DNA from: Luteibacter sp. 9135
GTDB taxonomy: Bacteria > Pseudomonadota > Gammaproteobacteria > Xanthomonadales > Rhodanobacteraceae
Assembly (NCBI RefSeq): GCF_000745005.1
Contig: NZ_JQNB01000001.1
Location: forward strand, 2,659,501-2,723,500
DNA: 64,000 nucleotides
Reading direction: 5' to 3'
Every line of letters begins with the position of its first letter. Within the stretch, counting starts at the first letter, position 1. A program made the position numbers and the translations under genes. A model generated the notes under the pieces. The model had not been told where the DNA came from. It made no database searches and saw only the letters and a program-made list of their open reading frames with translations. This document shows positions 1 through 64,000 of this stretch, in pieces.

Positions 1-1
1 C

Positions 2-2791
2 AAGGCGCCGGAAGGCAATACCCCGGTGCATGCCGTGGTCGATCCCCATGCCGAGCGCGAAGCCCAGCGCTACGAGAAGCCGATCCCCAGCCGCGAGGCC
101 ATCCTGGCCCTGCTGGAGGAACGCGGCGAGCTGCTGGCTGAATACGACATCGCCCGGGCGCTGCGCCTGTTCGACGAATACGAGATCGTCGCCCTCAACA
201 AGCGTCTGGGCGCCATGGTCCGCGATGGCCAGCTGCTGCGTAACCGCCGCGGCGACTACGCGCCGGCGCAGAAACTCAGCCTGATCCCCGGCCGCGTCAT
301 CGCCAATGCCGAGGGCTACGGCTTCCTCCGTCCGGACGAGGGCGGCGACGACCTCTACCTCTCGCCGCAGCAGATGCGCAGCGTGCTCCACGGCGATCGC
401 GTGCTCGCCAGCGTGGTCGGCATCGACCGTCGCGGCCGGCGCCAGGGCGCCATCGTGGAAGTGCTGGAGCGCCGCTCGCCGCGGATGGTCGGACGCGTGG
501 TGATCGAGAACGGCGTGACCCTGGTGGAGCCGGACGATCGCCGCCTGCACCAGAACATCATGATTCCCGCCGGCCGCGACGCCGGTGCCCGCTCGGGCGA
601 GATCGTCGTGGTGGAAATCACCGATCCGCCGACCCAGCAGCGCGGCCCCATGGGCACCGTGCGCGCCGTGCTCGGCGAGCGCCTGCAACCGTCGCTGGTG
701 GTCGAGATGGCCATCGCCAGCCACGACCTGCCGCACGAGTTCCCGCCGCAGGTCATCCGCCAGGCCGAGGAAATCGAGCCCAAGGTCACCTCGGAAGAAC
801 GCAAGGGTCGCACGGACATCCGCAAGCTGCCCCTGGTCACCATCGACGGCGAGGACGCACGCGACTTCGACGACGCGGTGTATGCCGAGTCCCTGAAGGA
901 CGGCGGTTTCCGCCTGATCGTGGCCATCGCGGATGTCTCGCACTACGTGCCGGTGGGTACCCCGCTGGACGTCGAAGGCTACAACCGCAGCACGTCCACC
1001 TATTTCCCCGGGTTCGTCGTGCCGATGCTGCCGGAGACCTTGTCCAACGGCATCTGCTCGCTGATGCCGAAGGTCGAGCGCCTGTGCATGGTCTGCGACA
1101 TGGAGATCGACGAGGAAGGCGAGGTCACCCGCTCCAAGTTCTACGACGCCGTGATGTTCTCGCATGCGCGCCTCACCTATAACAAGGTCTGGCAGGCCGT
1201 GGGCGAACGCAATGCCGACGTGCGCGACGAGATCGCCGACGTGCTGCCGCAGGTGGAAACCCTGCACAAGCTGTACAAGGTGATGGCCAAGGCACGCAAG
1301 CGCCGCGGCGCCATCGATTTCGAGACCCCGGAAGTCAAATTCCGCCTGGGGCCGGCGGGCGATGTGCAGTCGATGGGCGCTTCGGATCGCAACGACGCGC
1401 ACAAGATGATCGAGGAATGCATGATCGCCGCCAACGTGCAGGCGGCGCGGTTCCTCACCAAGCGCAAGGTGCCTGCGCTGTACCGCGTGCATGCCACGCC
1501 CCCGGCCGAGAAATACGAAGACCTCCTGCAGTTCCTCAAGGAGTTCAAGCTGAAGATGCCGCCGGCCGACGAAGTCACGCCTGCGGATTTCTCGGCGCTG
1601 CTGAAGAAGGTGCAGGACCGCCCCGAGGCGGAGCTGATCCAGTCGGTGCTGCTGCGCGCGCAGAGCATGGCCATCTATCACCCGGAAAACCAGGGTCACT
1701 TCGGCCTGGCGCTGGATGCGTACGCACACTTCACCTCGCCGATCCGCCGTTACCCCGATCTGCTGGTCCATCGTGCGATCCGCTACGCGATCACGCGGGG
1801 CAAGCCGTCGGAATACGTCTACAGCGACACGCAGATGTCCGCCATGGCCATCCATTGCTCGCAGCGCGAGCGGCGTGCCGAGGAAGCCGAGCGCGACGTG
1901 GACGAGCGCTTCAAGTGCGCCTGGATGGAGAAACACGTGGGCGAGGAATTCGCCGGCACCATCACCGGCGTCACCTCGTTCGGGCTGTTCGTCGAGCTGG
2001 CCGCCTCGCGCGTGTCGGGTTTGGTGCATGTCTCGCAGCTACCCAACGATTACTACAAGTTCGATCCGGTACGTCACCTCCTGCAGGGTGAGCGCACCGG
2101 CGCGGCGTATCGCCTGGGCGACTACGTAAGCGTGCAGGTGCTGCGCGCCAGCCTGGAAGACCGCAAGATCGACTTCCGCCTCATCGCACGGCTGGCCGCG
2201 CTGCCCAAGCCCGCGCCGAAGGTGGCCGCACCGGTCGCCGCGCCGCGCTCGGGCATGATGGAAGCGGGCAGGGCGATGGGTCGTGCGGCGAAGAAAGCCG
2301 TCGGCCGCATCTTCGGCAAGAAGACTCCGGCACCGGTGGCCGTCGAGGAACCGATCGCGCCGAAAGCCCGTCCGGAGCGTTCGGCGGCGGCGGAAACCAC
2401 GGCCGATCGCTCGGAGCGTTCGTCGCAGCGGGGCTCCCTCCAGCGCGGCCCGCGTCAGGCGGGCGGTGGTGAACCGCGCCAGGACGACAACCGCTCGGGC
2501 AACCGTCGTGGGCCGCGTCGCGACGACACGCGCGACACGTCGCCGTCGCCATCTTCGGAGGCTCCGGCACGGGGCAGGGCGACATCGAAGCGCGGTGGCG
2601 CGCCGGCGGGTGCGGGTGTGTCGACCGAAGGCCGCTCGTCGGCTCCGGCCGCGAAGAAAACCGCCAGGAAGCAGGCCGCGGCACCATCGCACGCACCGAC
2701 GACGGACACACCGACGGCGGAGCAGGCACCGGCGAAGAAGTCCACGACGCGTCGTGGTCCGCGTAAACCCAGGAGCAAGCCGCAAGCATGA
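2..2791 (+). CDS. rnr: Ribonuclease R (5' end outside window)
   Basis: Processive 3'-5' exoribonuclease that degrades structured RNA and takes part in rRNA/tRNA quality control. The order is: N-terminal winged-helix and cold-shock OB domains, an RNB catalytic domain with the acidic stretch DGEDARDFDDAV (about residue 275 counting from the GTG at 26), and an S1 domain (about 640-725). A low-complexity Ala/Arg/Pro/Lys tail of nearly 190 residues follows, longer than the basic tail of the 813-residue E. coli enzyme. The frame is open to the left edge with no stop, so the GTG at 26 is probably internal and the true start lies upstream. The stop overlaps the next start (ATGA), suggesting translational coupling to rlmB. 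Confidence 0.95.
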   Translation, partial: KAPEGNTPVHAVVDPHAEREAQRYEKPIPSREAILALLEERGELLAEYDIARALRLFDEYEIVALNKRLGAMVRDGQLLRNRRGDYAPAQKLSLIPGRVIANAEGYGFLRPDEGGDDLYLSPQQMRSVLHGDRVLASVVGIDRRGRRQGAIVEVLERRSPRMVGRVVIENGVTLVEPDDRRLHQNIMIPAGRDAGARSGEIVVVEITDPPTQQRGPMGTVRAVLGERLQPSLVVEMAIASHDLPHEFPPQVIRQAEEIEPKVTSEERKGRTDIRKLPLVTIDGEDARDFDDAVYAESLKDGGFRLIVAIADVSHYVPVGTPLDVEGYNRSTSTYFPGFVVPMLPETLSNGICSLMPKVERLCMVCDMEIDEEGEVTRSKFYDAVMFSHARLTYNKVWQAVGERNADVRDEIADVLPQVETLHKLYKVMAKARKRRGAIDFETPEVKFRLGPAGDVQSMGASDRNDAHKMIEECMIAANVQAARFLTKRKVPALYRVHATPPAEKYEDLLQFLKEFKLKMPPADEVTPADFSALLKKVQDRPEAELIQSVLLRAQSMAIYHPENQGHFGLALDAYAHFTSPIRRYPDLLVHRAIRYAITRGKPSEYVYSDTQMSAMAIHCSQRERRAEEAERDVDERFKCAWMEKHVGEEFAGTITGVTSFGLFVELAASRVSGLVHVSQLPNDYYKFDPVRHLLQGERTGAAYRLGDYVSVQVLRASLEDRKIDFRLIARLAALPKPAPKVAAPVAAPRSGMMEAGRAMGRAAKKAVGRIFGKKTPAPVAVEEPIAPKARPERSAAAETTADRSERSSQRGSLQRGPRQAGGGEPRQDDNRSGNRRGPRRDDTRDTSPSPSSEAPARGRATSKRGGAPAGAGVSTEGRSSAPAAKKTARKQAAAPSHAPTTDTPTAEQAPAKKSTTRRGPRKPRSKPQA

Positions 2792-3534
2792 GCGAGTCGT
2801 GGATCGTAGGCATCAATCCGGTCGAGGGCGCACTCGTCAACGACCCGGATCGTATCCGTGAAGTACTGATCGAGCAGGGTTCGAAGAACGCCCGTATCGC
2901 CGAGATCGCGGCACAGGCGCGCAAGCTCGGCCTGATCGTCAAGCCGGTGGCCAAGGAACAGCTGGAAAAGCTCGGTGGCGAAGCACGCCACCAGGGCGTC
3001 ATCGCACGCTACGAAACGCCGCCGCTGCGCGACGAGAGCGCCTTGCCGGCGTTGCTCGAGGCGGCAGGGGCGGATGCGCTGGTGCTCATACTGGACGGCG
3101 TGACCGACCCGCACAACCTGGGCGCATGCCTGCGCAGTGCGGCAGCGGCCAAGGTGACGGCGGTGGTGGTACCGAAGGATCGCGCAGTAGGCATCACCCC
3201 CACGGTGCGCCGCGCGTCCGCCGGTGGCGCCGACCTGGTGCCGCTGATCGCGGTGACCAACCTCGCCCGCGCCCTGCGCCTGCTGAAGGACGCGGGCGTC
3301 TGGATCACCGGGCTGGACGGCGACACCGACCAGTCCATCTACGCGATCGACCTGAAGGGGCCGGTGGCGCTGGTGATGGGTAGCGAGGGTGACGGCATGC
3401 GCCGACTCACCCGCGATACCTGCGATTTCGTGGCGAAGATACCAATGCCCGGCGGGATGGAGAGCCTCAACGTCTCCGTCGCCACGGGTGTCGTCCTGTT
3501 CGAGGCGTTGCGTCAGCGAGGTGCGAAGAAATGA
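2788..3534 (+). CDS. rlmB: 23S rRNA (guanosine-2251-2'-O)-methyltransferase RlmB
   Basis: SPOUT-class methyltransferase that 2'-O-methylates G2251 in the P-loop of 23S rRNA. The 248 residues include an N-terminal L30e-like substrate-binding domain (GINPVEGAL near the start). The three SpoU motifs follow: NLGACLRSA (about 111), MGSEGDGMR (about 197) and MESLNVSVA (about 225), which build the knotted SAM site. The start overlaps the rnr stop by 4 bases and the stop overlaps the next start by 4 bases, so the three genes look like one transcription unit. The rnr-rlmB order is common in gammaproteobacteria. Confidence 0.95.
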   Translation: MSESWIVGINPVEGALVNDPDRIREVLIEQGSKNARIAEIAAQARKLGLIVKPVAKEQLEKLGGEARHQGVIARYETPPLRDESALPALLEAAGADALVLILDGVTDPHNLGACLRSAAAAKVTAVVVPKDRAVGITPTVRRASAGGADLVPLIAVTNLARALRLLKDAGVWITGLDGDTDQSIYAIDLKGPVALVMGSEGDGMRRLTRDTCDFVAKIPMPGGMESLNVSVATGVVLFEALRQRGAKK

Positions 3535-3848
3535 ATGCGATGTTCTGGCACGACTGGGCGGGTCTGGTCGGCGTGGCGTTGGTGCTGATCGCCTTCCTCC
3601 TGCTCCAGGCGCACAAGCTGTCCGGCCAGGGTTACGCCTATCAGGTGATGAACCTGCTCGGCGCGTTCGGCATCCTGCTGTCGCTGGTGTTCGGCATGTT
3701 CAACCTGTCGGCATTCGTGCAGGAGATGGCCTGGTTCCTGATCAGCGTCTACGGCATCGTTCGTGGCACGAAGGTACGCAAGGCCGCGAGCGATCCCACG
3801 AGCGGTTCTACCGGTTCGACCGGCCCGACCGTCGGCCCCTCGGTCTGA
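3531..3848 (+). CDS. Small CBU_0592-like membrane protein
   Basis: A 105-residue protein with three hydrophobic segments (about residues 10-27, 38-58 and 62-80) and a hydrophilic Ser/Thr/Gly-rich tail. It resembles the uncharacterised CBU_0592 family of small inner-membrane proteins; no biochemical role is known to me. Its ATG overlaps the rlmB stop (ATGA), making it the last gene of the rnr-rlmB unit. The recurring hydrophobic pattern and the coupling support a real gene rather than a shadow frame. Confidence 0.75.
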   Translation: MNAMFWHDWAGLVGVALVLIAFLLLQAHKLSGQGYAYQVMNLLGAFGILLSLVFGMFNLSAFVQEMAWFLISVYGIVRGTKVRKAASDPTSGSTGSTGPTVGPSV

Positions 3849-3881
3849 CGAGCGGGTCAGTGCGGGGTTACACACGCTCCG

Positions 3882-3887
3882 TATAAT
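3882..3887 (+). promoter_or_regulatory. -10 element of the guanidinium exporter gene
   Basis: A perfect TATAAT lies about 30 bases before the first riboswitch hairpin and just after the preceding gene stop. It would start a leader carrying both aptamer stems. No convincing -35 hexamer sits 16-18 bases upstream, so the promoter is proposed from the -10 alone. Confidence 0.55.
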
Positions 3888-3916
3888 GGCAACGGGCCGG
3901 CGCAATGCCGGCTCGC

Positions 3917-3976
3917 TTCCGGGGACGACCCCGGAACGCGCACCATCTCCGCGGGGACGACCCCGCTCTTGCGGAG
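3917..3976 (+). promoter_or_regulatory. Guanidine-II (mini-ykkC) riboswitch
   Basis: Two GC-rich hairpins with identical ACGA tetraloops. The first pairs TTCCGGGG with CCCCGGAA (3917-3936); the second pairs GCGGGG with CCCCGC (3951-3966). Paired stem-loops with ACGR loops upstream of an SMR exporter gene are the hallmark of the guanidine-II class. CTCCGC (3947-3952) is the exact complement of the Shine-Dalgarno region GCGGAG (3971-3976). The second hairpin and the SD-masking pairing therefore share bases 3951-3952. Ligand binding would stabilise the hairpin and free the ribosome site, the ON-switch mechanism known for this class. Confidence 0.92.
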
Positions 3977-3985
3977 CACACTCCC

Positions 3986-4309
3986 ATGTATTGGTTGATT
4001 CTTGTCGTGGCCGGCTTGTTCGAAATCGCCTGGGCCGTCGGCCTTAAATACACCGAGGGCTTTACCCGTATGGTGCCCAGTGTCCTCACCGCGGGCGCGA
4101 TGCTGGTGAGCATCGTGCTGCTGGCCTTCGCGACGAAACAGCTGCCCCTGGGCACGGCGTACGCGGTGTGGACCGGCATAGGCGCCGTCGGCGCGGTGAT
4201 TTTCGGTATCGTGTTGTTCGGTGAGTCGGCGCAGCCGTTGCGGCTGGTGTGCGTCGGGCTGATCGTGCTGGGGATTGTGGGGTTGAAGCTCACGTCATCG
4301 TCTGCGTAG
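3986..4309 (+). CDS. gdx: SMR-family guanidinium exporter (SugE/Gdx)
   Basis: A 107-residue small multidrug resistance protein with four transmembrane helices, starting [20 protein letters not shown]. The conserved membrane Glu in FEIAW is the proton/substrate-coupling residue of the family. The Gdx subtype exports guanidinium in exchange for protons. The ATG at 3986 follows GGAG by 9 bases; an in-frame upstream ATG at 3905 would translate the riboswitch and is rejected. The riboswitch directly supports the guanidinium assignment over a general drug pump. Confidence 0.93.
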
Positions 4310-4386
4310 CCGTGGATCGCGCTGGTTGGGGCGATCGGGGTGGAGCGTATGAGGCGATGGGGGTGTGTCGCCGCTGCGTTGGCTTT

Positions 4387-4439
4387 TCGCGCACATCGTG
4401 CGCTCCTACCGTCGGGGTAGGAGCGCACGATGTGCGCGA
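4387..4439. repeat. Paired REP palindrome (two inverted GTAGGAGCG units)
   Basis: Two 23-bp units in perfect inverted orientation (4387-4409 and 4417-4439) separated by 7 bases. Each unit ends or begins with GTAGGAGCGCACGATG and is itself a partial palindrome. It lies between the convergent exporter gene and phoU, where the long hairpin could end or stabilise both transcripts. It belongs to a dispersed family seen again at 14542, 14707, 18294, 55908 and 56926. Confidence 0.85.
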
Positions 4440-4499
4440 TTTGCGATCACGTGCGAAACGGCCCCTATGCGCGCCCGATCGACGCGCGCCCGATCGACG

Positions 4500-5207
4500 T
4501 TACATATCCGGATTGGCGGTGGTATCGCGCTTGATCCGTGGCGCGACCAGCGGCTCGCCATGCACGACGAACCAGACGTTCTCGGCGATGTTGGTGGCGT
4601 GGTCGCCGATGCGCTCGATGTTCTTCGCCATGAACAGCAGGTGGGTGCACGGCGTGATGTTGCGCGGGTCTTCCATCATGTACGTCAGCAACGCGCGGAA
4701 CACCACGGTGTACGCCTCGTCGAGGTCGGCATCCGACTTCCACACTTCATAGGCGGCTTCGGCGTCCTGCGCGTCGTAGGCCTTGAGCACGTTGCGCAGC
4801 TGCTCGGCGGCCAGTTCCGCGAGGTTCTTCAGCCCGCCGGCGGCGCTGATCGGCGCCACGCGGCTGAGCGGGATGGAACGCTTCGCGACATTGGCGGCGT
4901 AGTCGCCGATGCGCTCGATGTCGGCGGCGATGCGCAGCGCCGCGAACACGTTGCGCAGGTCGCCGGCGATGGGCGCGCGCAGGGCGAGCAGGCGGACCAC
5001 GTCCTGGCTGACTTCCTGCTCCAGGGCATCCAGCGCGTCGTCGTTGTCGACCACCCGCTGCGCCGCGCGCTCGTCGCGACGTTCCACCACGTCGATGGCG
5101 GCTTCCAGCTGCGCCACGGCCAGTTCGCCCATGCGGACGATCTCGCCGGTGAGGCGCTTCAGTTCGCCGTCGTAGCTCTTGATGATGTGTTCGTGCGGGT
5201 TGTTCAT
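4500..5207 (-). CDS. phoU: Phosphate signalling regulator PhoU
   Basis: Cytoplasmic negative regulator that links the Pst transporter to the PhoR/PhoB two-component system. The 235 residues contain the two PhoU three-helix repeats, each with the metal-coordinating ERIGDxAxN signature (IERIGDYAANVAK and IERIGDHATNIAE). It is the last gene of pstSCAB-phoU, 26 bases after pstB. The length matches the family. Confidence 0.95.
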   Translation of the reverse strand: MNNPHEHIIKSYDGELKRLTGEIVRMGELAVAQLEAAIDVVERRDERAAQRVVDNDDALDALEQEVSQDVVRLLALRAPIAGDLRNVFAALRIAADIERIGDYAANVAKRSIPLSRVAPISAAGGLKNLAELAAEQLRNVLKAYDAQDAEAAYEVWKSDADLDEAYTVVFRALLTYMMEDPRNITPCTHLLFMAKNIERIGDHATNIAENVWFVVHGEPLVAPRIKRDTTANPDM

Positions 5208-5233
5208 CGCGGGTGCCTCGAAGTGGGGAACGC

Positions 5234-6067
5234 TCAGCCGAACCGGCCGGTGATGTAGTCTTCGGTCTGCTTCTTATCCGGCTTGGTAAAGATCTTCTCG
5301 GTCCGGTCGAACTCGATCAGCTCGCCCATGTACATGAACGCGGTCATGTCCGAGCAGCGCGCCGCCTGCTGCATGTTGTGCGTCACGATCACGATGGTGA
5401 ACTGGCTTTTCAGCTCTTCCACCAGTTGCTCGATGCGGCTGGTGGCGATCGGGTCCAGCGCGGAGGTGGGTTCGTCCAGCAGCAGCACTTCCGGCTTCAG
5501 CGCGATGCCGCGCGCGATGCACAGGCGCTGCTGCTGACCGCCGGAGAGGCCGAGCGCGCTCTGCTTGAGCTTGTCCTTCACCTCGTCCCACAGCGCCGCG
5601 CCGCGCAGGGCCTGCTCCACGCGGCCTTCCATGTCGCTGCGGTTGAGCTTTTCGTGATGGCGGATGCCGTAGGCCACGTTCTCGAAGATGGTCATCGGGA
5701 ACGGCACCGGCTTCTGGAACACCATGCCGACCTTGCTGCGCAGGCGGTTGAGCGAGTACTTCGGGTCGAGGATGTTCTCGCCGTCCAGCACGATCTCGCC
5801 GCTGGCGCGCAGGCTGGGATAGATCGCGTAGATGCGGTTGAAGATGCGCAGCAGGGTGGACTTGCCGCAACCGGACGGCCCGATGATGGCGGTGACCTTC
5901 TTCTCCGGCACGTCCATCGCGATGTTCTTCAGCGCGTGGAACTCGCCGTAGTGGAAGTTGAGGTCGCGCACGGTCATCTTCGGCGCCGCCTGGCCGAGGT
6001 CGACGGCGGCGGCGTGCGGCGAGGTGCCGAATCCGGGCTTGGACGCGACTTCGTTGAGATTAGTCAT
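5234..6067 (-). CDS. pstB: Phosphate ABC transporter ATPase PstB
   Basis: Nucleotide-binding subunit of the high-affinity phosphate importer. The 277 residues show Walker [10 protein letters not shown], signature LSGGQQQRL and Walker [14 protein letters not shown]; the family-typical end is [10 protein letters not shown]. About 30 N-terminal residues precede the ABC core, as in many gammaproteobacterial PstB proteins. Its ATG overlaps the end of pstA by 8 bases, implying coupled translation. Confidence 0.96.
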
Positions 6068-6929
6068 TGGACACCTTGGAACGCGAGAAGACGAAGCGGG
6101 CGGTAAGGCTGAGCGCCAGCACGAACATGGTGAGCACGAAGGCGCCGGCCCAGGCCAGGGTGTTGATGTCCGGGCTGGGGTCCTTCGTGTATTCGTAGAT
6201 GACCTGCGGCAGGCTGGGCATCTTGTCGATCGGGTTGAAGGTCATGAAGTTGTTGCCGAACGCCGTGAACAGCAGGGGCGCCGTTTCGCCACTGATGCGA
6301 GCCAGGGCCAGCAGCACGCCCGTGACGATGCCCGAGCGCGCGGAGCGCACCAGGATCTGCAGGGTCAGCTTCCACTGCGGCACGCCCAGCGACAGCGCCG
6401 CCTCGCGCAGCGTGCCGGGTACCAGCCGCAGCATTTCGTCGGTGGTGCGGACGATGACGGGCAGGGCGATGAGGGCCAGGGCGATGCCGCCGGCGATGCC
6501 GGAGAAGGTCACATCGCCGCCGGTCAGCCACTTGGATGGCAGCACGATCACGGTATAGACGAACAGGCCCAGCACGATCGACGGTGCCGAGAGCAGGATG
6601 TCGTTGAGGAAGCGGATGGTCGGCCCTAGCCGCGAGCGGCGCGAGTATTCCGCCAGCCAGGTGCCGGCGGCGACGCCGATGGGCGTGGCGATCAGGATGC
6701 CGATCACGTTGAGGATGAGGCTGCCGACCATGGCGTTGGCCAGGCCGCCTTCCTCGCGGTACGCGGTAATCTTGGTGAACAGCTGCGGCCGGAGGCCGGC
6801 GATGCCCTGGCTCAGGGTTTCCCAGAGGATCCACGCCAGGAACAGCAGGCCGATGCCGGTGGCGAGCACGCTGAAGACCATCGCGAGGATGTTCTTGATA
6901 CGGCGCCGGGTATACAGCGAGGCGGACAT
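6060..6929 (-). CDS. pstA: Phosphate ABC transporter permease PstA
   Basis: Inner-membrane permease subunit of 289 residues with six predicted helices. The EAA-loop region is about [15 protein letters not shown], preceded by the binding-protein-dependent permease stretch ([12 protein letters not shown]). The ATG at 6929 is chosen because it sits at the pstC stop (TGATG) and gives the expected N-terminus [14 protein letters not shown] longer in-frame extension upstream only shadows pstC. It pairs with PstC to form the channel. Confidence 0.95.
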
Positions 6930-7960
6930 CAGGTGCCCTCCTTGGTCGCCAGGCGGCGGAGCATGAGTCGCGCGATCAGCAGCACGATGAAGGTCACCAC
7001 GAACAGCAGGAAGGCCAGCGCCATGAGTGCCGATTTCTGCAGGCCCTCCGCTTCGCCGAACTGGTTGGCGATGGTGGAGGCGATGGAGCTGCCGGTCTCG
7101 AGGATGGACGGGGTGAACTGGAAGGTGTTGCCCAGCACGAAGGCGACCGCCATGGTCTCGCCGAGCGCGCGGCCCAGGCCGAGGAAGATGCCGCCGATCA
7201 CCGCCGTGCGGGTGTACGGCACCACGATGTCCCACACCACTTCCCAGGTGCTGGAGCCCAGGGCATATGCCGATTCCTTCAGCCGGGTGGGTACGGTCTG
7301 GAACACCTCGCGCATCACCGAGGAAATGAACGGGATGATCATCACCGCCAGCACCAGGCCCGCGGTGAGCACACCGGCGCCGAAGAACGGGTATTCGCTG
7401 GAGAAGAACTTCGCGATCCAGGGCACGTGCTGCACCAGCCACGACACCTGGCCGTCCGGCGGCTCCGTGCTGAGGTTGTTCATCAGCCACGGCTTGATAT
7501 GTGCGGCCACGAAGGGCGCGAAGATGAAAAGACCCCACATGCCGTAGATGATCGACGGAATGCCGGCCAGCAGTTCGATGGCCGAGCTGACCGGACCGCG
7601 CAGCCAGCCGGGCGCGATTTCGGTGAGGAAGAGGGCGATGCCGAAGCTGACCGGCACGGCGAAGATCAGGGCGATGAGCGCGGTAACCACGGTGCCCATG
7701 ACGGGAACCAGGGCGCCATAGCGGTTGTTGGTCGGATCCCACTCGGCGCTGGTGAGGAAGCCCCAGCCGAACGTGGCGAAGGCGTCGCGGCCCAGCCACA
7801 GCGTGGAGGCGGCGGCGCCGACGAGGCACACCAGGACCAGGAGGGCGCAGGCTTTCAATGCCCAGCCGAATATCCGGTCGTTACGCGTGTCCCGCGCGTT
7901 GCGGGACGCTTCCGCCTGGCGTTCCCGATCGGCTACGGCGTTGCTGACGGTGGCGTGCAT
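6929..7960 (-). CDS. pstC: Phosphate ABC transporter permease PstC
   Basis: Inner-membrane permease of 343 residues with a cytoplasmic N-terminus, then a first helix (about 30-50) and five more helices. The insertion between helices 2 and 4 carries about 50 hydrophilic residues (KPWLMNNLSTEPPDGQ), as in xanthomonad PstC. The permease motif GLGRALGETMAVAFVLGN is clear. It lies 120 bases after pstS, separated by a hairpin, and overlaps pstA by one base. Confidence 0.95.
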   Translation of the reverse strand: MHATVSNAVADRERQAEASRNARDTRNDRIFGWALKACALLVLVCLVGAAASTLWLGRDAFATFGWGFLTSAEWDPTNNRYGALVPVMGTVVTALIALIFAVPVSFGIALFLTEIAPGWLRGPVSSAIELLAGIPSIIYGMWGLFIFAPFVAAHIKPWLMNNLSTEPPDGQVSWLVQHVPWIAKFFSSEYPFFGAGVLTAGLVLAVMIIPFISSVMREVFQTVPTRLKESAYALGSSTWEVVWDIVVPYTRTAVIGGIFLGLGRALGETMAVAFVLGNTFQFTPSILETGSSIASTIANQFGEAEGLQKSALMALAFLLFVVTFIVLLIARLMLRRLATKEGT

Positions 7961-7997
7961 GGTCGGTGCGAATTCCCGAAAGGCCTTTCAAACATGT

Positions 7998-8027
7998 GGG
8001 TCGCCGCTCCTGTCGGAACGGCGACCC
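7998..8027 (-). promoter_or_regulatory. Intercistronic hairpin between pstS and pstC
   Basis: A 13-bp stem (GGGTCGCCG core, one G-U pair in the minus-strand RNA) with a 4-base loop lies in the 120-base gap after the pstS stop. No strong U-run follows, so it looks more like an mRNA-stabilising or partial-attenuation hairpin than a full terminator. Such a structure would give more binding protein than permease from one transcript. Confidence 0.6.
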
Positions 8028-8080
8028 GCCTGGACGATACTGTGGGCCGCGGATGTGTCAGCCGACCCATCGGTGTCGAA

Positions 8081-9097
8081 TCAGTTCTTGAACTCCGACG
8101 CCCAGTAGGCTTCGATCTGCTGGACCAGCGGCGCCGGCAGGGCGACGTAGTCGAGCGAAGCGGCCTGCGCCTGGCCCTTCTCGAGCGACCACTTGAAGAA
8201 ATCGAAGGCGACCTTGCTGTGCGAGGCGTTCTTGGACTTCTTGTACATGATCGCCCACGTGGTGGCGGTGATCGGCCAGGCCTGCGCGCCCGGAGCGTTG
8301 GTCATGATCAGGTTGAAGTCCTTGGCGGACTTCCAGTCGGCGGTGGCAGCGGCGGCACCGAAGGCCTCGGCGTTCGGCTGCACCCACGTACCGGCGGCGT
8401 TCTGCATCTGGGTGTACGAGAGCTTGTTCTTGGTGGCGTAGGCGTATTCGACGTAGCCGATCGAGCCCGGGATCTGGCGCACGTACTGCGATACGCCTTC
8501 GTTACCCTTGCCGCCGACGCCGGCCGGCCATTCCACGGCGGTGCCGAACTTCACCTTCGAGGCCCACTCCGGGCTGACCTTGGACAGGTAGTTGGTGAAG
8601 TTGAACGAGGTGCCGGAGCCGTCCGAACGGTGCACGACGGTGATCTTGACGTCGGGAACCTTCACGCCCGGGTTGAGCGCGGCGATCTCTGGATCGCTCC
8701 ACTTGGCGACCTTGCCCAGGTAGATGTCGGCCAGCACCTTGCCGTTGAGCTTCAGCTGGCCCGGGGCGACGCCCTGCAGGTTGACGATCGGCACGATGCC
8801 GCCGACCACGACCGGGAACTGGCCCAGGCCGAACTTGGCGAGGTCTTCGGCGCTCATCGGGGCATCGGACGCGCCGAAGTCGATGGTGCCTTCCTTGATC
8901 TGGGCGATGCCCGCACCCGAACCGACCGACTGGTAGTTCAGCTTGTTGCCGGTGGCTTCGGCATAGGTGGCGGACCACTTCGACAGCACGGGGTAAACAA
9001 AGCTCGAGCCTGCGCCCGTGATATCGGTGGCCTGGGCGGACATACCGAACAGGGATGCGGCGACGAGCGCGGCGATGCGGAGTTTACGTGTGAACAC
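8081..9097 (-). CDS. pstS: Periplasmic phosphate-binding protein PstS
   Basis: High-affinity phosphate-binding lipid-free periplasmic protein, first gene of the pst operon. The GTG at 9097 gives 338 residues beginning with a signal peptide ending about at SAQA, followed by the mature start TDITGAGSSFVYPV, which carries the first phosphate-binding loop. Other ligand motifs are SVGSGAGI, FGASDAPM and HRSDGSGTSFNFT. An upstream ATG (9169) would add 24 non-signal residues and place the start inside the promoter, so the GTG with GAGG before it is preferred. Confidence 0.95.
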   Translation of the reverse strand: MFTRKLRIAALVAASLFGMSAQATDITGAGSSFVYPVLSKWSATYAEATGNKLNYQSVGSGAGIAQIKEGTIDFGASDAPMSAEDLAKFGLGQFPVVVGGIVPIVNLQGVAPGQLKLNGKVLADIYLGKVAKWSDPEIAALNPGVKVPDVKITVVHRSDGSGTSFNFTNYLSKVSPEWASKVKFGTAVEWPAGVGGKGNEGVSQYVRQIPGSIGYVEYAYATKNKLSYTQMQNAAGTWVQPNAEAFGAAAATADWKSAKDFNLIMTNAPGAQAWPITATTWAIMYKKSKNASHSKVAFDFFKWSLEKGQAQAASLDYVALPAPLVQQIEAYWASEFKN

Positions 9098-9184
9098 GGG
9101 GTGGTCCTCGGATGGATGAGTGTCAGGCTTGTACGCCTGGGGCCGTATTGCAGCCCTGCCGTGTTGCAATGAGACGTACTGAAT

Positions 9185-9202
9185 GTTGCAGCCTTATGAC
9201 AC
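9185..9202 (-). promoter_or_regulatory. Pho-box-like site upstream of pstS
   Basis: Read on the minus strand, GTGTCAT-AAGG-CTGCAAC follows the 7-4-7 direct-repeat plan of PhoB boxes. It matches 11 of 14 positions of CTGTCAT/CTGTCAC. It lies about 90 bases before the pstS start. A second GTGTCAT (9214-9220, plus strand) faces it as an inverted heptamer 11 bases away. The match is read by eye; PhoB itself is not encoded in this window. Confidence 0.6.
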
Positions 9203-9242
9203 TCGCCTTTTTGGTGTCATATTCAGGAACTTACGAAACGCC

Positions 9243-9902
9243 TCAAACGACAATCGAGGCCGCCTGATCACGTTCGGCAAGCTCCAGGTGGCGCCAGCGG
9301 TTGACGATCCGGCAGAAAAGCTCGGCCGTCCGCTCCGCGTCGTAGATCGCCGAATGGGCCTCGCGGGTGTCGAACGACAGCCCTGCGGCCAGCACGGCCT
9401 TGCTCAGCACCGTCTGCCCGTAGGCCAGGCCGCCCAGCGTGGCGGTGTCGAAGCAGCTGAAAGGATGGAAGGGGTTGCGCTTGTGCCCCGTGCGGCGCAC
9501 GGCGGCGTTGAGGAAGGCCAGGTCGAACGCGGCGTTGTGGCCCACCAGCACGGCACGCTGGCAATCGGCTGCCTTGACGGCGTCGCGCACGGCCTGGAAC
9601 ACATGGTCCAGGGCCTGGCGCTCGGGCAGGGCGCCGCGAAAGGGGTGATCCGGGTCGATCCCGGTGATCTCCAGCGAGCGCGGGTCGATGTTGGCGCCCG
9701 GGAAGGGCTCCACGTTGGCGGCCACGGCCGGCTGCGGCACCAGGAGGCCCGAGGGCTCCATCGTCACCACGACCACCGCGATCTCGAGCAGCGCGTCGCG
9801 CTCCGCGTCGAATCCCCCGGTTTCCACATCCACGATCACCGGCAAAAAACCCCGGAACCGCGCTGACATGCTCGAAGCGGTGCTGTTACTCGTCGTATCC
9901 AT
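9243..9902 (-). CDS. rnt: Ribonuclease T (DEDDh exonuclease)
   Basis: 3'-5' exoribonuclease that trims the 3' ends of tRNA and other stable RNAs. The 219 residues carry the DEDDh catalytic set: DVETGGF (first Asp and Glu), HNAAFD (second Asp) and [12 protein letters not shown] (His and last Asp). An internal ATG at 9869 ([11 protein letters not shown]) is an equally good start and would remove 11 poorly conserved residues. It sits between the divergent pst operon and the porin gene, its start facing the porin. Confidence 0.92.
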
Positions 9903-9956
9903 CCTTAAAGGATATCAGCCGGGGGTGGGGTGCGTCCGCGTTAAGCGGATGTGCGC

Positions 9957-9974
9957 GTGTCTTCGATCTGTCAC
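9957..9974 (+). promoter_or_regulatory. Pho box upstream of the porin gene
   Basis: GTGTCTT-CGAT-CTGTCAC matches the 7-4-7 PhoB box at 12 of 14 positions, with the second half identical to consensus. It lies about 130 bases before the porin start. The pairing with a porin of the phosphate-selective family next to the pst operon strengthens the call. Confidence 0.65.
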
Positions 9975-10105
9975 AAAAAGGGCATGGAACGGTAAACCCC
10001 ACGGCTCATTCTTCGCGCCGTTGGCCCTGCTTGAGGATTTTCGGACAGAAAAGACTCAGCAGGGGCACAGGGGTCCACACACATTCCATATAGCGGAGAA
10101 ATCCC

Positions 10106-11491
10106 ATGCGTTCCAAGTTGCTCACGGTGGCCATCGCCGCCGGTCTGGGCCTGACGAGCTTCGCGGCCCTCGCGGCCACGCCGAAGTCGCAGCAGCCGGC
10201 CCGTGTCACGGTTGACGCCGCCACCCTCCAGCAGCTGCAGGCGCAGCTGGCCGCCCTCCAGTCCCAGGTCGCCGACCTGCAGGCCAAGCAGGAGGCCCAG
10301 GCGGACGCGCAGATCGAAACCGCGAAGGTCGTCAACGACACGCAGGTGGCGGCGGCCAAGCCGACCGACGAACTGGCCAAGAAGCTCGACGCGCTGAACA
10401 AGCTGGTGGACAACACCAAGGTCGGCGGCACGATGTTCTTCGACGCCACCAACCAGGATCACGACGAGAAGATCGGCAACGCCCGCTCGCTGCAGAAGGA
10501 CGGCCACGGCTCGACCAACGGCACCGGCTTCGACGTCAAGCGTTTCTACCTGACGGTCGACCACAAGTTCGACGATGTCTGGTCGGCCAACCTGACCACC
10601 GACTTCAACTACCAGTCTACGCTTTCGCAGACCAGCCTCTTCGTGAAGAAGGCCTACGTGCAGGGCAAGTTCGATCCGCTCTTCACCGTGCGCTTCGGTG
10701 CGGCCGACATGCCCTGGATCCCGTTCGTCGAGAAGTGGTACGGCTACCGCTACGTCGAGAACACCATCACCGATCGTTCGTTCGAAGGCGGCCGCAGTGG
10801 CGGCACCGCGACGGCTGGCGGCGTGGGCTCGTTCGGCAACTCGTCCGACTGGGGTATCCATGCCATGGGTGCCACCACCGGCGACAACGCCGTCAACTAC
10901 CAGTTGTCGGTCGTCAACGGTCGCGGCTTCCGCAACCTGAGCCGCTCCAAGAGCGTCGACACCGAAGGCCGCTTCGCCTACTCGCCGATCGAGCAGATGG
11001 TGATCGCCATCGGTGGCTACACCGGCAAGCGCGGCAACGACGTCGAGAACGGCGCCCCGACCCGCACCGCCACCCGTGGCGATGTGCTGCTGGCCTGGCG
11101 CGACAAGACCTGGGGCGCGGGCGTGGAGTACTTCCACTCCGAGAACTGGGACGACATCCTGAAGTACCAGGGCGCGGGTCCGGGTGTGGGCGCCGCTACC
11201 AACACCACCAAGGACAAGGCCGACGGTTACTCGGTCTGGGCCGACTGGCACTTCTACGAGCAGTTCGCCGTCTTCGCACGCGCCGACAAGCTCAACTACA
11301 AGTACAACAACCTGCTGAACGTCGAAGAGAAGCTCAACGACAAGTACTACAACGCAGGCGTGTCGTACGATGTGCTGAAGAATCTGAAGCTGGCACTCGT
11401 CTACAAGCACAACAAGCTGGACGGTCCCTTTGCTACCCCGTACCACTACAAGACGAACGAAGTGGGTTTCTGGGGCATGCTGAGCTTCTAA
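10106..11491 (+). CDS. Phosphate-selective porin (OprP/OprO family)
   Basis: Outer-membrane channel of 461 residues. It has a cleavable signal peptide (cut about after AALA, residue 23) and a short coiled coil (about 35-65, Gln/Ala-rich) that would form the periplasmic trimer stalk. A beta-barrel follows, ending in the outer-membrane C-terminal Phe (WGMLSF). Similarity to Porin_O_P is recognised from the barrel pattern and the GFDVKRFYLTVDHKFDD region. The adjacent Pho box and pst operon suggest it admits phosphate or polyphosphate when phosphate is low; the substrate is inferred. Confidence 0.85.
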   Translation: MRSKLLTVAIAAGLGLTSFAALAATPKSQQPARVTVDAATLQQLQAQLAALQSQVADLQAKQEAQADAQIETAKVVNDTQVAAAKPTDELAKKLDALNKLVDNTKVGGTMFFDATNQDHDEKIGNARSLQKDGHGSTNGTGFDVKRFYLTVDHKFDDVWSANLTTDFNYQSTLSQTSLFVKKAYVQGKFDPLFTVRFGAADMPWIPFVEKWYGYRYVENTITDRSFEGGRSGGTATAGGVGSFGNSSDWGIHAMGATTGDNAVNYQLSVVNGRGFRNLSRSKSVDTEGRFAYSPIEQMVIAIGGYTGKRGNDVENGAPTRTATRGDVLLAWRDKTWGAGVEYFHSENWDDILKYQGAGPGVGAATNTTKDKADGYSVWADWHFYEQFAVFARADKLNYKYNNLLNVEEKLNDKYYNAGVSYDVLKNLKLALVYKHNKLDGPFATPYHYKTNEVGFWGMLSF

Positions 11492-11530
11492 CGGGCATCC
11501 TAACGGAGTTCTGCTCAAGGACGAACCGGA

Positions 11531-11557
11531 CGGCGGGCGCAAGCCCGCCGTTTTTTT
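11531..11557 (+). terminator. Rho-independent terminator of the porin gene
   Basis: CGGCGGGC and GCCCGCCG pair across a GCAA loop and are followed by seven T residues, 40 bases after the porin stop. Confidence 0.95.
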
Positions 11558-11752
11558 GTGCGTTGCGAATGATCTCAGCCCTCGGGGCCGTCATCCGGAC
11601 GTCCAAACTGAATGCCCGCACCCCGTCGGGATGGGCGAAAGGCCGTCAAAACCGTTGTCACGTCACGTTTTCGAACAGAAAACTGCGTCATGCCTGAATT
11701 TGCTGCGTCGCCACACTTGCGGTCGCCAATGCGCCTGTCGTAGGTTCGGCGC

Positions 11753-12124
11753 ATGGACACCCCCGCCGCCCTCGTCATGCGCCGCTTCGCAAGCACGATC
11801 TTCGTGTTCGTTGCGTTGCTCGTCGCCTGCATGGGCGTCAGCGCCGTACCCGCTGCGGCGGAGGCGCTGTCGGTGACGATGGCCCAGGAACATGCAACGC
11901 AGCATGCCCATGTCGCGGCCGCGGACGACACCGTCGCCTTCGACGATCAAGACGCCGTGCCCTCGCTGGAAGACAACAGCGGCGGCGGCCTCGACGACAC
12001 CTTCGACGTGCCGCCCCTGCACATCGTGTCGATACCCCGCATCGCCACCACCGGCCATGCGGACGTGCGCCCCCAACCGCACGCGCATCACCCCAGCCTG
12101 GACCTGCGCCCTCCCATCGCCTGA
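11753..12124 (+). CDS. Small His-rich secreted protein, unknown function
   Basis: A 123-residue frame with a hydrophobic signal peptide starting either here or at the internal ATG at residue 9 (MRRFASTIFVF), cut about after AAAEA. The mature part is acidic in the middle and ends in a His/Pro-rich stretch (HADVRPQPHAHHPS) that could bind a metal. It is not a family I recognise. It lies 176 bases before the zinc enzyme carbonic anhydrase, so a role in metal supply is possible but speculative. Confidence 0.55.
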   Translation: MDTPAALVMRRFASTIFVFVALLVACMGVSAVPAAAEALSVTMAQEHATQHAHVAAADDTVAFDDQDAVPSLEDNSGGGLDDTFDVPPLHIVSIPRIATTGHADVRPQPHAHHPSLDLRPPIA

Positions 12125-12300
12125 TGTCCTCGCGGCGCCCGCGCGCGCCGCTTCCGCCAGCCCGTGTCGCGACCGTCGTCGCCATGCCGGGGCCTGTGCA
12201 ACCCCATTTCCTTTCCCTTTCCCCGCGTGTCGGCGCCTTTGCCGGCCGCCGCGAGCGTGAGCGCTCGCGCCCCCTTTCCGCCAAGAAGAGAGAAACCACC

Positions 12301-12990
12301 ATGGAACGTCTCATCCAGGGCTTCGACAACTTCCGCCGCAACATGACCGACGACCAGCGCGAGGTCTTCACCCGCCTGGCGTCCGGCCAGACACCCCACA
12401 CCATGTTCATCACCTGCGCCGACTCGCGGATCATGCCCGAGCTGATCTTCAACGCGCAGCCGGGCGACCTGTTCGTCTACCGCAACGTCGGCAACATCGT
12501 GCCGCCGTACGCCCAGCACGTCAGCGGCGTGGTCGCGGCCATCGAGTATGCGGTCACGGCGCTGAAGGTCCAGCACATCGTGATCTGCGGCCACTCCGAC
12601 TGTGGCGCGATGAAGGCGCTGCAGAACCCGTCGGTACTGAAGGGCAAGCCCTCCGTGGAGCAGTGGTTGAAGCATGCCGACGTGGCCCGTTACGTCGTCG
12701 CCGAGAACCGTCCCACCATGATGGGCGAGGAAGGCCTGCGCTACCTCACCGAAGAAAACGTGGTCGGCCAGCTGGAACACATGCGCACCTTGCCGGCGGT
12801 CGCCGCCGCCATCGCCAACGGCAGCCTGCGTATCCACGGCTGGATCTACGACATCGCCCAGACGGAAATCACCGCCTTCGATCCCCTCGAAGGCCGGTTC
12901 CGCCCCCTCGTCGCCGGCGATGCCCATGCGCCCGACGCGACACCGCACGCGCGTTTCTCTACGCCGCTGCCGGTGGCAAACGCCGCTTAA
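12301..12990 (+). CDS. can: Beta-carbonic anhydrase
   Basis: Zinc enzyme interconverting CO2 and bicarbonate. The 229 residues show the zinc ligands and catalytic dyad of the beta class: C39-x-D41-x-R43 (CADSR), H98 and C101 (GHSDCGAM). The ATG at 12301 follows AAGAGAG; a longer upstream frame has no conserved residues. It lies 12 bases before a SulP transporter, a common pairing in which the enzyme feeds or drains the transported bicarbonate pool. A C-terminal tail of about 25 residues after RPLVAGD is variable. Confidence 0.95.
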   Translation: MERLIQGFDNFRRNMTDDQREVFTRLASGQTPHTMFITCADSRIMPELIFNAQPGDLFVYRNVGNIVPPYAQHVSGVVAAIEYAVTALKVQHIVICGHSDCGAMKALQNPSVLKGKPSVEQWLKHADVARYVVAENRPTMMGEEGLRYLTEENVVGQLEHMRTLPAVAAAIANGSLRIHGWIYDIAQTEITAFDPLEGRFRPLVAGDAHAPDATPHARFSTPLPVANAA

Positions 12991-13002
12991 GGAAAGCCAG
13001 AC

Positions 13003-14520
13003 ATGCGCGCTTATTTCTCCCAGGGCCTCTTTGGCCGCGACCTCCTCGGTTCGGTGGTCGTTTTTCTTGTCGCTCTGCCGTTGTGCATGGGGATCGCGAT
13101 CGCGTCGGGTATGCCACCCAGCGCGGGACTGATCACCGGCATCGTGGGCGGTATCATCGTCGGCTCCATCGCCGGTTCGCCGCTGCAGGTCAGCGGCCCG
13201 GCGGCGGGCCTCGCGGTCCTGGTGTTCGAATTGGTGCGTGAGCACGGCGTGGCCGCCCTCGGTCCCGTCGTGCTGCTGGCGGGCCTTATCCAGGTGGTCG
13301 CCGGCCTGTGCAAGGTCGGCGTCTGGTTCCGCATGACCTCGCCTGCCGTCGTGGCGGGCATGTTGTCGGGCATCGGCATCCTCATCGTGGCGTCGCAGTC
13401 GCACGTGCTGCTCGACGCCATCCCCAAGGCCCGTGGCCTGGAGAATTTCGCGGCGCTGCCCGCCGCGGCGTGGGAGTCGGTGACCGGTGCGGCGGAGGGG
13501 CAGGCCCCGGCCGCCCTGATGATCGGCCTCGGCACCATCGCCATCATGCTCGGCTGGGAGAAACTGCGCCCGGCCAAGCTGCGTTTCGTGCCCGGTGCGC
13601 TGCTGGCGGTGGTCGCGATGACCCTGATCGCGCAGCTCACCGCCGTGGACGTGAAGCGCGTGGACGTGCCGGCCAACCTGTTCTCGGCGGTCAGCCTGCC
13701 CAGCATGGGCAGCCTGTTCGGCCTGTTCGACGCCACCCTGCTGGTAGCCGCCGCCACGTTCGCCTTCATCGCCAGCGCCGAAACGCTGCTGTCGGCGGCG
13801 GCGGTGGATCGCATGCACGACGGCGTACGCACCAACTACGATCGCGAACTGACCGCGCAGGGCGTGGGCAACCTCATCTGTGGTTTCCTCGGTGCACTGC
13901 CGATGACCGGCGTGATCGTGCGCAGTGCGGCCAACGTGCAGGCGGGCTCCGCCACGCGCATGGCCGCCATCCTGCACGGTGGCTGGTTGCTGGCCTTCGT
14001 CATGCTGCTGCCGTGGCTGATGCGGATGACACCGGTCTCGTGCCTGGCCGGCATCCTTGTCTTCACCGGCGTCAAGATGGTCAACCCCGGCCAGATCAAG
14101 TCGCTGGCGGCTTACGGCAAGGGCACGGCGGCGGTGTACGTCGCCACCACGGTCGCCATCGTTGCGACTGACCTGCTCACCGGTGTGATCGTCGGCTTCG
14201 GCCTGTCGCTGTTCCGCCTGGCGCTGCTCTCGTCCAAGCTAAAGATGGATGTGCAGCACCACGACGAGCCCGGCCACGCCACGCTGCATCTGGAAGGCTC
14301 CGCCACGTTCCTCAAGGTGCCGACCATGGCGCGCAAGCTGGAGGCCGTGCCGGCCAACACCCGCCTCAACGTGCGCATGGATCGCCTGGTCCACGTCGAC
14401 CAGGCGTCGCTGGAGTTGCTACGAGAGTGGGGCCGCAATGCGTCCAAGCGAGGCTGCGAACTGGTCGTCGACTGGCACGAACTCGGCCGCCGCGTCGAAG
14501 GCGCGCCCCAGGCGGCGTAG
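13003..14520 (+). CDS. SulP-family anion (probable bicarbonate) transporter
   Basis: Inner-membrane transporter of 505 residues with 10-12 hydrophobic segments. SulP hallmarks are the N-terminal half GMPPSAGLITGIVGGIIVGS and SGPAAGLAVLV, and the second half FIASAETLLSAAAVDRMHDG. A reduced C-terminal domain (about 415-500) has STAS-like alternation. Linkage to carbonic anhydrase favours bicarbonate over sulfate. Its start is 12 bases after the can stop, so the two are cotranscribed. Confidence 0.9.
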   Translation: MRAYFSQGLFGRDLLGSVVVFLVALPLCMGIAIASGMPPSAGLITGIVGGIIVGSIAGSPLQVSGPAAGLAVLVFELVREHGVAALGPVVLLAGLIQVVAGLCKVGVWFRMTSPAVVAGMLSGIGILIVASQSHVLLDAIPKARGLENFAALPAAAWESVTGAAEGQAPAALMIGLGTIAIMLGWEKLRPAKLRFVPGALLAVVAMTLIAQLTAVDVKRVDVPANLFSAVSLPSMGSLFGLFDATLLVAAATFAFIASAETLLSAAAVDRMHDGVRTNYDRELTAQGVGNLICGFLGALPMTGVIVRSAANVQAGSATRMAAILHGGWLLAFVMLLPWLMRMTPVSCLAGILVFTGVKMVNPGQIKSLAAYGKGTAAVYVATTVAIVATDLLTGVIVGFGLSLFRLALLSSKLKMDVQHHDEPGHATLHLEGSATFLKVPTMARKLEAVPANTRLNVRMDRLVHVDQASLELLREWGRNASKRGCELVVDWHELGRRVEGAPQAA

Positions 14521-14541
14521 CTCCGGCCCACGAGGGCCCGT

Positions 14542-14564
14542 GTAGGAGCGCACGATGTGCGCGA
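14542..14564. repeat. REP unit (GTAGGAGCG type)
   Basis: A single 23-bp copy of the dispersed palindrome in the gap after the SulP gene. An opposite-facing copy follows at 14707-14729, with a terminator between them. Confidence 0.8.
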
Positions 14565-14593
14565 TCCCTCAACGTAGCTACATCGAATGAGGC

Positions 14594-14619
14594 AAAACGC
14601 CGGCACTAGCCGGCGTTTT
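14594..14619. terminator. Bidirectional terminator between SulP gene and nth
   Basis: A perfect 11-bp stem (AAAACGCCGGC / GCCGGCGTTTT) with an ACTA loop. The A-run and T-run at the two ends let it terminate both converging transcripts. Confidence 0.9.
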
Positions 14620-14635
14620 GTTACCTGCGTCTTGC

Positions 14636-14729
14636 TTCGTTTTGCGCTTGGAAACGCCGTTTTCTGTGTTTTGCATGGCTTCGTTCGCCATAGCGGTGTT
14701 GAGGGTTCGCGCACATCGTGCGCTCCTAC
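14636..14729. repeat. 94-bp dispersed repeat, copy 3 (ends in REP)
   Basis: This stretch aligns without gaps with the 94-bp repeats at 55837-55930 and 56855-56948. It is diverged in the first half and shares TGAGGGTTCGCG and the terminal REP palindrome. It shows that the REP units are parts of a longer repeated element. Confidence 0.7.
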
Positions 14730-14818
14730 ACACGCATCCGATCAAGCGCGTCCCACATCCCTTCAGGCGCATCACGCATCACGTCGGGCGCGTTACGCAT
14801 CCCATCGGGCGCATTCCG

Positions 14819-15457
14819 TCAGGCTGCTTTCGTCTTTTGCTTGAACGCACAAAGATCCACGATGGCGCAGCTGGGACATTCCGGTTTCCGCGCCTTGCAC
14901 ACGTAACGCCCGTGCAGGATCAGCCAATGGTGGGCGTCCTGGATGAACTCCGCCGGGATGACCTTCTCCAGCTTGTCCTCGACCTTGCGCACGTCCGGGC
15001 CGGGGGCCAGTCCGGTGCGGTTGGCCACGCGGAAGATATGCGTGTCCACGGCGATGGTCGGTTCGCCGAAGGCGGTGTTGAGCACCACGTTCGCGGTTTT
15101 CCGCCCGACGCCCGGCAGCGATTCCAGCGCCTCGCGCGATTTGGGCACCTCGCCCGCATAGCGGTCGACGAGGATCTGGCTCATCGCGATCAGGTTTTTC
15201 GCCTTGTTGTTGTAAAGGCCGATCGTGCTGATGTAAGGCTTGAGCCTGTCCAGGCCCAGGTCGAGGATCTGCTGCGGCGTATTGGCCACCGGAAACAGCT
15301 TGCGCGTGGCCTTGTTCACGCCCACGTCCGTGGACTGGGCCGAAAGCGCCACGGCGGCGAGCAACTCGAACGGCGTGGTGTACGCCAGTTCGGTTTTCGG
15401 ATGCGGATTCAGCTCGCGCAGGCGGCTGAACATCTCGACCACATCGGCTTTCTTCAC
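14819..15457 (-). CDS. nth: Endonuclease III
   Basis: DNA glycosylase/AP lyase for oxidised pyrimidines in base-excision repair. The 212 residues have the helix-hairpin-helix [13 protein letters not shown] with the catalytic Lys, the catalytic Asp in VDTHIFRV, and the C-terminal [4Fe-4S] spacing C-x6-C-x2-C-x5-C ([17 protein letters not shown]). The start overlaps the upstream rsxB-like stop (ATGA), so the two are translationally coupled. Confidence 0.96.
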
Positions 15458-16062
15458 GGGCTGTCCTTCTTCCGTGCCCTGGCCCGGGCAAGGGCCTCGA
15501 GGACGGCGTTACGCGCGGCAGGTGCGGCCACGTCGGCCTTGTTCGCCGCCAGCTGGCGTTCGCGCTCGGCGCGTTCATGGGTAAGCCGGGCCTCCCGGCG
15601 CTGGAAATGCCGTCGCGCGGCATCAGCGTGCCCGGGGTCCTCGGCTTGGGAGACAGGCATGGGATCGAGCCGGATGCAATCGACCGGGCAGGCGGGTACG
15701 CACAGCTCGCATCCGGTGCAGAGGTCGCTGAGCACCGTGTGCATCACCTTCGAGGCGCCCACGATGGCGTCCACCGGGCACGCCTGGATGCACTTGGTAC
15801 ATCCGATGCAGTCGGCTTCGACGATGCGTGCCAGCGTACGCGGCTTTTCCACGCCATGGGCGGGGTCCAGCGGCACGGCCGGGCGATCCAGAAGATGGGC
15901 CAGCCGGCGAATGCCCGCCGCGCCGCCGGGCGGGCAGCGATCGATGCCCGCCGCGTCCGCGGCGATGGCTTCCGCATAGGGGCGACAGCCGTGGAAACCG
16001 CACTGCTCGCACTGGGTCTGCGGCAGGAGGGCGTCGATGCGGTCGGCGAGCGTTGGCGTCAT
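15454..16062 (-). CDS. rsxB: Stand-alone RnfB/RsxB-like polyferredoxin without membrane anchor
   Basis: A 202-residue iron-sulfur protein. It has a Fe4S4 domain (CEQCGFHGC plus a distal Cys) and two ferredoxin-type [4Fe-4S] motifs ([12 protein letters not shown] and [12 protein letters not shown]), then a charged, probably helical tail (about 140-202). E. coli RsxB begins with a hydrophobic anchor; here the ATG at 16062 leads straight into [17 protein letters not shown], so the protein is probably soluble. The other Rnf subunits are not nearby. It overlaps nth, which itself carries a [4Fe-4S] cluster. Confidence 0.85.
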
Positions 16063-16087
16063 GGCTGGCGCGCGGCCGGTGGGCGGA

Positions 16088-18205
16088 TCAGCGGACGGTG
16101 GCGCCCGGTGCCGCACCCTGGTCGGCATCCAGCAGGAACAGGTCCGCGCCGCCGTCACCGGCGGACAGGATCATGCCTTCCGAAAGACCGAAGCGCATCT
16201 TGCGCGGGGCGAGGTTGGCGATGAACACCACGCTGCGACCGACGAGTTTTTCCGGCTCCGCGTAAGCCGCGCGGATGCCGGAGAAGATCTGCCGCGAGCC
16301 CAGCGGGCCGGCGTCCAGTTCAAAACGCAGCAGCTTGTCCGATCCTTCGACGAACTCGCAGGCCAGCACCTTGCCGATGCGCAGGTCGAGCTTGGCGAAA
16401 TCGTCGATGGACACGGTGGCGGCGGTGTCGGTGGCGGTGTTGGCAGGCGTGGCTTCGGTCATGGGCTTGGCGTTTTCTTTGGGTTTCTTGGACGGTTTGG
16501 CTTCGGCCACGGCTTCGCGGACCTGCTCGGAGGGCGACAGCGACTCCTTCGAGGCGTCCACCATCGCGGCGATCTTCTTCGGATCCAGGCGCGAGAACAG
16601 CGGCGAGAACGCATTCACGGTATGGCCGAACAGCTCGCGCCGCGCATCGTCGAAGCTGGCGATGGGCGCGCCGAGGAAGGCCTCGGCGGCAGCGACCGTG
16701 GTCGGCAGGATCGGCTTGAGCAGCCCGGACAGCAGGCGGAAGGCGTTGATCGCGAACGAGCACACCTGGTGCAATTCGTCGCGGCGCGTCTCGTCACGGG
16801 CGATGACCCAGGGCGCCTTCGCCGCGATATAGCCGTTGACCGCATCGGACATGGCCACGAAGCGCCGGGTGACTTCCGCGTACTCGTCGGCCTCGTAGAG
16901 TGCATCGATACCGTCGTACTGCCCCAGCAGGTCGGTCCACAGCGCGGACGCCTCGGGGTCGAAGCGATCGGACAATGTGCCGGCGAAATGCGTGTGCAGG
17001 AAGCCCGCGGTACGGCTGGCGATATTGGCCCACTTGCCGACCAGGTGCGAGTTGACGCGTTCCTCGAACGATTTCAGGTCGAGATCGACGTCCACCGGCT
17101 GCGGGCTGAGCATGGTGGCGAAGTAGTAGCGCAGGGCTTCGGGGTCCAGGCCGACATCCAGGAAGGTGCGCGCCTGGATGAAGGTGCCGCGCGACTTGGA
17201 CATCTTCGCGCCGTTGACCGTCAGGTAGCCGTTGGTATGCAACGCGGTCGGTACGCGCATGCCCGCACCGTGCAGCATGGCCGGCCAGAACAGGCCGTGG
17301 AAGTTGATGATGTCCTTGCCGACGAAGTGATGCATCTCGGCCGTGCTGTCCGCGCGCAGGAAGTCGTCGAAGACCAGGCCCGTGCGATCGCACAGGGCCT
17401 TGAATGCGGCGAGGTAACCGGCCGGCGCGTCCAGCCAGACATAGAAGAACTTGCCCGGTGCGTCGGGAATCGGGAAGCCGAAGTAGGGCGCGTCACGGGA
17501 TATATCCCAGTCGCGCAGGCCGCCGTCGATCCATTCCGCCAGCTTGGCTACGACGCCGCTGTCGGCGGTGGGCTTGCCTTCGGTGAACTTGCCCGCGAAC
17601 CAGTCACGCAGCAGCTGCTCGAACTTGCCCAGTTCGAAGAAGTAATGCTCCGAATCCCGCAGTACCGGGGTGGCACCCGACATCACCGAATAGGGGTTCA
17701 GCAGATCGGTGGGCGCGTAGGTGGCCCCGCAGTTCTCGCAGTTGTCGCCGTACTGGTCGGGGGTGCCGCACTTGGGGCAGGTGCCCTTGACGTAGCGGTC
17801 CGGCAGGAACATGTCCCGCGTGGGGTCGTATAGCTGCTGGATATCCCGGCGCGCGATGTAGCCGGCGTCGCGCAGGCGCGTGTAGATGGCCGTCGCGATA
17901 TCCCGGTTTTCCGGGGAATGCGTGGTGTGGTACTGGTCGTAGCTGAAATGGAAGTCGGTGAAGTCCGCTTCGTGCGACGCCCGGATGCCGGCGATGTAAT
18001 CCTCCGGCGTCAGCCCGACCTTCTCGGCGGCCAGCATGATCGGCGTACCGTGGGCGTCCTCACCGGCGACGTACCACACCTCGTTGCCTTGCATCCGCTG
18101 CGCCCGCGCCCAGATGTCGGCCTCGATGTAGCCGAGCATATGGCCCAGGTGCAGCGGGCCATTGGCGTAGGGAAGGGCGTTGGTAACCAGGATGCGGCGG
18201 GCCAT
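16088..18205 (-). CDS. metG: Methionyl-tRNA synthetase
   Basis: Class I aminoacyl-tRNA synthetase of 705 residues charging tRNA-Met. It shows the HIGH-type motif ([10 protein letters not shown]), a four-Cys zinc knuckle ([17 protein letters not shown]) and the KMSKS loop ([10 protein letters not shown]). The C-terminal tRNA-binding/dimerisation domain (about 595-705) follows a low-complexity linker ([10 protein letters not shown]). The length matches the long bacterial form. It lies 25 bases upstream of the rsxB-like gene on the same strand. Confidence 0.97.
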
Positions 18206-18293
18206 GAGGATCGCGGTCGGCTTCGGGGCCCGCGATTATGGCATGGGGCGCGGTTAGGCGGTTTTTCGCGGGCACCCGCCTCGCAAGGACGGC

Positions 18294-18316
18294 GTAGGAG
18301 CGCACGATGTGCGCGA
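18294..18316. repeat. REP unit (GTAGGAGCG type)
   Basis: A single 23-bp copy between the DUF2147 gene end and the metG start. The rest of the 157-base gap holds no gene. Confidence 0.8.
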
Positions 18317-18362
18317 TGCCTTTGTGGCCGTGCCCTACGGCGCTCCCCTCATTCCACCCGCT

Positions 18363-18815
18363 TTATTCCACCCGCACCCAATCCTGGCTACGCCCGATCA
18401 GCGAGAAACCGATGTAGCCATGGACGTCGAGCGTCTTGCCGCCGTTCTCCAGCTTCACGGTGAGCTTGTAGATCTTGCCCTTGGCCGGATCGAGAATCTG
18501 GCCACCCGACCACTCGTTGTCACCGTCCTTCTTCAGGCCCCAGATGATGGTCATACCCTCGATGGGCTTGTTCTTCCGCTCGCCGTCGCACTGGGCGCAG
18601 ACGGGATGCGGGCCATGATCGGACTTGAGCACCTGCAGCACCTTGCCCTCCAGCTGACCGTTGGCGCCCTCGGTGATCTCGACGATGGACTTCACTTCCT
18701 TGGTGGTGTCGTCGATCGTCTTCCATTTGCCGACCGGGCTGTCGCTGGCGGCAAAGGCGGGGAGGGCGCTCGCGACGAGGGCGAGTCCTAGGGCGGCGCG
18801 GATCATGGACTTCAT
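18363..18815 (-). CDS. DUF2147 periplasmic protein
   Basis: A 150-residue protein with a signal peptide (cut about after PAFA, residue 22) and the DUF2147 beta-rich domain. That domain starts SPVGKWKTIDD and includes the family-typical C-x2-C (VCAQCDGERKNKP) and GGQILDPAKGKIY stretches. The family is widespread in Proteobacteria with no firm function. It is monocistronic and divergent from apbC. Confidence 0.85.
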   Translation of the reverse strand: MKSMIRAALGLALVASALPAFAASDSPVGKWKTIDDTTKEVKSIVEITEGANGQLEGKVLQVLKSDHGPHPVCAQCDGERKNKPIEGMTIIWGLKKDGDNEWSGGQILDPAKGKIYKLTVKLENGGKTLDVHGYIGFSLIGRSQDWVRVE

Positions 18816-18964
18816 AAGTTTGCGGTACTCCCCATACGGTAAGGTATGGCCGGAGCCTGACGAGGGCCATCGACGCCGTCAAGCTGCACCGCGCCAGATG
18901 CGCCGCCAAGGGCAGGATGGGCGGGAAGCGGGGGCCGACGGTCCGGTGCCACCCCGCTAGCTGG

Positions 18965-18970
18965 CATAAT
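18965..18970 (+). promoter_or_regulatory. -10-like element upstream of apbC
   Basis: CATAAT lies 31 bases before the apbC ATG, in the 186-base gap divergent from the DUF2147 gene. No good -35 was recognised. Confidence 0.4.
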
Positions 18971-19001
18971 GGGCAATCTTCGATTTTGCTCAACATCCCC
19001 C

Positions 19002-20087
19002 ATGACCCAGCCCAGCGAAACCCTCGTGCGCGGTGTCCTCGACCGCGTCATCGACCCCTATTCGGGCCAGTCGCTCAGCGCCGCCGTGCGCGCCGTGGGC
19101 GTCGATGGCGACCGCGTCTCCGTCGATATCCAGCTCGGCTACCCCGCCGTCGGCTACGTGGAGCAGGCCACGACGCAGGCCCGTGCGGCGCTCGAAGCCG
19201 AGCCGGGCATCGCCGCGGCGGCCGTGTCGGTCGGCTGGCGGGTGCACCCGCACAAGGTGCAGGGGCAGCTGGCGCCCATGCCGGGTGTGAAGAACATCAT
19301 CGCCGTGGCCTCCGGCAAGGGCGGCGTGGGCAAATCCACCGTTTCGGTCAACCTGGCGCTGGCCCTGGTCGCCGAGGGCGCCCGCGTCGGCATCCTCGAT
19401 GCCGACATCTACGGTCCCAGCCAGCCCCGCATGCTGGGCCTGACCGGCAAGCCCGTGTCGCCGGACGGCAAGAGCATCCAGCCGATGCTGGCCCACGGCC
19501 TGCAGGCCATGTCCATCGGCGTGCTGATCGACGAGGACACGCCCATGATCTGGCGTGGCCCGATGGTCACCCAGGCGCTGATGCAGCTGCTCAACGACAC
19601 CCGCTGGGACGACCTGGACTACCTGGTCATCGACCTGCCGCCCGGCACGGGTGACATCCAGCTCACCCTGTCGCAGAAAGTGCCCGTCTCCGGCGCGGTG
19701 ATCGTCACCACCCCGCAGGACATCGCGCTGCTGGATGCGCGCAAGGCGCTGGGCATGTTCCGCAAGGTGGAAGTGCCGGTGCTGGGCGTCATCGAGAACA
19801 TGGCCACCCATATCTGCTCCGCCTGCGGCCACGAGGAACACATCTTCGGGCACGGCGGCGGCGCGCGCATGGCCGCGGAGGCGGGCATCGCCTACCTCGG
19901 CGACCTGCCGCTGGATATCCGCATCCGCCAGCAGGCCGACGAGGGCATGCCCACCGTGGCCGCCATCCCCACCTCGGACCTGGCGGAGCGCTACCGCGCC
20001 ATCGCCCGCTCCACGGCGGCGAAGCTGTCGCTGCAGGCGCGCAACAAGGCGATCTCGTTCCCCAAGATCGTCATCCAGAACACCTGA
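19002..20087 (+). CDS. apbC: Iron-sulfur carrier ATPase ApbC/Mrp
   Basis: P-loop NTPase that carries [4Fe-4S] clusters to target proteins. The 361 residues contain an N-terminal MIP18/DUF59 domain (about 1-85). The deviant Walker [10 protein letters not shown] (about 105), [14 protein letters not shown], and the C-terminal CxxC (ICSACG) that bridges a dimer follow. The ATG at 19002 is favoured over an upstream in-frame ATG (18969) that falls in the promoter. The Leu/Val-rich end IVIQNT is typical of the xanthomonad form. Confidence 0.93.
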
Positions 20088-20146
20088 GAAGTGGCGTCTT
20101 CGACGACGTTCCTATACCTTTCCGGCTCCAGCGAGGGAGACAGCAC

Positions 20147-20713
20147 GTGAGCATCAAGTCCGACAAGTGGATCCGCCGCATGGCCGGGCAGCAGGGCATG
20201 ATCGAGCCCTTCGCGCCCGGTCAGGTGAAGGAGCGCGACGGCCATCGGCTGGTGTCCTATGGCACCTCCAGCTACGGCTACGACGTGCGCTGCGCCGACG
20301 AATTCAAGGTGTTCACCAACATCAACTCCACCATAGTGGACCCGAAGGCATTCGACGAGCGCAGCTTCGTGGACATCAAGTCGGATGTCTGCATCATCCC
20401 GCCCAACTCGTTCGCACTGGCCCGCACGGTGGAGTATTTCCGCATCCCCCGCCAGGTGCTGACGATCTGCCTGGGCAAGAGCACCTACGCGCGCTGCGGC
20501 ATCATCGTCAACGTGACGCCGTTGGAGCCCGAGTGGGAGGGCCACGTCACGCTGGAGTTCTCGAACACCACGCCGCTGCCCGCGAAAATCTACGCCAACG
20601 AAGGCGTCGCGCAGATGCTGTTCCTCGAATCCGACGAAGAGTGCGAGGTGTCCTATGCCGATCGCGGCGGCAAGTACCAGGGCCAGCGGGGCGTGACCCT
20701 GCCGAGTACCTGA
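20147..20713 (+). CDS. dcd: dCTP deaminase
   Basis: Trimeric dUTPase-fold enzyme converting dCTP to dUTP for thymidylate synthesis. The 188 residues include [23 protein letters not shown] and [24 protein letters not shown], the conserved Glu and active-site motifs. GTG start with GAGGGAG nine bases upstream. It follows apbC at a 59-base gap; this apbC-dcd order is frequent in gammaproteobacteria. Confidence 0.96.
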
Positions 20714-20796
20714 ACGCCCGTGCCGTCCCAGCCGCGCGCGAGAAAGGCGCGGGGTAAACTTTCCCTCTTCATGAACGCCGATCCACGGAGACACGC

Positions 20797-21288
20797 ATGA
20801 TCCGAGTTACCACCCTCCTGTCCCGCGCCGCCGCCGCGGTCCTGCTTGCCAGCCTGCTCGTGCTGGGCGGTTGCCATCGTGGCGTGTCCAAGAGCGACCA
20901 CGTGCCGACCGAGCAAGGCCAGTTCGACGTCACCATCAAGGCCTACAAGAGCGGTCAGTTCGTCGTCGACAACGCCGTGCTTTCCGCAGCCGACACCGGT
21001 AGCCACTTCGCCTACCTGAAAGACCAGGGCAAGCTGCCCAAGACGGTGCTGCTGATCCCCAGCGACGACTCCAAGATCCGTGACATCCATCTCGGCTTCA
21101 TGGCCCGCATGCAGCTGGATTACGGCTTTGCCGTGTACTACGACAAGAAGGGCGAGCTCACCCGCCTGAACGCCGTGGAAGAGAAGGCCCGCCAGCTCGA
21201 GGACACCCCGCAGAAGGCTAACCTGCCGGATCGCATGCAGGGCAAGGACGCCGCCAGCGGCGCCTACAACCCGCAGACCCAGCCGTAA
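20797..21288 (+). CDS. Putative lipoprotein, unknown function
   Basis: A 163-residue protein with a lipobox (LVLGGC, Cys at about residue 26) after a hydrophobic signal, so a membrane-anchored periplasmic or outer-membrane protein. The mature part is mixed alpha/beta in pattern (FDVTIKAYKSGQFVVDN, TVLLIPSDDSKIRDIHL) and ends in a Gln/Asn-rich tail. I do not recognise the family. A strong stem-loop follows at 21343-21371. Confidence 0.75.
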   Translation: MIRVTTLLSRAAAAVLLASLLVLGGCHRGVSKSDHVPTEQGQFDVTIKAYKSGQFVVDNAVLSAADTGSHFAYLKDQGKLPKTVLLIPSDDSKIRDIHLGFMARMQLDYGFAVYYDKKGELTRLNAVEEKARQLEDTPQKANLPDRMQGKDAASGAYNPQTQP

Positions 21289-21342
21289 TCGCCGAAGGCG
21301 GCGGCTCGTCGCTAGTTCTTAGCGAGCTTGTAACGCAGAAGA

Positions 21343-21371
21343 CGGGGCAGGTGCCATTGGCACCTGCCCCG
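21343..21371 (+). terminator. Probable terminator after the lipoprotein gene
   Basis: A perfect 13-bp stem (CGGGGCAGGTGCC and its complement) with a 3-base loop, followed by TTGTCGTTT. It lies between the converging lipoprotein and HIT genes and could serve both. Confidence 0.75.
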
Positions 21372-21463
21372 TTGTCGTTTCGGCGATACGCCAGGTAGGT
21401 CATCGGCCGGCCACTGAGCTGGGCTGGGAACAGCCTCGGTGCCAGCGGCAGGCTTGATGCTGG

Positions 21464-21877
21464 CTACAATCCCAGCGCTTCACTCAGTGCGTCGATCCAC
21501 CGCTCGGCCTCGCCGGGCGGATACGCTTCAGCCTGGCCAAGACCCCACACCGGCCCCGGCCACGCCGCATCGCCGGCGTTGCGCGCCACCACATGCACGT
21601 GCAATTGCCGGACGATATTGCCCAGCGCACCGATATTGAGCTTTTCGCACGGCGCCACGGCGCGCAGGGCGGCGCCGGCCAGGCTGACTTCCTGCCAGAG
21701 CCGGGCCTGGTCGTCCGCATCCAGGTCCGATACCTCGATCCTGCCCGCCTTGCGCGGCACCAGCACTAGCCAGGGGTACCGCGCGTCGCGCATCAGCAGC
21801 ACACGGGTCAATGGCAGGTCGCCGACGACAAGGGTGTCGCCGGCCAGCCGGGCATCGAGGATGAAGCCGTCACTCAT
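21464..21877 (-). CDS. HIT-domain hydrolase
   Basis: Histidine-triad nucleotide hydrolase/transferase family protein of 137 residues. The active-site stretch is RQLHVHVVAR: the two central His are present but the first triad position is Gln, as in a proteobacterial subgroup acting on dinucleoside polyphosphates or unknown substrates. Residues YPWLVLVPR and EVSDLDADDQARL match the family. Its start overlaps the stop of the upstream hydrolase gene by 4 bases. Confidence 0.88.
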   Translation of the reverse strand: MSDGFILDARLAGDTLVVGDLPLTRVLLMRDARYPWLVLVPRKAGRIEVSDLDADDQARLWQEVSLAGAALRAVAPCEKLNIGALGNIVRQLHVHVVARNAGDAAWPGPVWGLGQAEAYPPGEAERWIDALSEALGL

Positions 21878-22545
21878 GCCAGTTCGCGGGCGAAGAACGC
21901 CAGGGTGCGCTCCCAGGCCAGCTTGGCGCTGGGCTCGTCGTAGCTGCCGCGAACATCGCAGTTGAAGCCGTGGTCGGCTGGATAGACCCAGGTATCCATC
22001 TCCGGCTTCAGCTCACGGTGCTTTTCCACCATGTCCGGCGGGATGGAGTGATCGCGCTCGCCGAAGTGGAAAATCACGTTGGCCTTGGCCGGCTCGCTCA
22101 GGAACGGCACATTGCGCGCACCGTAGTAGCTGGACGAGGGCAGGCCCAGGCGCAGCGCCGCCAGTGCCGCGACGGTGCCGCCCCAGCAGTAGCCCACCGT
22201 ACCCACCTTGACCTTGTACTGGTCGGCGATCAGCTTGGCGGCGATGGCGACATCCTGGAGCGGGCGCAGCAGGCCCAGTTCGCCGATCAGCTTGATGCCC
22301 TTCTGCATGCCGTCCTGGTCGTAGCCCAGCTCCACGTCCTTTTCCACGGGGTCGAACAGTGCCGGGGCGATGGCGACATAGCCCTCGGCGGCAAAGCGGT
22401 CGGCCACGCTGCGGATATGGGCGTTGACGCCGAAGATCTCCTGGATCACCACGATGCCGCCCTTCGGGGTACCAGCGGGCTCGGCGATGTAGGCGTCCAT
22501 GCTCTCGGGCGGGCGGGAGGTATCGAGGATAAGCGTGCGGCCCAT
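21874..22545 (-). CDS. Dienelactone hydrolase family protein
   Basis: Alpha/beta-hydrolase of 223 residues. The Cys nucleophile lies in VGYCWGG, with the acid and His in DHGFNCD. GGIVVIQEIFGVNAHIRSVADRFAAEGY is the diagnostic N-terminal block of the DLH family. The ATG at 22545 has GGAG upstream; a further in-frame ATG adds 11 unrelated residues. It is coupled to the HIT gene. The true substrate is unknown, since no aromatic-degradation genes are nearby. Confidence 0.9.
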   Translation of the reverse strand: MGRTLILDTSRPPESMDAYIAEPAGTPKGGIVVIQEIFGVNAHIRSVADRFAAEGYVAIAPALFDPVEKDVELGYDQDGMQKGIKLIGELGLLRPLQDVAIAAKLIADQYKVKVGTVGYCWGGTVAALAALRLGLPSSSYYGARNVPFLSEPAKANVIFHFGERDHSIPPDMVEKHRELKPEMDTWVYPADHGFNCDVRGSYDEPSAKLAWERTLAFFARELA

Positions 22546-22604
22546 GGGAGGTCTCCGGAAGAGTGGGTAAGGAGACAAGGGTAACCTGTAGGCATGTCGC
22601 GGGG

Positions 22605-22829
22605 ATGTGCGGGGCGGTGCCGGACAGCAACGAGGAAGTAGATATCGCGATATCTTACGTAAAAGCCCTCATGATCGGGTGCGCAGTGCTGGCGGGCGGG
22701 GTTATTTTCGCTCTCCTGAAACATGTCCCGAAGACGCCAGTAACGCGGCGACTTTGTGGCATCACGACGTTTCTGGCATTCGTGCTTATAGCCGCGTCGA
22801 TCTGTGAGAGGTTGGGCTGGATCCACTGA
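22605..22829 (+). CDS. Small two-helix membrane protein, unknown
   Basis: About 74 residues with two hydrophobic helices (YVKALMIGCAVLAGGVIFALL and LCGITTFLAFVLIAASI) joined by a basic loop. The start is uncertain: this ATG, a GTG at 22563 or an ATG at 22671 are all possible, and none has a strong ribosome site. GC content is lower than in the surrounding genes, as in the whole 22.6-24.0 kb patch. Confidence 0.45.
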   Translation: MCGAVPDSNEEVDIAISYVKALMIGCAVLAGGVIFALLKHVPKTPVTRRLCGITTFLAFVLIAASICERLGWIH

Positions 22830-22839
22830 GGCGAAGGTC

Positions 22840-23229
22840 TTACCCCGCCATGGGTGAACAGATTTCAACCAGGCACCCGTTGATATCTCGCACGTAACCG
22901 ACGCGCTGGCCCCAGGGCTTTGCCTCGACCGCCTTGAGCGCCAATGCACCTGCTTCGACGGCCTGGCTATAACCCTGCTCGGGTGCCTCGGTAACAAGGC
23001 ATATCTCGAAGCCGGCACAAAGCTCGCTCCGGCTATTCGGACGAATGGCGACGCCGTTGAGTTCCGCCATCGATTCGCCGGCGAAACTGAGCGTGGTCTC
23101 GCCGGTTGCCATCTCCGCATACAAGCCACTCTCGTGGACGAAGCGACGTTGCAGGCCGAAGGCGCGTTCGTAGAATTCCACCGTCGCCGCGACGTCCGGC
23201 ACGTAAATGATCGTATAGCCCAAGCGCAT
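22840..23229 (-). CDS. VOC-family (glyoxalase-like) protein
   Basis: A vicinal-oxygen-chelate protein of 129 residues made of two beta-alpha-beta-beta-beta repeats: MRLGYTIIYVPDVAATVEFYERAFGL at the N-terminus and VGYVRDINGCLVEICSP at the C-terminus. Metal-site candidates include the C-terminal Glu in LVEICSP. The ATG at 23229 has GGGAG at suitable spacing, while the ATG two codons upstream abuts the same GGGAG. The substrate cannot be told from the sequence. Confidence 0.85.
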   Translation of the reverse strand: MRLGYTIIYVPDVAATVEFYERAFGLQRRFVHESGLYAEMATGETTLSFAGESMAELNGVAIRPNSRSELCAGFEICLVTEAPEQGYSQAVEAGALALKAVEAKPWGQRVGYVRDINGCLVEICSPMAG

Positions 23230-23300
23230 CGTCATCTCCCGTGGTGATGGGGTGCAGCGTAGGGGACCTTACCTCGACCTGCTTGAAGAAATCGGCCATG

Positions 23301-23441
23301 TCATTCGATCGACATGCCAACCAGCAGTTCCAGCAGAGAGTCGAAATTTGCATTTCCGATTTCGGCGCTGAGGTCGGTGAGCAAAAGCTGCGCACCCGTA
23401 GTGTCCACATCGACCCGAAGCGAACCTAATGATATTGATGA
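23301..23441 (-). pseudogene. Possible remnant of a minus-strand gene
   Basis: An open stretch of about 45 codons reads LRVDVDTTGAQLLLTDL and continues with well-mixed helical sequence ending LLVGMSIE before a TGA. There is no ATG and a TGA lies just upstream; a GTG at 23408 is the only plausible start. It looks like the 3' end of a gene whose 5' part was lost at the join with the following TPR gene. Low certainty. Confidence 0.3.
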
Positions 23442-23479
23442 TGATCAGAGGCGACGATGACCAGAGGCTAGGTGGCGAT

Positions 23480-23915
23480 ATGGATCGAGCTCAGGCCTAC
23501 TGGCAACTCATAAACCAACCTGCGGAACGAAGCTATGCACGACCGAGAGGCAGATTGCGTCACTTCGGCTCGAGCGCTTTGGAAGCTAGCGTGGCGTAGC
23601 CCAATGTCCGATCAGCCACTTCAAGAGGCTCGCGCGATACTCGAGAAGTCGTTGGAGGCTGATCAGAGAAACGTGGTTGTCCTGACTTGCCTCGGGGCGG
23701 TGCTATGTGACCTTCGCCTATATGCAAAGGCACGGGAATACTTGGAGCGGGCGGTGCAGTTGGGGTCAACCGATCGAAATACCTACATCAATCTATTCGT
23801 CGCGATGCTCGACAGTGAGGCTATGGAAGATGCCCGTGCTGCGCTTGACGAAGGGGTGCATTTTGAGCGGAATCCCGAGACCTGGGAGGCCTACTTTGAC
23901 CCTCAGGCTATGTAG
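23480..23915 (+). pseudogene. TPR protein gene with a frame disruption
   Basis: The ATG at 23480 follows AGGTGG and opens MDRAQAYWQLINQPAERSYA, but the frame stops at about 23597. Removing one base near 23580 (in GAAGCTAGCG) joins SSALEA to the downstream frame WRSPMSDQPLQEARAILEKS. That frame continues as two TPR repeats (VVLTCLGAVLCDLRLYAKAREYLERA and TDRNTYINLFVAMLDSEAMEDARAALDEG). Either the gene is inactivated by a 1-bp insertion, or a shorter product begins at the ATG at 23535 or 23604. A sequencing error is possible. The region is AT-richer than its neighbours. Confidence 0.6.
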
Positions 23916-24041
23916 CCGTTATGTCCGCTTTCGATCTATAGCGGGCCTTGCGTTGCAGGTGTCTTAAGCCACCCGCTCGCTTCAAGCCTGGTCGACGATC
24001 CGGATGTGAAGGGCCGTCCGGCCCTGTCGCCGCCAACCCGC

Positions 24042-24047
24042 TATAAT
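24042..24047 (+). promoter_or_regulatory. -10 element of rimO
   Basis: A perfect TATAAT lies 34 bases before the chosen rimO start, in a 166-base gap without other features. No good -35 was recognised. Confidence 0.5.
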
Positions 24048-24081
24048 GCCCGGCTTCCCTATACCCCCGGTACCCACGGCA

Positions 24082-25398
24082 ATGTCCCAGGCCGCTCCCA
24101 AAGTCGGTTTCGTCAGCCTCGGCTGCCCGAAAGCCCTCGTCGATTCCGAACGCATCCTCACCCAGCTGAAGGTCGAGGGCTACGAGATCGTGCCCAGCTA
24201 CGGCGAGGCGGATGCCGTGGTGGTCAACACCTGCGGCTTTATCGACTCGGCGGTGCAGGAGTCGCTCGACGCCATCGGCGAGGCGCTCCACGAGAACGGC
24301 AAGGTGATCGTTACCGGCTGTCTGGGCAAGCGCTCCGAGCTGATCCGCGAAAGCTACCCCGAGGTGCTGGCCATCTCCGGTCCGCAGGATTACGCCAGCG
24401 TGATGAGCGCGGTGCACCAGGCGATCCCGCCGGTGCGCAACCGCTTCCTCGACCTGGTGCCGGACACGGGCGTGAAACTGACGCCCAAGCACTACGCGTA
24501 CCTGAAGATTTCCGAGGGCTGCAACCACCGTTGCAGCTTCTGCATCATTCCCTCGATGCGTGGCGACCTGGTAAGCCGCCCGGTGGACGAGGTGCTGATC
24601 GAAGCGGAGAAGCTGGCGCGTGGCGGGGTGAAGGAACTGCTGGTCATTTCGCAGGACACCAGCGCCTACGGCGTGGACGTGCGCTACGCCGAACGCGAGT
24701 GGCGCGGCAAGGCCTATCGCACGCGCATGACAGAGCTGTGCCAGGGTCTTTCCGAACTGGGCATCTGGACCCGCCTGCACTACGTCTACCCGTACCCGCA
24801 CGTGGACGAGATCATGCCGCTGATGGCGGAGGGCAAGATACTCCCGTACCTGGACATCCCTTTCCAGCACGCCAGCCCGCGCATCCTCAAGCTGATGAAG
24901 CGTCCCGGCAATGTCGAGCGCACCCTGGAGCGCGTGCAGGCGTGGCGCCGCGAGGTGCCCGACCTCACCATTCGCAGCACCTTCATCGTCGGTTTTCCCG
25001 GCGAGACGGACCAGGAATTCCAGGAGCTGCTCGGATTCCTGCGTGAAGCCGAGCTGGATCGGGTCGGCGCGTTCGCCTATTCGCCGGTGGATGGCGCGAA
25101 GGCCAACGACCTGCCGGGCCAGATCGACGAGGAACTGAAGGAAGATCGCCTGGAACAGTTCATGGCGGTGCAGGCGGAGATTTCCGCGGCCAAGCTGCAG
25201 CGCAAGGTGGGCCGGACCATCAAGGTGCTGATCGACGAGATCGACGCCGACGGCGCGTGGGGTCGCTCCAGTGCCGATGCGCCGGAAATCGACGGCGCCG
25301 TGCGCATCGACGACGGCCAGCTGCTCAAGCCCGGCCAGTTCGTCGACGTGCTGGTCGAGGAAGCCGACGCTCACGACCTCTACGGTCGCCTGGCCTGA
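24082..25398 (+). CDS. rimO: Ribosomal protein S12 methylthiotransferase RimO
   Basis: Radical-SAM enzyme that adds a methylthio group to Asp89 of ribosomal protein S12. The 438 residues show the UPF0004 domain with [15 protein letters not shown] and TGCLGKR (three Cys for the auxiliary cluster). The radical-[11 protein letters not shown] motif and a C-terminal TRAM domain follow. The ATG at 24082 is downstream of TATAAT; an in-frame ATG at 24046 lies inside the -10 and is rejected. Confidence 0.96.
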
Positions 25399-25402
25399 GC
25401 CC

Positions 25403-26191
25403 ATGCGGTACGTGGCGCCGACGCGGCAATCGCTCGAGCGGAGCGTGCTCGCGTCGCCGCCGCTGTCGTGCTGGCGCGACTACGCCACGCTGCTGGGTGG
25501 GGAGGCGTGGCCCGATATCGCAGCCCTGAACGCGCTGCTGCCGGCAGACGCCGACGTGCACTTCGTCACCCAGGACAAGGCACTGCTCGACGACGGCCTG
25601 CATTACGAGGAACGCATCGCGCATCGCCGTGCCATCGCCACGCGGCCGGACAACTGGCACGACCTGATCAACGCCCTGGTATGGCTGCGCTATCCGGCGC
25701 TGAAACGCGCGCTCAATGCGCGGCAGATGGCGGAGATCGCCGTGATGGGGCGGCGGGAGCGCTCACGGCCGCAATGCGCCCTGACGCATTTCGACGAGGC
25801 GGGGATGATCGTCACGCTGCGTGAGCCGGCCATGCTGGCGGCCTGGGATGCCCACGACTGGACCACGCTGTTCTGGACGCACCGCGAAGCGTGGCTGACT
25901 GGCGGGGCCCGCGTCGAGGTGTTCGGTCATGCCTTGCTTGAGCACGCACTGACGCCCGGCAAGCTGCTGGTCGGCAAGGCCCTCGTGGTGATGGGGGAGG
26001 GCGATGCGCGGGCGATCTGTGCGGACGCCATCGCCGCCGGCAGCGTTCTCAACGACCCGCAGGAACTGAGGCCACTGCCCGTGTCCGGTGTGCCTGGCTG
26101 GCATGTCGAGACGGATCGGCCGTCGTTCTACACGACGGCACCGTGTTTCCAGCCCCTGCGCGAAGGTCGGACCTATCCGTTACCGCTTTGA
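25403..26191 (+). CDS. DUF3025 domain protein
   Basis: A 262-residue protein of the DUF3025 family, which is restricted mainly to Beta- and Gammaproteobacteria and has no known role. The family-typical central block LPADADVHFVTQD ... DNWHDLINALVWLRYPALKRALN and the DWTTLFW stretch are clear. It starts 4 bases after rimO and is surely cotranscribed with it. Its 3' end overlaps the convergent response-regulator gene by 12 bases. Confidence 0.85.
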   Translation: MRYVAPTRQSLERSVLASPPLSCWRDYATLLGGEAWPDIAALNALLPADADVHFVTQDKALLDDGLHYEERIAHRRAIATRPDNWHDLINALVWLRYPALKRALNARQMAEIAVMGRRERSRPQCALTHFDEAGMIVTLREPAMLAAWDAHDWTTLFWTHREAWLTGGARVEVFGHALLEHALTPGKLLVGKALVVMGEGDARAICADAIAAGSVLNDPQELRPLPVSGVPGWHVETDRPSFYTTAPCFQPLREGRTYPLPL

Positions 26192-26833
26192 CGCCGGATC
26201 GGCCAGGCCGTGGTCGCGCACGTAGTCGCCCAGCAGGCTGTCGTGGTCGACGCCCAGCTTGCGCATGGCGTCGCGCTTCTGCCGGCTGATGGTCTTTACC
26301 GACTTGCCTTCGCGGTCGGCGATCTGTTGCAGCGACATGCCGGCGACGAAGGCGCGGATGACTTCCGTTTCGCGCGGGGATAGCGGCGCACCCGGCATGG
26401 CCACCGAGGTGTCGTCAGCCTCGTTGAGGATGTCGAGCAGGGTTTCGCTGAGGTAGGTTTCACCGTCCGCGACGGCGCGCGCGGCCGTGGCCAGTTCGTC
26501 CATCGGGGCGCGCTTGTCGACGATGCCGCGCGCGCCGCGCCCCAGCATGGATTGCAGGGCGGCCGGACGGTTGATCATCGTCAGCACGATGAGCGCGACA
26601 TGCGGATAATCCCGGTTGATGGTTTCCAGGAGGGGAAATCCATCGTCCTGCCGATCGCTCGGCATGAGAAAATCCGTAATGACGACATCGCAGGCGCGGT
26701 CGGCCAGCATGGCCAGGAGTTCGTCCGCGGCCTTGGCCGCACCGACCACTTCGACGTGCGCGTTCTCCAGCGCAAGCCGCCCCCCAACAAGAACGAGGGG
26801 GTGATCGTCTGCCAGAATGACCTTGAGTGGCAT
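26180..26833 (-). CDS. NarL/LuxR-family response regulator (EvgA/BvgA-like)
   Basis: DNA-binding response regulator of 217 residues. The receiver domain has the acidic pocket (ADDHP), phosphoacceptor D54 (VVITDFLMP) and the conserved Thr/Lys (VLTM, VDK). A C-terminal LuxR helix-turn-helix (LSPRETEVIRAFVAGMSLQQIADREG) follows. It is divergent from a hybrid kinase of EvgS/BvgS type, its likely partner. The two starts are about 85 bases apart, so a shared control region is expected. Confidence 0.9.
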   Translation of the reverse strand: MPLKVILADDHPLVLVGGRLALENAHVEVVGAAKAADELLAMLADRACDVVITDFLMPSDRQDDGFPLLETINRDYPHVALIVLTMINRPAALQSMLGRGARGIVDKRAPMDELATAARAVADGETYLSETLLDILNEADDTSVAMPGAPLSPRETEVIRAFVAGMSLQQIADREGKSVKTISRQKRDAMRKLGVDHDSLLGDYVRDHGLADPASKR

Positions 26834-26918
26834 GCCTTGCGTTCTCCTGAATACGTTGCGATACAGCGGGCTTCGACTCGATTATGCCCATGAAGGTTAC
26901 CTTGACGAAGCCTCCCGT

Positions 26919-29900
26919 GTGATCCGACGCCTGTTCCCGTTAATGCTGCTTGTGCTCGCCCGCATGGCCATGGCCATGCCGGATGTGCCGTTGCGCCCTG
27001 CCGACGCGGAATGGCTGCGCCATCATCCGGTGCTCATCGTGGGGGCGTATCCGGAGGGCTACCCGCCTTTCGAGGAACTGCGCGACGGCGAGCTGGAAGG
27101 CCTGGGCCCGGATTACCTGCGCGAACTGGCCGGCGAGCTGGGCGTGACGCTGCAGACGCGGGAATACCCCAGCTGGCCGGCGTTGCTGGCCGCGCTGGCG
27201 AAAGGCGAGATCGACGTGGCGACCTCGGTCACCCCGCTCGAACAGGGCATGCCGGGTATCCGGGTGGGCGCCACGTACTTCGAATCGCTTCCCGCGCTGG
27301 TGGAGCGCATCGATGCGCCCATCGTCCATCGCCCGGGCGACCTGCGCGGCAAGCGGCTGGCGGTGCACACCGGGTATTTCGACATCGCCGCGCTGCGCCG
27401 CGAGTTGCCCGATACCACGCTGGTGGAGACGGCCTCCACCGCGGAGGCGCTGGGCCGGGTAAGCCGGGGCGATGTGGATGCCTACCTGGACAACCCTTAT
27501 TCGGCGCGCGAGTTCGTCGCGCGCCTGCGCCTGGACCACGAATTGCGCGTCGGCAGCCCCGTGGCGCTGCCGATCAGCGCGCTGGCCTTCGCGGTGCCGG
27601 CCTCCCGTGCACCGCTGGGCCGCGCGCTTGATCACGCCCTGGGCGAACTCACGGCCGCCGACCACGGCCGCCTGCGCGCGCGCTGGGTGGGGCGCGACAT
27701 CGCTCCGCGGCCCCGCGAGGCCGGTATTCCGCTGAGCGAGAAGGAAAAAGACTGGCTGCGGGCGCTGCCGCCGCTGCGCCTGGGCGTGGACCCCAGCTAT
27801 GCGCCTTTCAGCCTGATCACCGGCCGGGGCGAGGCGGAGGGTCTGTCGCTGGATTACGTGCGCGAAATCGCCGCGGAACTGGGCATCCGGGTCACCCAGG
27901 TGCCCAGCGAGAACTGGGCCGGCACCGTGGAGCGCGTGCACCGAGGCGAGGTGGATGTGGTGGCCGCGATCAATCCGCAGAGCGCCACGGCACCCTTCCT
28001 GGAGCCGAGCGTGCCCTACCTCGACTTCCCGATCATGATCGTCACCCGCGAAGGGGCACCCACCATCGCCGGTCGCGACGACCTCGCCGGCAAGCGCGTG
28101 CTGGGCAACACGACCCGTGAGCCGATCCGCCGGCTGCTGTCGCGTATCCCGGGCGTCCAGGTGGTGTCGGTCGATACCGAGGCGGAAGGCTTGCGCCGGC
28201 TCGCGGCGGGCGAGGGCGATGCGTTCGTCGGCAACCTGGCCTCCGTGGATTACCTGATCCGCGACAACTTCCTCGGCCAGCTCAAGGTGGCCGCGCCCAC
28301 GGGCGACAGCGAGGCCATCGCCATCGGCGTGCGGCGCGAGCTCGCGCCGCTGGTGCCGCTGATCAACCGCGTGCTGGTCAACCTGTCGACGCACCGCCAG
28401 CAGGAGATCCGCAACACCTGGTTCGCCTCGCATTACGTGGTCGGCCCCACCTGGCGCGAGATCGCCGGACGCGTGGCGCCGTTCGTGGCGGTGTTGCTGG
28501 CCTCGTTGATCGCGATCAGCTACGCCTACCTCAACCTGCGTCGCGAGACTCGCCGGCGCGAACGCACGGAGCGGCGCCTCGCCGAGGTCACTGCCCACGT
28601 GCCCGCGGTGGTGTACGAAGCGGTGCGCGGTCTCGACGGCACGTATGCCATGGCCTACGTGGGCGGCGATCCGCAAAGCATCCTCGGCATGGAGCCCGGC
28701 CAGTTGCTGGCCGCGGGCGAGGCCATGCTGGCGCCCGTGCCGGAAGACGACCGCGAGGCCCTGCGCGCCGCCTTCGAGCGTTCGGCGCGTGAGCTCACGC
28801 CATTGCATGTCACCGTGCGCGCGCACGTCGGCGGGCGCACGCGCTACCTCAGCTCCGACGCGGTACCGCTGGCCGCCGCCGACGGCAGCGTGCGTTGGAA
28901 CGGCTACTGGGTGGATGTAACCGCACAGGAGCTGGCCTCCCGCGGCATGGCGCATGCCCGCGACGAAGCCGAGGCCGCCACGCGTGCCAAGAGCGACTTC
29001 CTGGCCACGATCAGCCACGAGATCCGCACGCCGATGAACGGCGTGATCGGCCTGCTCGACGTGCTGGAACGCACGTCGCTGGATACCGACCAGCGCAAGA
29101 TGGTCTCGACCATCGAGCACTCAGCGGAAGCCCTGCTGCACATCCTCGACGACGTGCTGGATTTCTCCAAGATCGAAGCGGGGCACCTCACCTTCGACCC
29201 GCGTCCGGCCGATCCGCGCGGCATCGTCGAAGGCGCCATGGCGATCATGGCGGCGCAGGCGGAATCCAAGGGACTGCGCCTGGAGGCCTCGTTCGATCCG
29301 GCGCTGGCCCCGGCGCTGACCGTCGACGACGGGCGCCTGCGCCAGGTGTTGCTCAACCTGCTGGGCAATGCGATCAAGTTCACGGCCGAAGGCTCGGTGC
29401 TCATGGCGGTACACGTGGATGAACACCACGGCGCACGCCAGCGCCTGCGTTTCGTCGTGCGCGACACCGGCATCGGCATCCATGCGGCCAAGCTGCGGCA
29501 CGTGTTCGCGCCGTTCAGCCAGGCCGAATCCTCGACCACCCGCCGTTTCGGCGGCACCGGCCTGGGCCTGACCATCGCCCGGCGACTGGTCGAACGCATG
29601 GGCGGCCACATCGTCATCGAGAGCGAGCCTGGGCAGGGCACCACGGTCACCGTCACCCTGGAACTGATGATCGCCGAGGTGCCCGTGCCCGCGCAGGCGC
29701 AGGGTGGCGATGCGTCCGTAGCGTCGGTGCCGGCGCGCGATGCACGGATCCTGCTGGCGGAAGACCATCCGGTGAACCAGGAGCTGGTCCGCGTGCAGCT
29801 GGCCTTGCGCGGCTACCGCTGCGACGTGGTGGACGATGGCGTGGCCGCGCTGGAGGCTCTGGCCGCGCGGGAATACGACCTGTTGCTGGTGGACTGCCAC

Positions 29901-30485
29901 ATGCCGCGTATGGACGGCTATGCGGTGGCAACGGAGGTGCGTCGTCGTGAAGCCGGGAGCACGCGCCACCTGCCCATCGTGGCGATGACCGCGGATGCGC
30001 GCGCCGAGCAGCGCGAGCTGTGCCGCGCCGCGGGGATGGACGACCTGCTGCGCAAGCCGATCCGGCTGGACGCCTTCCACGCGGCCGTGGCCCGTTGGCT
30101 CGGCGACGAGCGTATACCCGATGTGGACATGGACCGGATGCGTCGCGCGTTCGGTTCGGACGAGAACATCGCCAGCGTCATCGATGCCGGCGTGCAGGCC
30201 ACGCGCGAGGCGCTGGCGCGGTTGGATGCGGTGGCCGTGCATGCCGAGACAGAGGCCGTGGCCGGCTGGATTCATCACGTGCTCGGGGGCGTGCACGTGT
30301 TCGGGCACTCGCCGGTGGGCCACCGGGGCGAACGCATGGAGCTCGCCCTGCGCGAAGGCGCCGCGGTGGATGACGATGCGTTGCGCGACTTCGCCGCGGA
30401 TGTCGCCACGTTCACCGATGGGCTGGAGCGCCTCGCGATTCGCCTGCGCCGGAACGCGCCCGCCCCGCCGGACGCTCAGTCGTAG
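26919..30485 (+). CDS. EvgS/BvgS-like hybrid sensor histidine kinase
   Basis: A four-step phosphorelay kinase of 1188 residues. It has a signal segment and two periplasmic solute-binding (venus flytrap) domains in tandem (about 25-235 and 250-500). A transmembrane helix (about 519-540), a PAS-like domain, HisKA (H700 in [11 protein letters not shown]) and HATPase (N-box [17 protein letters not shown]) follow. A receiver (D992 in [10 protein letters not shown]) and an HPt domain (H1120 in HHVLGG, where the usual Lys is Gly) complete it. The GTG at 26919 is chosen because the upstream in-frame ATG at 26817 would overlap the divergent regulator gene. The ligand is unknown. Its 3' end overlaps greB by 10 bases. 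Confidence 0.92.
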
Positions 30486-30976
30486 GACACGTCCATGATC
30501 GCGAAGCGCGTGCGCCCGCCGGGCAGTTCCGCGTCGAACTCGTCGTCCAGGCGTTTCTTCAGCACGGCGCGAGCCATGGGCGAGTCGATGCTGATCCAGC
30601 CCTTGCGTGCGTCGGTCTCGTCGGGCCCGACGATGCGATAACGCACCGTCTCGCCGCTTTCCACGTTTTCCAGGGTCATCGTGGCGCCGAAGAACACGGC
30701 GTCGCGTTGCGAGGGCGCGGCCTCGACCACCTTCAGCGCCGGGATGCGCTTGCTGAGGTAGTGTGCGCGACGATCGATCTCGCCGAGCTGCTTCTTCCGA
30801 TAGGTGTACTCGGCGTTTTCCGACCGATCGCCCTCGGCGGCGGCCGCGGCCAGCGCCTTGACCACTTCGGGCCGCACCGTGTGCCACAGGTGGTCCAGTT
30901 CGGCCTTCAGGCGTTCGAATCCCTCGCGCGTGATGATCGCGGTGGACGAGGGGGAGGGCGGGCGCCAGCGACTCAT
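30476..30976 (-). CDS. greB: Transcript cleavage factor GreB
   Basis: RNA-polymerase secondary-channel factor that rescues backtracked complexes. The 166 residues comprise the N-terminal coiled coil with the acidic tip ([15 protein letters not shown]) and the C-terminal FKBP-like domain ([11 protein letters not shown]). GreB rather than GreA is favoured by the Tyr/Arg-rich tip and overall pattern. The ATG at 30976 starts [10 protein letters not shown]; a 61-residue upstream extension is low-complexity and rejected. Confidence 0.9.
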
Positions 30977-31226
30977 GGCGTCGCCTTCGGAACCAGGGAT
31001 ATGCGCGCGCCGCCGCCTAGCGCATAGCGGACGCCCGTCAGGGCTCGCTGCGGAAAAAGTGTGTCGGCGTCGGCGAGGGCATGGCGCGGCATGGCTAATC
31101 CTTAAGAATCTCCTGAACAAGTGTACGCAACGATATGCCGTTACGAGAAAAATCGTCATATGCCCGCTTGAGTCCGGGGCGTGCGGCGGGTAACGTGGCC
31201 GCCACTGCCTGACCCTGAGTCCCTAC

Positions 31227-32768
31227 ATGTCCTTTCGCGTGCCGCGTCCGCTTCTCTTGCTTCCCCTGGCGGTCCTCGCCGGTTGCGCTTCCAGCGGCGG
31301 TACACCGCGCGCGGGCAAGGTCACGCCCCAGGTCAATGCCCTCTACGACCGCATGAACCAGGCCAGCAAGGGCTACGAGGCGGCCATCGACCAGGCGCGT
31401 CGCGGCGATACCCCACAGGCGGCGCAGACGCGCAAGCAGGCCCTCGACCAGCTCAAGGATGCCTCCGCCCGCTGCAGCCTTACCCCGGGCTGCGATCCCC
31501 AGCGTTTCGCCGCCGTTTTCGACCGGCTGCTGCGTCTTAAGGATGGCAGCTTCATCGAGGGCGAGGACGCCGACGATACCGAGCAGGGTGCCGAGGTGGG
31601 CGTACAGCCCGGCGACGCCAACCTGCCCGGATCGGTGGCGGTCGGCTCGCTGCCCGCGGCGCAGCGTAGCGTCACCATGTTGAAGGGCCACCAGTTCTCC
31701 GACCTGATGGTGATGAACGGGCCGGTCAAGGCGGCGCTGGAGCTGTGGCTGACGCAGCTGCGGCCCAACCTGATGGACGCCTACGTCAACTACCAGATGA
31801 TGCGTTACAAGATGTGGCCGGCCTACAAGAAGGCCGACCTTCCCGAGGCGCTGCTGTTCGGCATCATGGCCAAGGAATCCGGCGGCAAGGTGCATGCGGT
31901 GTCGCGCTCGGGCGCGTCGGGCCCCCTGCAGTTCATGTACGCCACAGGCCTGCGTTTCGGCCTCAGCAACGCCGACGGCTTCGACCAGCGCTTCGATCCG
32001 ACCATGGCCGCGCAGGCCAACGCGGAGTACATCGACGAACAGCTGGCCGCGTTCAACAACAACCTGGAAATGACCCTGGCCGCCTATAACGGCGGGGAAG
32101 GGCGCATGCGCCGCATTGCCGCCGGCAGCCCGGGTGCCAGCTTCTACGATCCGCAGATCTACGGGCAGATGTCGGCCGAAACCCGCGATTACGTGCCCAT
32201 GGTACTGGCCGCCGCCTGGCTGTTCCTGCATCCGGACAGCTACCACCTGCGCTGGCCCAAGATCGACGGTGAGCCGGGCCAGATCGTGCTCAAGCGACCG
32301 GCCTCGCTGTCGGAGCTGACAATCTGCCTGGGCTCGTCGCAGGACATGCCCGAGGGCTGGTTTCGCACGCTGCGCAACCTCAATCCGCGCCTCGACCCGC
32401 AGATCAGCCAGCCGGTGGGTGCGCGCCTGGAGGTCCCCAAGCAACTGGAGAAAGCCTACGCGTCCAGCTGTGCCGACGGCCCTTGGCCCATCCTCGCGTC
32501 CGACCTGCACAACGCGGCGAAGATCGTCGCGCCGCCGCCGCCCGCCGCGACCTCGGCCGCTCTGGCCGGTGGCGGATCGTCGTCGTCCTCATCGTCGCGG
32601 GCGTCATCGTCCGCCTCGCGCAGCTACACCGTGCGCAGCGGCGACACGCTGGTCAGCATCGCGCGCAAGAGCAGCTGCGCGGATGTCGAGGACATCGCAC
32701 GCCTGAACGGCCTCAAGGGCCACCAGTTGAAGGTAGGGCAATCCATCCGCGTGCCGGTCTGCCGGTAA
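31227..32768 (+). CDS. MltD-like membrane-bound lytic transglycosylase with LysM
   Basis: Cell-wall lytic enzyme of 513 residues. It is a lipoprotein by its LAGC lipobox (Cys about 20). An SLT domain follows with catalytic Glu in GIMAKESGGK, then SRSGASGPLQFMYATG and the family's TLAAYNGGEGR. A Ser/Pro/Ala-rich linker leads to a C-terminal LysM repeat (YTVRSGDTLVSIA ... LKVGQSIRVP) for peptidoglycan binding. The unusually long insert before the SLT domain (about 30-150) is not assigned. It is divergent from greB with a 250-base gap. Confidence 0.88.
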   Translation: MSFRVPRPLLLLPLAVLAGCASSGGTPRAGKVTPQVNALYDRMNQASKGYEAAIDQARRGDTPQAAQTRKQALDQLKDASARCSLTPGCDPQRFAAVFDRLLRLKDGSFIEGEDADDTEQGAEVGVQPGDANLPGSVAVGSLPAAQRSVTMLKGHQFSDLMVMNGPVKAALELWLTQLRPNLMDAYVNYQMMRYKMWPAYKKADLPEALLFGIMAKESGGKVHAVSRSGASGPLQFMYATGLRFGLSNADGFDQRFDPTMAAQANAEYIDEQLAAFNNNLEMTLAAYNGGEGRMRRIAAGSPGASFYDPQIYGQMSAETRDYVPMVLAAAWLFLHPDSYHLRWPKIDGEPGQIVLKRPASLSELTICLGSSQDMPEGWFRTLRNLNPRLDPQISQPVGARLEVPKQLEKAYASSCADGPWPILASDLHNAAKIVAPPPPAATSAALAGGGSSSSSSSRASSSASRSYTVRSGDTLVSIARKSSCADVEDIARLNGLKGHQLKVGQSIRVPVCR

Positions 32769-32785
32769 GCGGTAAGGGCCCCGTA

Positions 32786-33229
32786 TTACGCCAGCGCGCT
32801 GGGCGCCATCCAGCGCGAAGACGCCTCGCGCGTATCCGACGTGGACAGTTCCTTGATCTGTCGCATCAGCCGGAGGATCTGGCGATGCAGTTCATCCATG
32901 CCCGGACGGCGTGAGCCCAGGGTCTCGTGGTAGACCGCGGCGACCCACAGGGCGACGCCACGCGCGGCAATCAGCGGATTGTCCGACCGCGCCTTGCCCA
33001 GGCCCACTTCGGGGCCGTGGCCATGGGCACTGTAGCGCTCGTCGGGCGGCGTGCCGTAGCGGTGAGGGAAATCGCAGGCCGCGGCCTGCTCCATCTCGCG
33101 CCTGACCAGCTGCTGCAGGTCGGCATGGGCCCGGACCGGCAGGGAAAGCACCACGCGCTCGATATCGGCAAGCTGTCGACGCAGGCGGATCTCGCGGCTC
33201 ACGGCAATGAGATGGGTGACCAGGCGCAT
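32786..33229 (-). CDS. Hypothetical protein, helical
   Basis: A 147-residue soluble protein, mostly helical in pattern, with no signal peptide or motif I recognise. The central part has a Gly/His-rich loop (SAHGHGPEVGLGKARSDNP) and the C-terminal half is amphipathic (MDELHRQILRLMRQIKEL). The ATG has GAGG upstream. It converges with the transglycosylase gene and lies 130 bases after psd would begin a new unit on the same strand. Confidence 0.65.
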   Translation of the reverse strand: MRLVTHLIAVSREIRLRRQLADIERVVLSLPVRAHADLQQLVRREMEQAAACDFPHRYGTPPDERYSAHGHGPEVGLGKARSDNPLIAARGVALWVAAVYHETLGSRRPGMDELHRQILRLMRQIKELSTSDTREASSRWMAPSALA

Positions 33230-33359
33230 GATGACTTACCTCGGGCTGACGCTTTCAGCAGGCACCGGGTTCCTCCCCCATGGAGTGGCCGGTCGCCGGG
33301 AGCATACCCCCTGAGCATCCCGAAATGAAGATATTTTCGTCACTTTGTGACGCGGGAGG

Positions 33360-34214
33360 TCAGTCGTGGGGTCGCGCACCGACCCAGCGGCCGAGGCGCT
33401 GCCCGACCATGACCTGCTGTTGGGGCTGTAGGTCGTCCAGGGCGTAGCCCTCGGGAAGGAGCAGGATGACGGTGGAGCCCATGTTGAACCGGGCCATTTC
33501 GCCGAAGCGCTCCAGGGCCACGCCGCGCCCGCGACAGTCCTTGCGGATGATGGACGAGGCATAGGGTGGGATGGCCATGCCGTCCCAGACGGTGGCCACG
33601 CTGGAGACCAGGATCGCCCCGACCATCACCGAGACGAACGGCCCGTGTTCGCCGTCGAAATGGCAGACCAGGCGCTCGTTGCGGGCGAAAAGGCGCGGGA
33701 TGTCCTGCACCGCGAATGGTGCGACGCTGAAGATCCGGCCCGGCACGTGGGTGGTGCCGGTAAGGGTGCCGGCCAGCGGCATGTGCACGCGGTGGTAATC
33801 GCGCGGCGAGAGGTAAACCGTGACGAAGCTGCCATTGCGGAAAGGTACGGCGGCGGCGTCGTCGCCCAGCAGCTCGGCGGCGGTGTATTCCTGGCCCTTG
33901 GCCTGGAAGATACGGCCGTCACGAATCCGGCCGGACTGGCTGATTCGGCCGTCGGCCGGGCACAGCAGGGTCGTGGGATCGTCGTCCGGGCGGCGCGCGC
34001 CCGGTTTCAGCTTGCGGGTGAAGAACGCATTGAAGTGCTGGTAGGCCAGCGGGTCCGGCTGCGCGGCCTGGCTCATGTCCACGTCGTAGCGCTGGACGAT
34101 CTCCCGGATGAGGAAGTTCTTCCAGGGCGCCCATGCCCAGCGCGTCGCCCAATAGACGATCCGCGAGAGGAACCGGTGCGGGAGGATGTACTGCAGCAGG
34201 ACCTTTGGCTTCAT
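33360..34214 (-). CDS. psd: Phosphatidylserine decarboxylase proenzyme
   Basis: Makes phosphatidylethanolamine from phosphatidylserine at the inner membrane. The 284 residues match the proenzyme length. The self-cleavage site is MGST ([13 protein letters not shown]), where Ser becomes the pyruvoyl group; the canonical LGST has Met here, which is usual in relatives. The charge-relay stretch [11 protein letters not shown] is present. It lies 44 bases after the secreted-hydrolase gene on the same strand and could be read from that operon or its own promoter. Confidence 0.95.
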
Positions 34215-34258
34215 CGGGGGAGTATAGGCGACCGCCGGCCCTCGCCGCAGCGCCCCGG

Positions 34259-36202
34259 CTACTTCACCACCGGCAGCTCCAGCCAGGTGCCGTCGGCGCC
34301 GCCGCGGAACACCTTTTGCGTAGCCTTTTTATAGTCGCCCGGCTTCGCATTGAAGATATTCGGCACGAACGTCTGCGGGTTGCGGTCGTACAGCGGAAAC
34401 CAGCTGGACTGGACCTGCACCATCACGCGGTGCCCGGGCAGGAAGACGTGGTTCACCGTGGGCAGCGGAAAGCGATAGGCCTGGGCCTTGCCTGGTACCA
34501 GGGCTTTCGCGGTGGCGTAGCCCTCGCGGTAGCGCCCGCGGAAGATCTCCATGGCCACCGGCAACTGGTAGCCACCCATGGACGGTTCCGCTTCCACCTC
34601 GTCCGGGTAGACGTCGATCAGCTTCACCACCCAGTCGCTGTCGGTGCCGCTGGTGGAAGCGAGCAGGTGGACCAGGGGCTCGCCAGCGATGCCCATCGGC
34701 TGGGTCAGCACCGGCGACACGTAGGTCAGCACATCGGTGCGCGTGGCGAACTGACGCTGGTCGTCCACCAGCCATTCGGGCCAGCTGTCTTCACGGTCGG
34801 CCACGCCGTGCGACCACGACTGGATGGGACGCATGCGGTACGGCACCGGCTTCGCCGGATCGGACACATAGGCGTCCTCGCCCGTCGCGGGTGCCGTCGT
34901 GCCAAACGTGCCGTCCGCGCCCACGAACCAGCGTTGCATCGTCGGCGCGCAGCCCGTGCGGCAAGCGGACGGCCAGGTGTCCAGCTGGCGCCAGGTGTTC
35001 GCGCCGGTGACGAAGGCGTTGACCGGTGCGATGTCCGCGCGCGGCGCATCATCCTTCAGGTAGCGGGCGAGGAACGGTCGCAGGATCGTCTGGCGAAACG
35101 TGGTGGCCGTGTTGCTGCCCAGGTCGATCGCACCGATGGTGTTGCCCTTCTCCCAGGTCTTGGCGTGGCGCCAGGGACCCAGCACGAGCCAAAGTTTCTC
35201 GTGGTTCGGGTCGCGCGGGGCCAGCGCCCGGTACACGGCCATGTCGCCGTAATTGTCTTCCTGGTCCCACAGGCTGTGCACGAGCATGGTCGGCACGGTC
35301 ATGGGCTCGTTCGCTGCGACCTTGTCCAGCGCCTGGTCCGACCAGAAGCTGTCGTAGGCGGGGTGCGCCAGGATCTTCTGCCAGAACCCCAGGGCTTCCA
35401 TGCCGTAGGCACGGCCGATGTCGCCGGCGGAGCCGCCCTTGAGATAAAGGTCGTAGTCGTCGCGGTAGCCGGTGCTCCAGCCGATGTCGCTGCCGCGCGA
35501 GTTCACCATGCCGTAGATGTAGGGAATCATCTGCTGGCGGAACGCGCCGCGATGGAACCAGTCGTCGCCCATCCAGCCGTCGATCATCGGGTTGATCGGC
35601 ACGGCCACCTTGAGGGCGGGATGGGGGCGGATGGTGGCGACCATCGCCTCGAAACCGTCGTAGGAGATGCCGATGATGCCGACCTTGCCGTTGGACTCCG
35701 GCACGTGCTTCACCAGCCAGTCGATCGTGTCGTAGATGTCGGACGATTCGTCGATGGCGGTGGGGTTGCCGTGGCCGATCGGCGGCCGGTTCATGACGAA
35801 GTCGCCTTCCGAACCGTGCTTGCCGCGAATGTCCTGGATCACGCGGATATAGCCGTCCTGCACCACGACGTCGGCCGGGTTGTCGTAGCCGCGCAGGGTG
35901 CTGTCCAGGTGGGGGCTGTCGTTGCGGTGGCCCATGCCGTCCGCGCCGTAGGGCGTGCGCGTGAGCAGGATGCCGGCATGCGTGCTTCCTTTGGGCACCA
36001 GGATCACGGTGTGCAGTTTCACACCGTCGCGCATGGGAATCTCGACGGTGCGGCGCACGTAGTCGAAACCGGTGTCGGTGGGAACGAAGTGTGCCGGCGT
36101 TTCGGTCGGCAGGGGAGTGTCCGGGGCCGTGTCGCCGAACGCCGGGGTCGCGAGGACCCCGGCGGCCAGTGCGACGATGGCCAGTCGCAGGAGTGGATGC
36201 AT
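34259..36202 (-). CDS. Secreted CocE/NonD hydrolase, alpha-amino-acid ester hydrolase-like
   Basis: A 647-residue secreted alpha/beta-hydrolase (signal cut about after AFG, residue 23) with an X-Pro dipeptidyl-peptidase C-terminal jelly roll. The nucleophile is S180 in GISYDGFEA. The acid lies in LWDQEDNYG and the His in GPWRHAKTW. The block [19 protein letters not shown] closely resembles the beta-lactam-acting alpha-amino-acid ester hydrolases of Xanthomonas. Physiological substrates are probably amino-acid esters or small peptides. It lies 10 bases after the TonB-dependent receptor gene and is likely cotranscribed. Confidence 0.88.
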
Positions 36203-36212
36203 GGCGGTTCCG

Positions 36213-39200
36213 TCAGAAGTCGTAGGTGACGCCGAAACGTGCGTAGCGCGGCTGGGTGTAACCGATGACCTGCTGGTAGCCGTCGTTCACCGAGTTCTTG
36301 CTGCCCGACACCGGGTTGCTGCGCTGCGAGCGTTGCTGGTTCAGCGCGTTGAATACCGAGGCGGTGAAGGCCAGCTTGCGATCGGCCCATAGCGGACGGT
36401 ATTCGATGTTGACGTCGACCAGTTCCTCCCACGGCTCGCGACCCTTTGCGCCATACGCCGACGGCTCGCCGAAGCAGAAGTGGTAGTAGCTGCCGTAGCC
36501 GGACGGGTCGCTCTCGTCCGCACCGTAGCGGCCCAGGCAGGACTTCGGCAGGCCCGACTGGATCAGCAGGTTGGCCGAGACCATCCATTCCGGCGCGACC
36601 TGGTACGAGCCGTACAGCTTGATCTGGTGCTTGCGGTCGTTGGCGAGGTAGCCGTTGGCGTAGTTCATCAGCGTGGCGTAGTCCCAGTCACGCGAGGCGG
36701 CCACCGAACCCTGGCCCACATCCGAGCGCACCTGGCCTTCGGTGTTGCCGTAGCTGCGCGAATACAGGTAATCGACCTTGCCCGACCACGTGCCGTCGAA
36801 CGGATGCGACAGGTACAGGTCCAGCCCGTAGTAGTTGCGCTTGAGGTGCGGGAAGCCGAAGTCGGCGTTGGTCACGGTGACATCGGTGTAGCCGCCGCTG
36901 GCCTTGGCCAGCTGGTAGACGTTGGCCCGGCCCGGATTGGACAGGTAGCAGCTGCCTACCGTCACTGCGTCGATGTCCGCCCCCTGGGCCACCGCAGCGC
37001 GCGTGATCGCACCGTTGTCGCACACGTCGTCCAGTGCGTTGCGCAGCTTGCGCACCGTGGCCTTCGCGCCGGCCACCCAACTGGGATCGAGCTGCTTGTC
37101 CAGGCCGAGGATGTATTCGTCCTGGTACTCGGACTTGATGTTCTTCGCGCTGACCGTCTTCGGGTCGGGCGGCTGGCCGTATTCGCCGTTGGGCGATACC
37201 GCGCCGCCGGTGGCTGACTGCACGAAGGTGACCCCGGTGGGCAGGCCGCCGGCGTCGATACCCGTATAGGTGAAGTACTGGTTGGTGGCCAGCGACCCGG
37301 ACGAGGTGCGCAGCGCGACCGAGGCGGGCATGGCCAGGAAATAGCGTCCCGCGTTGCCGTACACCTTCATGCTCGAGTCGCCATTCACGTCCCAGCTGAA
37401 GCCGAGGCGCGGCGCCCACTGCGGCTTGGTGAGCTTCAGGTACGGCTGCCCGGCGGGGTTGTAGTTGGTGAACTGGTCGTTGCGCAGGCCCAGCGAGAGC
37501 AACAGGCGGTCGGTGACCTGCCAGTCGTCCATGACGTATTGCGCGCGCTGCTTCACGCGCACCGAGGCCAGCGTGTTGTAGTGCCGGTAATACCCGTAGT
37601 AACCCGTCTGGCCGCCGGGATAATTGGCCGGCTTGTCGACGAACGGGCTGTCGCTGATGTTGAGGTTGGGATCGCCCTTGGCATACCAAAGTTCGTAACC
37701 GTCGCCGCCGATGGTGGTGCCATCGTCGATGTCACGCGAGTCCTGGTTGTCGATGCCCGCGGTGATCGAGTGGTCGCCGGCCTTGTAGTTCAGGTCCACG
37801 CGCAGGTTGCGGTTGGTCGACTGGTGATCGGGGTTGTCCACCGTGTCCAGCGTCTGCCCGTTGCTGATCGGCGTGCCGCCGTTCAAGGCCGGGTTCTGCT
37901 GGCTGACGTTGCCCAGGAACGGGCCGGTGACGCCGGTGGCCGGCGGTTCGTTGTAGTAAGTCAGCTTCGACTTGCCGTACAGCGCGGTGAGGGTCAGGTT
38001 GTCGGTGATGTAGCTGGTGAACTTGGCCGAATAAACCATGGCGCGGGTCTTGTACGTCGAATCGGTGCTGGCGAAATCGCCCACCGTGTTCGTGTCGTAG
38101 TCATAATTGTACTTGTTGCCGTTGGAACGGTGGGTCTGGTTGACGCCGGTCAGCTCGAGGATATTGCTGTCGTTGATGTTCCAGTCCAGCTTGCCGTACC
38201 ACTTCGGGTCCTTGTACGTGTAACGGGTGTCGTAGGCGTGGTTGACGTCGCCGATGCTGTTGCCCTTGCTGCGCTGCATTTCCACCGCGGCGAAGGCGTA
38301 AAGCGTGTCCTTGATCAGGGGGCCGCCGGCATACGCGCTGACCGTGGTGCTCCACTCGTGGTTGTCGTCGTTGCGCTGGTTGATCGTGCCCGGTGGCGCG
38401 GGGTTGTCGTGGCCGTAGGTGATGTTGCGTGCGCTGGCGCGCGCGAAATCCGGCTCCCACAACACCTGCACACCGAAGTGCCATTCGTTGGTGCCGCGCT
38501 TGCCCACCTGGCTTATGACGCCGCCGTCCGAGCGGCCGTACATCGCCGAGTAGCCGCCGCTGAGTATTTCCTGCTGGTCCACCGCGCCATAGGGCAGGGT
38601 GACGCCGCCGAAGCCGCTGAGCGGGTCGGTGGTGTTCATGCCGTTGATGTAATACGCGTTCTCGGAGACCGCGGAACCCGCGAAGCTGACCAGACTGCCG
38701 CCGAACGCGTTCTGGAAACCGGAATAGCCGGGCGAGGCGCCCGGTGCCAGCAGGGCGATCGCCTCGGCCGAGCGCTGCAGCGGCAGGCGCGCCATGTCGG
38801 CCGCCGTGATCACGGTGCTGGAGGCGACGGTGGCGACGTCGATCTTCGCCACCTGCGTGGCCGAGACGGTTACCTGGTCGAGCTGCTGTGCCGAGGCCGA
38901 CGAGCCGGCGGACGCGAACGAGACATCGGTGGCTGCACCGACGCGCAGGGTGACGTTGTCACGCGAATCGATCACCTGGCCGTTGGCCTTGAGTGACACC
39001 TTGTACGTGGCCAGCGGCAGCGCCTCGGCGACATAACGGCCGCGCGGATCGACGGCCACCTCGCGGGTGAGGCCGTTGCTGCCTTCGATCAGCACGGTTT
39101 CCCCGGCGGCGACCGGCGCGCTGCCAGCGATGCGGCCGGTGGTGGCCTGGCCGTAGGCCACGCCGGTGAGCGAAGCCGCGACGGCGGCACATAACAGGCT

Positions 39201-39227
39201 GCGTCGAAGATAAGGACGGGGAATCAT
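36213..39227 (-). CDS. TonB-dependent receptor with carboxypeptidase-regulatory-like N-terminus
   Basis: Outer-membrane active transporter of 1004 residues. It has a signal peptide (to about AYGQA) and a CarboxypepD_reg-like domain (about 30-110). A plug domain follows with the TonB-box candidate LDQVTVSA and the NGMNTTDPLSGFG region, then a long barrel ending in Phe (GVTYDF). It is of the Oar-like class that takes up large or peptide-linked substrates. It lies between a DeoR-family regulator and a secreted hydrolase, suggesting uptake of the hydrolase products or of a phosphate ester. The ligand is unknown. Confidence 0.9.
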   Translation of the reverse strand: MIPRPYLRRSLLCAAVAASLTGVAYGQATTGRIAGSAPVAAGETVLIEGSNGLTREVAVDPRGRYVAEALPLATYKVSLKANGQVIDSRDNVTLRVGAATDVSFASAGSSASAQQLDQVTVSATQVAKIDVATVASSTVITAADMARLPLQRSAEAIALLAPGASPGYSGFQNAFGGSLVSFAGSAVSENAYYINGMNTTDPLSGFGGVTLPYGAVDQQEILSGGYSAMYGRSDGGVISQVGKRGTNEWHFGVQVLWEPDFARASARNITYGHDNPAPPGTINQRNDDNHEWSTTVSAYAGGPLIKDTLYAFAAVEMQRSKGNSIGDVNHAYDTRYTYKDPKWYGKLDWNINDSNILELTGVNQTHRSNGNKYNYDYDTNTVGDFASTDSTYKTRAMVYSAKFTSYITDNLTLTALYGKSKLTYYNEPPATGVTGPFLGNVSQQNPALNGGTPISNGQTLDTVDNPDHQSTNRNLRVDLNYKAGDHSITAGIDNQDSRDIDDGTTIGGDGYELWYAKGDPNLNISDSPFVDKPANYPGGQTGYYGYYRHYNTLASVRVKQRAQYVMDDWQVTDRLLLSLGLRNDQFTNYNPAGQPYLKLTKPQWAPRLGFSWDVNGDSSMKVYGNAGRYFLAMPASVALRTSSGSLATNQYFTYTGIDAGGLPTGVTFVQSATGGAVSPNGEYGQPPDPKTVSAKNIKSEYQDEYILGLDKQLDPSWVAGAKATVRKLRNALDDVCDNGAITRAAVAQGADIDAVTVGSCYLSNPGRANVYQLAKASGGYTDVTVTNADFGFPHLKRNYYGLDLYLSHPFDGTWSGKVDYLYSRSYGNTEGQVRSDVGQGSVAASRDWDYATLMNYANGYLANDRKHQIKLYGSYQVAPEWMVSANLLIQSGLPKSCLGRYGADESDPSGYGSYYHFCFGEPSAYGAKGREPWEELVDVNIEYRPLWADRKLAFTASVFNALNQQRSQRSNPVSGSKNSVNDGYQQVIGYTQPRYARFGVTYDF

Positions 39228-39293
39228 GGGTTGCTCCGGGAAGGACAGATAAGGACAAGGGTGGGTCGGCCGTCCTGGCGCATGGTTTTCGGG

Positions 39294-40049
39294 TCAGGCA
39301 TAGGCGATATCGCCGACGGCTTTGCCGAGGGCGGCGATACCGCGGGATTTTTCCGCGCGCCGGTCGGTGACCAGCAGGTCGATGCGATCCGCGGGGCACC
39401 AGGCGACGCGACTGCGCACGCCGATCTTGGAATGGTCGGCGGCAATGACGATGCGTCGCGCGTTCGCGCACATGGCGCGTGCGATCTCGGCTTCTTCCAT
39501 CTCGAAACTGCTGGCGCCCGCCTTGGCATCGATGCCCACCGGCGAGAGGATCACCATGTGCGGCTGGTAGCGCCCGATCTCGGCGATGGTGCCCGAGCCG
39601 TTGGTGCAGCCGATCTGCGCATCGAAGCGTCCGCCCAGCAGGTGCACGTCGTTCCCGGGACGCGAGGCGAAGCGCGCGGCCACGTCCACCGCGTTGGTGA
39701 CGATGGTGAGCCCGGTACGGGTGGCCAGCGCTTCGGCCACCAGGTTCATCGTGCTGCCGGCGTCCATGAAGATGGTCTGTCCGCTCTCGACCAGGCTGGC
39801 CACCTTCCGCGCGATGGCGCGTTTTTCGCGAACGCGGGTGGCGTGGCGCACGGCGATCGGCGGTTCGTCGCCGGTGAGCACGGCACCGCCGTGTACGCGA
39901 CGGATCTCGCCGCGGGCGGCCAGTTCGACCAGGTCGCGGCGGATCGTCTCGCGCGACACGCCCAGCTCGGTCACGATGCGCTCGACGGATACCTGGCCGC
40001 TGGTGCTGAGCAGGTCACGGATACGGGTGTGTCGTTCTTCATGCCACAT
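39294..40049 (-). CDS. DeoR-family transcriptional regulator
   Basis: A 251-residue regulator with an N-terminal DeoR winged HTH (RIRDLLSTSGQVSVERIVTELGVSRETIRRDLVEL) and a C-terminal sugar-isomerase-like sensor domain with the DAGSTM and GG(R/V) loops that bind phosphorylated ligands. DeoR-family effectors are usually phosphorylated small molecules, which fits the organophosphate genes around it. Its start overlaps the permease stop by 11 bases, so it is translated in the same operon and probably autoregulates it. Confidence 0.9.
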   Translation of the reverse strand: MWHEERHTRIRDLLSTSGQVSVERIVTELGVSRETIRRDLVELAARGEIRRVHGGAVLTGDEPPIAVRHATRVREKRAIARKVASLVESGQTIFMDAGSTMNLVAEALATRTGLTIVTNAVDVAARFASRPGNDVHLLGGRFDAQIGCTNGSGTIAEIGRYQPHMVILSPVGIDAKAGASSFEMEEAEIARAMCANARRIVIAADHSKIGVRSRVAWCPADRIDLLVTDRRAEKSRGIAALGKAVGDIAYA

Positions 40050-41670
40050 GGCGTCGGTCCCTGAGTGTGTGGAGGAGAAGGCGCATGGCGCCGAGTGCGA
40101 GGCCGCCGGCGGCCACCACGCATGTCGCGTAGGCAGCGGCCGGGGCGAGGAAGCCGTTTTCGTCCAGGCGCATCACCGACACCGAGGCCAGGCCCAGGTC
40201 GGCGGTCACCAGGAAGATCACGCCCGACAGCGTCACCATCGAGCGCATGAACAGGTAGAAGAACGCCGAGATCGCGGCTGGCGCCGCGAACGGCAGCACG
40301 GCGTCGCGCAGCACGTGGCGCGTATCGCCGCCGCACACGGCCACCGCATCTTCCAGGGCGTCGGGCACGCGGCGCATGCCCGTCTGCATCGTCAGGAAGG
40401 TGGGTGCGTGATAGTGGTAGAGGCTGCATGCCGCCACGATCGCCACGCTGCCGTACAGCCATGTCGACAGCACGCCATGGTTGAACGCCAGTACGTAGCC
40501 CAGGCCCAGCACCATGCCGGGAACGGCGGCGGGCAGGGCCGCCAGTACCTGCAGTGGGCGGGCCAGCCATCCGGGCAGGCGACGCAGGCCGGCCGACAGC
40601 ATGAACACGCCGACCACACCGACGGTCGCGGCGAGCAGCGACATGCCCACCGACGTCGCCACGGGTCCGTAGCCTTCCGGCATGCCGCCCAGGTAGTTGG
40701 CGAGGGTGAGCGTGCGATCGTACGGCCACAGCCTGACCACGCTCACGTACACCACCGTGCCCAGGGTAACGACGATCGACAGCGCCGCCAGCGCGGCAAC
40801 CCCGCCCAGGGCGGCGTCACGCCAGGGATGCCGTTCCGGCCGCAGCGCATGGCCGGGGCTGGCGTCGCCCAGGTCCTGCCGGCGTCGCGCCAGTCGTCCC
40901 AGCCACACCGACAACAGCGCCGGTGCCAGCAGCAGCATGCCCAGCGTGGCGCCCATGGCGAAATCGCGCTGGCCCACCACCTCGCTGTAGATCTCCATGG
41001 CCAGCACGCGGTAGTTGCCACCGACCACCACGGCGCTGCCGAAGTCGGTCAGCGTCTCGGTGAAGACCAGGAAGGCGGCGGCCCAGAGGGCGAAGCGAAT
41101 CCGCGGCAGGGTCACGTCGACGAACTGCCGCCAGGGCGTGGCACCCATCGACGCCGCGGCGTCGTAATGACGTGCGGGCGTGCGTTCCAGCGCGGCCGAG
41201 ACGATCACGACCACCTGCGGCAGGCCATACATCAGGTTGGCCAGCAGCAGGCCCCAGAAACCGTAGATATCGGTGGGCCAGCCGGTCAGCCGATGCACGA
41301 GGCCGTTGCGTCCCAGCAGGCAGACCAGGCCGAGGCCGAGCACCAGCGAGGGCGCCAGCATGGGCAGCAGCAGCGCGCCGCGGATCAGCACCTTGCCGGG
41401 CAGGCGCGAGCGGTGCAGGGCCATCGCCACGCACAGGCCGATGGCGAGGGTGCCCAAGGTGGTGGTCGCGCCGATGACCACGCTGTGCCATGCCGCACGC
41501 GGCAGGCCGGGGTCGTCCAGCAGCCGGGCGTAGTTGTCCAGCGTGAGCGTGCCCCCGTCGTCCACGAGGCTGCGCATCAACACGCTCAGCAAGGGATGCA
41601 GGAAGAACACGCACAGGCCCAGCAACGGCAGCGCCACCATCGGCAGGCCGGGCAGCAGCGAACGCTTCAT
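40039..41670 (-). CDS. Fused two-domain ABC permease, 2-aminoethylphosphonate type
   Basis: Inner-membrane permease of 543 residues with about 12 helices arranged as two homologous permease halves in one chain. Each half has an EAA-type loop (DAAASMGATPWRQFVDVTLP and DAVAVCGGDTRHVLRDAVLP). This fused layout resembles the 'putative 2-aminoethylphosphonate' PhnU2-type and iron FbpB-type permeases. The ATG at 41670 overlaps the ATPase stop (ATGA); a longer frame upstream shadows the ATPase. Confidence 0.85.
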   Translation of the reverse strand: MKRSLLPGLPMVALPLLGLCVFFLHPLLSVLMRSLVDDGGTLTLDNYARLLDDPGLPRAAWHSVVIGATTTLGTLAIGLCVAMALHRSRLPGKVLIRGALLLPMLAPSLVLGLGLVCLLGRNGLVHRLTGWPTDIYGFWGLLLANLMYGLPQVVVIVSAALERTPARHYDAAASMGATPWRQFVDVTLPRIRFALWAAAFLVFTETLTDFGSAVVVGGNYRVLAMEIYSEVVGQRDFAMGATLGMLLLAPALLSVWLGRLARRRQDLGDASPGHALRPERHPWRDAALGGVAALAALSIVVTLGTVVYVSVVRLWPYDRTLTLANYLGGMPEGYGPVATSVGMSLLAATVGVVGVFMLSAGLRRLPGWLARPLQVLAALPAAVPGMVLGLGYVLAFNHGVLSTWLYGSVAIVAACSLYHYHAPTFLTMQTGMRRVPDALEDAVAVCGGDTRHVLRDAVLPFAAPAAISAFFYLFMRSMVTLSGVIFLVTADLGLASVSVMRLDENGFLAPAAAYATCVVAAGGLALGAMRLLLHTLRDRRHVA

Positions 41671-42668
41671 GTCGTCACCCAGGCGCCGCGCGATACATCG
41701 ACGGTCACGGCCTCGCCTTGCGCCAGCGTGCTGCGGCCCGACAGTTCGGTGAGCAGCGAGCGACCGCGCCAGGCGACGCGGGCGTGCGCGAGGCTGCCCA
41801 GGAAGGTCAGTTCCTCGACCACGCCTTCGCCGTGCGGGTCGGCGGCGATCGTGAGGTCTTCCGGGCGCACGCACAGCTCGAACGTGGCATCCGCGCCGGG
41901 CGGCCGTCGTTCGAGGAAGGCGGGCAGGGCGTCCCGCACCAGATCCGTCGGCAGCAGGTTGGCCTTGCCGATGAAGCCGGCGACGAAGCGCGTGCGCGGC
42001 CGCTCGTAGAGGCATCGCGGCGAGCCGACCTGTTCCACGCGCCCTTCGTTCATGCAGACCACGGTGTCGGCCATGGACAAGGCCTCGTCCTGGTCGTGGG
42101 TGACCATGAGCGTCGGAATACCCAGCGATCGCTGCAATGAACGGATCTCCGCACGCAACTGCGCACGGATGGCCGGATCCAGCGCCGACAGCGGCTCGTC
42201 CAGCAGCAGCATGGCCGGGTCGCTGGCCAGGGCGCGTGCCAGGGCGACGCGCTGCTGTTGTCCGCCGGACAACTGATCGGGAAAACGCGCGTGCAGGTCG
42301 CCCATGCCGACGCGGGCCAGCAGGTCGCTCGTGCGCGCGGCGATCGCGGCGTGGCTCTCGCGACGCAGGCGCATCGGGTACCCGATGTTGGCTGCGACGG
42401 TCATGTCGGGAAACAGCGAGTACGACTGGAACACCAGGCCCATGCGTCGATCGCGTGGCGGCAGCGCGGTGATGTCCCGGTCGCCCAGGATCACGCGCCC
42501 GCGGTCGGGCGGCGTGAGGCCGGCGACGATGCGCAGCAGGGTCGTCTTGCCGCAGCCGCTGGGGCCGAGCAGGCAGACCAGGTCGCTTTCGCCGGCCTGG
42601 AAGGACACGCCGTCGAGCACGGTGTGACCGCTCCAAGCCTTGGTTATGTCGTCGATGCGAAGGTGCAT
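41667..42668 (-). CDS. ABC transporter ATPase, 2-aminoethylphosphonate/spermidine type
   Basis: Cytoplasmic ATPase of 333 residues. It shows Walker A GPSGCGKTT, Q-loop VFQSYSLFPDMT, signature LSGGQQQRV and Walker B MLLLDEPLSALD, then a C-terminal TOBE regulatory domain (about 240-333, CVRPEDLTI). The type matches PhnT/PotA/FbpC importers. The ATG at 42668 gives MHLRIDDITKAW; an upstream extension overlaps the binding-protein gene and is rejected. It is coupled to the permease gene. Confidence 0.9.
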   Translation of the reverse strand: MHLRIDDITKAWSGHTVLDGVSFQAGESDLVCLLGPSGCGKTTLLRIVAGLTPPDRGRVILGDRDITALPPRDRRMGLVFQSYSLFPDMTVAANIGYPMRLRRESHAAIAARTSDLLARVGMGDLHARFPDQLSGGQQQRVALARALASDPAMLLLDEPLSALDPAIRAQLRAEIRSLQRSLGIPTLMVTHDQDEALSMADTVVCMNEGRVEQVGSPRCLYERPRTRFVAGFIGKANLLPTDLVRDALPAFLERRPPGADATFELCVRPEDLTIAADPHGEGVVEELTFLGSLAHARVAWRGRSLLTELSGRSTLAQGEAVTVDVSRGAWVTT

Positions 42669-42696
42669 GGTCCCCTGGTCTCCGATGGCCGCGGCG

Positions 42697-43698
42697 TCAG
42701 CGCGTCGATCGTTTGTAGCGGTCGATGAGCGCGGCGCGTTCGCGCGCCGCGCCGGCGAAGTCACGTGCGGGCAGGGTGGCGACGACGTCGGCCGGCAGGC
42801 CCTGCCGTTGCTGTTCGGCACTGGGCACGCTGCCGGGTGCGGCCACGATTTCCTTGAAGCCGCGATAGAGGGCGGCCGCTTGCGGGGATGCCGTCCAGTC
42901 GAGGAACCGGCGTGCCTCCGCCGCGTGCGCGGAACCTTTCATCAGCGCCGAACCTTCCAGTTCGTAACCCGCGCCGTCGGCCGGGATCACCATGGTGATC
43001 GGATAGCCCTGGCGGATGGACTGCATGGCGGAAAAGGCGAACGAGATACCGATGGGAAATTCACCGATGCGCGCCAGCTTGCAGGGCGCGGAGCCGGATA
43101 GCGTGACCTGCCCGACGTTGCGAGCGATGGCCGTCACCAGCACCATGCCGCGGGCATCGCGCCCCGCGTCGGTGAGTGAGGACAGCACCATGTAACCCGT
43201 GCCGGAGGATGCCGGATCGGGCATGGCGACCTGGCCGCGGTAACGGGGCGATGCCAGGTCGCGCCAGGTACGCGGCATGGGCAGGCCGCGCTCGGCCAGT
43301 GCTTCCCGGTTGACGCACAGCGCCGCGAGATAGCCGGTAGGGGCGAACCAGGTGTTGTCCGCTCCACGAAAACGTGCGGGCATGGCGTCGATGTGCTCGC
43401 CATGGACCGGCGTCAGCAGCGGGGCGATGCGCGGATCGAGCAGGTCGGTCACGGCCATGCCCCAGATCGCGTCGTTGCGTGGTTGTGCGGATTCCGCCAG
43501 CAGGCGTGCGGCAAGATCGCCGCTGGAAAGACGCAGCACATGGATGTCCAGATCCGGCAAGGCATGCCTGGCCGCATCCAGGTAGCTGGCTATCTCGTCG
43601 CTTTCCAGCGCGGAATACACGGTGACCTGGCCCGCCTGCGCCACGCCGCAGGCCATGCCCAGGGCGACTGTCATGGCAATGCTGCGGAATGGACGCAT
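42697..43698 (-). CDS. Periplasmic binding protein, 2-aminoethylphosphonate-like
   Basis: Type II periplasmic solute-binding protein of 333 residues with a signal peptide (cut about after AQA, residue 22). The mature start is QVTVYSALESDEIASYL. The ligand-loop motifs PASSGTGYMVL and SGSAPCKLARIGEFPIGISF match the PhnS2 group of organophosphonate binders, and the Ser/Thr-rich loops would hold a phosphonate or phosphate group. It is first in the minus-strand operon. The ATG at 43698 gives a proper signal peptide; the longer frame runs into the divergent gene. Confidence 0.85.
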   Translation of the reverse strand: MRPFRSIAMTVALGMACGVAQAGQVTVYSALESDEIASYLDAARHALPDLDIHVLRLSSGDLAARLLAESAQPRNDAIWGMAVTDLLDPRIAPLLTPVHGEHIDAMPARFRGADNTWFAPTGYLAALCVNREALAERGLPMPRTWRDLASPRYRGQVAMPDPASSGTGYMVLSSLTDAGRDARGMVLVTAIARNVGQVTLSGSAPCKLARIGEFPIGISFAFSAMQSIRQGYPITMVIPADGAGYELEGSALMKGSAHAAEARRFLDWTASPQAAALYRGFKEIVAAPGSVPSAEQQRQGLPADVVATLPARDFAGAARERAALIDRYKRSTR

Positions 43699-43738
43699 GG
43701 ATGGCCCTATGCTGTGCGCGGGTTGTCTTCCACCTGAG

Positions 43739-43753
43739 GGGGTACCATACCCC
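43739..43753. promoter_or_regulatory. Palindromic operator candidate in the divergent promoter
   Basis: GGGGTA-CCA-TACCCC is a perfect 6-3-6 palindrome. It lies 41 bases upstream of the binding-protein start and about 130 bases before the phosphatase start. A half-site-like GGGTATA follows at about 43770. It is a natural candidate for control of both divergent units by the linked DeoR-family protein. Confidence 0.5.
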
Positions 43754-43882
43754 ACCCATGTGGCATTTTGGGTATATTTGCAAAGCTGTGGTTTTACTTC
43801 CAGCAGAGAATTTTCGTTTTTGTCATCCCACCGAAACGTGTTGCCGCTAAGGGGCGCACGGCCAATCCCAGGAGTTCTGTCG

Positions 43883-44674
43883 ATGGAATCGTTGTCCGCC
43901 GCCGGGCGGAAGGAGTTCGAGGCATTCGCCACCGGCATCGCCGATAACGCCCGCGCGCTGTCGTTGCCGCGATTTCGTCGGCCCGTCGACGTCACCCTCA
44001 AGGGCGACATGAGCCCCGTGACCGCCGTGGACCGCGGCGTGGAATCGATGCTGCGCGAGCGCATCGAGCACGCCTGGCCCACCCATGGTTTGCTCGGTGA
44101 GGAATACGGCGCCACGCGCACGGACGCGGAATTCGTCTGGTCGATCGACCCGATCGACGGCACCCGCAGCTTCATCTCCGGCTGGCCGCTGTGGGGCACC
44201 CTGCTGGCGCTGCTGCATCGGGGCCGCCCCGTCATGGGCCTGCTCGACATGCCCGCCCTGGACGAACGCTGGATCGGTCACGTGGGGGTCGGTACCACCA
44301 TGAACGGGCGGCCATGCCGCACCACGGGCTGCGAGGCCCTGGCCGATGCCACGCTCTACACCACCACGCCGGACATGTTCGACGCGGCGGAGTGGGCACG
44401 CTTCGATCGCACCAGCCGTGCGGCCTATAGCCGTCGCTTCGGCGGTGATTGCTACGGCTACGGCATGCTGGCCTCCGGGCATATCGATGCCGTGATCGAG
44501 GCGAACCTCATGCCGTACGACTACCTGGCCATCGCGCCGGTGGTGCAGGCGGCCGGTGGGGTCATGACCGACTGGGAAGGCCGCGACCTGGGCCTCGACA
44601 GCGGTGGCCGCGTCGTCGCCGCAGCCACGCCTGCCCTGCACCGGGCGATCATCGCTTCACTGCAACAGGACTGA
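43883..44674 (+). CDS. HisN-type inositol-monophosphatase-family phosphatase
   Basis: Mg-dependent phosphatase of 263 residues. Metal motifs are EEYG, DPIDGTRSF and the late Asp in MPYDYLAIAPVVQAAGG. The last motif is the PYD form typical of histidinol-phosphate phosphatase HisN rather than the WDxAA of inositol phosphatases. The ATG at 43883 gives MESLSAAGRKEF; an upstream frame enters the divergent promoter. It is the first gene of the plus-strand pair with the phospholipase and may remove phosphate from an imported ester. The substrate is not proven. Confidence 0.85.
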   Translation: MESLSAAGRKEFEAFATGIADNARALSLPRFRRPVDVTLKGDMSPVTAVDRGVESMLRERIEHAWPTHGLLGEEYGATRTDAEFVWSIDPIDGTRSFISGWPLWGTLLALLHRGRPVMGLLDMPALDERWIGHVGVGTTMNGRPCRTTGCEALADATLYTTTPDMFDAAEWARFDRTSRAAYSRRFGGDCYGYGMLASGHIDAVIEANLMPYDYLAIAPVVQAAGGVMTDWEGRDLGLDSGGRVVAAATPALHRAIIASLQQD

Positions 44675-44679
44675 CCTGC

Positions 44680-46830
44680 ATGGTCTCGCGCGATCGTCGC
44701 CGTTTCCTCCAGGCTACCGGCACCAGCGTCGTCGCCTCGCTGGTGGCGCAGGGGTTCCCGGCTGCGATCGCACGCGCGCTTGCCACGGCGCCCGATCGAC
44801 GCACGGGCAGCATCGCCGACGTCGAGCACGTAGTCATCCTCATGCAGGAAAACCGCTCGTTCGATCACTATTTCGGTAGCCTGCGTGGGGTGCGTGGGTT
44901 TGGCGACACGCGCGTGCTGGAGTTGGGCAACGGCGATCCGGTTTGGAAGCAACCGGTGGCCACGTCGCACACCAGGGTATGGAAGCCGCGTGGATTGGCC
45001 GACGACGTGGCCTGGGTCTATCCCTTCCACCTGGATACCCGTGCCAGCGGCGACCATCACGAAGGCACGGATCATGGGTGGAGCACCGGACACGGCGCCT
45101 GGAACCTGGGCCGCAACGATCGCTGGATCGAGCAGAAGCAGGATGTGCTGACCATGGCCTACCTGCGTCGTGAGGACGCCGCATTCCACTATGCGTTGGC
45201 CGACGCGTTCACCGTGTGCGATGCGTACCACGCCTCCGCGCTGGGCGACACCGCGATCAACCGCATCTACCTGTGGAGCGGCTCGTGCGATCCGTCGGGG
45301 CGCCTGGGGCGCAAGTCGAACGGCCCGGGTACCGAAGAACGTGCGGACACCAACGGATATACGTGGACGACCTACCCCGAACGCCTGGAGAAAGCGGGCA
45401 TCCGCTGGCGCGTCTACCAGGGCGGCACGGGCGAGCCGGGTTCGCCCACCGACAATTACACCGACAACTCGCTGGAGTTCTTCGCCGCCTACCAGGTGAA
45501 GGAGGGCGCGGACCCGCACGGCGCGCTGGTGCGCAACGGTGCCTCCACCCACACCTTGCGCGAACTGCGCGACGACGTGATCCACGGCCGGCTGCCGCAG
45601 GTCAGCTGGATCGTCGCGCCTTATCAATACAGCGAACATCCCACCTCATCCCCAGCCGACGGCGCGTTCTACATCCGCCGCGTGCTCGATGCACTCACCG
45701 TCAACCCGAAAGTGTGGTCGCGCACGGTGCTGTTCCTCAACTACGACGAGAACGACGGTTTCTTCGATCATGTGGTGCCGCCGGCGCCGCCGTTGCGCAG
45801 CGAGGAAAACGCGCAGGGCAGGGTGTCGGACGATCTGGTCGCCGGGCTCGACGACGAGATCATGGACCTGGATGCGCACCCGCGCATCTCCGCGCCCATC
45901 GTTCCCGGCAGCGATCCGCGCGGCCGGCAACCGGTCGGCCTGGGCAACCGCGTGCCGATGATCGTGGTGTCGCCGTGGACCCGCGGCGGTTGGGTGTGCT
46001 CGGAAACCTTCGACCACACCTCGGTGCTGCGCTTCCTCGAAAAACGCTTCGGCGTGGAGGAGCCGAACATTAGTGCGTGGCGTCGCTCGATCTGCGGCGA
46101 CCTGACCAGCGCCTTCGACTTCGCGGGCAAGGTCGACGAGCGCATGCCGACGCTGGGTGTGCCGGAAGGCTCCAACGGCAAGGCACCGATCCAGGTGCCG
46201 CGCACGCCGTCGATGCCGGTGCAGGAAGCCGGCACCCGCCCGTCGCGGGCGTTGGGTTATGCCTGGACTATTCAGCACACGCTGGATGGCGAAAGCAGCC
46301 GCATCGTCTTCGAGAACACCGGGCGCCTGGGCGCGGCCTTCCTCGTCTACGACGGTTTGCAGCGCGACGCGCCGCCGCGTCGCTACGCGGTGAGCGCGGG
46401 CACGCGCGTGGCGGATCGGTGGGACATGCCACACGCCGGCGATGCCTACGATCGCCGCATCCATGGCCCGCAGTCGTTTCTCGCACATCTTCGCGGATCG
46501 AGGCAGCACATGATCGAAGCGTCGGTGTCGGGCGTCGGCGGTGAGCGCCGGCTCGACGTGCACCTGAGCAACCGCGGGCGCCTGCCGGTCGAGGTTCGCG
46601 TGACGGAGCGATACGGTGGCGAGTCGGCGCATCGTGTCGTCGTCGAGCCGGGCAGTGAATCGACTTTTCCGCTGGAACTGGGTGCCAGCGCGGGGTGGTA
46701 CGACGTGAGGATCGATCTGCCCGACGCACCTCGATACCTGCGTCGGTTTGCCGGGCATCACGATGACGGAAAGCCGGCGACGAGCGATCCGGGCTACGGT
46801 GCAGCGCATCGACTAGCCGTTTCGCAATGA
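44680..46830 (+). CDS. Tat-exported phosphocholine-specific phospholipase C
   Basis: Secreted phosphoesterase of 716 residues that releases phosphocholine from lecithin-type lipids. The Tat signal is RDRRRFLQATG. Catalytic-domain motifs include MQENRSFDHYFGSLRGVRGF, the TSS/THxxL region (GASTHTLREL), NYDENDGFFDHV and TRGGWVCSETFDHTSVLRFLEKRFG. Two C-terminal DUF756 domains (about 540-630 and 640-710) follow. It lies 5 bases after the phosphatase and is cotranscribed with it. No choline-specific binding motif was verified. Confidence 0.92.
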   Translation: MVSRDRRRFLQATGTSVVASLVAQGFPAAIARALATAPDRRTGSIADVEHVVILMQENRSFDHYFGSLRGVRGFGDTRVLELGNGDPVWKQPVATSHTRVWKPRGLADDVAWVYPFHLDTRASGDHHEGTDHGWSTGHGAWNLGRNDRWIEQKQDVLTMAYLRREDAAFHYALADAFTVCDAYHASALGDTAINRIYLWSGSCDPSGRLGRKSNGPGTEERADTNGYTWTTYPERLEKAGIRWRVYQGGTGEPGSPTDNYTDNSLEFFAAYQVKEGADPHGALVRNGASTHTLRELRDDVIHGRLPQVSWIVAPYQYSEHPTSSPADGAFYIRRVLDALTVNPKVWSRTVLFLNYDENDGFFDHVVPPAPPLRSEENAQGRVSDDLVAGLDDEIMDLDAHPRISAPIVPGSDPRGRQPVGLGNRVPMIVVSPWTRGGWVCSETFDHTSVLRFLEKRFGVEEPNISAWRRSICGDLTSAFDFAGKVDERMPTLGVPEGSNGKAPIQVPRTPSMPVQEAGTRPSRALGYAWTIQHTLDGESSRIVFENTGRLGAAFLVYDGLQRDAPPRRYAVSAGTRVADRWDMPHAGDAYDRRIHGPQSFLAHLRGSRQHMIEASVSGVGGERRLDVHLSNRGRLPVEVRVTERYGGESAHRVVVEPGSESTFPLELGASAGWYDVRIDLPDAPRYLRRFAGHHDDGKPATSDPGYGAAHRLAVSQ

Positions 46831-46875
46831 TCAGCGATGACTGGAAGGGCTCGCCGTCATTGGCGGTCGTTTTCT

Positions 46876-47184
46876 CTGCGGAGAGGAGGCGTCGGGCGGT
46901 CACCCTCTGCGCTCGAGCAGCGGCCGCAAGCGGCCGAACTCGCTCAGAGGATGACCCCCCGACACCTCCCAGACGACTGAGGTTGCGGGTTGGGAAAGCA
47001 ACGCTCGCGGCGTCGCCGAAGAGGACTCTCCAGCGCCTACCACCCGAGGTCACCGACACCTTGCTCTCCATTCGGAGTACCTCTGTCGTCGCAGAGGTGG
47101 CGGGTGGTTACGCTCTGAGCGAGTTCGGCCGCTTGCGGCCGCTGCTCGAGCGCAGAGTGTAGCCACCCGGCGCCTCCTCGCCGC
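46876..47184. repeat. Large inverted repeat with 45-bp identical core
   Basis: Two arms (46876-46960 and 47099-47184) are inverted copies. Bases 46905-46949 and 47113-47157 are perfect complements over 45 bp, and flanks of about 20 bp on each side are imperfect. Each arm contains its own CGGCCG-CAAG-CGGCCG-like palindrome. The 138-base middle holds a smaller hairpin (ACCTCTG ... CAGAGGT, 47080-47098). It occupies most of the 524-base gap between the phospholipase gene and prmB, in which no gene is supported. Confidence 0.88.
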
Positions 47185-47319
47185 ACCCGTACGAACAACG
47201 GCGGTTCCCGGCGACGGACAAGCGACGGCACTAGCCCTCGTGCCTGGTACGCAGCTAGCCGGAGCGGGCGGCCCATGCCCGGCGAGCCCCGGTTGGAAGC
47301 GACCAGGGGCGCGGATGGC

Positions 47320-47325
47320 TATACT
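47320..47325 (+). promoter_or_regulatory. -10-like element of prmB
   Basis: TATACT lies 29 bases before the GTG start of prmB. A TTGGAA at 47293 is 21 bases upstream, longer than ideal spacing. Confidence 0.4.
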
Positions 47326-47354
47326 CTCCGGTCAGCCCCAGCGAAAGTCTCCCC

Positions 47355-48275
47355 GTGACCCACGAACTCGCCTCGATCATCGATTTCATCCGCTACGGCG
47401 CCAGCCGCTTCTCGGCCGCCGGCCTCACGTTCGGCCACAGCCACGACAATCCGATCGACGAGGCCACGCACCTGGTGCTGGCCGCGCTGCACCTGCCGCC
47501 GGACATTCCGCCGGCCTACGGCGCCGGTGTCCTCGTGGCGGACGAGAAGGCGAGGGTGCTGGAGCTGATCGAGCGCCGCGTGACCGAGCGCGTGCCGGTA
47601 GCCTATCTGGTGGGCGAAACCTGGTTCGCCGGGATGAAGTTCAAGAGCGACCGCCGCGCCCTGGTGCCGCGCTCGCCCATCGCGGAACTGATCGAAGGCC
47701 GCTTCACCCCCTGGCTGGACGATCGCCATGTCACCCGGGCGCTGGACCTGTGCACGGGCTCGGGCTGCATCGGCATCGCCATGGCCGAATACAACCCCGA
47801 CTGGCAGGTCGACCTGGTCGACGTCAGCGACGACGCCCTGTCGCTGGCCAACGAGAACATCGCCTTCCAGCACGTCGAAGACCGCGTGCGCGCCATCAAG
47901 TCCGATCTGTTCGCCGGCGTCCAGGGCGAGGTCTACGACCTGATCGTCTCCAACCCGCCGTACGTCACGCACGACGAATACGCCGCCATGCCGCCCGAAT
48001 ACAGCCATGAGCCGGTCCTGGGATTGACCTCCGGGGATGATGGACTGGACCTCACCCTGCGCATGCTCGACGAGGCCGCCGACCATCTCAGCGAGGATGG
48101 CCTGCTGATCGTCGAGGTGGGCGACAGCGAGCATGCGCTGGTCGCGCTGCTGCCGCGGGTGCCCTTCGTCTGGCTGGAGTTCAAGGTCGGCCAGATGGGT
48201 ATCTTCGCGCTGGAACGTCGCGACCTGATCGAGCACGCGGCCGACCTCGCCGCGGCGCGCGCCGCAAGACACTGA
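47355..48275 (+). CDS. prmB: Ribosomal protein L3 glutamine methyltransferase PrmB
   Basis: SAM-dependent N5-glutamine methyltransferase of 306 residues modifying ribosomal protein L3. The helical N-terminal domain (about 1-100) is followed by the Rossmann SAM domain with [15 protein letters not shown] and the catalytic NPPY at residue 200 ([11 protein letters not shown]). GTG start. PrmB rather than HemK/PrmC is favoured by the N-terminal pattern, the position directly before aroC and the length. Confidence 0.93.
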
Positions 48276-48291
48276 CCCCATCGGAAACATC

Positions 48292-49401
48292 GTGTCCTCC
48301 AATACGTTCGGCAAGCTCCTCAGCGTCACCACCTTCGGCGAAAGCCACGGCCCGGCGATCGGGTGCGTGGTCGACGGGTGCCCTCCCGGCCTGCCCCTGG
48401 AGGCGGCGGAATTCCGCACCGACCTCGAACGGCGCGCCACCGGTCGCTCGCGGCACACCTCGCAGCGGCGCGAGGCGGACGAGATCGAGATCCTCTCGGG
48501 CGTCTACGAGGGCGTCACCACGGGCACGCCCATCGCGCTGCTGATCCGCAACACGGATGCGCGCTCGAAGGATTACGGCAACATCCTGGAGACGTTCCGT
48601 CCAGGGCATGCCGACTACACCTACTGGCAGAAATACGGCGTGCGCGATCCGCGCGGCGGCGGACGTTCCTCCGCACGCGAAACCACCATGCGCGTGGCCG
48701 CCGGTGTCATCGCCAAGAAGTGGCTTGCCCAACGCTACGGGGTAACCGTGCGCGGTCACGTCGCGCAGATCGGCCCGCTGGTGCCGGGCGGCTTCGACGC
48801 GGCGGCCATCGAGGGCAATCCGTTCTTCTGGCCCGATGCGTCACAGCTGCCCGAGCTCGAGTCCTACATGGATGCGCTGCGCAAGTCGGGCGATTCGGTG
48901 GGGGCGAAGGTCACGGTGGTGGCCGACGGCGTGCCGGCCGGGTGGGGCGAACCCATCTACGGCAAGCTGGACGGTGAACTGGCCGCCGCCATGATGTCGA
49001 TCAACGCGGTGAAGGGCGTGGAGATCGGCGATGGTTTCGACGCGGTCGCCCAGCGCGGCACGCAGCACCGCGACGAGCTGTCCACCGACGGTTTCCTCTC
49101 CAACCATGCGGGCGGCATCCTCGGCGGCATCGCGTCCGGACAGCCGGTGGTGGTGTCCATGGCGTTCAAGCCCACGTCCAGCATCCTCGTGCCGGGCCGC
49201 AGCGTCGACCGGGCAGGGCAGCCGGCCGAGGTGGTGACCAAGGGCCGGCACGATCCCTGCGTGGGCATCCGTGCGGTGCCTATCGCGGAGGCCATGATGG
49301 CCCTGGTGCTGATGGACCAGGCCTTGCGCCACCGCGCGCAGTGCGGCGACGTGGGCGAGGTGCCGCCGCGCATCCCCGGCAGTGTGGGGAACGGCGCATG
49401 A
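48292..49401 (+). CDS. aroC: Chorismate synthase
   Basis: FMN-dependent last enzyme of the shikimate pathway, making chorismate. The 369 residues contain the three signatures [28 protein letters not shown] and [27 protein letters not shown] start, 16 bases after prmB. The stop overlaps the next start by 4 bases. Confidence 0.97.
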
Positions 49402-50432
49402 CGCGGCCGACGGTCTGGGTCGCCCGCCCGTTCTTTCCCGACATCGTCGACCGGCTACGCGAGCATTTCGAGGTGCGCGCGGAGACCGAGGAACGCTCGT
49501 TTTCTCCTGCGGAGCTGACCGAGCGCCTGGCCGACGCCGACGCCGCGATCATCGGGCTGGCCGAGCGGATCGACGCGGGCGTGCTGGAACGCGCGCCCCG
49601 GCTCCGCTTCGTGGCCAACCTGGGCGTGGGCTACAACAACCTCGACGTGGATGCCCTGACCGCCGCCGGCGTGGGGGCCTCCAATACCCCCGACGTGCTC
49701 AACGAGACGGTGGCCGACTACGCCTGGGCCATGATGCTTGCCGCCGCGCGGCGCGTCGGCGAGGCCGAGCGCTGGCTGCGCGATGGCCAGTGGAAGGGCC
49801 CGCGCTTCGAGGGCTGGCTGGGGGCGGACGTTCATGGATCCACCATCGGCATCCTCGGCATGGGTCGGATCGGCCAGGCCATCGCGCGACGCGCCGCCGG
49901 TTTCCGCGCCCGGGTGATCTACCACAACCGCTCGCGCCTGGATGCCTCGATCGAGCGCGAATGCGCTGCTACCTATGTCGACAAGGCGACGCTGCTGGCC
50001 CAGGCCGACCACCTGATCCTGGTGCTGCCGTTCACGCCGGCCAACCGGCACGCCATCGGCGAGGCGGAGCTGAAGGCGATGAAGCCCACGGCGACGCTGG
50101 TCAACATCGCGCGTGGTGGCATCGTCGACGACGCGGCCCTGGCCCAGGCGCTGGCCGAGGGCGGCATCGGCGCGGCCGCCCTGGACGTCTTCGAAGGCGA
50201 GCCCCAGGTTCATCCCGACCTGCTTCGGCTGCAAAATATCGTCCTCAGCCCGCACATCGCCAGTGCAAGCCGCGACACACGTCGCGATATGGCGGCGCTG
50301 GCTGTGGACAATGTGCTGGCGGCGTTCGGACACGGTCCCCACGCCGGCCGGCCCCCCTCGATTCTCAATCCGGGGGTGCTGGCCGACGCCGGCCTTCCCG
50401 GTTCCCCACGCCCTGACGAAAGCGACCGATGA
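49398..50432 (+). CDS. D-2-hydroxyacid dehydrogenase (glyoxylate/hydroxypyruvate reductase-like)
   Basis: NAD(P)-dependent dehydrogenase of 344 residues. The Rossmann fingerprint is [15 protein letters not shown]. Catalytic residues are Arg in [10 protein letters not shown], Glu in DVFEGEPQ and His in LSPHIASAS. The pattern fits the glyoxylate/hydroxypyruvate reductase (GhrB) group. It is embedded between aroC and asd with ATGA overlaps on both sides, which is unusual enough to suggest a coupled expression level rather than a pathway step. Confidence 0.9.
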
Positions 50433-51457
50433 GCAAGAAGACGAGTTACAAGGTGGCCATGGTGGGCGCGACCGGCGCGGTCGGCGAAACCCTCCTTTCG
50501 ATCCTCGCCGAACGGGATTTCCCGATCAGTGAACTGGTGCCCCTGGCGAGCGAGCGCTCGGCGGGCGGTACGGTCGATTTCGCGGGAAAACCGCACGTGG
50601 TGCAGGACCTGGCCACCTACGATTTCGACGGAGTGGACATCGCGTTCTTCTCGGCCGGCGGCTCGGTCAGCCGCGAGCATGCCCCGCGCGCGGCGGCGGC
50701 CGGTGCCGTGGTGATCGACAACACCTCCGAGTTCCGTTACCAGGACGACATCCCCCTGGTGGTCTCGGAAGTGAACCCCCACGCCATCGCCGACTACACG
50801 GCGCGCGGCATCATCGCCAACCCCAACTGCTCGACGATGGGCATGCTGGTGGCGTTGGCGCCGATCCATCGTGAGGTAGGCATCGAGCGTATCAATGTGG
50901 CGACCTACCAGTCGGTGTCCGGCGCAGGCCGCAGCGGCCTGGAGGAACTGGGCAAGCAGACCGCCCAGATGCTCAATTTCCAGGAAGTGGAAGCGGGCAA
51001 GTTCCCCAGGCAGATCGCCTTCAACGTCATTCCCCACATCGACGACTTCCAGCCCAACGGCTATACCAAGGAAGAGATGAAGATGGTCTGGGAGACCCGG
51101 AAGATCCTCGAGGATCCGTCGATCCAGGTGAATCCGACCGCCGTGCGCGTTCCGGTGTTCTACGGCCATTCCGAGGCCGTGCACATCGAGACCCGCGACA
51201 AGATCACGGCCGAGCGCGCCCGCGAACTGCTCGAGGCGGCCCCGGGCGTCGTCGTGCAGGACGAGCGCAAGGCCGGCGGCTATCCGACCCCGGTCGGCGA
51301 CGCGGCCGGCAAGGACCCGGTGTTCGTCGGGCGCATCCGTGAGGACATCTCCCACGAGCGCGGCCTGGACCTCTGGGTCGTGGCCGACAACATCCGCAAG
51401 GGCGCTGCGCTGAATGCCGTGCAGATCGCGGAGATCCTGATCGAGGATTACCTGTAA
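50429..51457 (+). CDS. asd: Aspartate-semialdehyde dehydrogenase
   Basis: Second common step of the lysine, threonine, methionine and diaminopimelate pathways. The 342 residues show the NADP fingerprint VGATGAVGE, the catalytic C134 in NPNCST, and the active-site Arg/His stretch [15 protein letters not shown]. Its start overlaps the previous stop by 4 bases and its stop shares a base with the next start. Confidence 0.97.
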
Positions 51458-51732
51458 TGCATCGACGCGTCGTCGTCGCCTGTCTGCTCGTGTCGCTGTC
51501 GCCCTGGGCGATGGCGGCATCGCAGGTGACGCCGACCGAAAGCCCCGCCGCCGCACGCGCGAGGCTGGAGGCCGCGCAGCGGCAGGCGGACGCCGAAAAC
51601 GTCCGGGTCAGGCAACTCAAGGCCCGGGTCGATACGCTGGAGTCGCATTCCGACGCGGCGGCGAAAGCCCTGGCCGAGCGCGATCGCAAAATCGCCGAGC
51701 TGCAGAAGCAACTCGCCGGACAACACCCGTGA
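51457..51732 (+). CDS. Small secreted coiled-coil protein
   Basis: A 91-residue protein with a signal peptide (cut about after AMAA, residue 21) and a heptad-patterned helix over residues 30-88 (RLEAAQRQADAENVRVRQLKAR). Its start shares the last base of the asd stop (TAATG), so it is coupled to asd. It lies directly upstream of fimV, whose product also has a coiled-coil segment. Function unknown. Confidence 0.65.
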   Translation: MHRRVVVACLLVSLSPWAMAASQVTPTESPAAARARLEAAQRQADAENVRVRQLKARVDTLESHSDAAAKALAERDRKIAELQKQLAGQHP

Positions 51733-51924
51733 CGGCCTCGGTCGGCACGGTTTGACGAACAAAGGGGGCGTGTACAGGGTTCGCGAACGACAGCAGGGTT
51801 GTCGCGTAACTACCCGTGTACGCTATTGTTAGTTGTTGCTGGGGTGCACTACAGTGGCGCCTTCGCGGCCGATCGCCCGAAAGAGGCGCGCCGTCAGCAT
51901 GATTTTAGTTCGGGGGAAGTCGTA

Positions 51925-54621
51925 ATGAACCGTACGTTGAAGCTGTCGATCATGCTGGCGCTACTCACGGGAGGCGGCCAGGCATGGGCGCAGAACCTGG
52001 GCCCGGTCCAGATGCGCTCCACCATGGAACAGCCGCTGGTCGCGGAAATCCCGCTGAGCGGCGTGTCGGGTAGCCTCGACAGCGTTCATGTCGCCCTGGC
52101 CTCCGACGAGGCTTTCTCCCGCGCCGGCCTCAGCCGCGAGGGCCTGCCTGTCGCGCTCAACTTCACCGTGGCCCGCAACGCCGGTGGCCAACCCGTCATC
52201 CGCGTGACCAGTGGCGCGCCCGTGCGCGACACCTATCTCGATTTCCTCGTCGAGGTGTACACGGGCGGCAACAAGGTGGTCCGCGAGGTCACCATGCTGC
52301 TGGACCCGCCGGGCACCCCGATCTCCGCGCCGTCCGTCGGTGCGCCGACGCCCACGGCGCGTCCGTCGCGTACCTCCGAGGTGCCCTCGCGCACGGCCGA
52401 AGCCGCCCAGCCCCGTCCATCGCGCAGTGAAGCCGCGGCACCGTCCGCCGCCGCAGCGCCGTCTGCCGCGCCGGACAGTGCGCCGACGCGCTCGTCCCCG
52501 CGTGCGGCGCCGGCCGCCGGCGGCTCCTACGGTCCGGTGCAGCGGGGCCAGAGCCTGTCCGCCATCGCGCGGGACCATGCCGGCGGCGGCGACATGAACC
52601 AGATGCTGCTGGCCCTGCACAAGGCCAATCCTGATGCGTTCTATCGCGACAACATCAATGCGCTGAAAACCGGCGCGGTGTTGCGCGTGCCGTCACCGGA
52701 AGATGTCCAGGCCCAGTCCGCGGCGTCCGCGCTGGCCGAGGTGCGTCGCCAGAACGAGGCATGGCGCGCCGGCTCGGCTCGTAAGCCGTCTGTCGTCGCC
52801 GATGGCGCGGCCACCGGTGCCACGCAGGACACCGGCAAGGCCACGACTCCCGCCAACGACCGCCTTGCCATCGTCCCGTCGAAGGATGGCGGTGAAGCGG
52901 CATCCACGCGCGCCGGCACCCGCGACGGCAAGGGAGACGCGCAGGTGGCCGGCCTGAAGCAGGCGCTGACCACCCAGCAGGAAAACGTCGCCTCGCTCAA
53001 GCAGCAGGGCGCCGAGCTCACCTCCCGCGTCAGCGATCTCGAGGCGATCAATACCAAGAACCAGCGGCTGCTCAGCCTGAAGGACGCCGAGATCGCCGAG
53101 CTCCAGCGCAAGCTGGCCGACGCGCGCAAGGGGGGCGATCAGGCGGCCCCGGCAGCTACCGCCGCCGCGAAGCCGACGCCTGCGTCCGCGCAGCCGCCGG
53201 TCGCGGCACCCGCCGCTGCCTCGCCCGCCGCGACGGCACCGGCCGTAGCGACCTCGCCGGCGACGCCCGCATCGTCCGGCCCGGCCCGGCCCGCATCGGC
53301 GGCGCCGGCCGCCACGGTGGCCACCGCGCCGCTGAAGGATGCCGCGAACACCGCACCGGCCGCGACGCCGGTCCCGAAACCCGCCGGCGTGACGCCCGTG
53401 CAGGTCGACGACAATCCCTGGTACATGCAGCCCTGGGCGTGGGGTGGCGGCGCCGTCGTCATCCTGCTGCTTCTGGTGGCAGCCGTGTTCGGCCGTCGCA
53501 AGCCGAAGCCGGAAGAGGCGACACCGGCCTCGCTGGCCGACCGGTTCGGCCAGCAGGAACCGACCTTCGGCGAGTACGGCCACAACGATGCGATCGACCC
53601 CGACCAGCGCGAGATCCTCGACGTCCTGGCCGAGCATCCGGACGACATCGGCCTGCACCTGGAACTGGTCAGCCTGTACTACCGCCGCCGCGACGTCGAC
53701 CATTTCGAGGCCGCCGCCGAAGCCATGTTCGCCCACGTCGCCGACCCGGATCAGCCGGAGTGGCGCGAGGTGGTGACCATGGGTGAGGATCTTGCGCCCA
53801 CCCATCCGCTGTTCGGTGGCGTCCCGGTGGACGAGATCGACGAGCCGTACGACACCTATACCGCCGGCTCGCCCCACACCGCCGACGAGGTCGCCGCGCT
53901 CGAGGAATTCGACCTGGGTCACTACGTGACCAGCCCGGAAGACGACGAGTTGCCGCTGCGTCCCGAGCCGCAGAAGCATAGCGAGTACCACTTCAACTTC
54001 GACCTGACGCCGGTCCAGCGCGCCGAGGCCGAGCATCGCGCCAACGCGCCCGATGTCTTCGACGTGGACGCGCCCGAATCGCCGTACAACGAGGCGCCGC
54101 TGCACGACGCGGCACACCACGACACCGATGCGGCCGACGAGCGGCACGTGCCGCCGGCCTCCACCTTCGGCGATATCCTGGGCGAGCAGACCCGCGCGCA
54201 CGAGGAACCCGCGCCGAGCTGGTCGTTCGACGAGGATCGCGACGGGCTGGCCGAGGTGCCTGCACCGCTCGACGAGTCGCACCGCGCCGATACGCTGGTC
54301 GAAGGGCACGAACATCACGCAGAGCAGCCGCGATTCGACGAGCCCCGCTTCGATGAAGGGCGTCCCGACGAGCATCGTCTGGACGAGCCCCGCTTCGACG
54401 AGCCGCCGGCCTTCCCGACGTTCCCCGACGAGGAGCCGCTCACGGATCACGTGCGCGACAACTTCAGCGACGACCCGGTCGACACCAAGCTCGACCTGGC
54501 CCGTGCCTACCTCGACATGGGCGACGCCGAAGGCGCCCGCATGATGCTCGACGAGGTGATCGCCGAAGGTACGCAGATGCAGAAGGACACGGCCAAGCGG
54601 ATCCTCGACGACATCGTCTGA
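51925..54621 (+). CDS. fimV: Polar landmark protein FimV/HubP
   Basis: Inner-membrane pole-organising protein needed for type IV pilus function and cell-pole assembly. The 898 residues begin with a signal peptide (to about AWAQ) and the FimV N-terminal domain (LGPVQMRSTMEQPLVAEIPL). A LysM (about 195-255) and a coiled coil (about 340-400) follow, then an Ala/Pro linker, a transmembrane helix (about 498-518) and an acidic cytoplasmic part. FDEP-type repeats lie at about 800-835, and the conserved FimV C-terminal domain (VDTKLDLARAYLDMGDAEGARMMLDEVI) closes it. The ATG at 51925 follows GGGGGAAG. Confidence 0.93.
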   Translation: MNRTLKLSIMLALLTGGGQAWAQNLGPVQMRSTMEQPLVAEIPLSGVSGSLDSVHVALASDEAFSRAGLSREGLPVALNFTVARNAGGQPVIRVTSGAPVRDTYLDFLVEVYTGGNKVVREVTMLLDPPGTPISAPSVGAPTPTARPSRTSEVPSRTAEAAQPRPSRSEAAAPSAAAAPSAAPDSAPTRSSPRAAPAAGGSYGPVQRGQSLSAIARDHAGGGDMNQMLLALHKANPDAFYRDNINALKTGAVLRVPSPEDVQAQSAASALAEVRRQNEAWRAGSARKPSVVADGAATGATQDTGKATTPANDRLAIVPSKDGGEAASTRAGTRDGKGDAQVAGLKQALTTQQENVASLKQQGAELTSRVSDLEAINTKNQRLLSLKDAEIAELQRKLADARKGGDQAAPAATAAAKPTPASAQPPVAAPAAASPAATAPAVATSPATPASSGPARPASAAPAATVATAPLKDAANTAPAATPVPKPAGVTPVQVDDNPWYMQPWAWGGGAVVILLLLVAAVFGRRKPKPEEATPASLADRFGQQEPTFGEYGHNDAIDPDQREILDVLAEHPDDIGLHLELVSLYYRRRDVDHFEAAAEAMFAHVADPDQPEWREVVTMGEDLAPTHPLFGGVPVDEIDEPYDTYTAGSPHTADEVAALEEFDLGHYVTSPEDDELPLRPEPQKHSEYHFNFDLTPVQRAEAEHRANAPDVFDVDAPESPYNEAPLHDAAHHDTDAADERHVPPASTFGDILGEQTRAHEEPAPSWSFDEDRDGLAEVPAPLDESHRADTLVEGHEHHAEQPRFDEPRFDEGRPDEHRLDEPRFDEPPAFPTFPDEEPLTDHVRDNFSDDPVDTKLDLARAYLDMGDAEGARMMLDEVIAEGTQMQKDTAKRILDDIV

Positions 54622-54640
54622 TCCGGGGGTTCGCCCCTGC

Positions 54641-54670
54641 GAAGGCCCCGGTGCGTGCACCGGGACCTTC
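54641..54670 (+). terminator. Probable fimV terminator
   Basis: A 14-bp stem (GAAGGCCCCGGTGC and its near-complement, one mismatch) with a GT loop, followed by GTCGTTTCGT, lies 20 bases after the fimV stop. Confidence 0.6.
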
Positions 54671-54690
54671 GTCGTTTCGTGTCAGGGCAC

Positions 54691-55719
54691 TTATGTCCGG
54701 TCGAACACGAGTTCGCGTTCCGGCCAGCGAAGGGCGCCCAGCCGGGTCAGGAAGGCTTGCGCCGCCATGCGCTCCTGGAATCGTCGGCCCACCGAATAGT
54801 CGATGCAATAGACGTTGCGGTCGGGCCCCAGCGCCTCGTCGAAGGGAACCCCTTCGAACAGATCCTTGCCGCCCTTGCCGAAGGCGCGCCTGTCCACCGA
54901 CACCGGCCAGCGCCAGTAGTGGCCGATGACGACGGGCACGGTGCCGCGATAATCGTTCCACCAGGCGGCCCGCTCGACCATCCGCCATTTTCCGCTGCTG
55001 AAGAAAGGCGCCTCGCCGATCCGCTCCACGCCGGAGGTCAGCACGCGAACGGGGTTGCCCATCTGGCGGATCTCGTCGACCTGCGCCATGCCGTGGAGCA
55101 TGCTCATGGCGGCATCCGGGTCGCGAAGGGAGTCGCCGATGTGCTTCGCGTCGTTGTCGGCCGCGACGAGCAGGCCACTGCTCACCAGCCGCGCTTCCGC
55201 GGCGTCGTCAGCCACCGTGAACAGGTCGGCCACGGTGTCGACGGTCGCTGTCTTGATCTCCTGCACGGACGTTTCGTTCCAGCAGGCATGCACGACACGT
55301 AGTTCCGGGCTTTCGAGGGCGATGGGCAGGTCGCCGAAAAAGGACAGGTAGTCGCTCCGCCTACCGGCATCCGCATCGGTCGAGGTGAGGAACTTGCCTT
55401 CGTCGCGGTCGTGGTTGTCCTCGAAGAACCAGCCGTTTCCTTCCTTGCGTGAGCCCCGCAGGATATTCAGCTCGTGATTGCCGAGTACGCATTGCGCACG
55501 TCCCGCGGCGACCAGCGCGCCAACCAGGTCGAGCACGGCGGGGCTGTCCGGGCCGCGGTCGCACAGGTCACCGACGAAGACGAGGCGTCGCCCCTCGGGG
55601 TGGTGGCCCTGTGCGTCGTAGCCCATGCGGGAAAGAAGCTGATGCAGTGCCTCGATTTCGCCGTGCACATCGCCGATCAGGTCGAGCGGTCCGTCGAACA
55701 GCTTTCCTATGAGCGCCAT
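54691..55719 (-). CDS. Calcineurin-like metallophosphoesterase (PP2A-type)
   Basis: Binuclear-metal phosphatase of 342 residues. Motifs in order are GDVHG, GDLCDRGPDS, GNHELN and a distal His in VVHACWNE and VIGHYW. This matches bacterial PP1/PP2A-like Ser/Thr phosphatases and diadenosine tetraphosphatase-like enzymes, but it is longer than ApaH. The ATG at 55719 is chosen because the 66-residue upstream extension runs through a repeat element. It converges with fimV. Confidence 0.88.
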   Translation of the reverse strand: MALIGKLFDGPLDLIGDVHGEIEALHQLLSRMGYDAQGHHPEGRRLVFVGDLCDRGPDSPAVLDLVGALVAAGRAQCVLGNHELNILRGSRKEGNGWFFEDNHDRDEGKFLTSTDADAGRRSDYLSFFGDLPIALESPELRVVHACWNETSVQEIKTATVDTVADLFTVADDAAEARLVSSGLLVAADNDAKHIGDSLRDPDAAMSMLHGMAQVDEIRQMGNPVRVLTSGVERIGEAPFFSSGKWRMVERAAWWNDYRGTVPVVIGHYWRWPVSVDRRAFGKGGKDLFEGVPFDEALGPDRNVYCIDYSVGRRFQERMAAQAFLTRLGALRWPERELVFDRT

Positions 55720-55836
55720 GGCTTGCCTTCTGTGTTGTTGCGATGGGGACGTGGTGGAGATGCGCTTGCCGGTGCATGCGATGTCGTCGCTGGCATGCCG
55801 GCGGAAGGTACCATCCTCGCCGCGTTGCACGATGTA

Positions 55837-55930
55837 TTCGTTTTTCGGGTGCAGACGCCTGAGTCGATGTTGTGCAGGGCTTCCTTCGTGGCGGATGCCT
55901 TGAGGGTTCGCGGACATCGTCCGCTCCTAC
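55837..55930. repeat. 94-bp repeat, copy 1 (left of the toxin-antitoxin pair)
   Basis: Aligns without gaps to 56855-56948 with about 10 differences, all in the first half. The last 46 bp are identical and end in the REP palindrome TCGCGGACATCGTCCGC. A third, more diverged copy is at 14636-14729. Confidence 0.85.
55908..55930. repeat. REP unit at the end of 94-bp copy 1
   Basis: A 23-bp palindromic unit with GGAC/GTCC in place of GCAC/GTGC of the other copies; a compensating change keeps the stem paired. Confidence 0.75.
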
Positions 55931-55949
55931 ACATGCGTTGCGTTTGCCT

Positions 55950-55973
55950 TATGGTAACATATATGGCACCATA
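55950..55973 (+). promoter_or_regulatory. Inverted-repeat operator candidate of the toxin-antitoxin unit
   Basis: TATGGT and ACCATA flank 12 AT-rich bases just upstream of the toxin start (55998). Type II modules are usually autoregulated by the antitoxin at such a site. Confidence 0.4.
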
Positions 55974-55997
55974 TCCTCCTGAACAAAGGATTGGTGG

Positions 55998-56401
55998 ATG
56001 GTCACAATTCAGGAATACGTCGCAGACGACGGGCGCAACTATTACCGTGAATGGTTCAACAGCCTCACCGCGCCTGCCGCCGCCAAAGCGGCCACGGCCG
56101 TTGCCCGTATGGCGGCGGGCAATACCTCAAATCTCAAAGGCATTGGCAATGCGTTGGCTGAGTGGAAAACGATTGGGGTCCTGGAATTCGCCTTTATGTA
56201 CACCAGGACGGTGACCGGCTCGTAGTTATGCTCGGTGGCAGCGACAAAGGCGATCAGTCTGCTGCAGTCAATGCGGCGGCGGCGCTGGCCGCGGAATATA
56301 AAGTGCGCAAAAAAGCAGCTACGAAGTGGGTCAGATCAGCAGAAAAAATTGCCAGCAAACACGTAGGAAATAAAACCAGCAAAGCCGGCAAGAAAAAATA
56401 G
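55998..56401 (+). pseudogene. HigB/RelE-type toxin gene with broken frame
   Basis: The first frame (55998-56225) gives MVTIQEYVADDGRNYYREWFNSL and NLKGIGNALAEWKT. The second frame (from about 56165) gives NDWGPGIRLYVHQDGDRLVVMLGGSDKGDQ and a basic Lys-rich end. Joined by one extra base in GGAAAACGATT they form one protein of the phage-derived addiction-module killer family, where EWK is normally followed by xDWGPGxR. A one-base deletion is the simplest reading; a -1 ribosomal shift on the A-run would also restore the product. An intact antitoxin gene follows. Confidence 0.75.
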
Positions 56402-56443
56402 CCGTCCAAATGACGGTATGAACATCCTGATCAAGGAGCCTTT

Positions 56444-56779
56444 ATGGCACTGACAGTAGACTATCGCGAAACCATCGCGAATCGCATCAAAGAAGATCCT
56501 GAATTCGCAAGCGCGCTTCTTGACGAAGCCATGGCACTCATGGTGAATGGTGAAGCCGAGGCTGCACGCCTCCTCATGCGTGACCTCACCCATGGATTGG
56601 TCGGGTTCGAAACCCTCGCCCAGGCCACGGGAACGCCGTCCAAATCGTTACATCGGATGCTTTCGCCTCGCGGCAATCCGAGCATGAATGTACTGTCCGG
56701 CATTTTTGCCGAACTTGTGAAGGCCACGATCCATGCGCGGGCATTGGTGCATGTAAGCGCTGAGCCTCTCGTCGCCTGA
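56444..56779 (+). CDS. HigA-like antitoxin
   Basis: DNA-binding antitoxin of 111 residues with a Cro/C1-like helix-turn-helix (LVGFETLAQATGTPSKSLHRMLSPRGNPSMNVLSGIFAEL), typical of the partner of addiction-module killer toxins. The N-terminal helix (YRETIANRIKEDPEFASALLDEA) is the usual lead-in of the family. It follows the toxin by 42 bases, in the toxin-first order of HigBA. GC content is lower than in nearby core genes. Confidence 0.85.
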   Translation: MALTVDYRETIANRIKEDPEFASALLDEAMALMVNGEAEAARLLMRDLTHGLVGFETLAQATGTPSKSLHRMLSPRGNPSMNVLSGIFAELVKATIHARALVHVSAEPLVA

Positions 56780-56854
56780 AGCTGGGTGGACCAGGTTGAT
56801 CTTCATGACGACCAAACGGAGACGTGGGTGAGACTCGTTGTCTGAAGAGCTGGC

Positions 56855-56948
56855 TTCGTGTTGCGGTGTGAGACGCCTGCGTTGATGTTGTGGAGGGCTT
56901 CTTTCGTGGCGGATGCCTTGAGGGTTCGCGGACATCGTCCGCTCCTAC
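56855..56948. repeat. 94-bp repeat, copy 2 (right of the toxin-antitoxin pair)
   Basis: Same orientation as copy 1 and 1,018 bp away, so the two form direct repeats around the toxin-antitoxin genes. Its terminal REP supplies the stop codon of the lactamase gene on the other strand. Confidence 0.85.
56926..56948. repeat. REP unit at the end of 94-bp copy 2
   Basis: Identical to the unit at 55908-55930, including the compensated GGAC/GTCC stem. Confidence 0.75.
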
Positions 56949-57979
56949 CTGGGCATTTGTTGGGTAGTCAGTCCGGGCGTTTGGTGGGTGGCCAGTCCGG
57001 GTTTTTGTTGGGCGGCCGGCATGGACTTTTGTTGGGTGGCCAGTTCGGCCTCGAAGTTTTGCCGTGCGTCGGTGGCATAGGCGCGGCAGCCGGCGGGGTC
57101 GATCATGGCGTCCGTGCCGTCTTGCTTGCGCTTTGCGACGCGTTCCCAGAAATCGACCATCTCCGGATGCGGGGCGATGGGGATATCGCAGGGCAGGTCG
57201 GCGACGACGGCAAAGCTGTGTTCGAAATCCCGGACGATGTCGGGATATCGGGCATTTCCTACCAGATGGAAGCCTGGGGCGGAAAGGCTGCCCACGTCGA
57301 CCACGGCAAGACAGCGCTTTCCCTCGCAGGACGTCCATGTCCAGGTCGTGTTGCCCTTGGTATGGCCAGGTGTCGCGTGGGCCGTTACCGTCAGGTCGCC
57401 CAGGTGCAGCACGTCGCCGTCCACGACCGTTCGGTCCACGCGCACGGGCGGGAAAGCGAACCGGTCACCGTACTGGGGATCGTCGGTACCGCCACGTTCC
57501 AACAAGGCGGCATCGGCCGTGTTGGCGATCACCTGTGCGCCCGTATCGGCGGCCAATCGGGCCAGGTCGCCTGCATGGTCGGAGTGCGCGTGCGTGTTGA
57601 GTATCCATTTGATGTCGTGCAGGCGTATGCCTAGTTGGCGCAGGTTCGCCTCGATCAGGGCAGCATCGCCCGGCACGCCCCCGTCGATCAGGATGTGTCC
57701 TGCAGGCGACGCAATGAGGAAAACGCCCAGACCCCTGGGGCCGACAAACCACGTATTGCCGTAGATGCGGAAGGGCTTCTGCGGCGCGGTCCATGATGGG
57801 CTTGCGGCGATGTTCCGGCGCAGGTCCGTGGACATCCGGTACGACGCGTTCGATGCCGTCGTCGCGGGTCGTGCGGTCGCTTCGCCCCGGGCGGCGTCGC
57901 TGGCTGGCGCCGCGGTACAGGCGAAGGCTATCGGGACGAGTAGGGCGCAAAGGAGGCGTGTGTAGGTTAACGATGCCAT
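56945..57979 (-). CDS. Subclass B3 metallo-beta-lactamase-like hydrolase
   Basis: Periplasmic zinc hydrolase of 344 residues with a signal peptide. The zinc ligands are HAHSDH (THAHSDHAG), His in PGHTKGN and His in APHPEM, the B3 layout with His rather than Gln at the first position. Upstream the B3 stretch [13 protein letters not shown] and ILIDGGVP is clear. The C-terminal end is four 8-residue units of the type LATQQKSM encoded by a tandem repeat, absent from known B3 enzymes. Hydrolysis of beta-lactams is likely from family but not shown. The ATG at 57979 fits the signal peptide. Confidence 0.88.
56956..57051. repeat. 24-bp tandem repeat, four copies
   Basis: Four consecutive 24-bp units begin at 56956, 56980, 57004 and 57028, each opening TTTGKTGGGYRG with few differences. 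They are in frame with the lactamase gene and encode its C-terminal tail. Confidence 0.85.
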
Positions 57980-58155
57980 GGGGTAAGGCCTGCGTGATCG
58001 GTAGTCCGCTGCGAGCATGCGGGCCGCACGGGGCCTCCCGGAGGCGTGATTGTGGCAACCCCGGGTCGGCGTGGGTGTGTCCCTACGCCCCCGAACGCAC
58101 CGCCTGGCGCGCGAATGGTACCCTTGGCGGTTTCCACGGCCCCGACCTCCTTCTC

Positions 58156-58923
58156 ATGCGCATCGCCCTTGGCGTCGAATACGACGGCACCGATTTCTTC
58201 GGCTGGCAGCGGCTCAGCCATGCGAAGACCGTGCAGGGTGCGCTGGAGAAGGCGCTCGGCTTCGTTGCCCACGCGCCGGTGGAGGTCACCGCGGCCGGCC
58301 GCACGGATGCCGGCGTGCACGGGCGCTGCCAGGTGGTCCATTTCGATACCGAGGTGGTGCGCGACATGCGCGGCTGGATACTCGGTGCGTGCTCCAACCT
58401 GCCGCACAGCGTCGCGGTCACCTGGGCGCAGCCGGTGGCCGATGACTTCCATGCGCGTTTCTCGGCGCGGGCCCGTCGCTATCGCTATCGCATCCTGCCG
58501 CGCTTCGTGCGCCCCGCGCTGGACGCGCGGTTCGTCGCCTGGGAGCGGCGGCAGATCGATGCGGAGGCCATGCACGAGGCGGCGCAGGCGATCGTGGGTG
58601 AGCACGACTTCACGGCGTTCCGTGCCATTTCCTGCCAGGCCGCGCATGCACGGCGCAACGTGCGCGCCATCCGGGTGTTCCGCGAGGATATCCACGTGGT
58701 GGTGGAGATCGAGGCCAATGCCTTCCTGCATCACATGGTCCGCAACATCGTCGGGTCCTTGCTGCGGATCGGCCGCGGCGAGGAAGCCGTCGGCTGGATG
58801 GCCGAGCTGCTGGCCGGCCGCGACCGCGAGGTGGCCGGTGCCACCGCGCCCGCGGAAGGCCTGACCTTCCTCGGTCCGCTTTATGAAGCCCACTGGGGGC
58901 TTCCACGGGAAGTGACGCTATGA
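58156..58923 (+). CDS. truA: tRNA pseudouridine synthase A
   Basis: Makes pseudouridine at positions 38-40 of tRNA anticodon arms. The 255 residues carry the catalytic D51 in [19 protein letters not shown] at the N-terminus, and the RYRYRI and [12 protein letters not shown] motifs. The ATG at 58156 lies within the expected distance of the conserved start; a longer upstream frame overlaps intergenic sequence. Its stop overlaps trpF by 4 bases. Confidence 0.96.
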
Positions 58924-59528
58924 CCCGGATCAAGTTCTGCGGCCTGACCCGCATCGACGACGTGCAACTGGCTGTACGCCTCGGCGTGGACGCCATCGGT
59001 TTGGTGATGACGCGTCGGAGCAAGCGCTTCGTCGATCCCCTGGCGGCGGCGCGCCTGCGCGACGCCGTGCCGCCCTATGTCAGCGTCGTGGCGTTGGTGA
59101 TGGATGACGAGCCCGCCTTCATCGATGAAGTGGTCAGGGTGGTACGCCCGGACATGCTCCAGTTCCACGGCACGGAAACCGACGCGCAGTGCGCCGCCCA
59201 TGGCGTGCGCTATACCAAGGCCATCGCGATGGGCGAGGGTGCGCCGGCCCTGGCCCGGCTGCACCTGTTTCCCGGCGCCGCGGGGCTGCTGCTGGACGGG
59301 CACGGCCTGGGCGAGCAGGGCGGCAGCGGGCAGCGGTTCGACTGGTCGACCATGCCGCAGGATCTTGCGCAGCCGTTGATCCTGGCCGGCGGCCTGGACG
59401 CAGACAATGTGGCGGACGCCATCCGCATCGCGCGGCCGTGGGCGGTGGATGTCTCCAGCGGCATCGAGGTTTCGCCGGGCATCAAGGAAGCGGCTAAGAT
59501 GGAACGCTTCATGTCCGCCGTACGATGA
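58920..59528 (+). CDS. trpF: Phosphoribosylanthranilate isomerase
   Basis: Third step of tryptophan synthesis, a TIM-barrel of 202 residues. The catalytic Cys/Asp pair is in KFCGLTR and in [15 protein letters not shown]; the phosphate site is [10 protein letters not shown] and [13 protein letters not shown]. It overlaps truA by 4 bases and precedes trpB by 13 bases. Confidence 0.96.
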
Positions 59529-59541
59529 TAGCGAGAACGCA

Positions 59542-60752
<1,211 letters not shown>

Positions 60753-60753
<1 letters not shown>

Positions 60754-61553
60754 TGAACCGCCTCGACACGCGTTTCGCCGCACTGAAAGCCGCCGGTCGC
60801 ACCGGCCTGATCACCTTCGTCACCGCGGGCGATCCCCTGCCTGACGCCGTGGTCCCCATGCTCCATGCGCTGGTGGCCGCCGGCGCCGACGTCATCGAGC
60901 TGGGCGTGCCGTTCTCCGATCCCATGGCGGATGGTCCGGTCATCCAGCACGCCAGCGAGCGGGCCATCGCCCAGGGCGTAGGCCTGAACAACGTGCTGGC
61001 CTGGGTCGCGGCGTTCCGTGAGACCGACAACGAGACGCCGATCGTCCTCATGGGTTATCTCAACCCGGTGGAGATGTACGGTTACGCGGAGTTCGCCGAG
61101 GACGCCGCGGAGAAAGGCGTCGACGGCCTGCTGATGGTGGACTGCCCGTTGGAGGAATCCCACGTCCTGGAGCCCCTGCGCGCGGCGGGGCTGCACCAGA
61201 TCGTGCTGGCCTCGCCCACGACCGTGGAAACCCGGCTGGACGCCCTTTGCAAGGCGGCTTCGGGCTTCCTGTATTATGTGTCGTTCGCCGGGATCACAGG
61301 GTCGGCCCAGCTCAGCACCGGCGACATCGCCGAGCGCGTGGCCGGTATCCGGGCGCGGTCCAACGCGCCGGTGGCCGTCGGTTTCGGTGTGCGCGACGCA
61401 GCCAGCGCCGTGGCGATCGGGGCCTTCGCCGATGCCGTGGTCATCGGCAGCGCGCTGGTCGATCGCCTGGCCGGCGCCGCGTCTGCCGACGATGCCGCCG
61501 GCCGCGCGCACGATTTCCTTGCGCCCATCCGCGCCGCGCTCGACGCGCGCTGA
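60753..61553 (+). CDS. trpA: Tryptophan synthase alpha chain
   Basis: TIM-barrel lyase of 266 residues that frees indole from indole-3-glycerol phosphate. The catalytic Glu is in IELGVPFSDPMADGP and the catalytic Asp in LMVDCPLEE. The phosphate site includes GFGVRDAA and GSALVDRL. Coupled to trpB. Confidence 0.96.
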
Positions 61554-61580
61554 TCCGCACCACCCTTTCGGAGAACCACC

Positions 61581-62453
<873 letters not shown>

Positions 62454-62457
62454 TCGA

Positions 62458-63000
62458 TCAGACCAGCACGCGCTCCGCCCACAGCGACAGCGTACCCAGG
62501 GCGCCACCGATCACGGTGGCCGCCAGCACGTCGCTGGGGTAATGCAGCCCCAGCACCACGCGCGATGCGCCGACCAGCGCGGCGAAGCCGATCAGGAACG
62601 GTGCCAGCATCGGGTAGTGCGCCACCGCCACGACGGTGAACGACACGGCCTGCAGGGTGTGCCCCGAAGGAAAACTGAACTCGTCCAGGGGCGGTATATG
62701 CGCGATGACGCCGGGGCAGGTGCGGAACGGTCGCGGACGACGCGTCCAGCGCTTCAGCACGCGGTAGAGCATCAGCGCGGTAAGCCCGGTGACGGCCATC
62801 TGCAGCGCCACGGCCACGCCGTGCCAGCCGCCGACCAGGGCGATGACGCTCATCAGCGCGTACCAGAACACGCCGTCGCCCAGCCGGCTGACGGCACCGA
62901 AGAAGATCCCGATGGCCCGGCGTGCGCCCCACCGGTTGGCGGCGACGCACATGCGGCGGTCGAGGTTGGCCCTACGCGGCGACGGCGGTACGCGATGCAT
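62458..63000 (-). CDS. PAP2-family lipid phosphatase
   Basis: Membrane phosphatase of 180 residues with five or six hydrophobic helices. It shows the three PAP2 motifs: KRWTRRPRP, SFPSGHT and SRVVLGLHYPSD. It likely dephosphorylates undecaprenyl or phosphatidyl lipids at the outer face of the inner membrane. The start overlaps the end of the upstream glycosyltransferase gene by 29 bases, suggesting a shared role in lipid-linked glycan work. Confidence 0.9.
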   Translation of the reverse strand: MHRVPPSPRRANLDRRMCVAANRWGARRAIGIFFGAVSRLGDGVFWYALMSVIALVGGWHGVAVALQMAVTGLTALMLYRVLKRWTRRPRPFRTCPGVIAHIPPLDEFSFPSGHTLQAVSFTVVAVAHYPMLAPFLIGFAALVGASRVVLGLHYPSDVLAATVIGGALGTLSLWAERVLV

Positions 63001-64000
63001 GGACGTTCTCCTCGGACAGGGATGTCATGATCAGTTCGAACTCCGCGATGACCGAGTCCGGGGACGAACCGGCCAACGATGCGCGTGCGGCGTTGCCCAT
63101 GGAACGGCAGGCGAGCAGGTCCGCACCCAGCACCGCGGCGCGTTCGATCAGGCCGCCTTCGTTGCCCGGCGCCACGCGGATGCCGTTCTGCCCGTTGCGG
63201 ATGAACTCCCGCGCGGCGGCTTCGGCGTAGGCGACCACTGGCGTCCCCGAGGCCATGGCTTCCAGCACCACGTTGCCGAAGGTTTCGGTGAGGCTGGGGA
63301 ACACGAAAAGATCGGCACTGGCGTAGCACGCCGCCAGTTCGTCGCCACGGCGCGTGCCGGGGAAGACGATGTCCGGATGGGTGGCTTCCAGTGCGGCGCG
63401 GGCCGGACCGTCGCCGACCATCACGCAGCGCGCCGTCGGCACGCGTCGCTGCAGGGCACGATAGGCATCGACGACCACCTGTAGGTTCTTTTCCGGGGCG
63501 AGGCGGCCCACGCTGAGCATCACCGGCGCGTCGGGAGCGGCGCCCCAGGCGTCGCGGAGGCGGTCGTCGCGGCGGTCCGGGTGGAAGCGTTGCGTGTCCA
63601 CCGCGCGACGCAGCACGCGCACGTCGTGCACGCCCAGGTCGTTCAGTTCGGCGGCCAGATGGCCGGTCGGCACCAGCGTGGCGTGCGCGCGGCGGTGGAA
63701 GCGAGCCAGGTACTGGCGTACCAGGGGCGTCAGCGCGCCGAAGCCGTAATGGCCGACGTAGAAATCGAAGCGGGTATGGAAGCCGGTGGCAACGGGGATG
63801 CCCAGGCGGCGCGCGGCACTGACCGCGCTCCAGCCCAGCGGGCCTTCCGTGGCCACGTAGATCGCGTCCGGGCGATCGGAGCGCCAGCGGCGTTCGAGGC
63901 GGAAGCGGGAGGGCAAGCCGAAGCGTAGGCTGTCGTAGCGGGGTACGGCGGCGGCTTCCACCGCCAGTACATCCATGCCGGCATCCGCCGAGGCCGGCGC
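62972..64000 (-). CDS. GT4-family glycosyltransferase (5' end outside window)
   Basis: GT-B fold glycosyltransferase. About 342 residues of the C-terminal part are inside the window. The acceptor-side segment (GFHTRFDFYVGHYG) is followed by the donor domain with VGRLAPEKNLQ and the EX7E motif (SLTETFGNVVLEAMASG). The frame is open to the right edge and lacks the expected N-terminal Gly-rich loop, so the start is beyond base 64000. Similarity to the mannosyl/diacylglycerol glycosyltransferase group is recognised, but the substrate is not clear. Confidence 0.88.
   Translation of the reverse strand, partial: APASADAGMDVLAVEAAAVPRYDSLRFGLPSRFRLERRWRSDRPDAIYVATEGPLGWSAVSAARRLGIPVATGFHTRFDFYVGHYGFGALTPLVRQYLARFHRRAHATLVPTGHLAAELNDLGVHDVRVLRRAVDTQRFHPDRRDDRLRDAWGAAPDAPVMLSVGRLAPEKNLQVVVDAYRALQRRVPTARCVMVGDGPARAALEATHPDIVFPGTRRGDELAACYASADLFVFPSLTETFGNVVLEAMASGTPVVAYAEAAAREFIRNGQNGIRVAPGNEGGLIERAAVLGADLLACRSMGNAARASLAGSSPDSVIAEFELIMTSLSEENVHASRTAVAA

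Follow-up and report, generated by a model that had tools for sequence, protein, structure and literature searches.

A gene cluster of Luteibacter predicted to scavenge phosphoethanolamine and its homologous modules

What does an ABC importer named for 2-aminoethylphosphonate (2-AEP) carry when its genes diverge from those of a phosphatase and a secreted phospholipase C (PLC)? The question is raised by a locus of Luteibacter sp. 9135, analyzed here within a window of 64,000 nucleotides to which all coordinates below refer. Every gene named in a preliminary description, which proposed a candidate locus for scavenging phospholipids or organophosphates, was found, as was its promoter gap of 184 bp:

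36202-34259, minus strand: CocE/NonD (S15-type) hydrolase with a signal-like N-terminus (TIGR00976, 231 bits; Pfam S15 and PepX_C)
39227-36213, minus strand: TonB-dependent receptor with a CarboxypepD_reg-like N-terminus (Pfam PF25183, Plug and TonB barrel; CarboxypepD_reg scores under the Pfam gathering score)
40049-39294, minus strand: DeoR/GlpR-family regulator with HTH_DeoR and DeoRC sensor domains (Pfam, over gathering scores)
41670-40039, minus strand: fused two-domain ABC permease, PhnU2-like (TIGR03262, 424 bits, cut-off 593; start refined)
42668-41667, minus strand: ABC ATPase, PhnT2-like, with TOBE domain (TIGR03265, 372 bits, cut-off 458; start refined)
43698-42697, minus strand: periplasmic binding protein of the PhnS2/AfuA superfamily, predicted phosphoethanolamine binder (TIGR03261, 261 bits, cut-off 393)
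43699-43882: divergent promoter region between the minus-strand genes and HisN-PLC
43759-43784, plus strand: predicted DeoR operator TGTGGCATTTTGGGTATATTTGCAAA, ~10-bp direct repeats (TGTGG...), from conservation and a PWM
43883-44674, plus strand: HisN/IMPase-type phosphatase, predicted cytoplasmic phosphoethanolamine phosphatase (TIGR02067, 276.8 bits, cut-off 275.15)
44680-46830, plus strand: phosphocholine-type PLC with an RR-leader, Tat-like (TIGR03396, 805 bits, cut-off 580)

By their coordinates, the binding protein and ATPase genes lie 28 bp apart, the permease gene overlaps both the ATPase and the deoR genes, and gaps of 66 and 10 bp separate deoR from the receptor gene and the latter from the hydrolase gene; HisN and PLC are separated by 5 bp. 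The regulator scores under all NCBIfam equivalog cut-offs listed.

This arrangement of eight genes is genuine and conserved rather than due to chance. All eight genes are present in each of the 22 Rhodanobacteraceae genomes where the module was found, and their order is unbroken in 19 of 21 relatives, namely L052 and all 18 further Luteibacter loci that were opened (most genomes behind loci L025-L033 are already among L034-L051 and were counted once). The genes thus clearly co-occur elsewhere, so that one of the refutations named in the preliminary description does not apply, and its impression that the set had not been described agrees with the open-licence literature, where none was found. 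Further afield, 14 plasmid records were opened of the 16 best of 246, while H5 and H11 were treated as near-duplicates of H4 and H12, and 16 of 43 phylum-level matches were fetched, three more falling in genomes already covered (G000 and G561). Matches at L055 and L056 (33-35%) were set aside because module genes are absent beside them; L055 also forms a very long tree branch.

The importer and its binding pocket

The importer had been called PhnS2-T2-U2-type. Its subunits are indeed relatives of PhnS2, PhnT2 and PhnU2, but all three fall under the curated NCBIfam cut-offs. In a tree of binding proteins, a 100/99 branch separates the Luteibacter protein from the PhnS2 clade linked to PhnW and PhnX. 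The locus holds no phosphonatase, as first noted, and PhnW was over its cut-off (401 bits) in none of the 22 Rhodanobacteraceae genomes with the module: the best of these (G054) scored 65 bits, the best of the genus 20 bits, and the strain's own genome gave no match. Given the three scores, the branch and the PhnW count, we take the importer not to be the 2-AEP system of its name. The PhnS2/T2/U2 models are still its nearest in NCBIfam, and 2-AEP, an isostere of phosphoethanolamine, could cross-bind; yet G561, which carries the module, has a second, separate PhnS2 over cut-off adjoining PhnW and PhnX, and we regard 2-AEP as a very improbable cargo. The earlier preference for a phosphate ester over 2-AEP is upheld.

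The closest structures to the binding protein are 8x1a (1e-30) and AfuA, 4r72 (6.5e-27). The residues of the AfuA phosphate cradle, S37, S148-G149-T150 and S184-G185, are kept as S59, S165-G166-T167 and S201-G202. The AfuA sugar contacts H205, D206 and E229 correspond to F222, S223 and E246, so that the Glu alone is retained. H205 and D206 were found in 6/6 AfuA-like rows versus 0/22 clade-A rows, a count made without L055 and five side-branch rows and in which the 22 contain near-copies. Since an AlphaFold2 model built from ten Luteibacter rows was poor (pLDDT 39.8), this reading of the pocket rests on the alignment.

Could the cargo instead be ferric iron or another non-phosphate ligand, as for FbpA-type proteins? 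Iron binders do occur in SBP_bac_6 and related families, and the name under which 8x1a was deposited is iron(III) binding protein. However, AfuA 4r72 also carries an iron name, yet has been shown to bind sugar phosphates according to PMC4546632, and further iron-named chains, below AfuA and P5PA, reach only 3e-08 or weaker. With the Ser-Gly-Thr cradle retained and the linked enzymes being phosphatases or phospho-lyase relatives, we give iron next to no credence.

Genes linked to homologous modules

The identity of the cargo is best approached through the enzymes encoded beside homologous importers. On four Azospirillum plasmids, EutC-EutB-HisN diverges from S2-T2-U2-DeoR, and at one Azospirillum locus (L157) EutB, EutC and HisN are each over cut-off. 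In genus g11 of the Rhodanobacteraceae (L054), PLC-HisN/S2-T2-U2-DeoR is followed by EutB and EutC, both over cut-off. Two lineages without HisN, the Klebsiella/Enterobacter plasmids and G561, carry a class-III PLP enzyme in its place. This enzyme matches human ethanolamine-phosphate phospho-lyase (6tor) at 2e-105 (L075) and 9.6e-102 (L158) and phospholyase 5g4i at 1.9e-92 and 4.4e-94, respectively, with the next PDB enzyme far weaker (1e-54 and 3e-53); the copies at L164 and L170 are 74% identical to that of L075. Together, EutBC and the phospho-lyase relatives indicate that the cargo is probably phosphoethanolamine, the O-phospho analogue of 2-AEP.

An AfuABC-like importer of sugar phosphate or glycerol phosphate, working with an IMPase-type sugar phosphatase, would agree with several observations: both top PDB matches are AfuA-type by their aligned residues, DeoR proteins often sense sugar phosphates, an IMPase-type gene also occurs at AfuA-like loci (L082, L084 and L085), and the Sagittula and Roseinatronobacter modules adjoin glycerol-3-phosphate dehydrogenase genes. 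Such a cargo would, however, leave EutBC and the phospho-lyase unaccounted for, and is at odds with the missing His/Asp pair; we consider it improbable.

The preliminary description favored phosphocholine or glycerophosphocholine. Phosphocholine would be freed by PLC, taken up by the importer and split by HisN into choline and phosphate. PLC, whose best PDB match is phospholipase C 9gy2 (4.1e-165) and whose leader is of the RR type (MVSRDRRRFLQ), does pass the cut-off of a phosphocholine-specific family, a family name that counts against phosphoethanolamine, and the importer of Luteibacter, a genus with neither EutB nor a close phospho-lyase, could have drifted. Nevertheless, homologous modules are linked to catabolic genes specific for ethanolamine, no choline-oxidation gene is among the annotations listed for the plasmid loci, and L054, from the same family, carries PLC and EutBC together. 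Phosphocholine is therefore unlikely in our judgment, and the earlier choice gives way to phosphoethanolamine.

Histidinol phosphate was likewise rejected. The HisN-like phosphatase, which has no signal peptide by eye, matches 4n81 and 5eq7 in the PDB and scores over its family cut-off. The HisB N-terminal phosphatase domain is over cut-off in all 22 Rhodanobacteraceae genomes with the module, our strain included (borderline in G011, 140.8 versus 140), though not in G210 or G561. Thus HisN is not needed for histidine in those 22 genomes; the linked genes, for their part, concern ethanolamine.

Several findings count against phosphoethanolamine. EutB is absent from all 19 Luteibacter genomes, where the best phospho-lyase matches have 29-32% identity and none is close; the locus there holds transporter, DeoR and a phosphatase whose phosphoethanolamine activity is a prediction. 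Lacking both enzymes, Luteibacter would probably use phosphoethanolamine as a phosphate source. A PLC adjoining the transporter was seen only in Rhodanobacteraceae, and the clade is rare around G561 (1/145 genomes of its order, 1/101 of its family). Moreover, the 100/99 branch does not separate the Luteibacter protein from a HAD-linked subclade (L160, L162 and L166) or from two loci (L140 and L141) at which neither phosphatase nor DeoR was found; all five differ in the pocket, with Arg at 223, and may bind another cargo.

The chances seem to us about even that these loci represent a mobile module importing intact phosphoethanolamine, spread over several proteobacterial orders and conjugative plasmids, with swappable ends (phosphatase, phosphatase plus EutBC, or phospho-lyase) and with PLC, TonB receptor and S15 hydrolase added in Rhodanobacteraceae. 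In three genera mannosidases or other glycosidases surround the module, which would suit the use of eukaryotic surface glycoconjugates bearing ethanolamine phosphate (e.g., GPI-type anchors) as food besides phospholipid.

The putative operator and a proposed mechanism

The putative operator is near-identical in 19/19 Luteibacter. It scores 36.3 bits with the PWM, the next best site in the window reaching 7.9, and a scan of 1,416,513 bases gave 28 matches of at least 17 bits, a threshold set after the scores were seen. The matches comprise the expected promoters and, in G011, the displaced hydrolase and TonB receptor genes: an operator of the hydrolase homologue lies 30 bp before the ORF start (L054:14657-14682), and the receptor homologue, 73.9% identical and ~17 kb away, has one of its own (L185:1926-1951). 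Both genes therefore probably belong to the DeoR regulon. On the other side, the 26-bp matrix is weak in Azospirillum (10.6 bits), Klebsiella (8.1) and G561 (8.4), about the level of shuffled sequence, and in a repeat test L158, L052 and L034 had one match under the locus maximum. A sigma-70 consensus scan gave no promoter-like sites in 36000-47300.

In our view the cluster is likely a regulon under DeoR control that scavenges phosphoethanolamine, with ligand and catalysis predicted from sequence; organophosphate scavenging, as originally proposed, is thereby supported. Few bacterial phospholipids are as abundant as phosphatidylethanolamine. Secreted PLC would cut it, and probably phosphatidylcholine too, outside the inner membrane, freeing the phosphorylated head group; the PhnS2/AfuA-like protein would grip phosphoethanolamine via phosphate and amine, the ABC importer would take it in intact, and in the cytoplasm the HisN-like phosphatase would hydrolyze it, yielding ethanolamine and phosphate. 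The repressor probably responds to a phosphorylated compound, as GlpR and DeoR do, in this case phosphoethanolamine itself; on binding it, the repressor would let go of the direct repeats in the divergent promoter, to which it is predicted to attach. The TonB receptor and S15-type hydrolase probably handle a larger ethanolamine-phosphate-bearing substrate or lipid remains. The sequences themselves show gene content, conservation, clade, the conserved promoter element tracking displaced genes and the swap between HisN and the phospho-lyase relative; we infer the order of reactions, the DeoR effector and the roles of receptor and hydrolase.

Comparison with known systems

Pseudomonas combines PLC (PlcH/PlcN) with phosphorylcholine phosphatase. 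The Luteibacter PLC is likewise secreted and of the same family. In Pseudomonas, however, a periplasmic HAD enzyme removes the phosphate from the phosphocholine that PLC frees.

The PhnS2-T2-U2 and AepX- and AepS-type 2-AEP importers, as described in PMC8316502, share the three-part design, the fused permease and the binding-protein superfamily, and the cargoes are isosteres. In contrast to them, the importer discussed here forms a separate clade under the cut-offs, with DeoR beside it, no PhnW over cut-off, and linkage to a phosphatase, EutBC or a phospho-lyase relative. Among transporters that similarity has named for 2-AEP or iron there is thus a clade whose predicted cargo is another, and metagenomic tallies of phosphonate-cycling genes would change accordingly. 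With AfuABC (PMC4546632) and P5PA (PMC8427247), the module shares the Ser/Gly/Thr cradle, Glu229 and, as a prediction, import of an intact phosphomonoester, whereas His205 and Asp206 are here Phe and a small residue.

No importer for intact phosphoethanolamine was found in the literature searched, though the route has been proposed, and PMC10132767 names intact head-group transport as an open point; the module offers candidates for the importer, its regulator and operator, and the enzymes. In Phaeobacter, according to the same source, PhoX and EtoX/BetT allow use of phospholipid head groups, with phosphoethanolamine as P source and ethanolamine released, an outcome also predicted for Luteibacter. 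Of the three conditions tabulated there, only phosphoethanolamine raised the Phaeobacter GlpR MED193_11439; the stretch from MED193_11419/_11424 (annotated PotA/PotD) to this gene may be a copy of the module. The two differ in that Phaeobacter dephosphorylates outside the cell and imports free ethanolamine, while the Luteibacter module is predicted to import the intact ester.

The locus and its conservation in Rhodanobacteraceae

The genome of Luteibacter sp. 9135 is a single contig of 4.49 Mb, in which the window corresponds to G000:C1:2659501-2723500. The locus that the preliminary description had proposed here is borne out: eight genes are present (34259..46830), and their order is kept across Luteibacter.

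Minus strand, reading outwards from the 184-bp divergent region: the three ABC importer genes, for a binding protein (S2), an ATPase (T2) and a fused permease (U2), then DeoR regulator, TonB receptor, CocE-type hydrolase
Plus strand, on the other side of the 184-bp divergent region: HisN-type phosphatase, and phospholipase C (PLC) with an RR leader

PLC and HisN passed their curated cut-offs, HisN narrowly, and all three transporter subunits failed theirs. Signal-like N-termini were found in S2, the TonB receptor, the CocE-type hydrolase and PLC, while HisN, judged by eye, has no signal peptide. S2 has nine named relatives, all from Luteibacter, at 69-82% identity.

A search of 197 family genomes detected S2 in 24: 19 from Luteibacter, one each from genera g11, g12 and g22, and two that are remote and lack the module (L055 and L056). 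Neither order nor orientation of the eight genes varies among the 18 further Luteibacter loci, and L052 has the same arrangement. The g12 locus L053 carries an additional, inserted TonB receptor; its hydrolase comes next, in the neighboring stretch L188 (62.6% identity). In the g11 genome (G011, locus L054) PLC has the hydrolase on its far side, and approximately 17 kb separate the TonB receptor (L185, 73.9% identity) from the DeoR gene. None of the Luteibacter flanking genes was found beside the module outside Luteibacter; the module is therefore a unit, and more than old synteny. In another Luteibacter genome, G062, the old flanks (asd, aroC and prmB; psd) are all located further out (L190, L191). 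In the window, positions 33360-34214 hold what we take, from its sequence, to be psd, encoding the phosphatidylserine decarboxylase that makes phosphatidylethanolamine. It adjoins the cluster directly downstream there and stands further out in L191; its position is possibly a coincidence.

The S2-like proteins of the two remote g17 loci (L055:8756-9694 and L056:8634-9572) apparently have no signal peptide, and their surroundings look biosynthetic by eye (aminotransferases, an oxidoreductase, a nucleoside-phosphorylase-like gene and HAD), possibly reflecting intracellular use of a binding-protein fold.

The module sits among glycosidases in all three non-Luteibacter genera (L053, L054, L186, L188, L189), and because of this a broader reading covers glycoconjugates.

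g12: GH20, GH2-type mannosidase, GH125, GH92, GH31, GH35
g11: GH125 and GH92, in line behind EutBC
g22: GH3, GH35, alpha-galactosidase

Binding pocket, linked genes and predicted cargo

Further contexts were picked on S2 similarity alone, from class-level (12/369 genomes at 1e-25), order-level (19/299 genomes) and phylum-level (39/398 genomes at 1e-60) searches and from 246 plasmid records, of which 14 of the best 16 were examined. Denser sampling around G561, a genome with a phospho-lyase-type module (L075), gave no new member, the single hits in its order (1/145) and family (1/101) both being G561 itself; the order of genome G210 is represented by one genome only. Among the loci sampled, with near-copies collapsed, the binding-protein clade that includes Luteibacter S2 (the clade proper, or clade A) comprises 11 lineages: Luteibacter, L052, L053, L054, L074, L075, Azospirillum, Klebsiella/Enterobacter, Roseinatronobacter (L159), Sagittula and Shinella (L163). 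A 100/99 branch separates it, together with five side-branch loci (L160, L162, L166, L140 and L141), from the PhnW/PhnX-linked PhnS2 clade.

Pocket residues were placed by alignment onto AfuA positions, as given in two reports (PMC4546632, PMC8427247). AfuA Ser37, Ser148-Gly149-Thr150 and Ser184-Gly185 correspond to S2 S59, S165-G166-T167 and S201-G202, and Glu229 to E246; His205/Asp206 correspond to F222/S223. The His-Asp pair is present in 6/6 AfuA-like rows and 0/22 clade-A rows. Since the phosphate cradle is kept and the pair is absent, the S2 ligand likely carries phosphate but is unlikely to be a hexose phosphate. The best PDB match, 8x1a, is an iron-named deposit, yet shows AfuA-type residues in the alignment. 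In the PhnS2 clade residue 223 is Arg in 16/20 and residue 245 Trp in 20/20, whereas clade A mostly has a small residue at 223 and Tyr or Phe at 245. Three Gammaproteobacterial loci (L082, L084, L085) have an IMPase-type gene near an AfuA-type importer whose sugar motif, His-Asp-Glu, is present, and are possibly sugar-phosphate modules.

Linked genes narrow the choice among esters. The transporter and DeoR genes occur in 11/11 clade-proper lineages and HisN in 9/11 (the L163 copy under the family cut-off), and exactly the two HisN-less lineages, L075 and the enterobacterial plasmids, carry a phospho-lyase relative. This assignment follows from the PDB matches of L075 and L158, respectively, to 6tor (2e-105, 9.6e-102) and 5g4i (1.9e-92, 4.4e-94), the remaining class-III PDB enzymes reaching at best 1e-54 and 3e-53. 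EutBC adjoins in two of the nine HisN lineages, Azospirillum and L054. PhnX or PhnW was found beside none of the compared clade-A loci vs. 10/20 PhnS2-clade loci; the latter have HisN in 0/20, DeoR in 1/20, and in 5/20 a class-III enzyme just 24-28% identical to the phospho-lyase. The earlier suggestion of a phosphate ester was a good guess; judged from these sequence comparisons, phosphoethanolamine is the best-supported ester as predicted cargo. The five side-branch loci may have another cargo: they keep the phosphate cradle but have Arg at 223, like most PhnS2-clade rows. L160, L166 and L162 combine a HAD phosphatase with a DeoR that is only a distant relative (32-34%), and the same neighborhood search found neither HisN nor DeoR at L140 and L141.

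The Klebsiella/Enterobacter plasmids L158, L164 and L170, typed as conjugative and sourced from human urine or sputum samples, carry a complete transporter, DeoR and phospho-lyase-like module plus an MFS gene.

Genome-wide, PhnW exceeded its cut-off (401 bits) in 0/22 module-carrying Rhodanobacteraceae. Of the 24 genomes searched, the one with PhnW above cut-off was G561, where PhnW, PhnX and a PhnS2 form a locus of their own. Matches below the cut-off occurred in G054 (65 bits) and G210 (140 bits), and also in 14/14 control genomes. HisB was above cut-off in 22/22 module-carrying Rhodanobacteraceae, and not in G210 or G561. EutB was found in four of 197 family genomes, G011 and three without S2, and in 0/19 Luteibacter genomes. 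With the phospho-lyase as query, some class-III match appeared in 24/24 genomes; those of Luteibacter, 29-32% identical, are taken for ordinary aminotransferases. Lacking EutB and having only such matches, Luteibacter probably uses phosphoethanolamine for its phosphate.

The predicted operator

The sequence TGTGKCRWTTTGGGTATATTTGCAAA is common to the divergent regions of 19 Luteibacter. A matrix trained on six sites (window, L036, L052, L053, L054 and L074) was scanned over 1,416,513 bases on both strands, with a 17-bit threshold set after the scores were seen, and 28 matches reached at least 17 bits. Twenty-two are S2 promoters of Rhodanobacteraceae loci (five being training sites and the rest mostly near-copies), and one is at L074, itself a training site. 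Two fall at non-training loci, Shinella L163 (20.3 bits) and Roseinatronobacter L159 (19.7 bits), and one is a stray at the PhnS2-clade locus L153. The last two are both in G011: one precedes the displaced hydrolase by 30 bp, and the other precedes the displaced TonB receptor by approximately 150 bp. In Sagittula L161 the top site of the locus falls within the divergent region (13.3 bits vs. a shuffle maximum of 10.7). In Azospirillum the promoter site tops the locus but at shuffle level (10.6 vs. maxima of 11.6 for L157 and 9.4 for L165), and in Klebsiella and G561 it ranks third, under the shuffles.

A simpler repeat test (three TGTGG units spaced 10-11 bp) was applied to 21 loci. Among 11 clade-proper loci, the promoter was the sole locus maximum in four (L075, L163, L053, L074), tied for it in four (L054, L157, L159, L161) and one match under it in three (L158, L052, L034); it was at the maximum in 0/3 side-branch and 0/7 PhnS2-clade loci.

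Three further observations concern these regions. Another block (AATTTTCGTTTTTGTCAT...GAAACG) follows downstream of the operator (positions 43809-43838 of the window); it is almost equally conserved across the 19 Luteibacter, and is perhaps a promoter or the site of another regulator. At L140:8876-8901 the top operator-like site of the locus lies upstream of S2 (15.6 bits vs. a shuffle maximum of 14.9); no DeoR gene was found beside S2 there. Divergent from the operator-bearing TonB receptor of G011, L185:2-1646 encodes a secreted-looking protein of >540 residues with no Pfam match, a possible additional regulon member.

Relation to known systems

Among the matches listed from the open-licence literature for the gene set, its cargo, and 2-AEP and AfuA importers, no paper dealt with this gene set or with a bacterial phosphoethanolamine importer. 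The transporter and enzyme families are known ones (class-III lyases and phosphonate enzymes are treated in PMC8154272 and PMC10590968); the predicted pathway was not found in the literature searched. According to a Phaeobacter study, head-group dephosphorylation is extracellular there, with intact head-group transport left undecided by the authors (PMC10132767). The same study reports a GlpR-type regulator, MED193_11439, that of three conditions (phosphoethanolamine, phosphocholine and no P) is upregulated on the first alone, and its tag is close to the PotA/PotD-annotated transporter genes 11419 and 11424 (PMC10132767). From these tag numbers, our guess is that the Phaeobacter genes MED193_11419-11439 are the same module.
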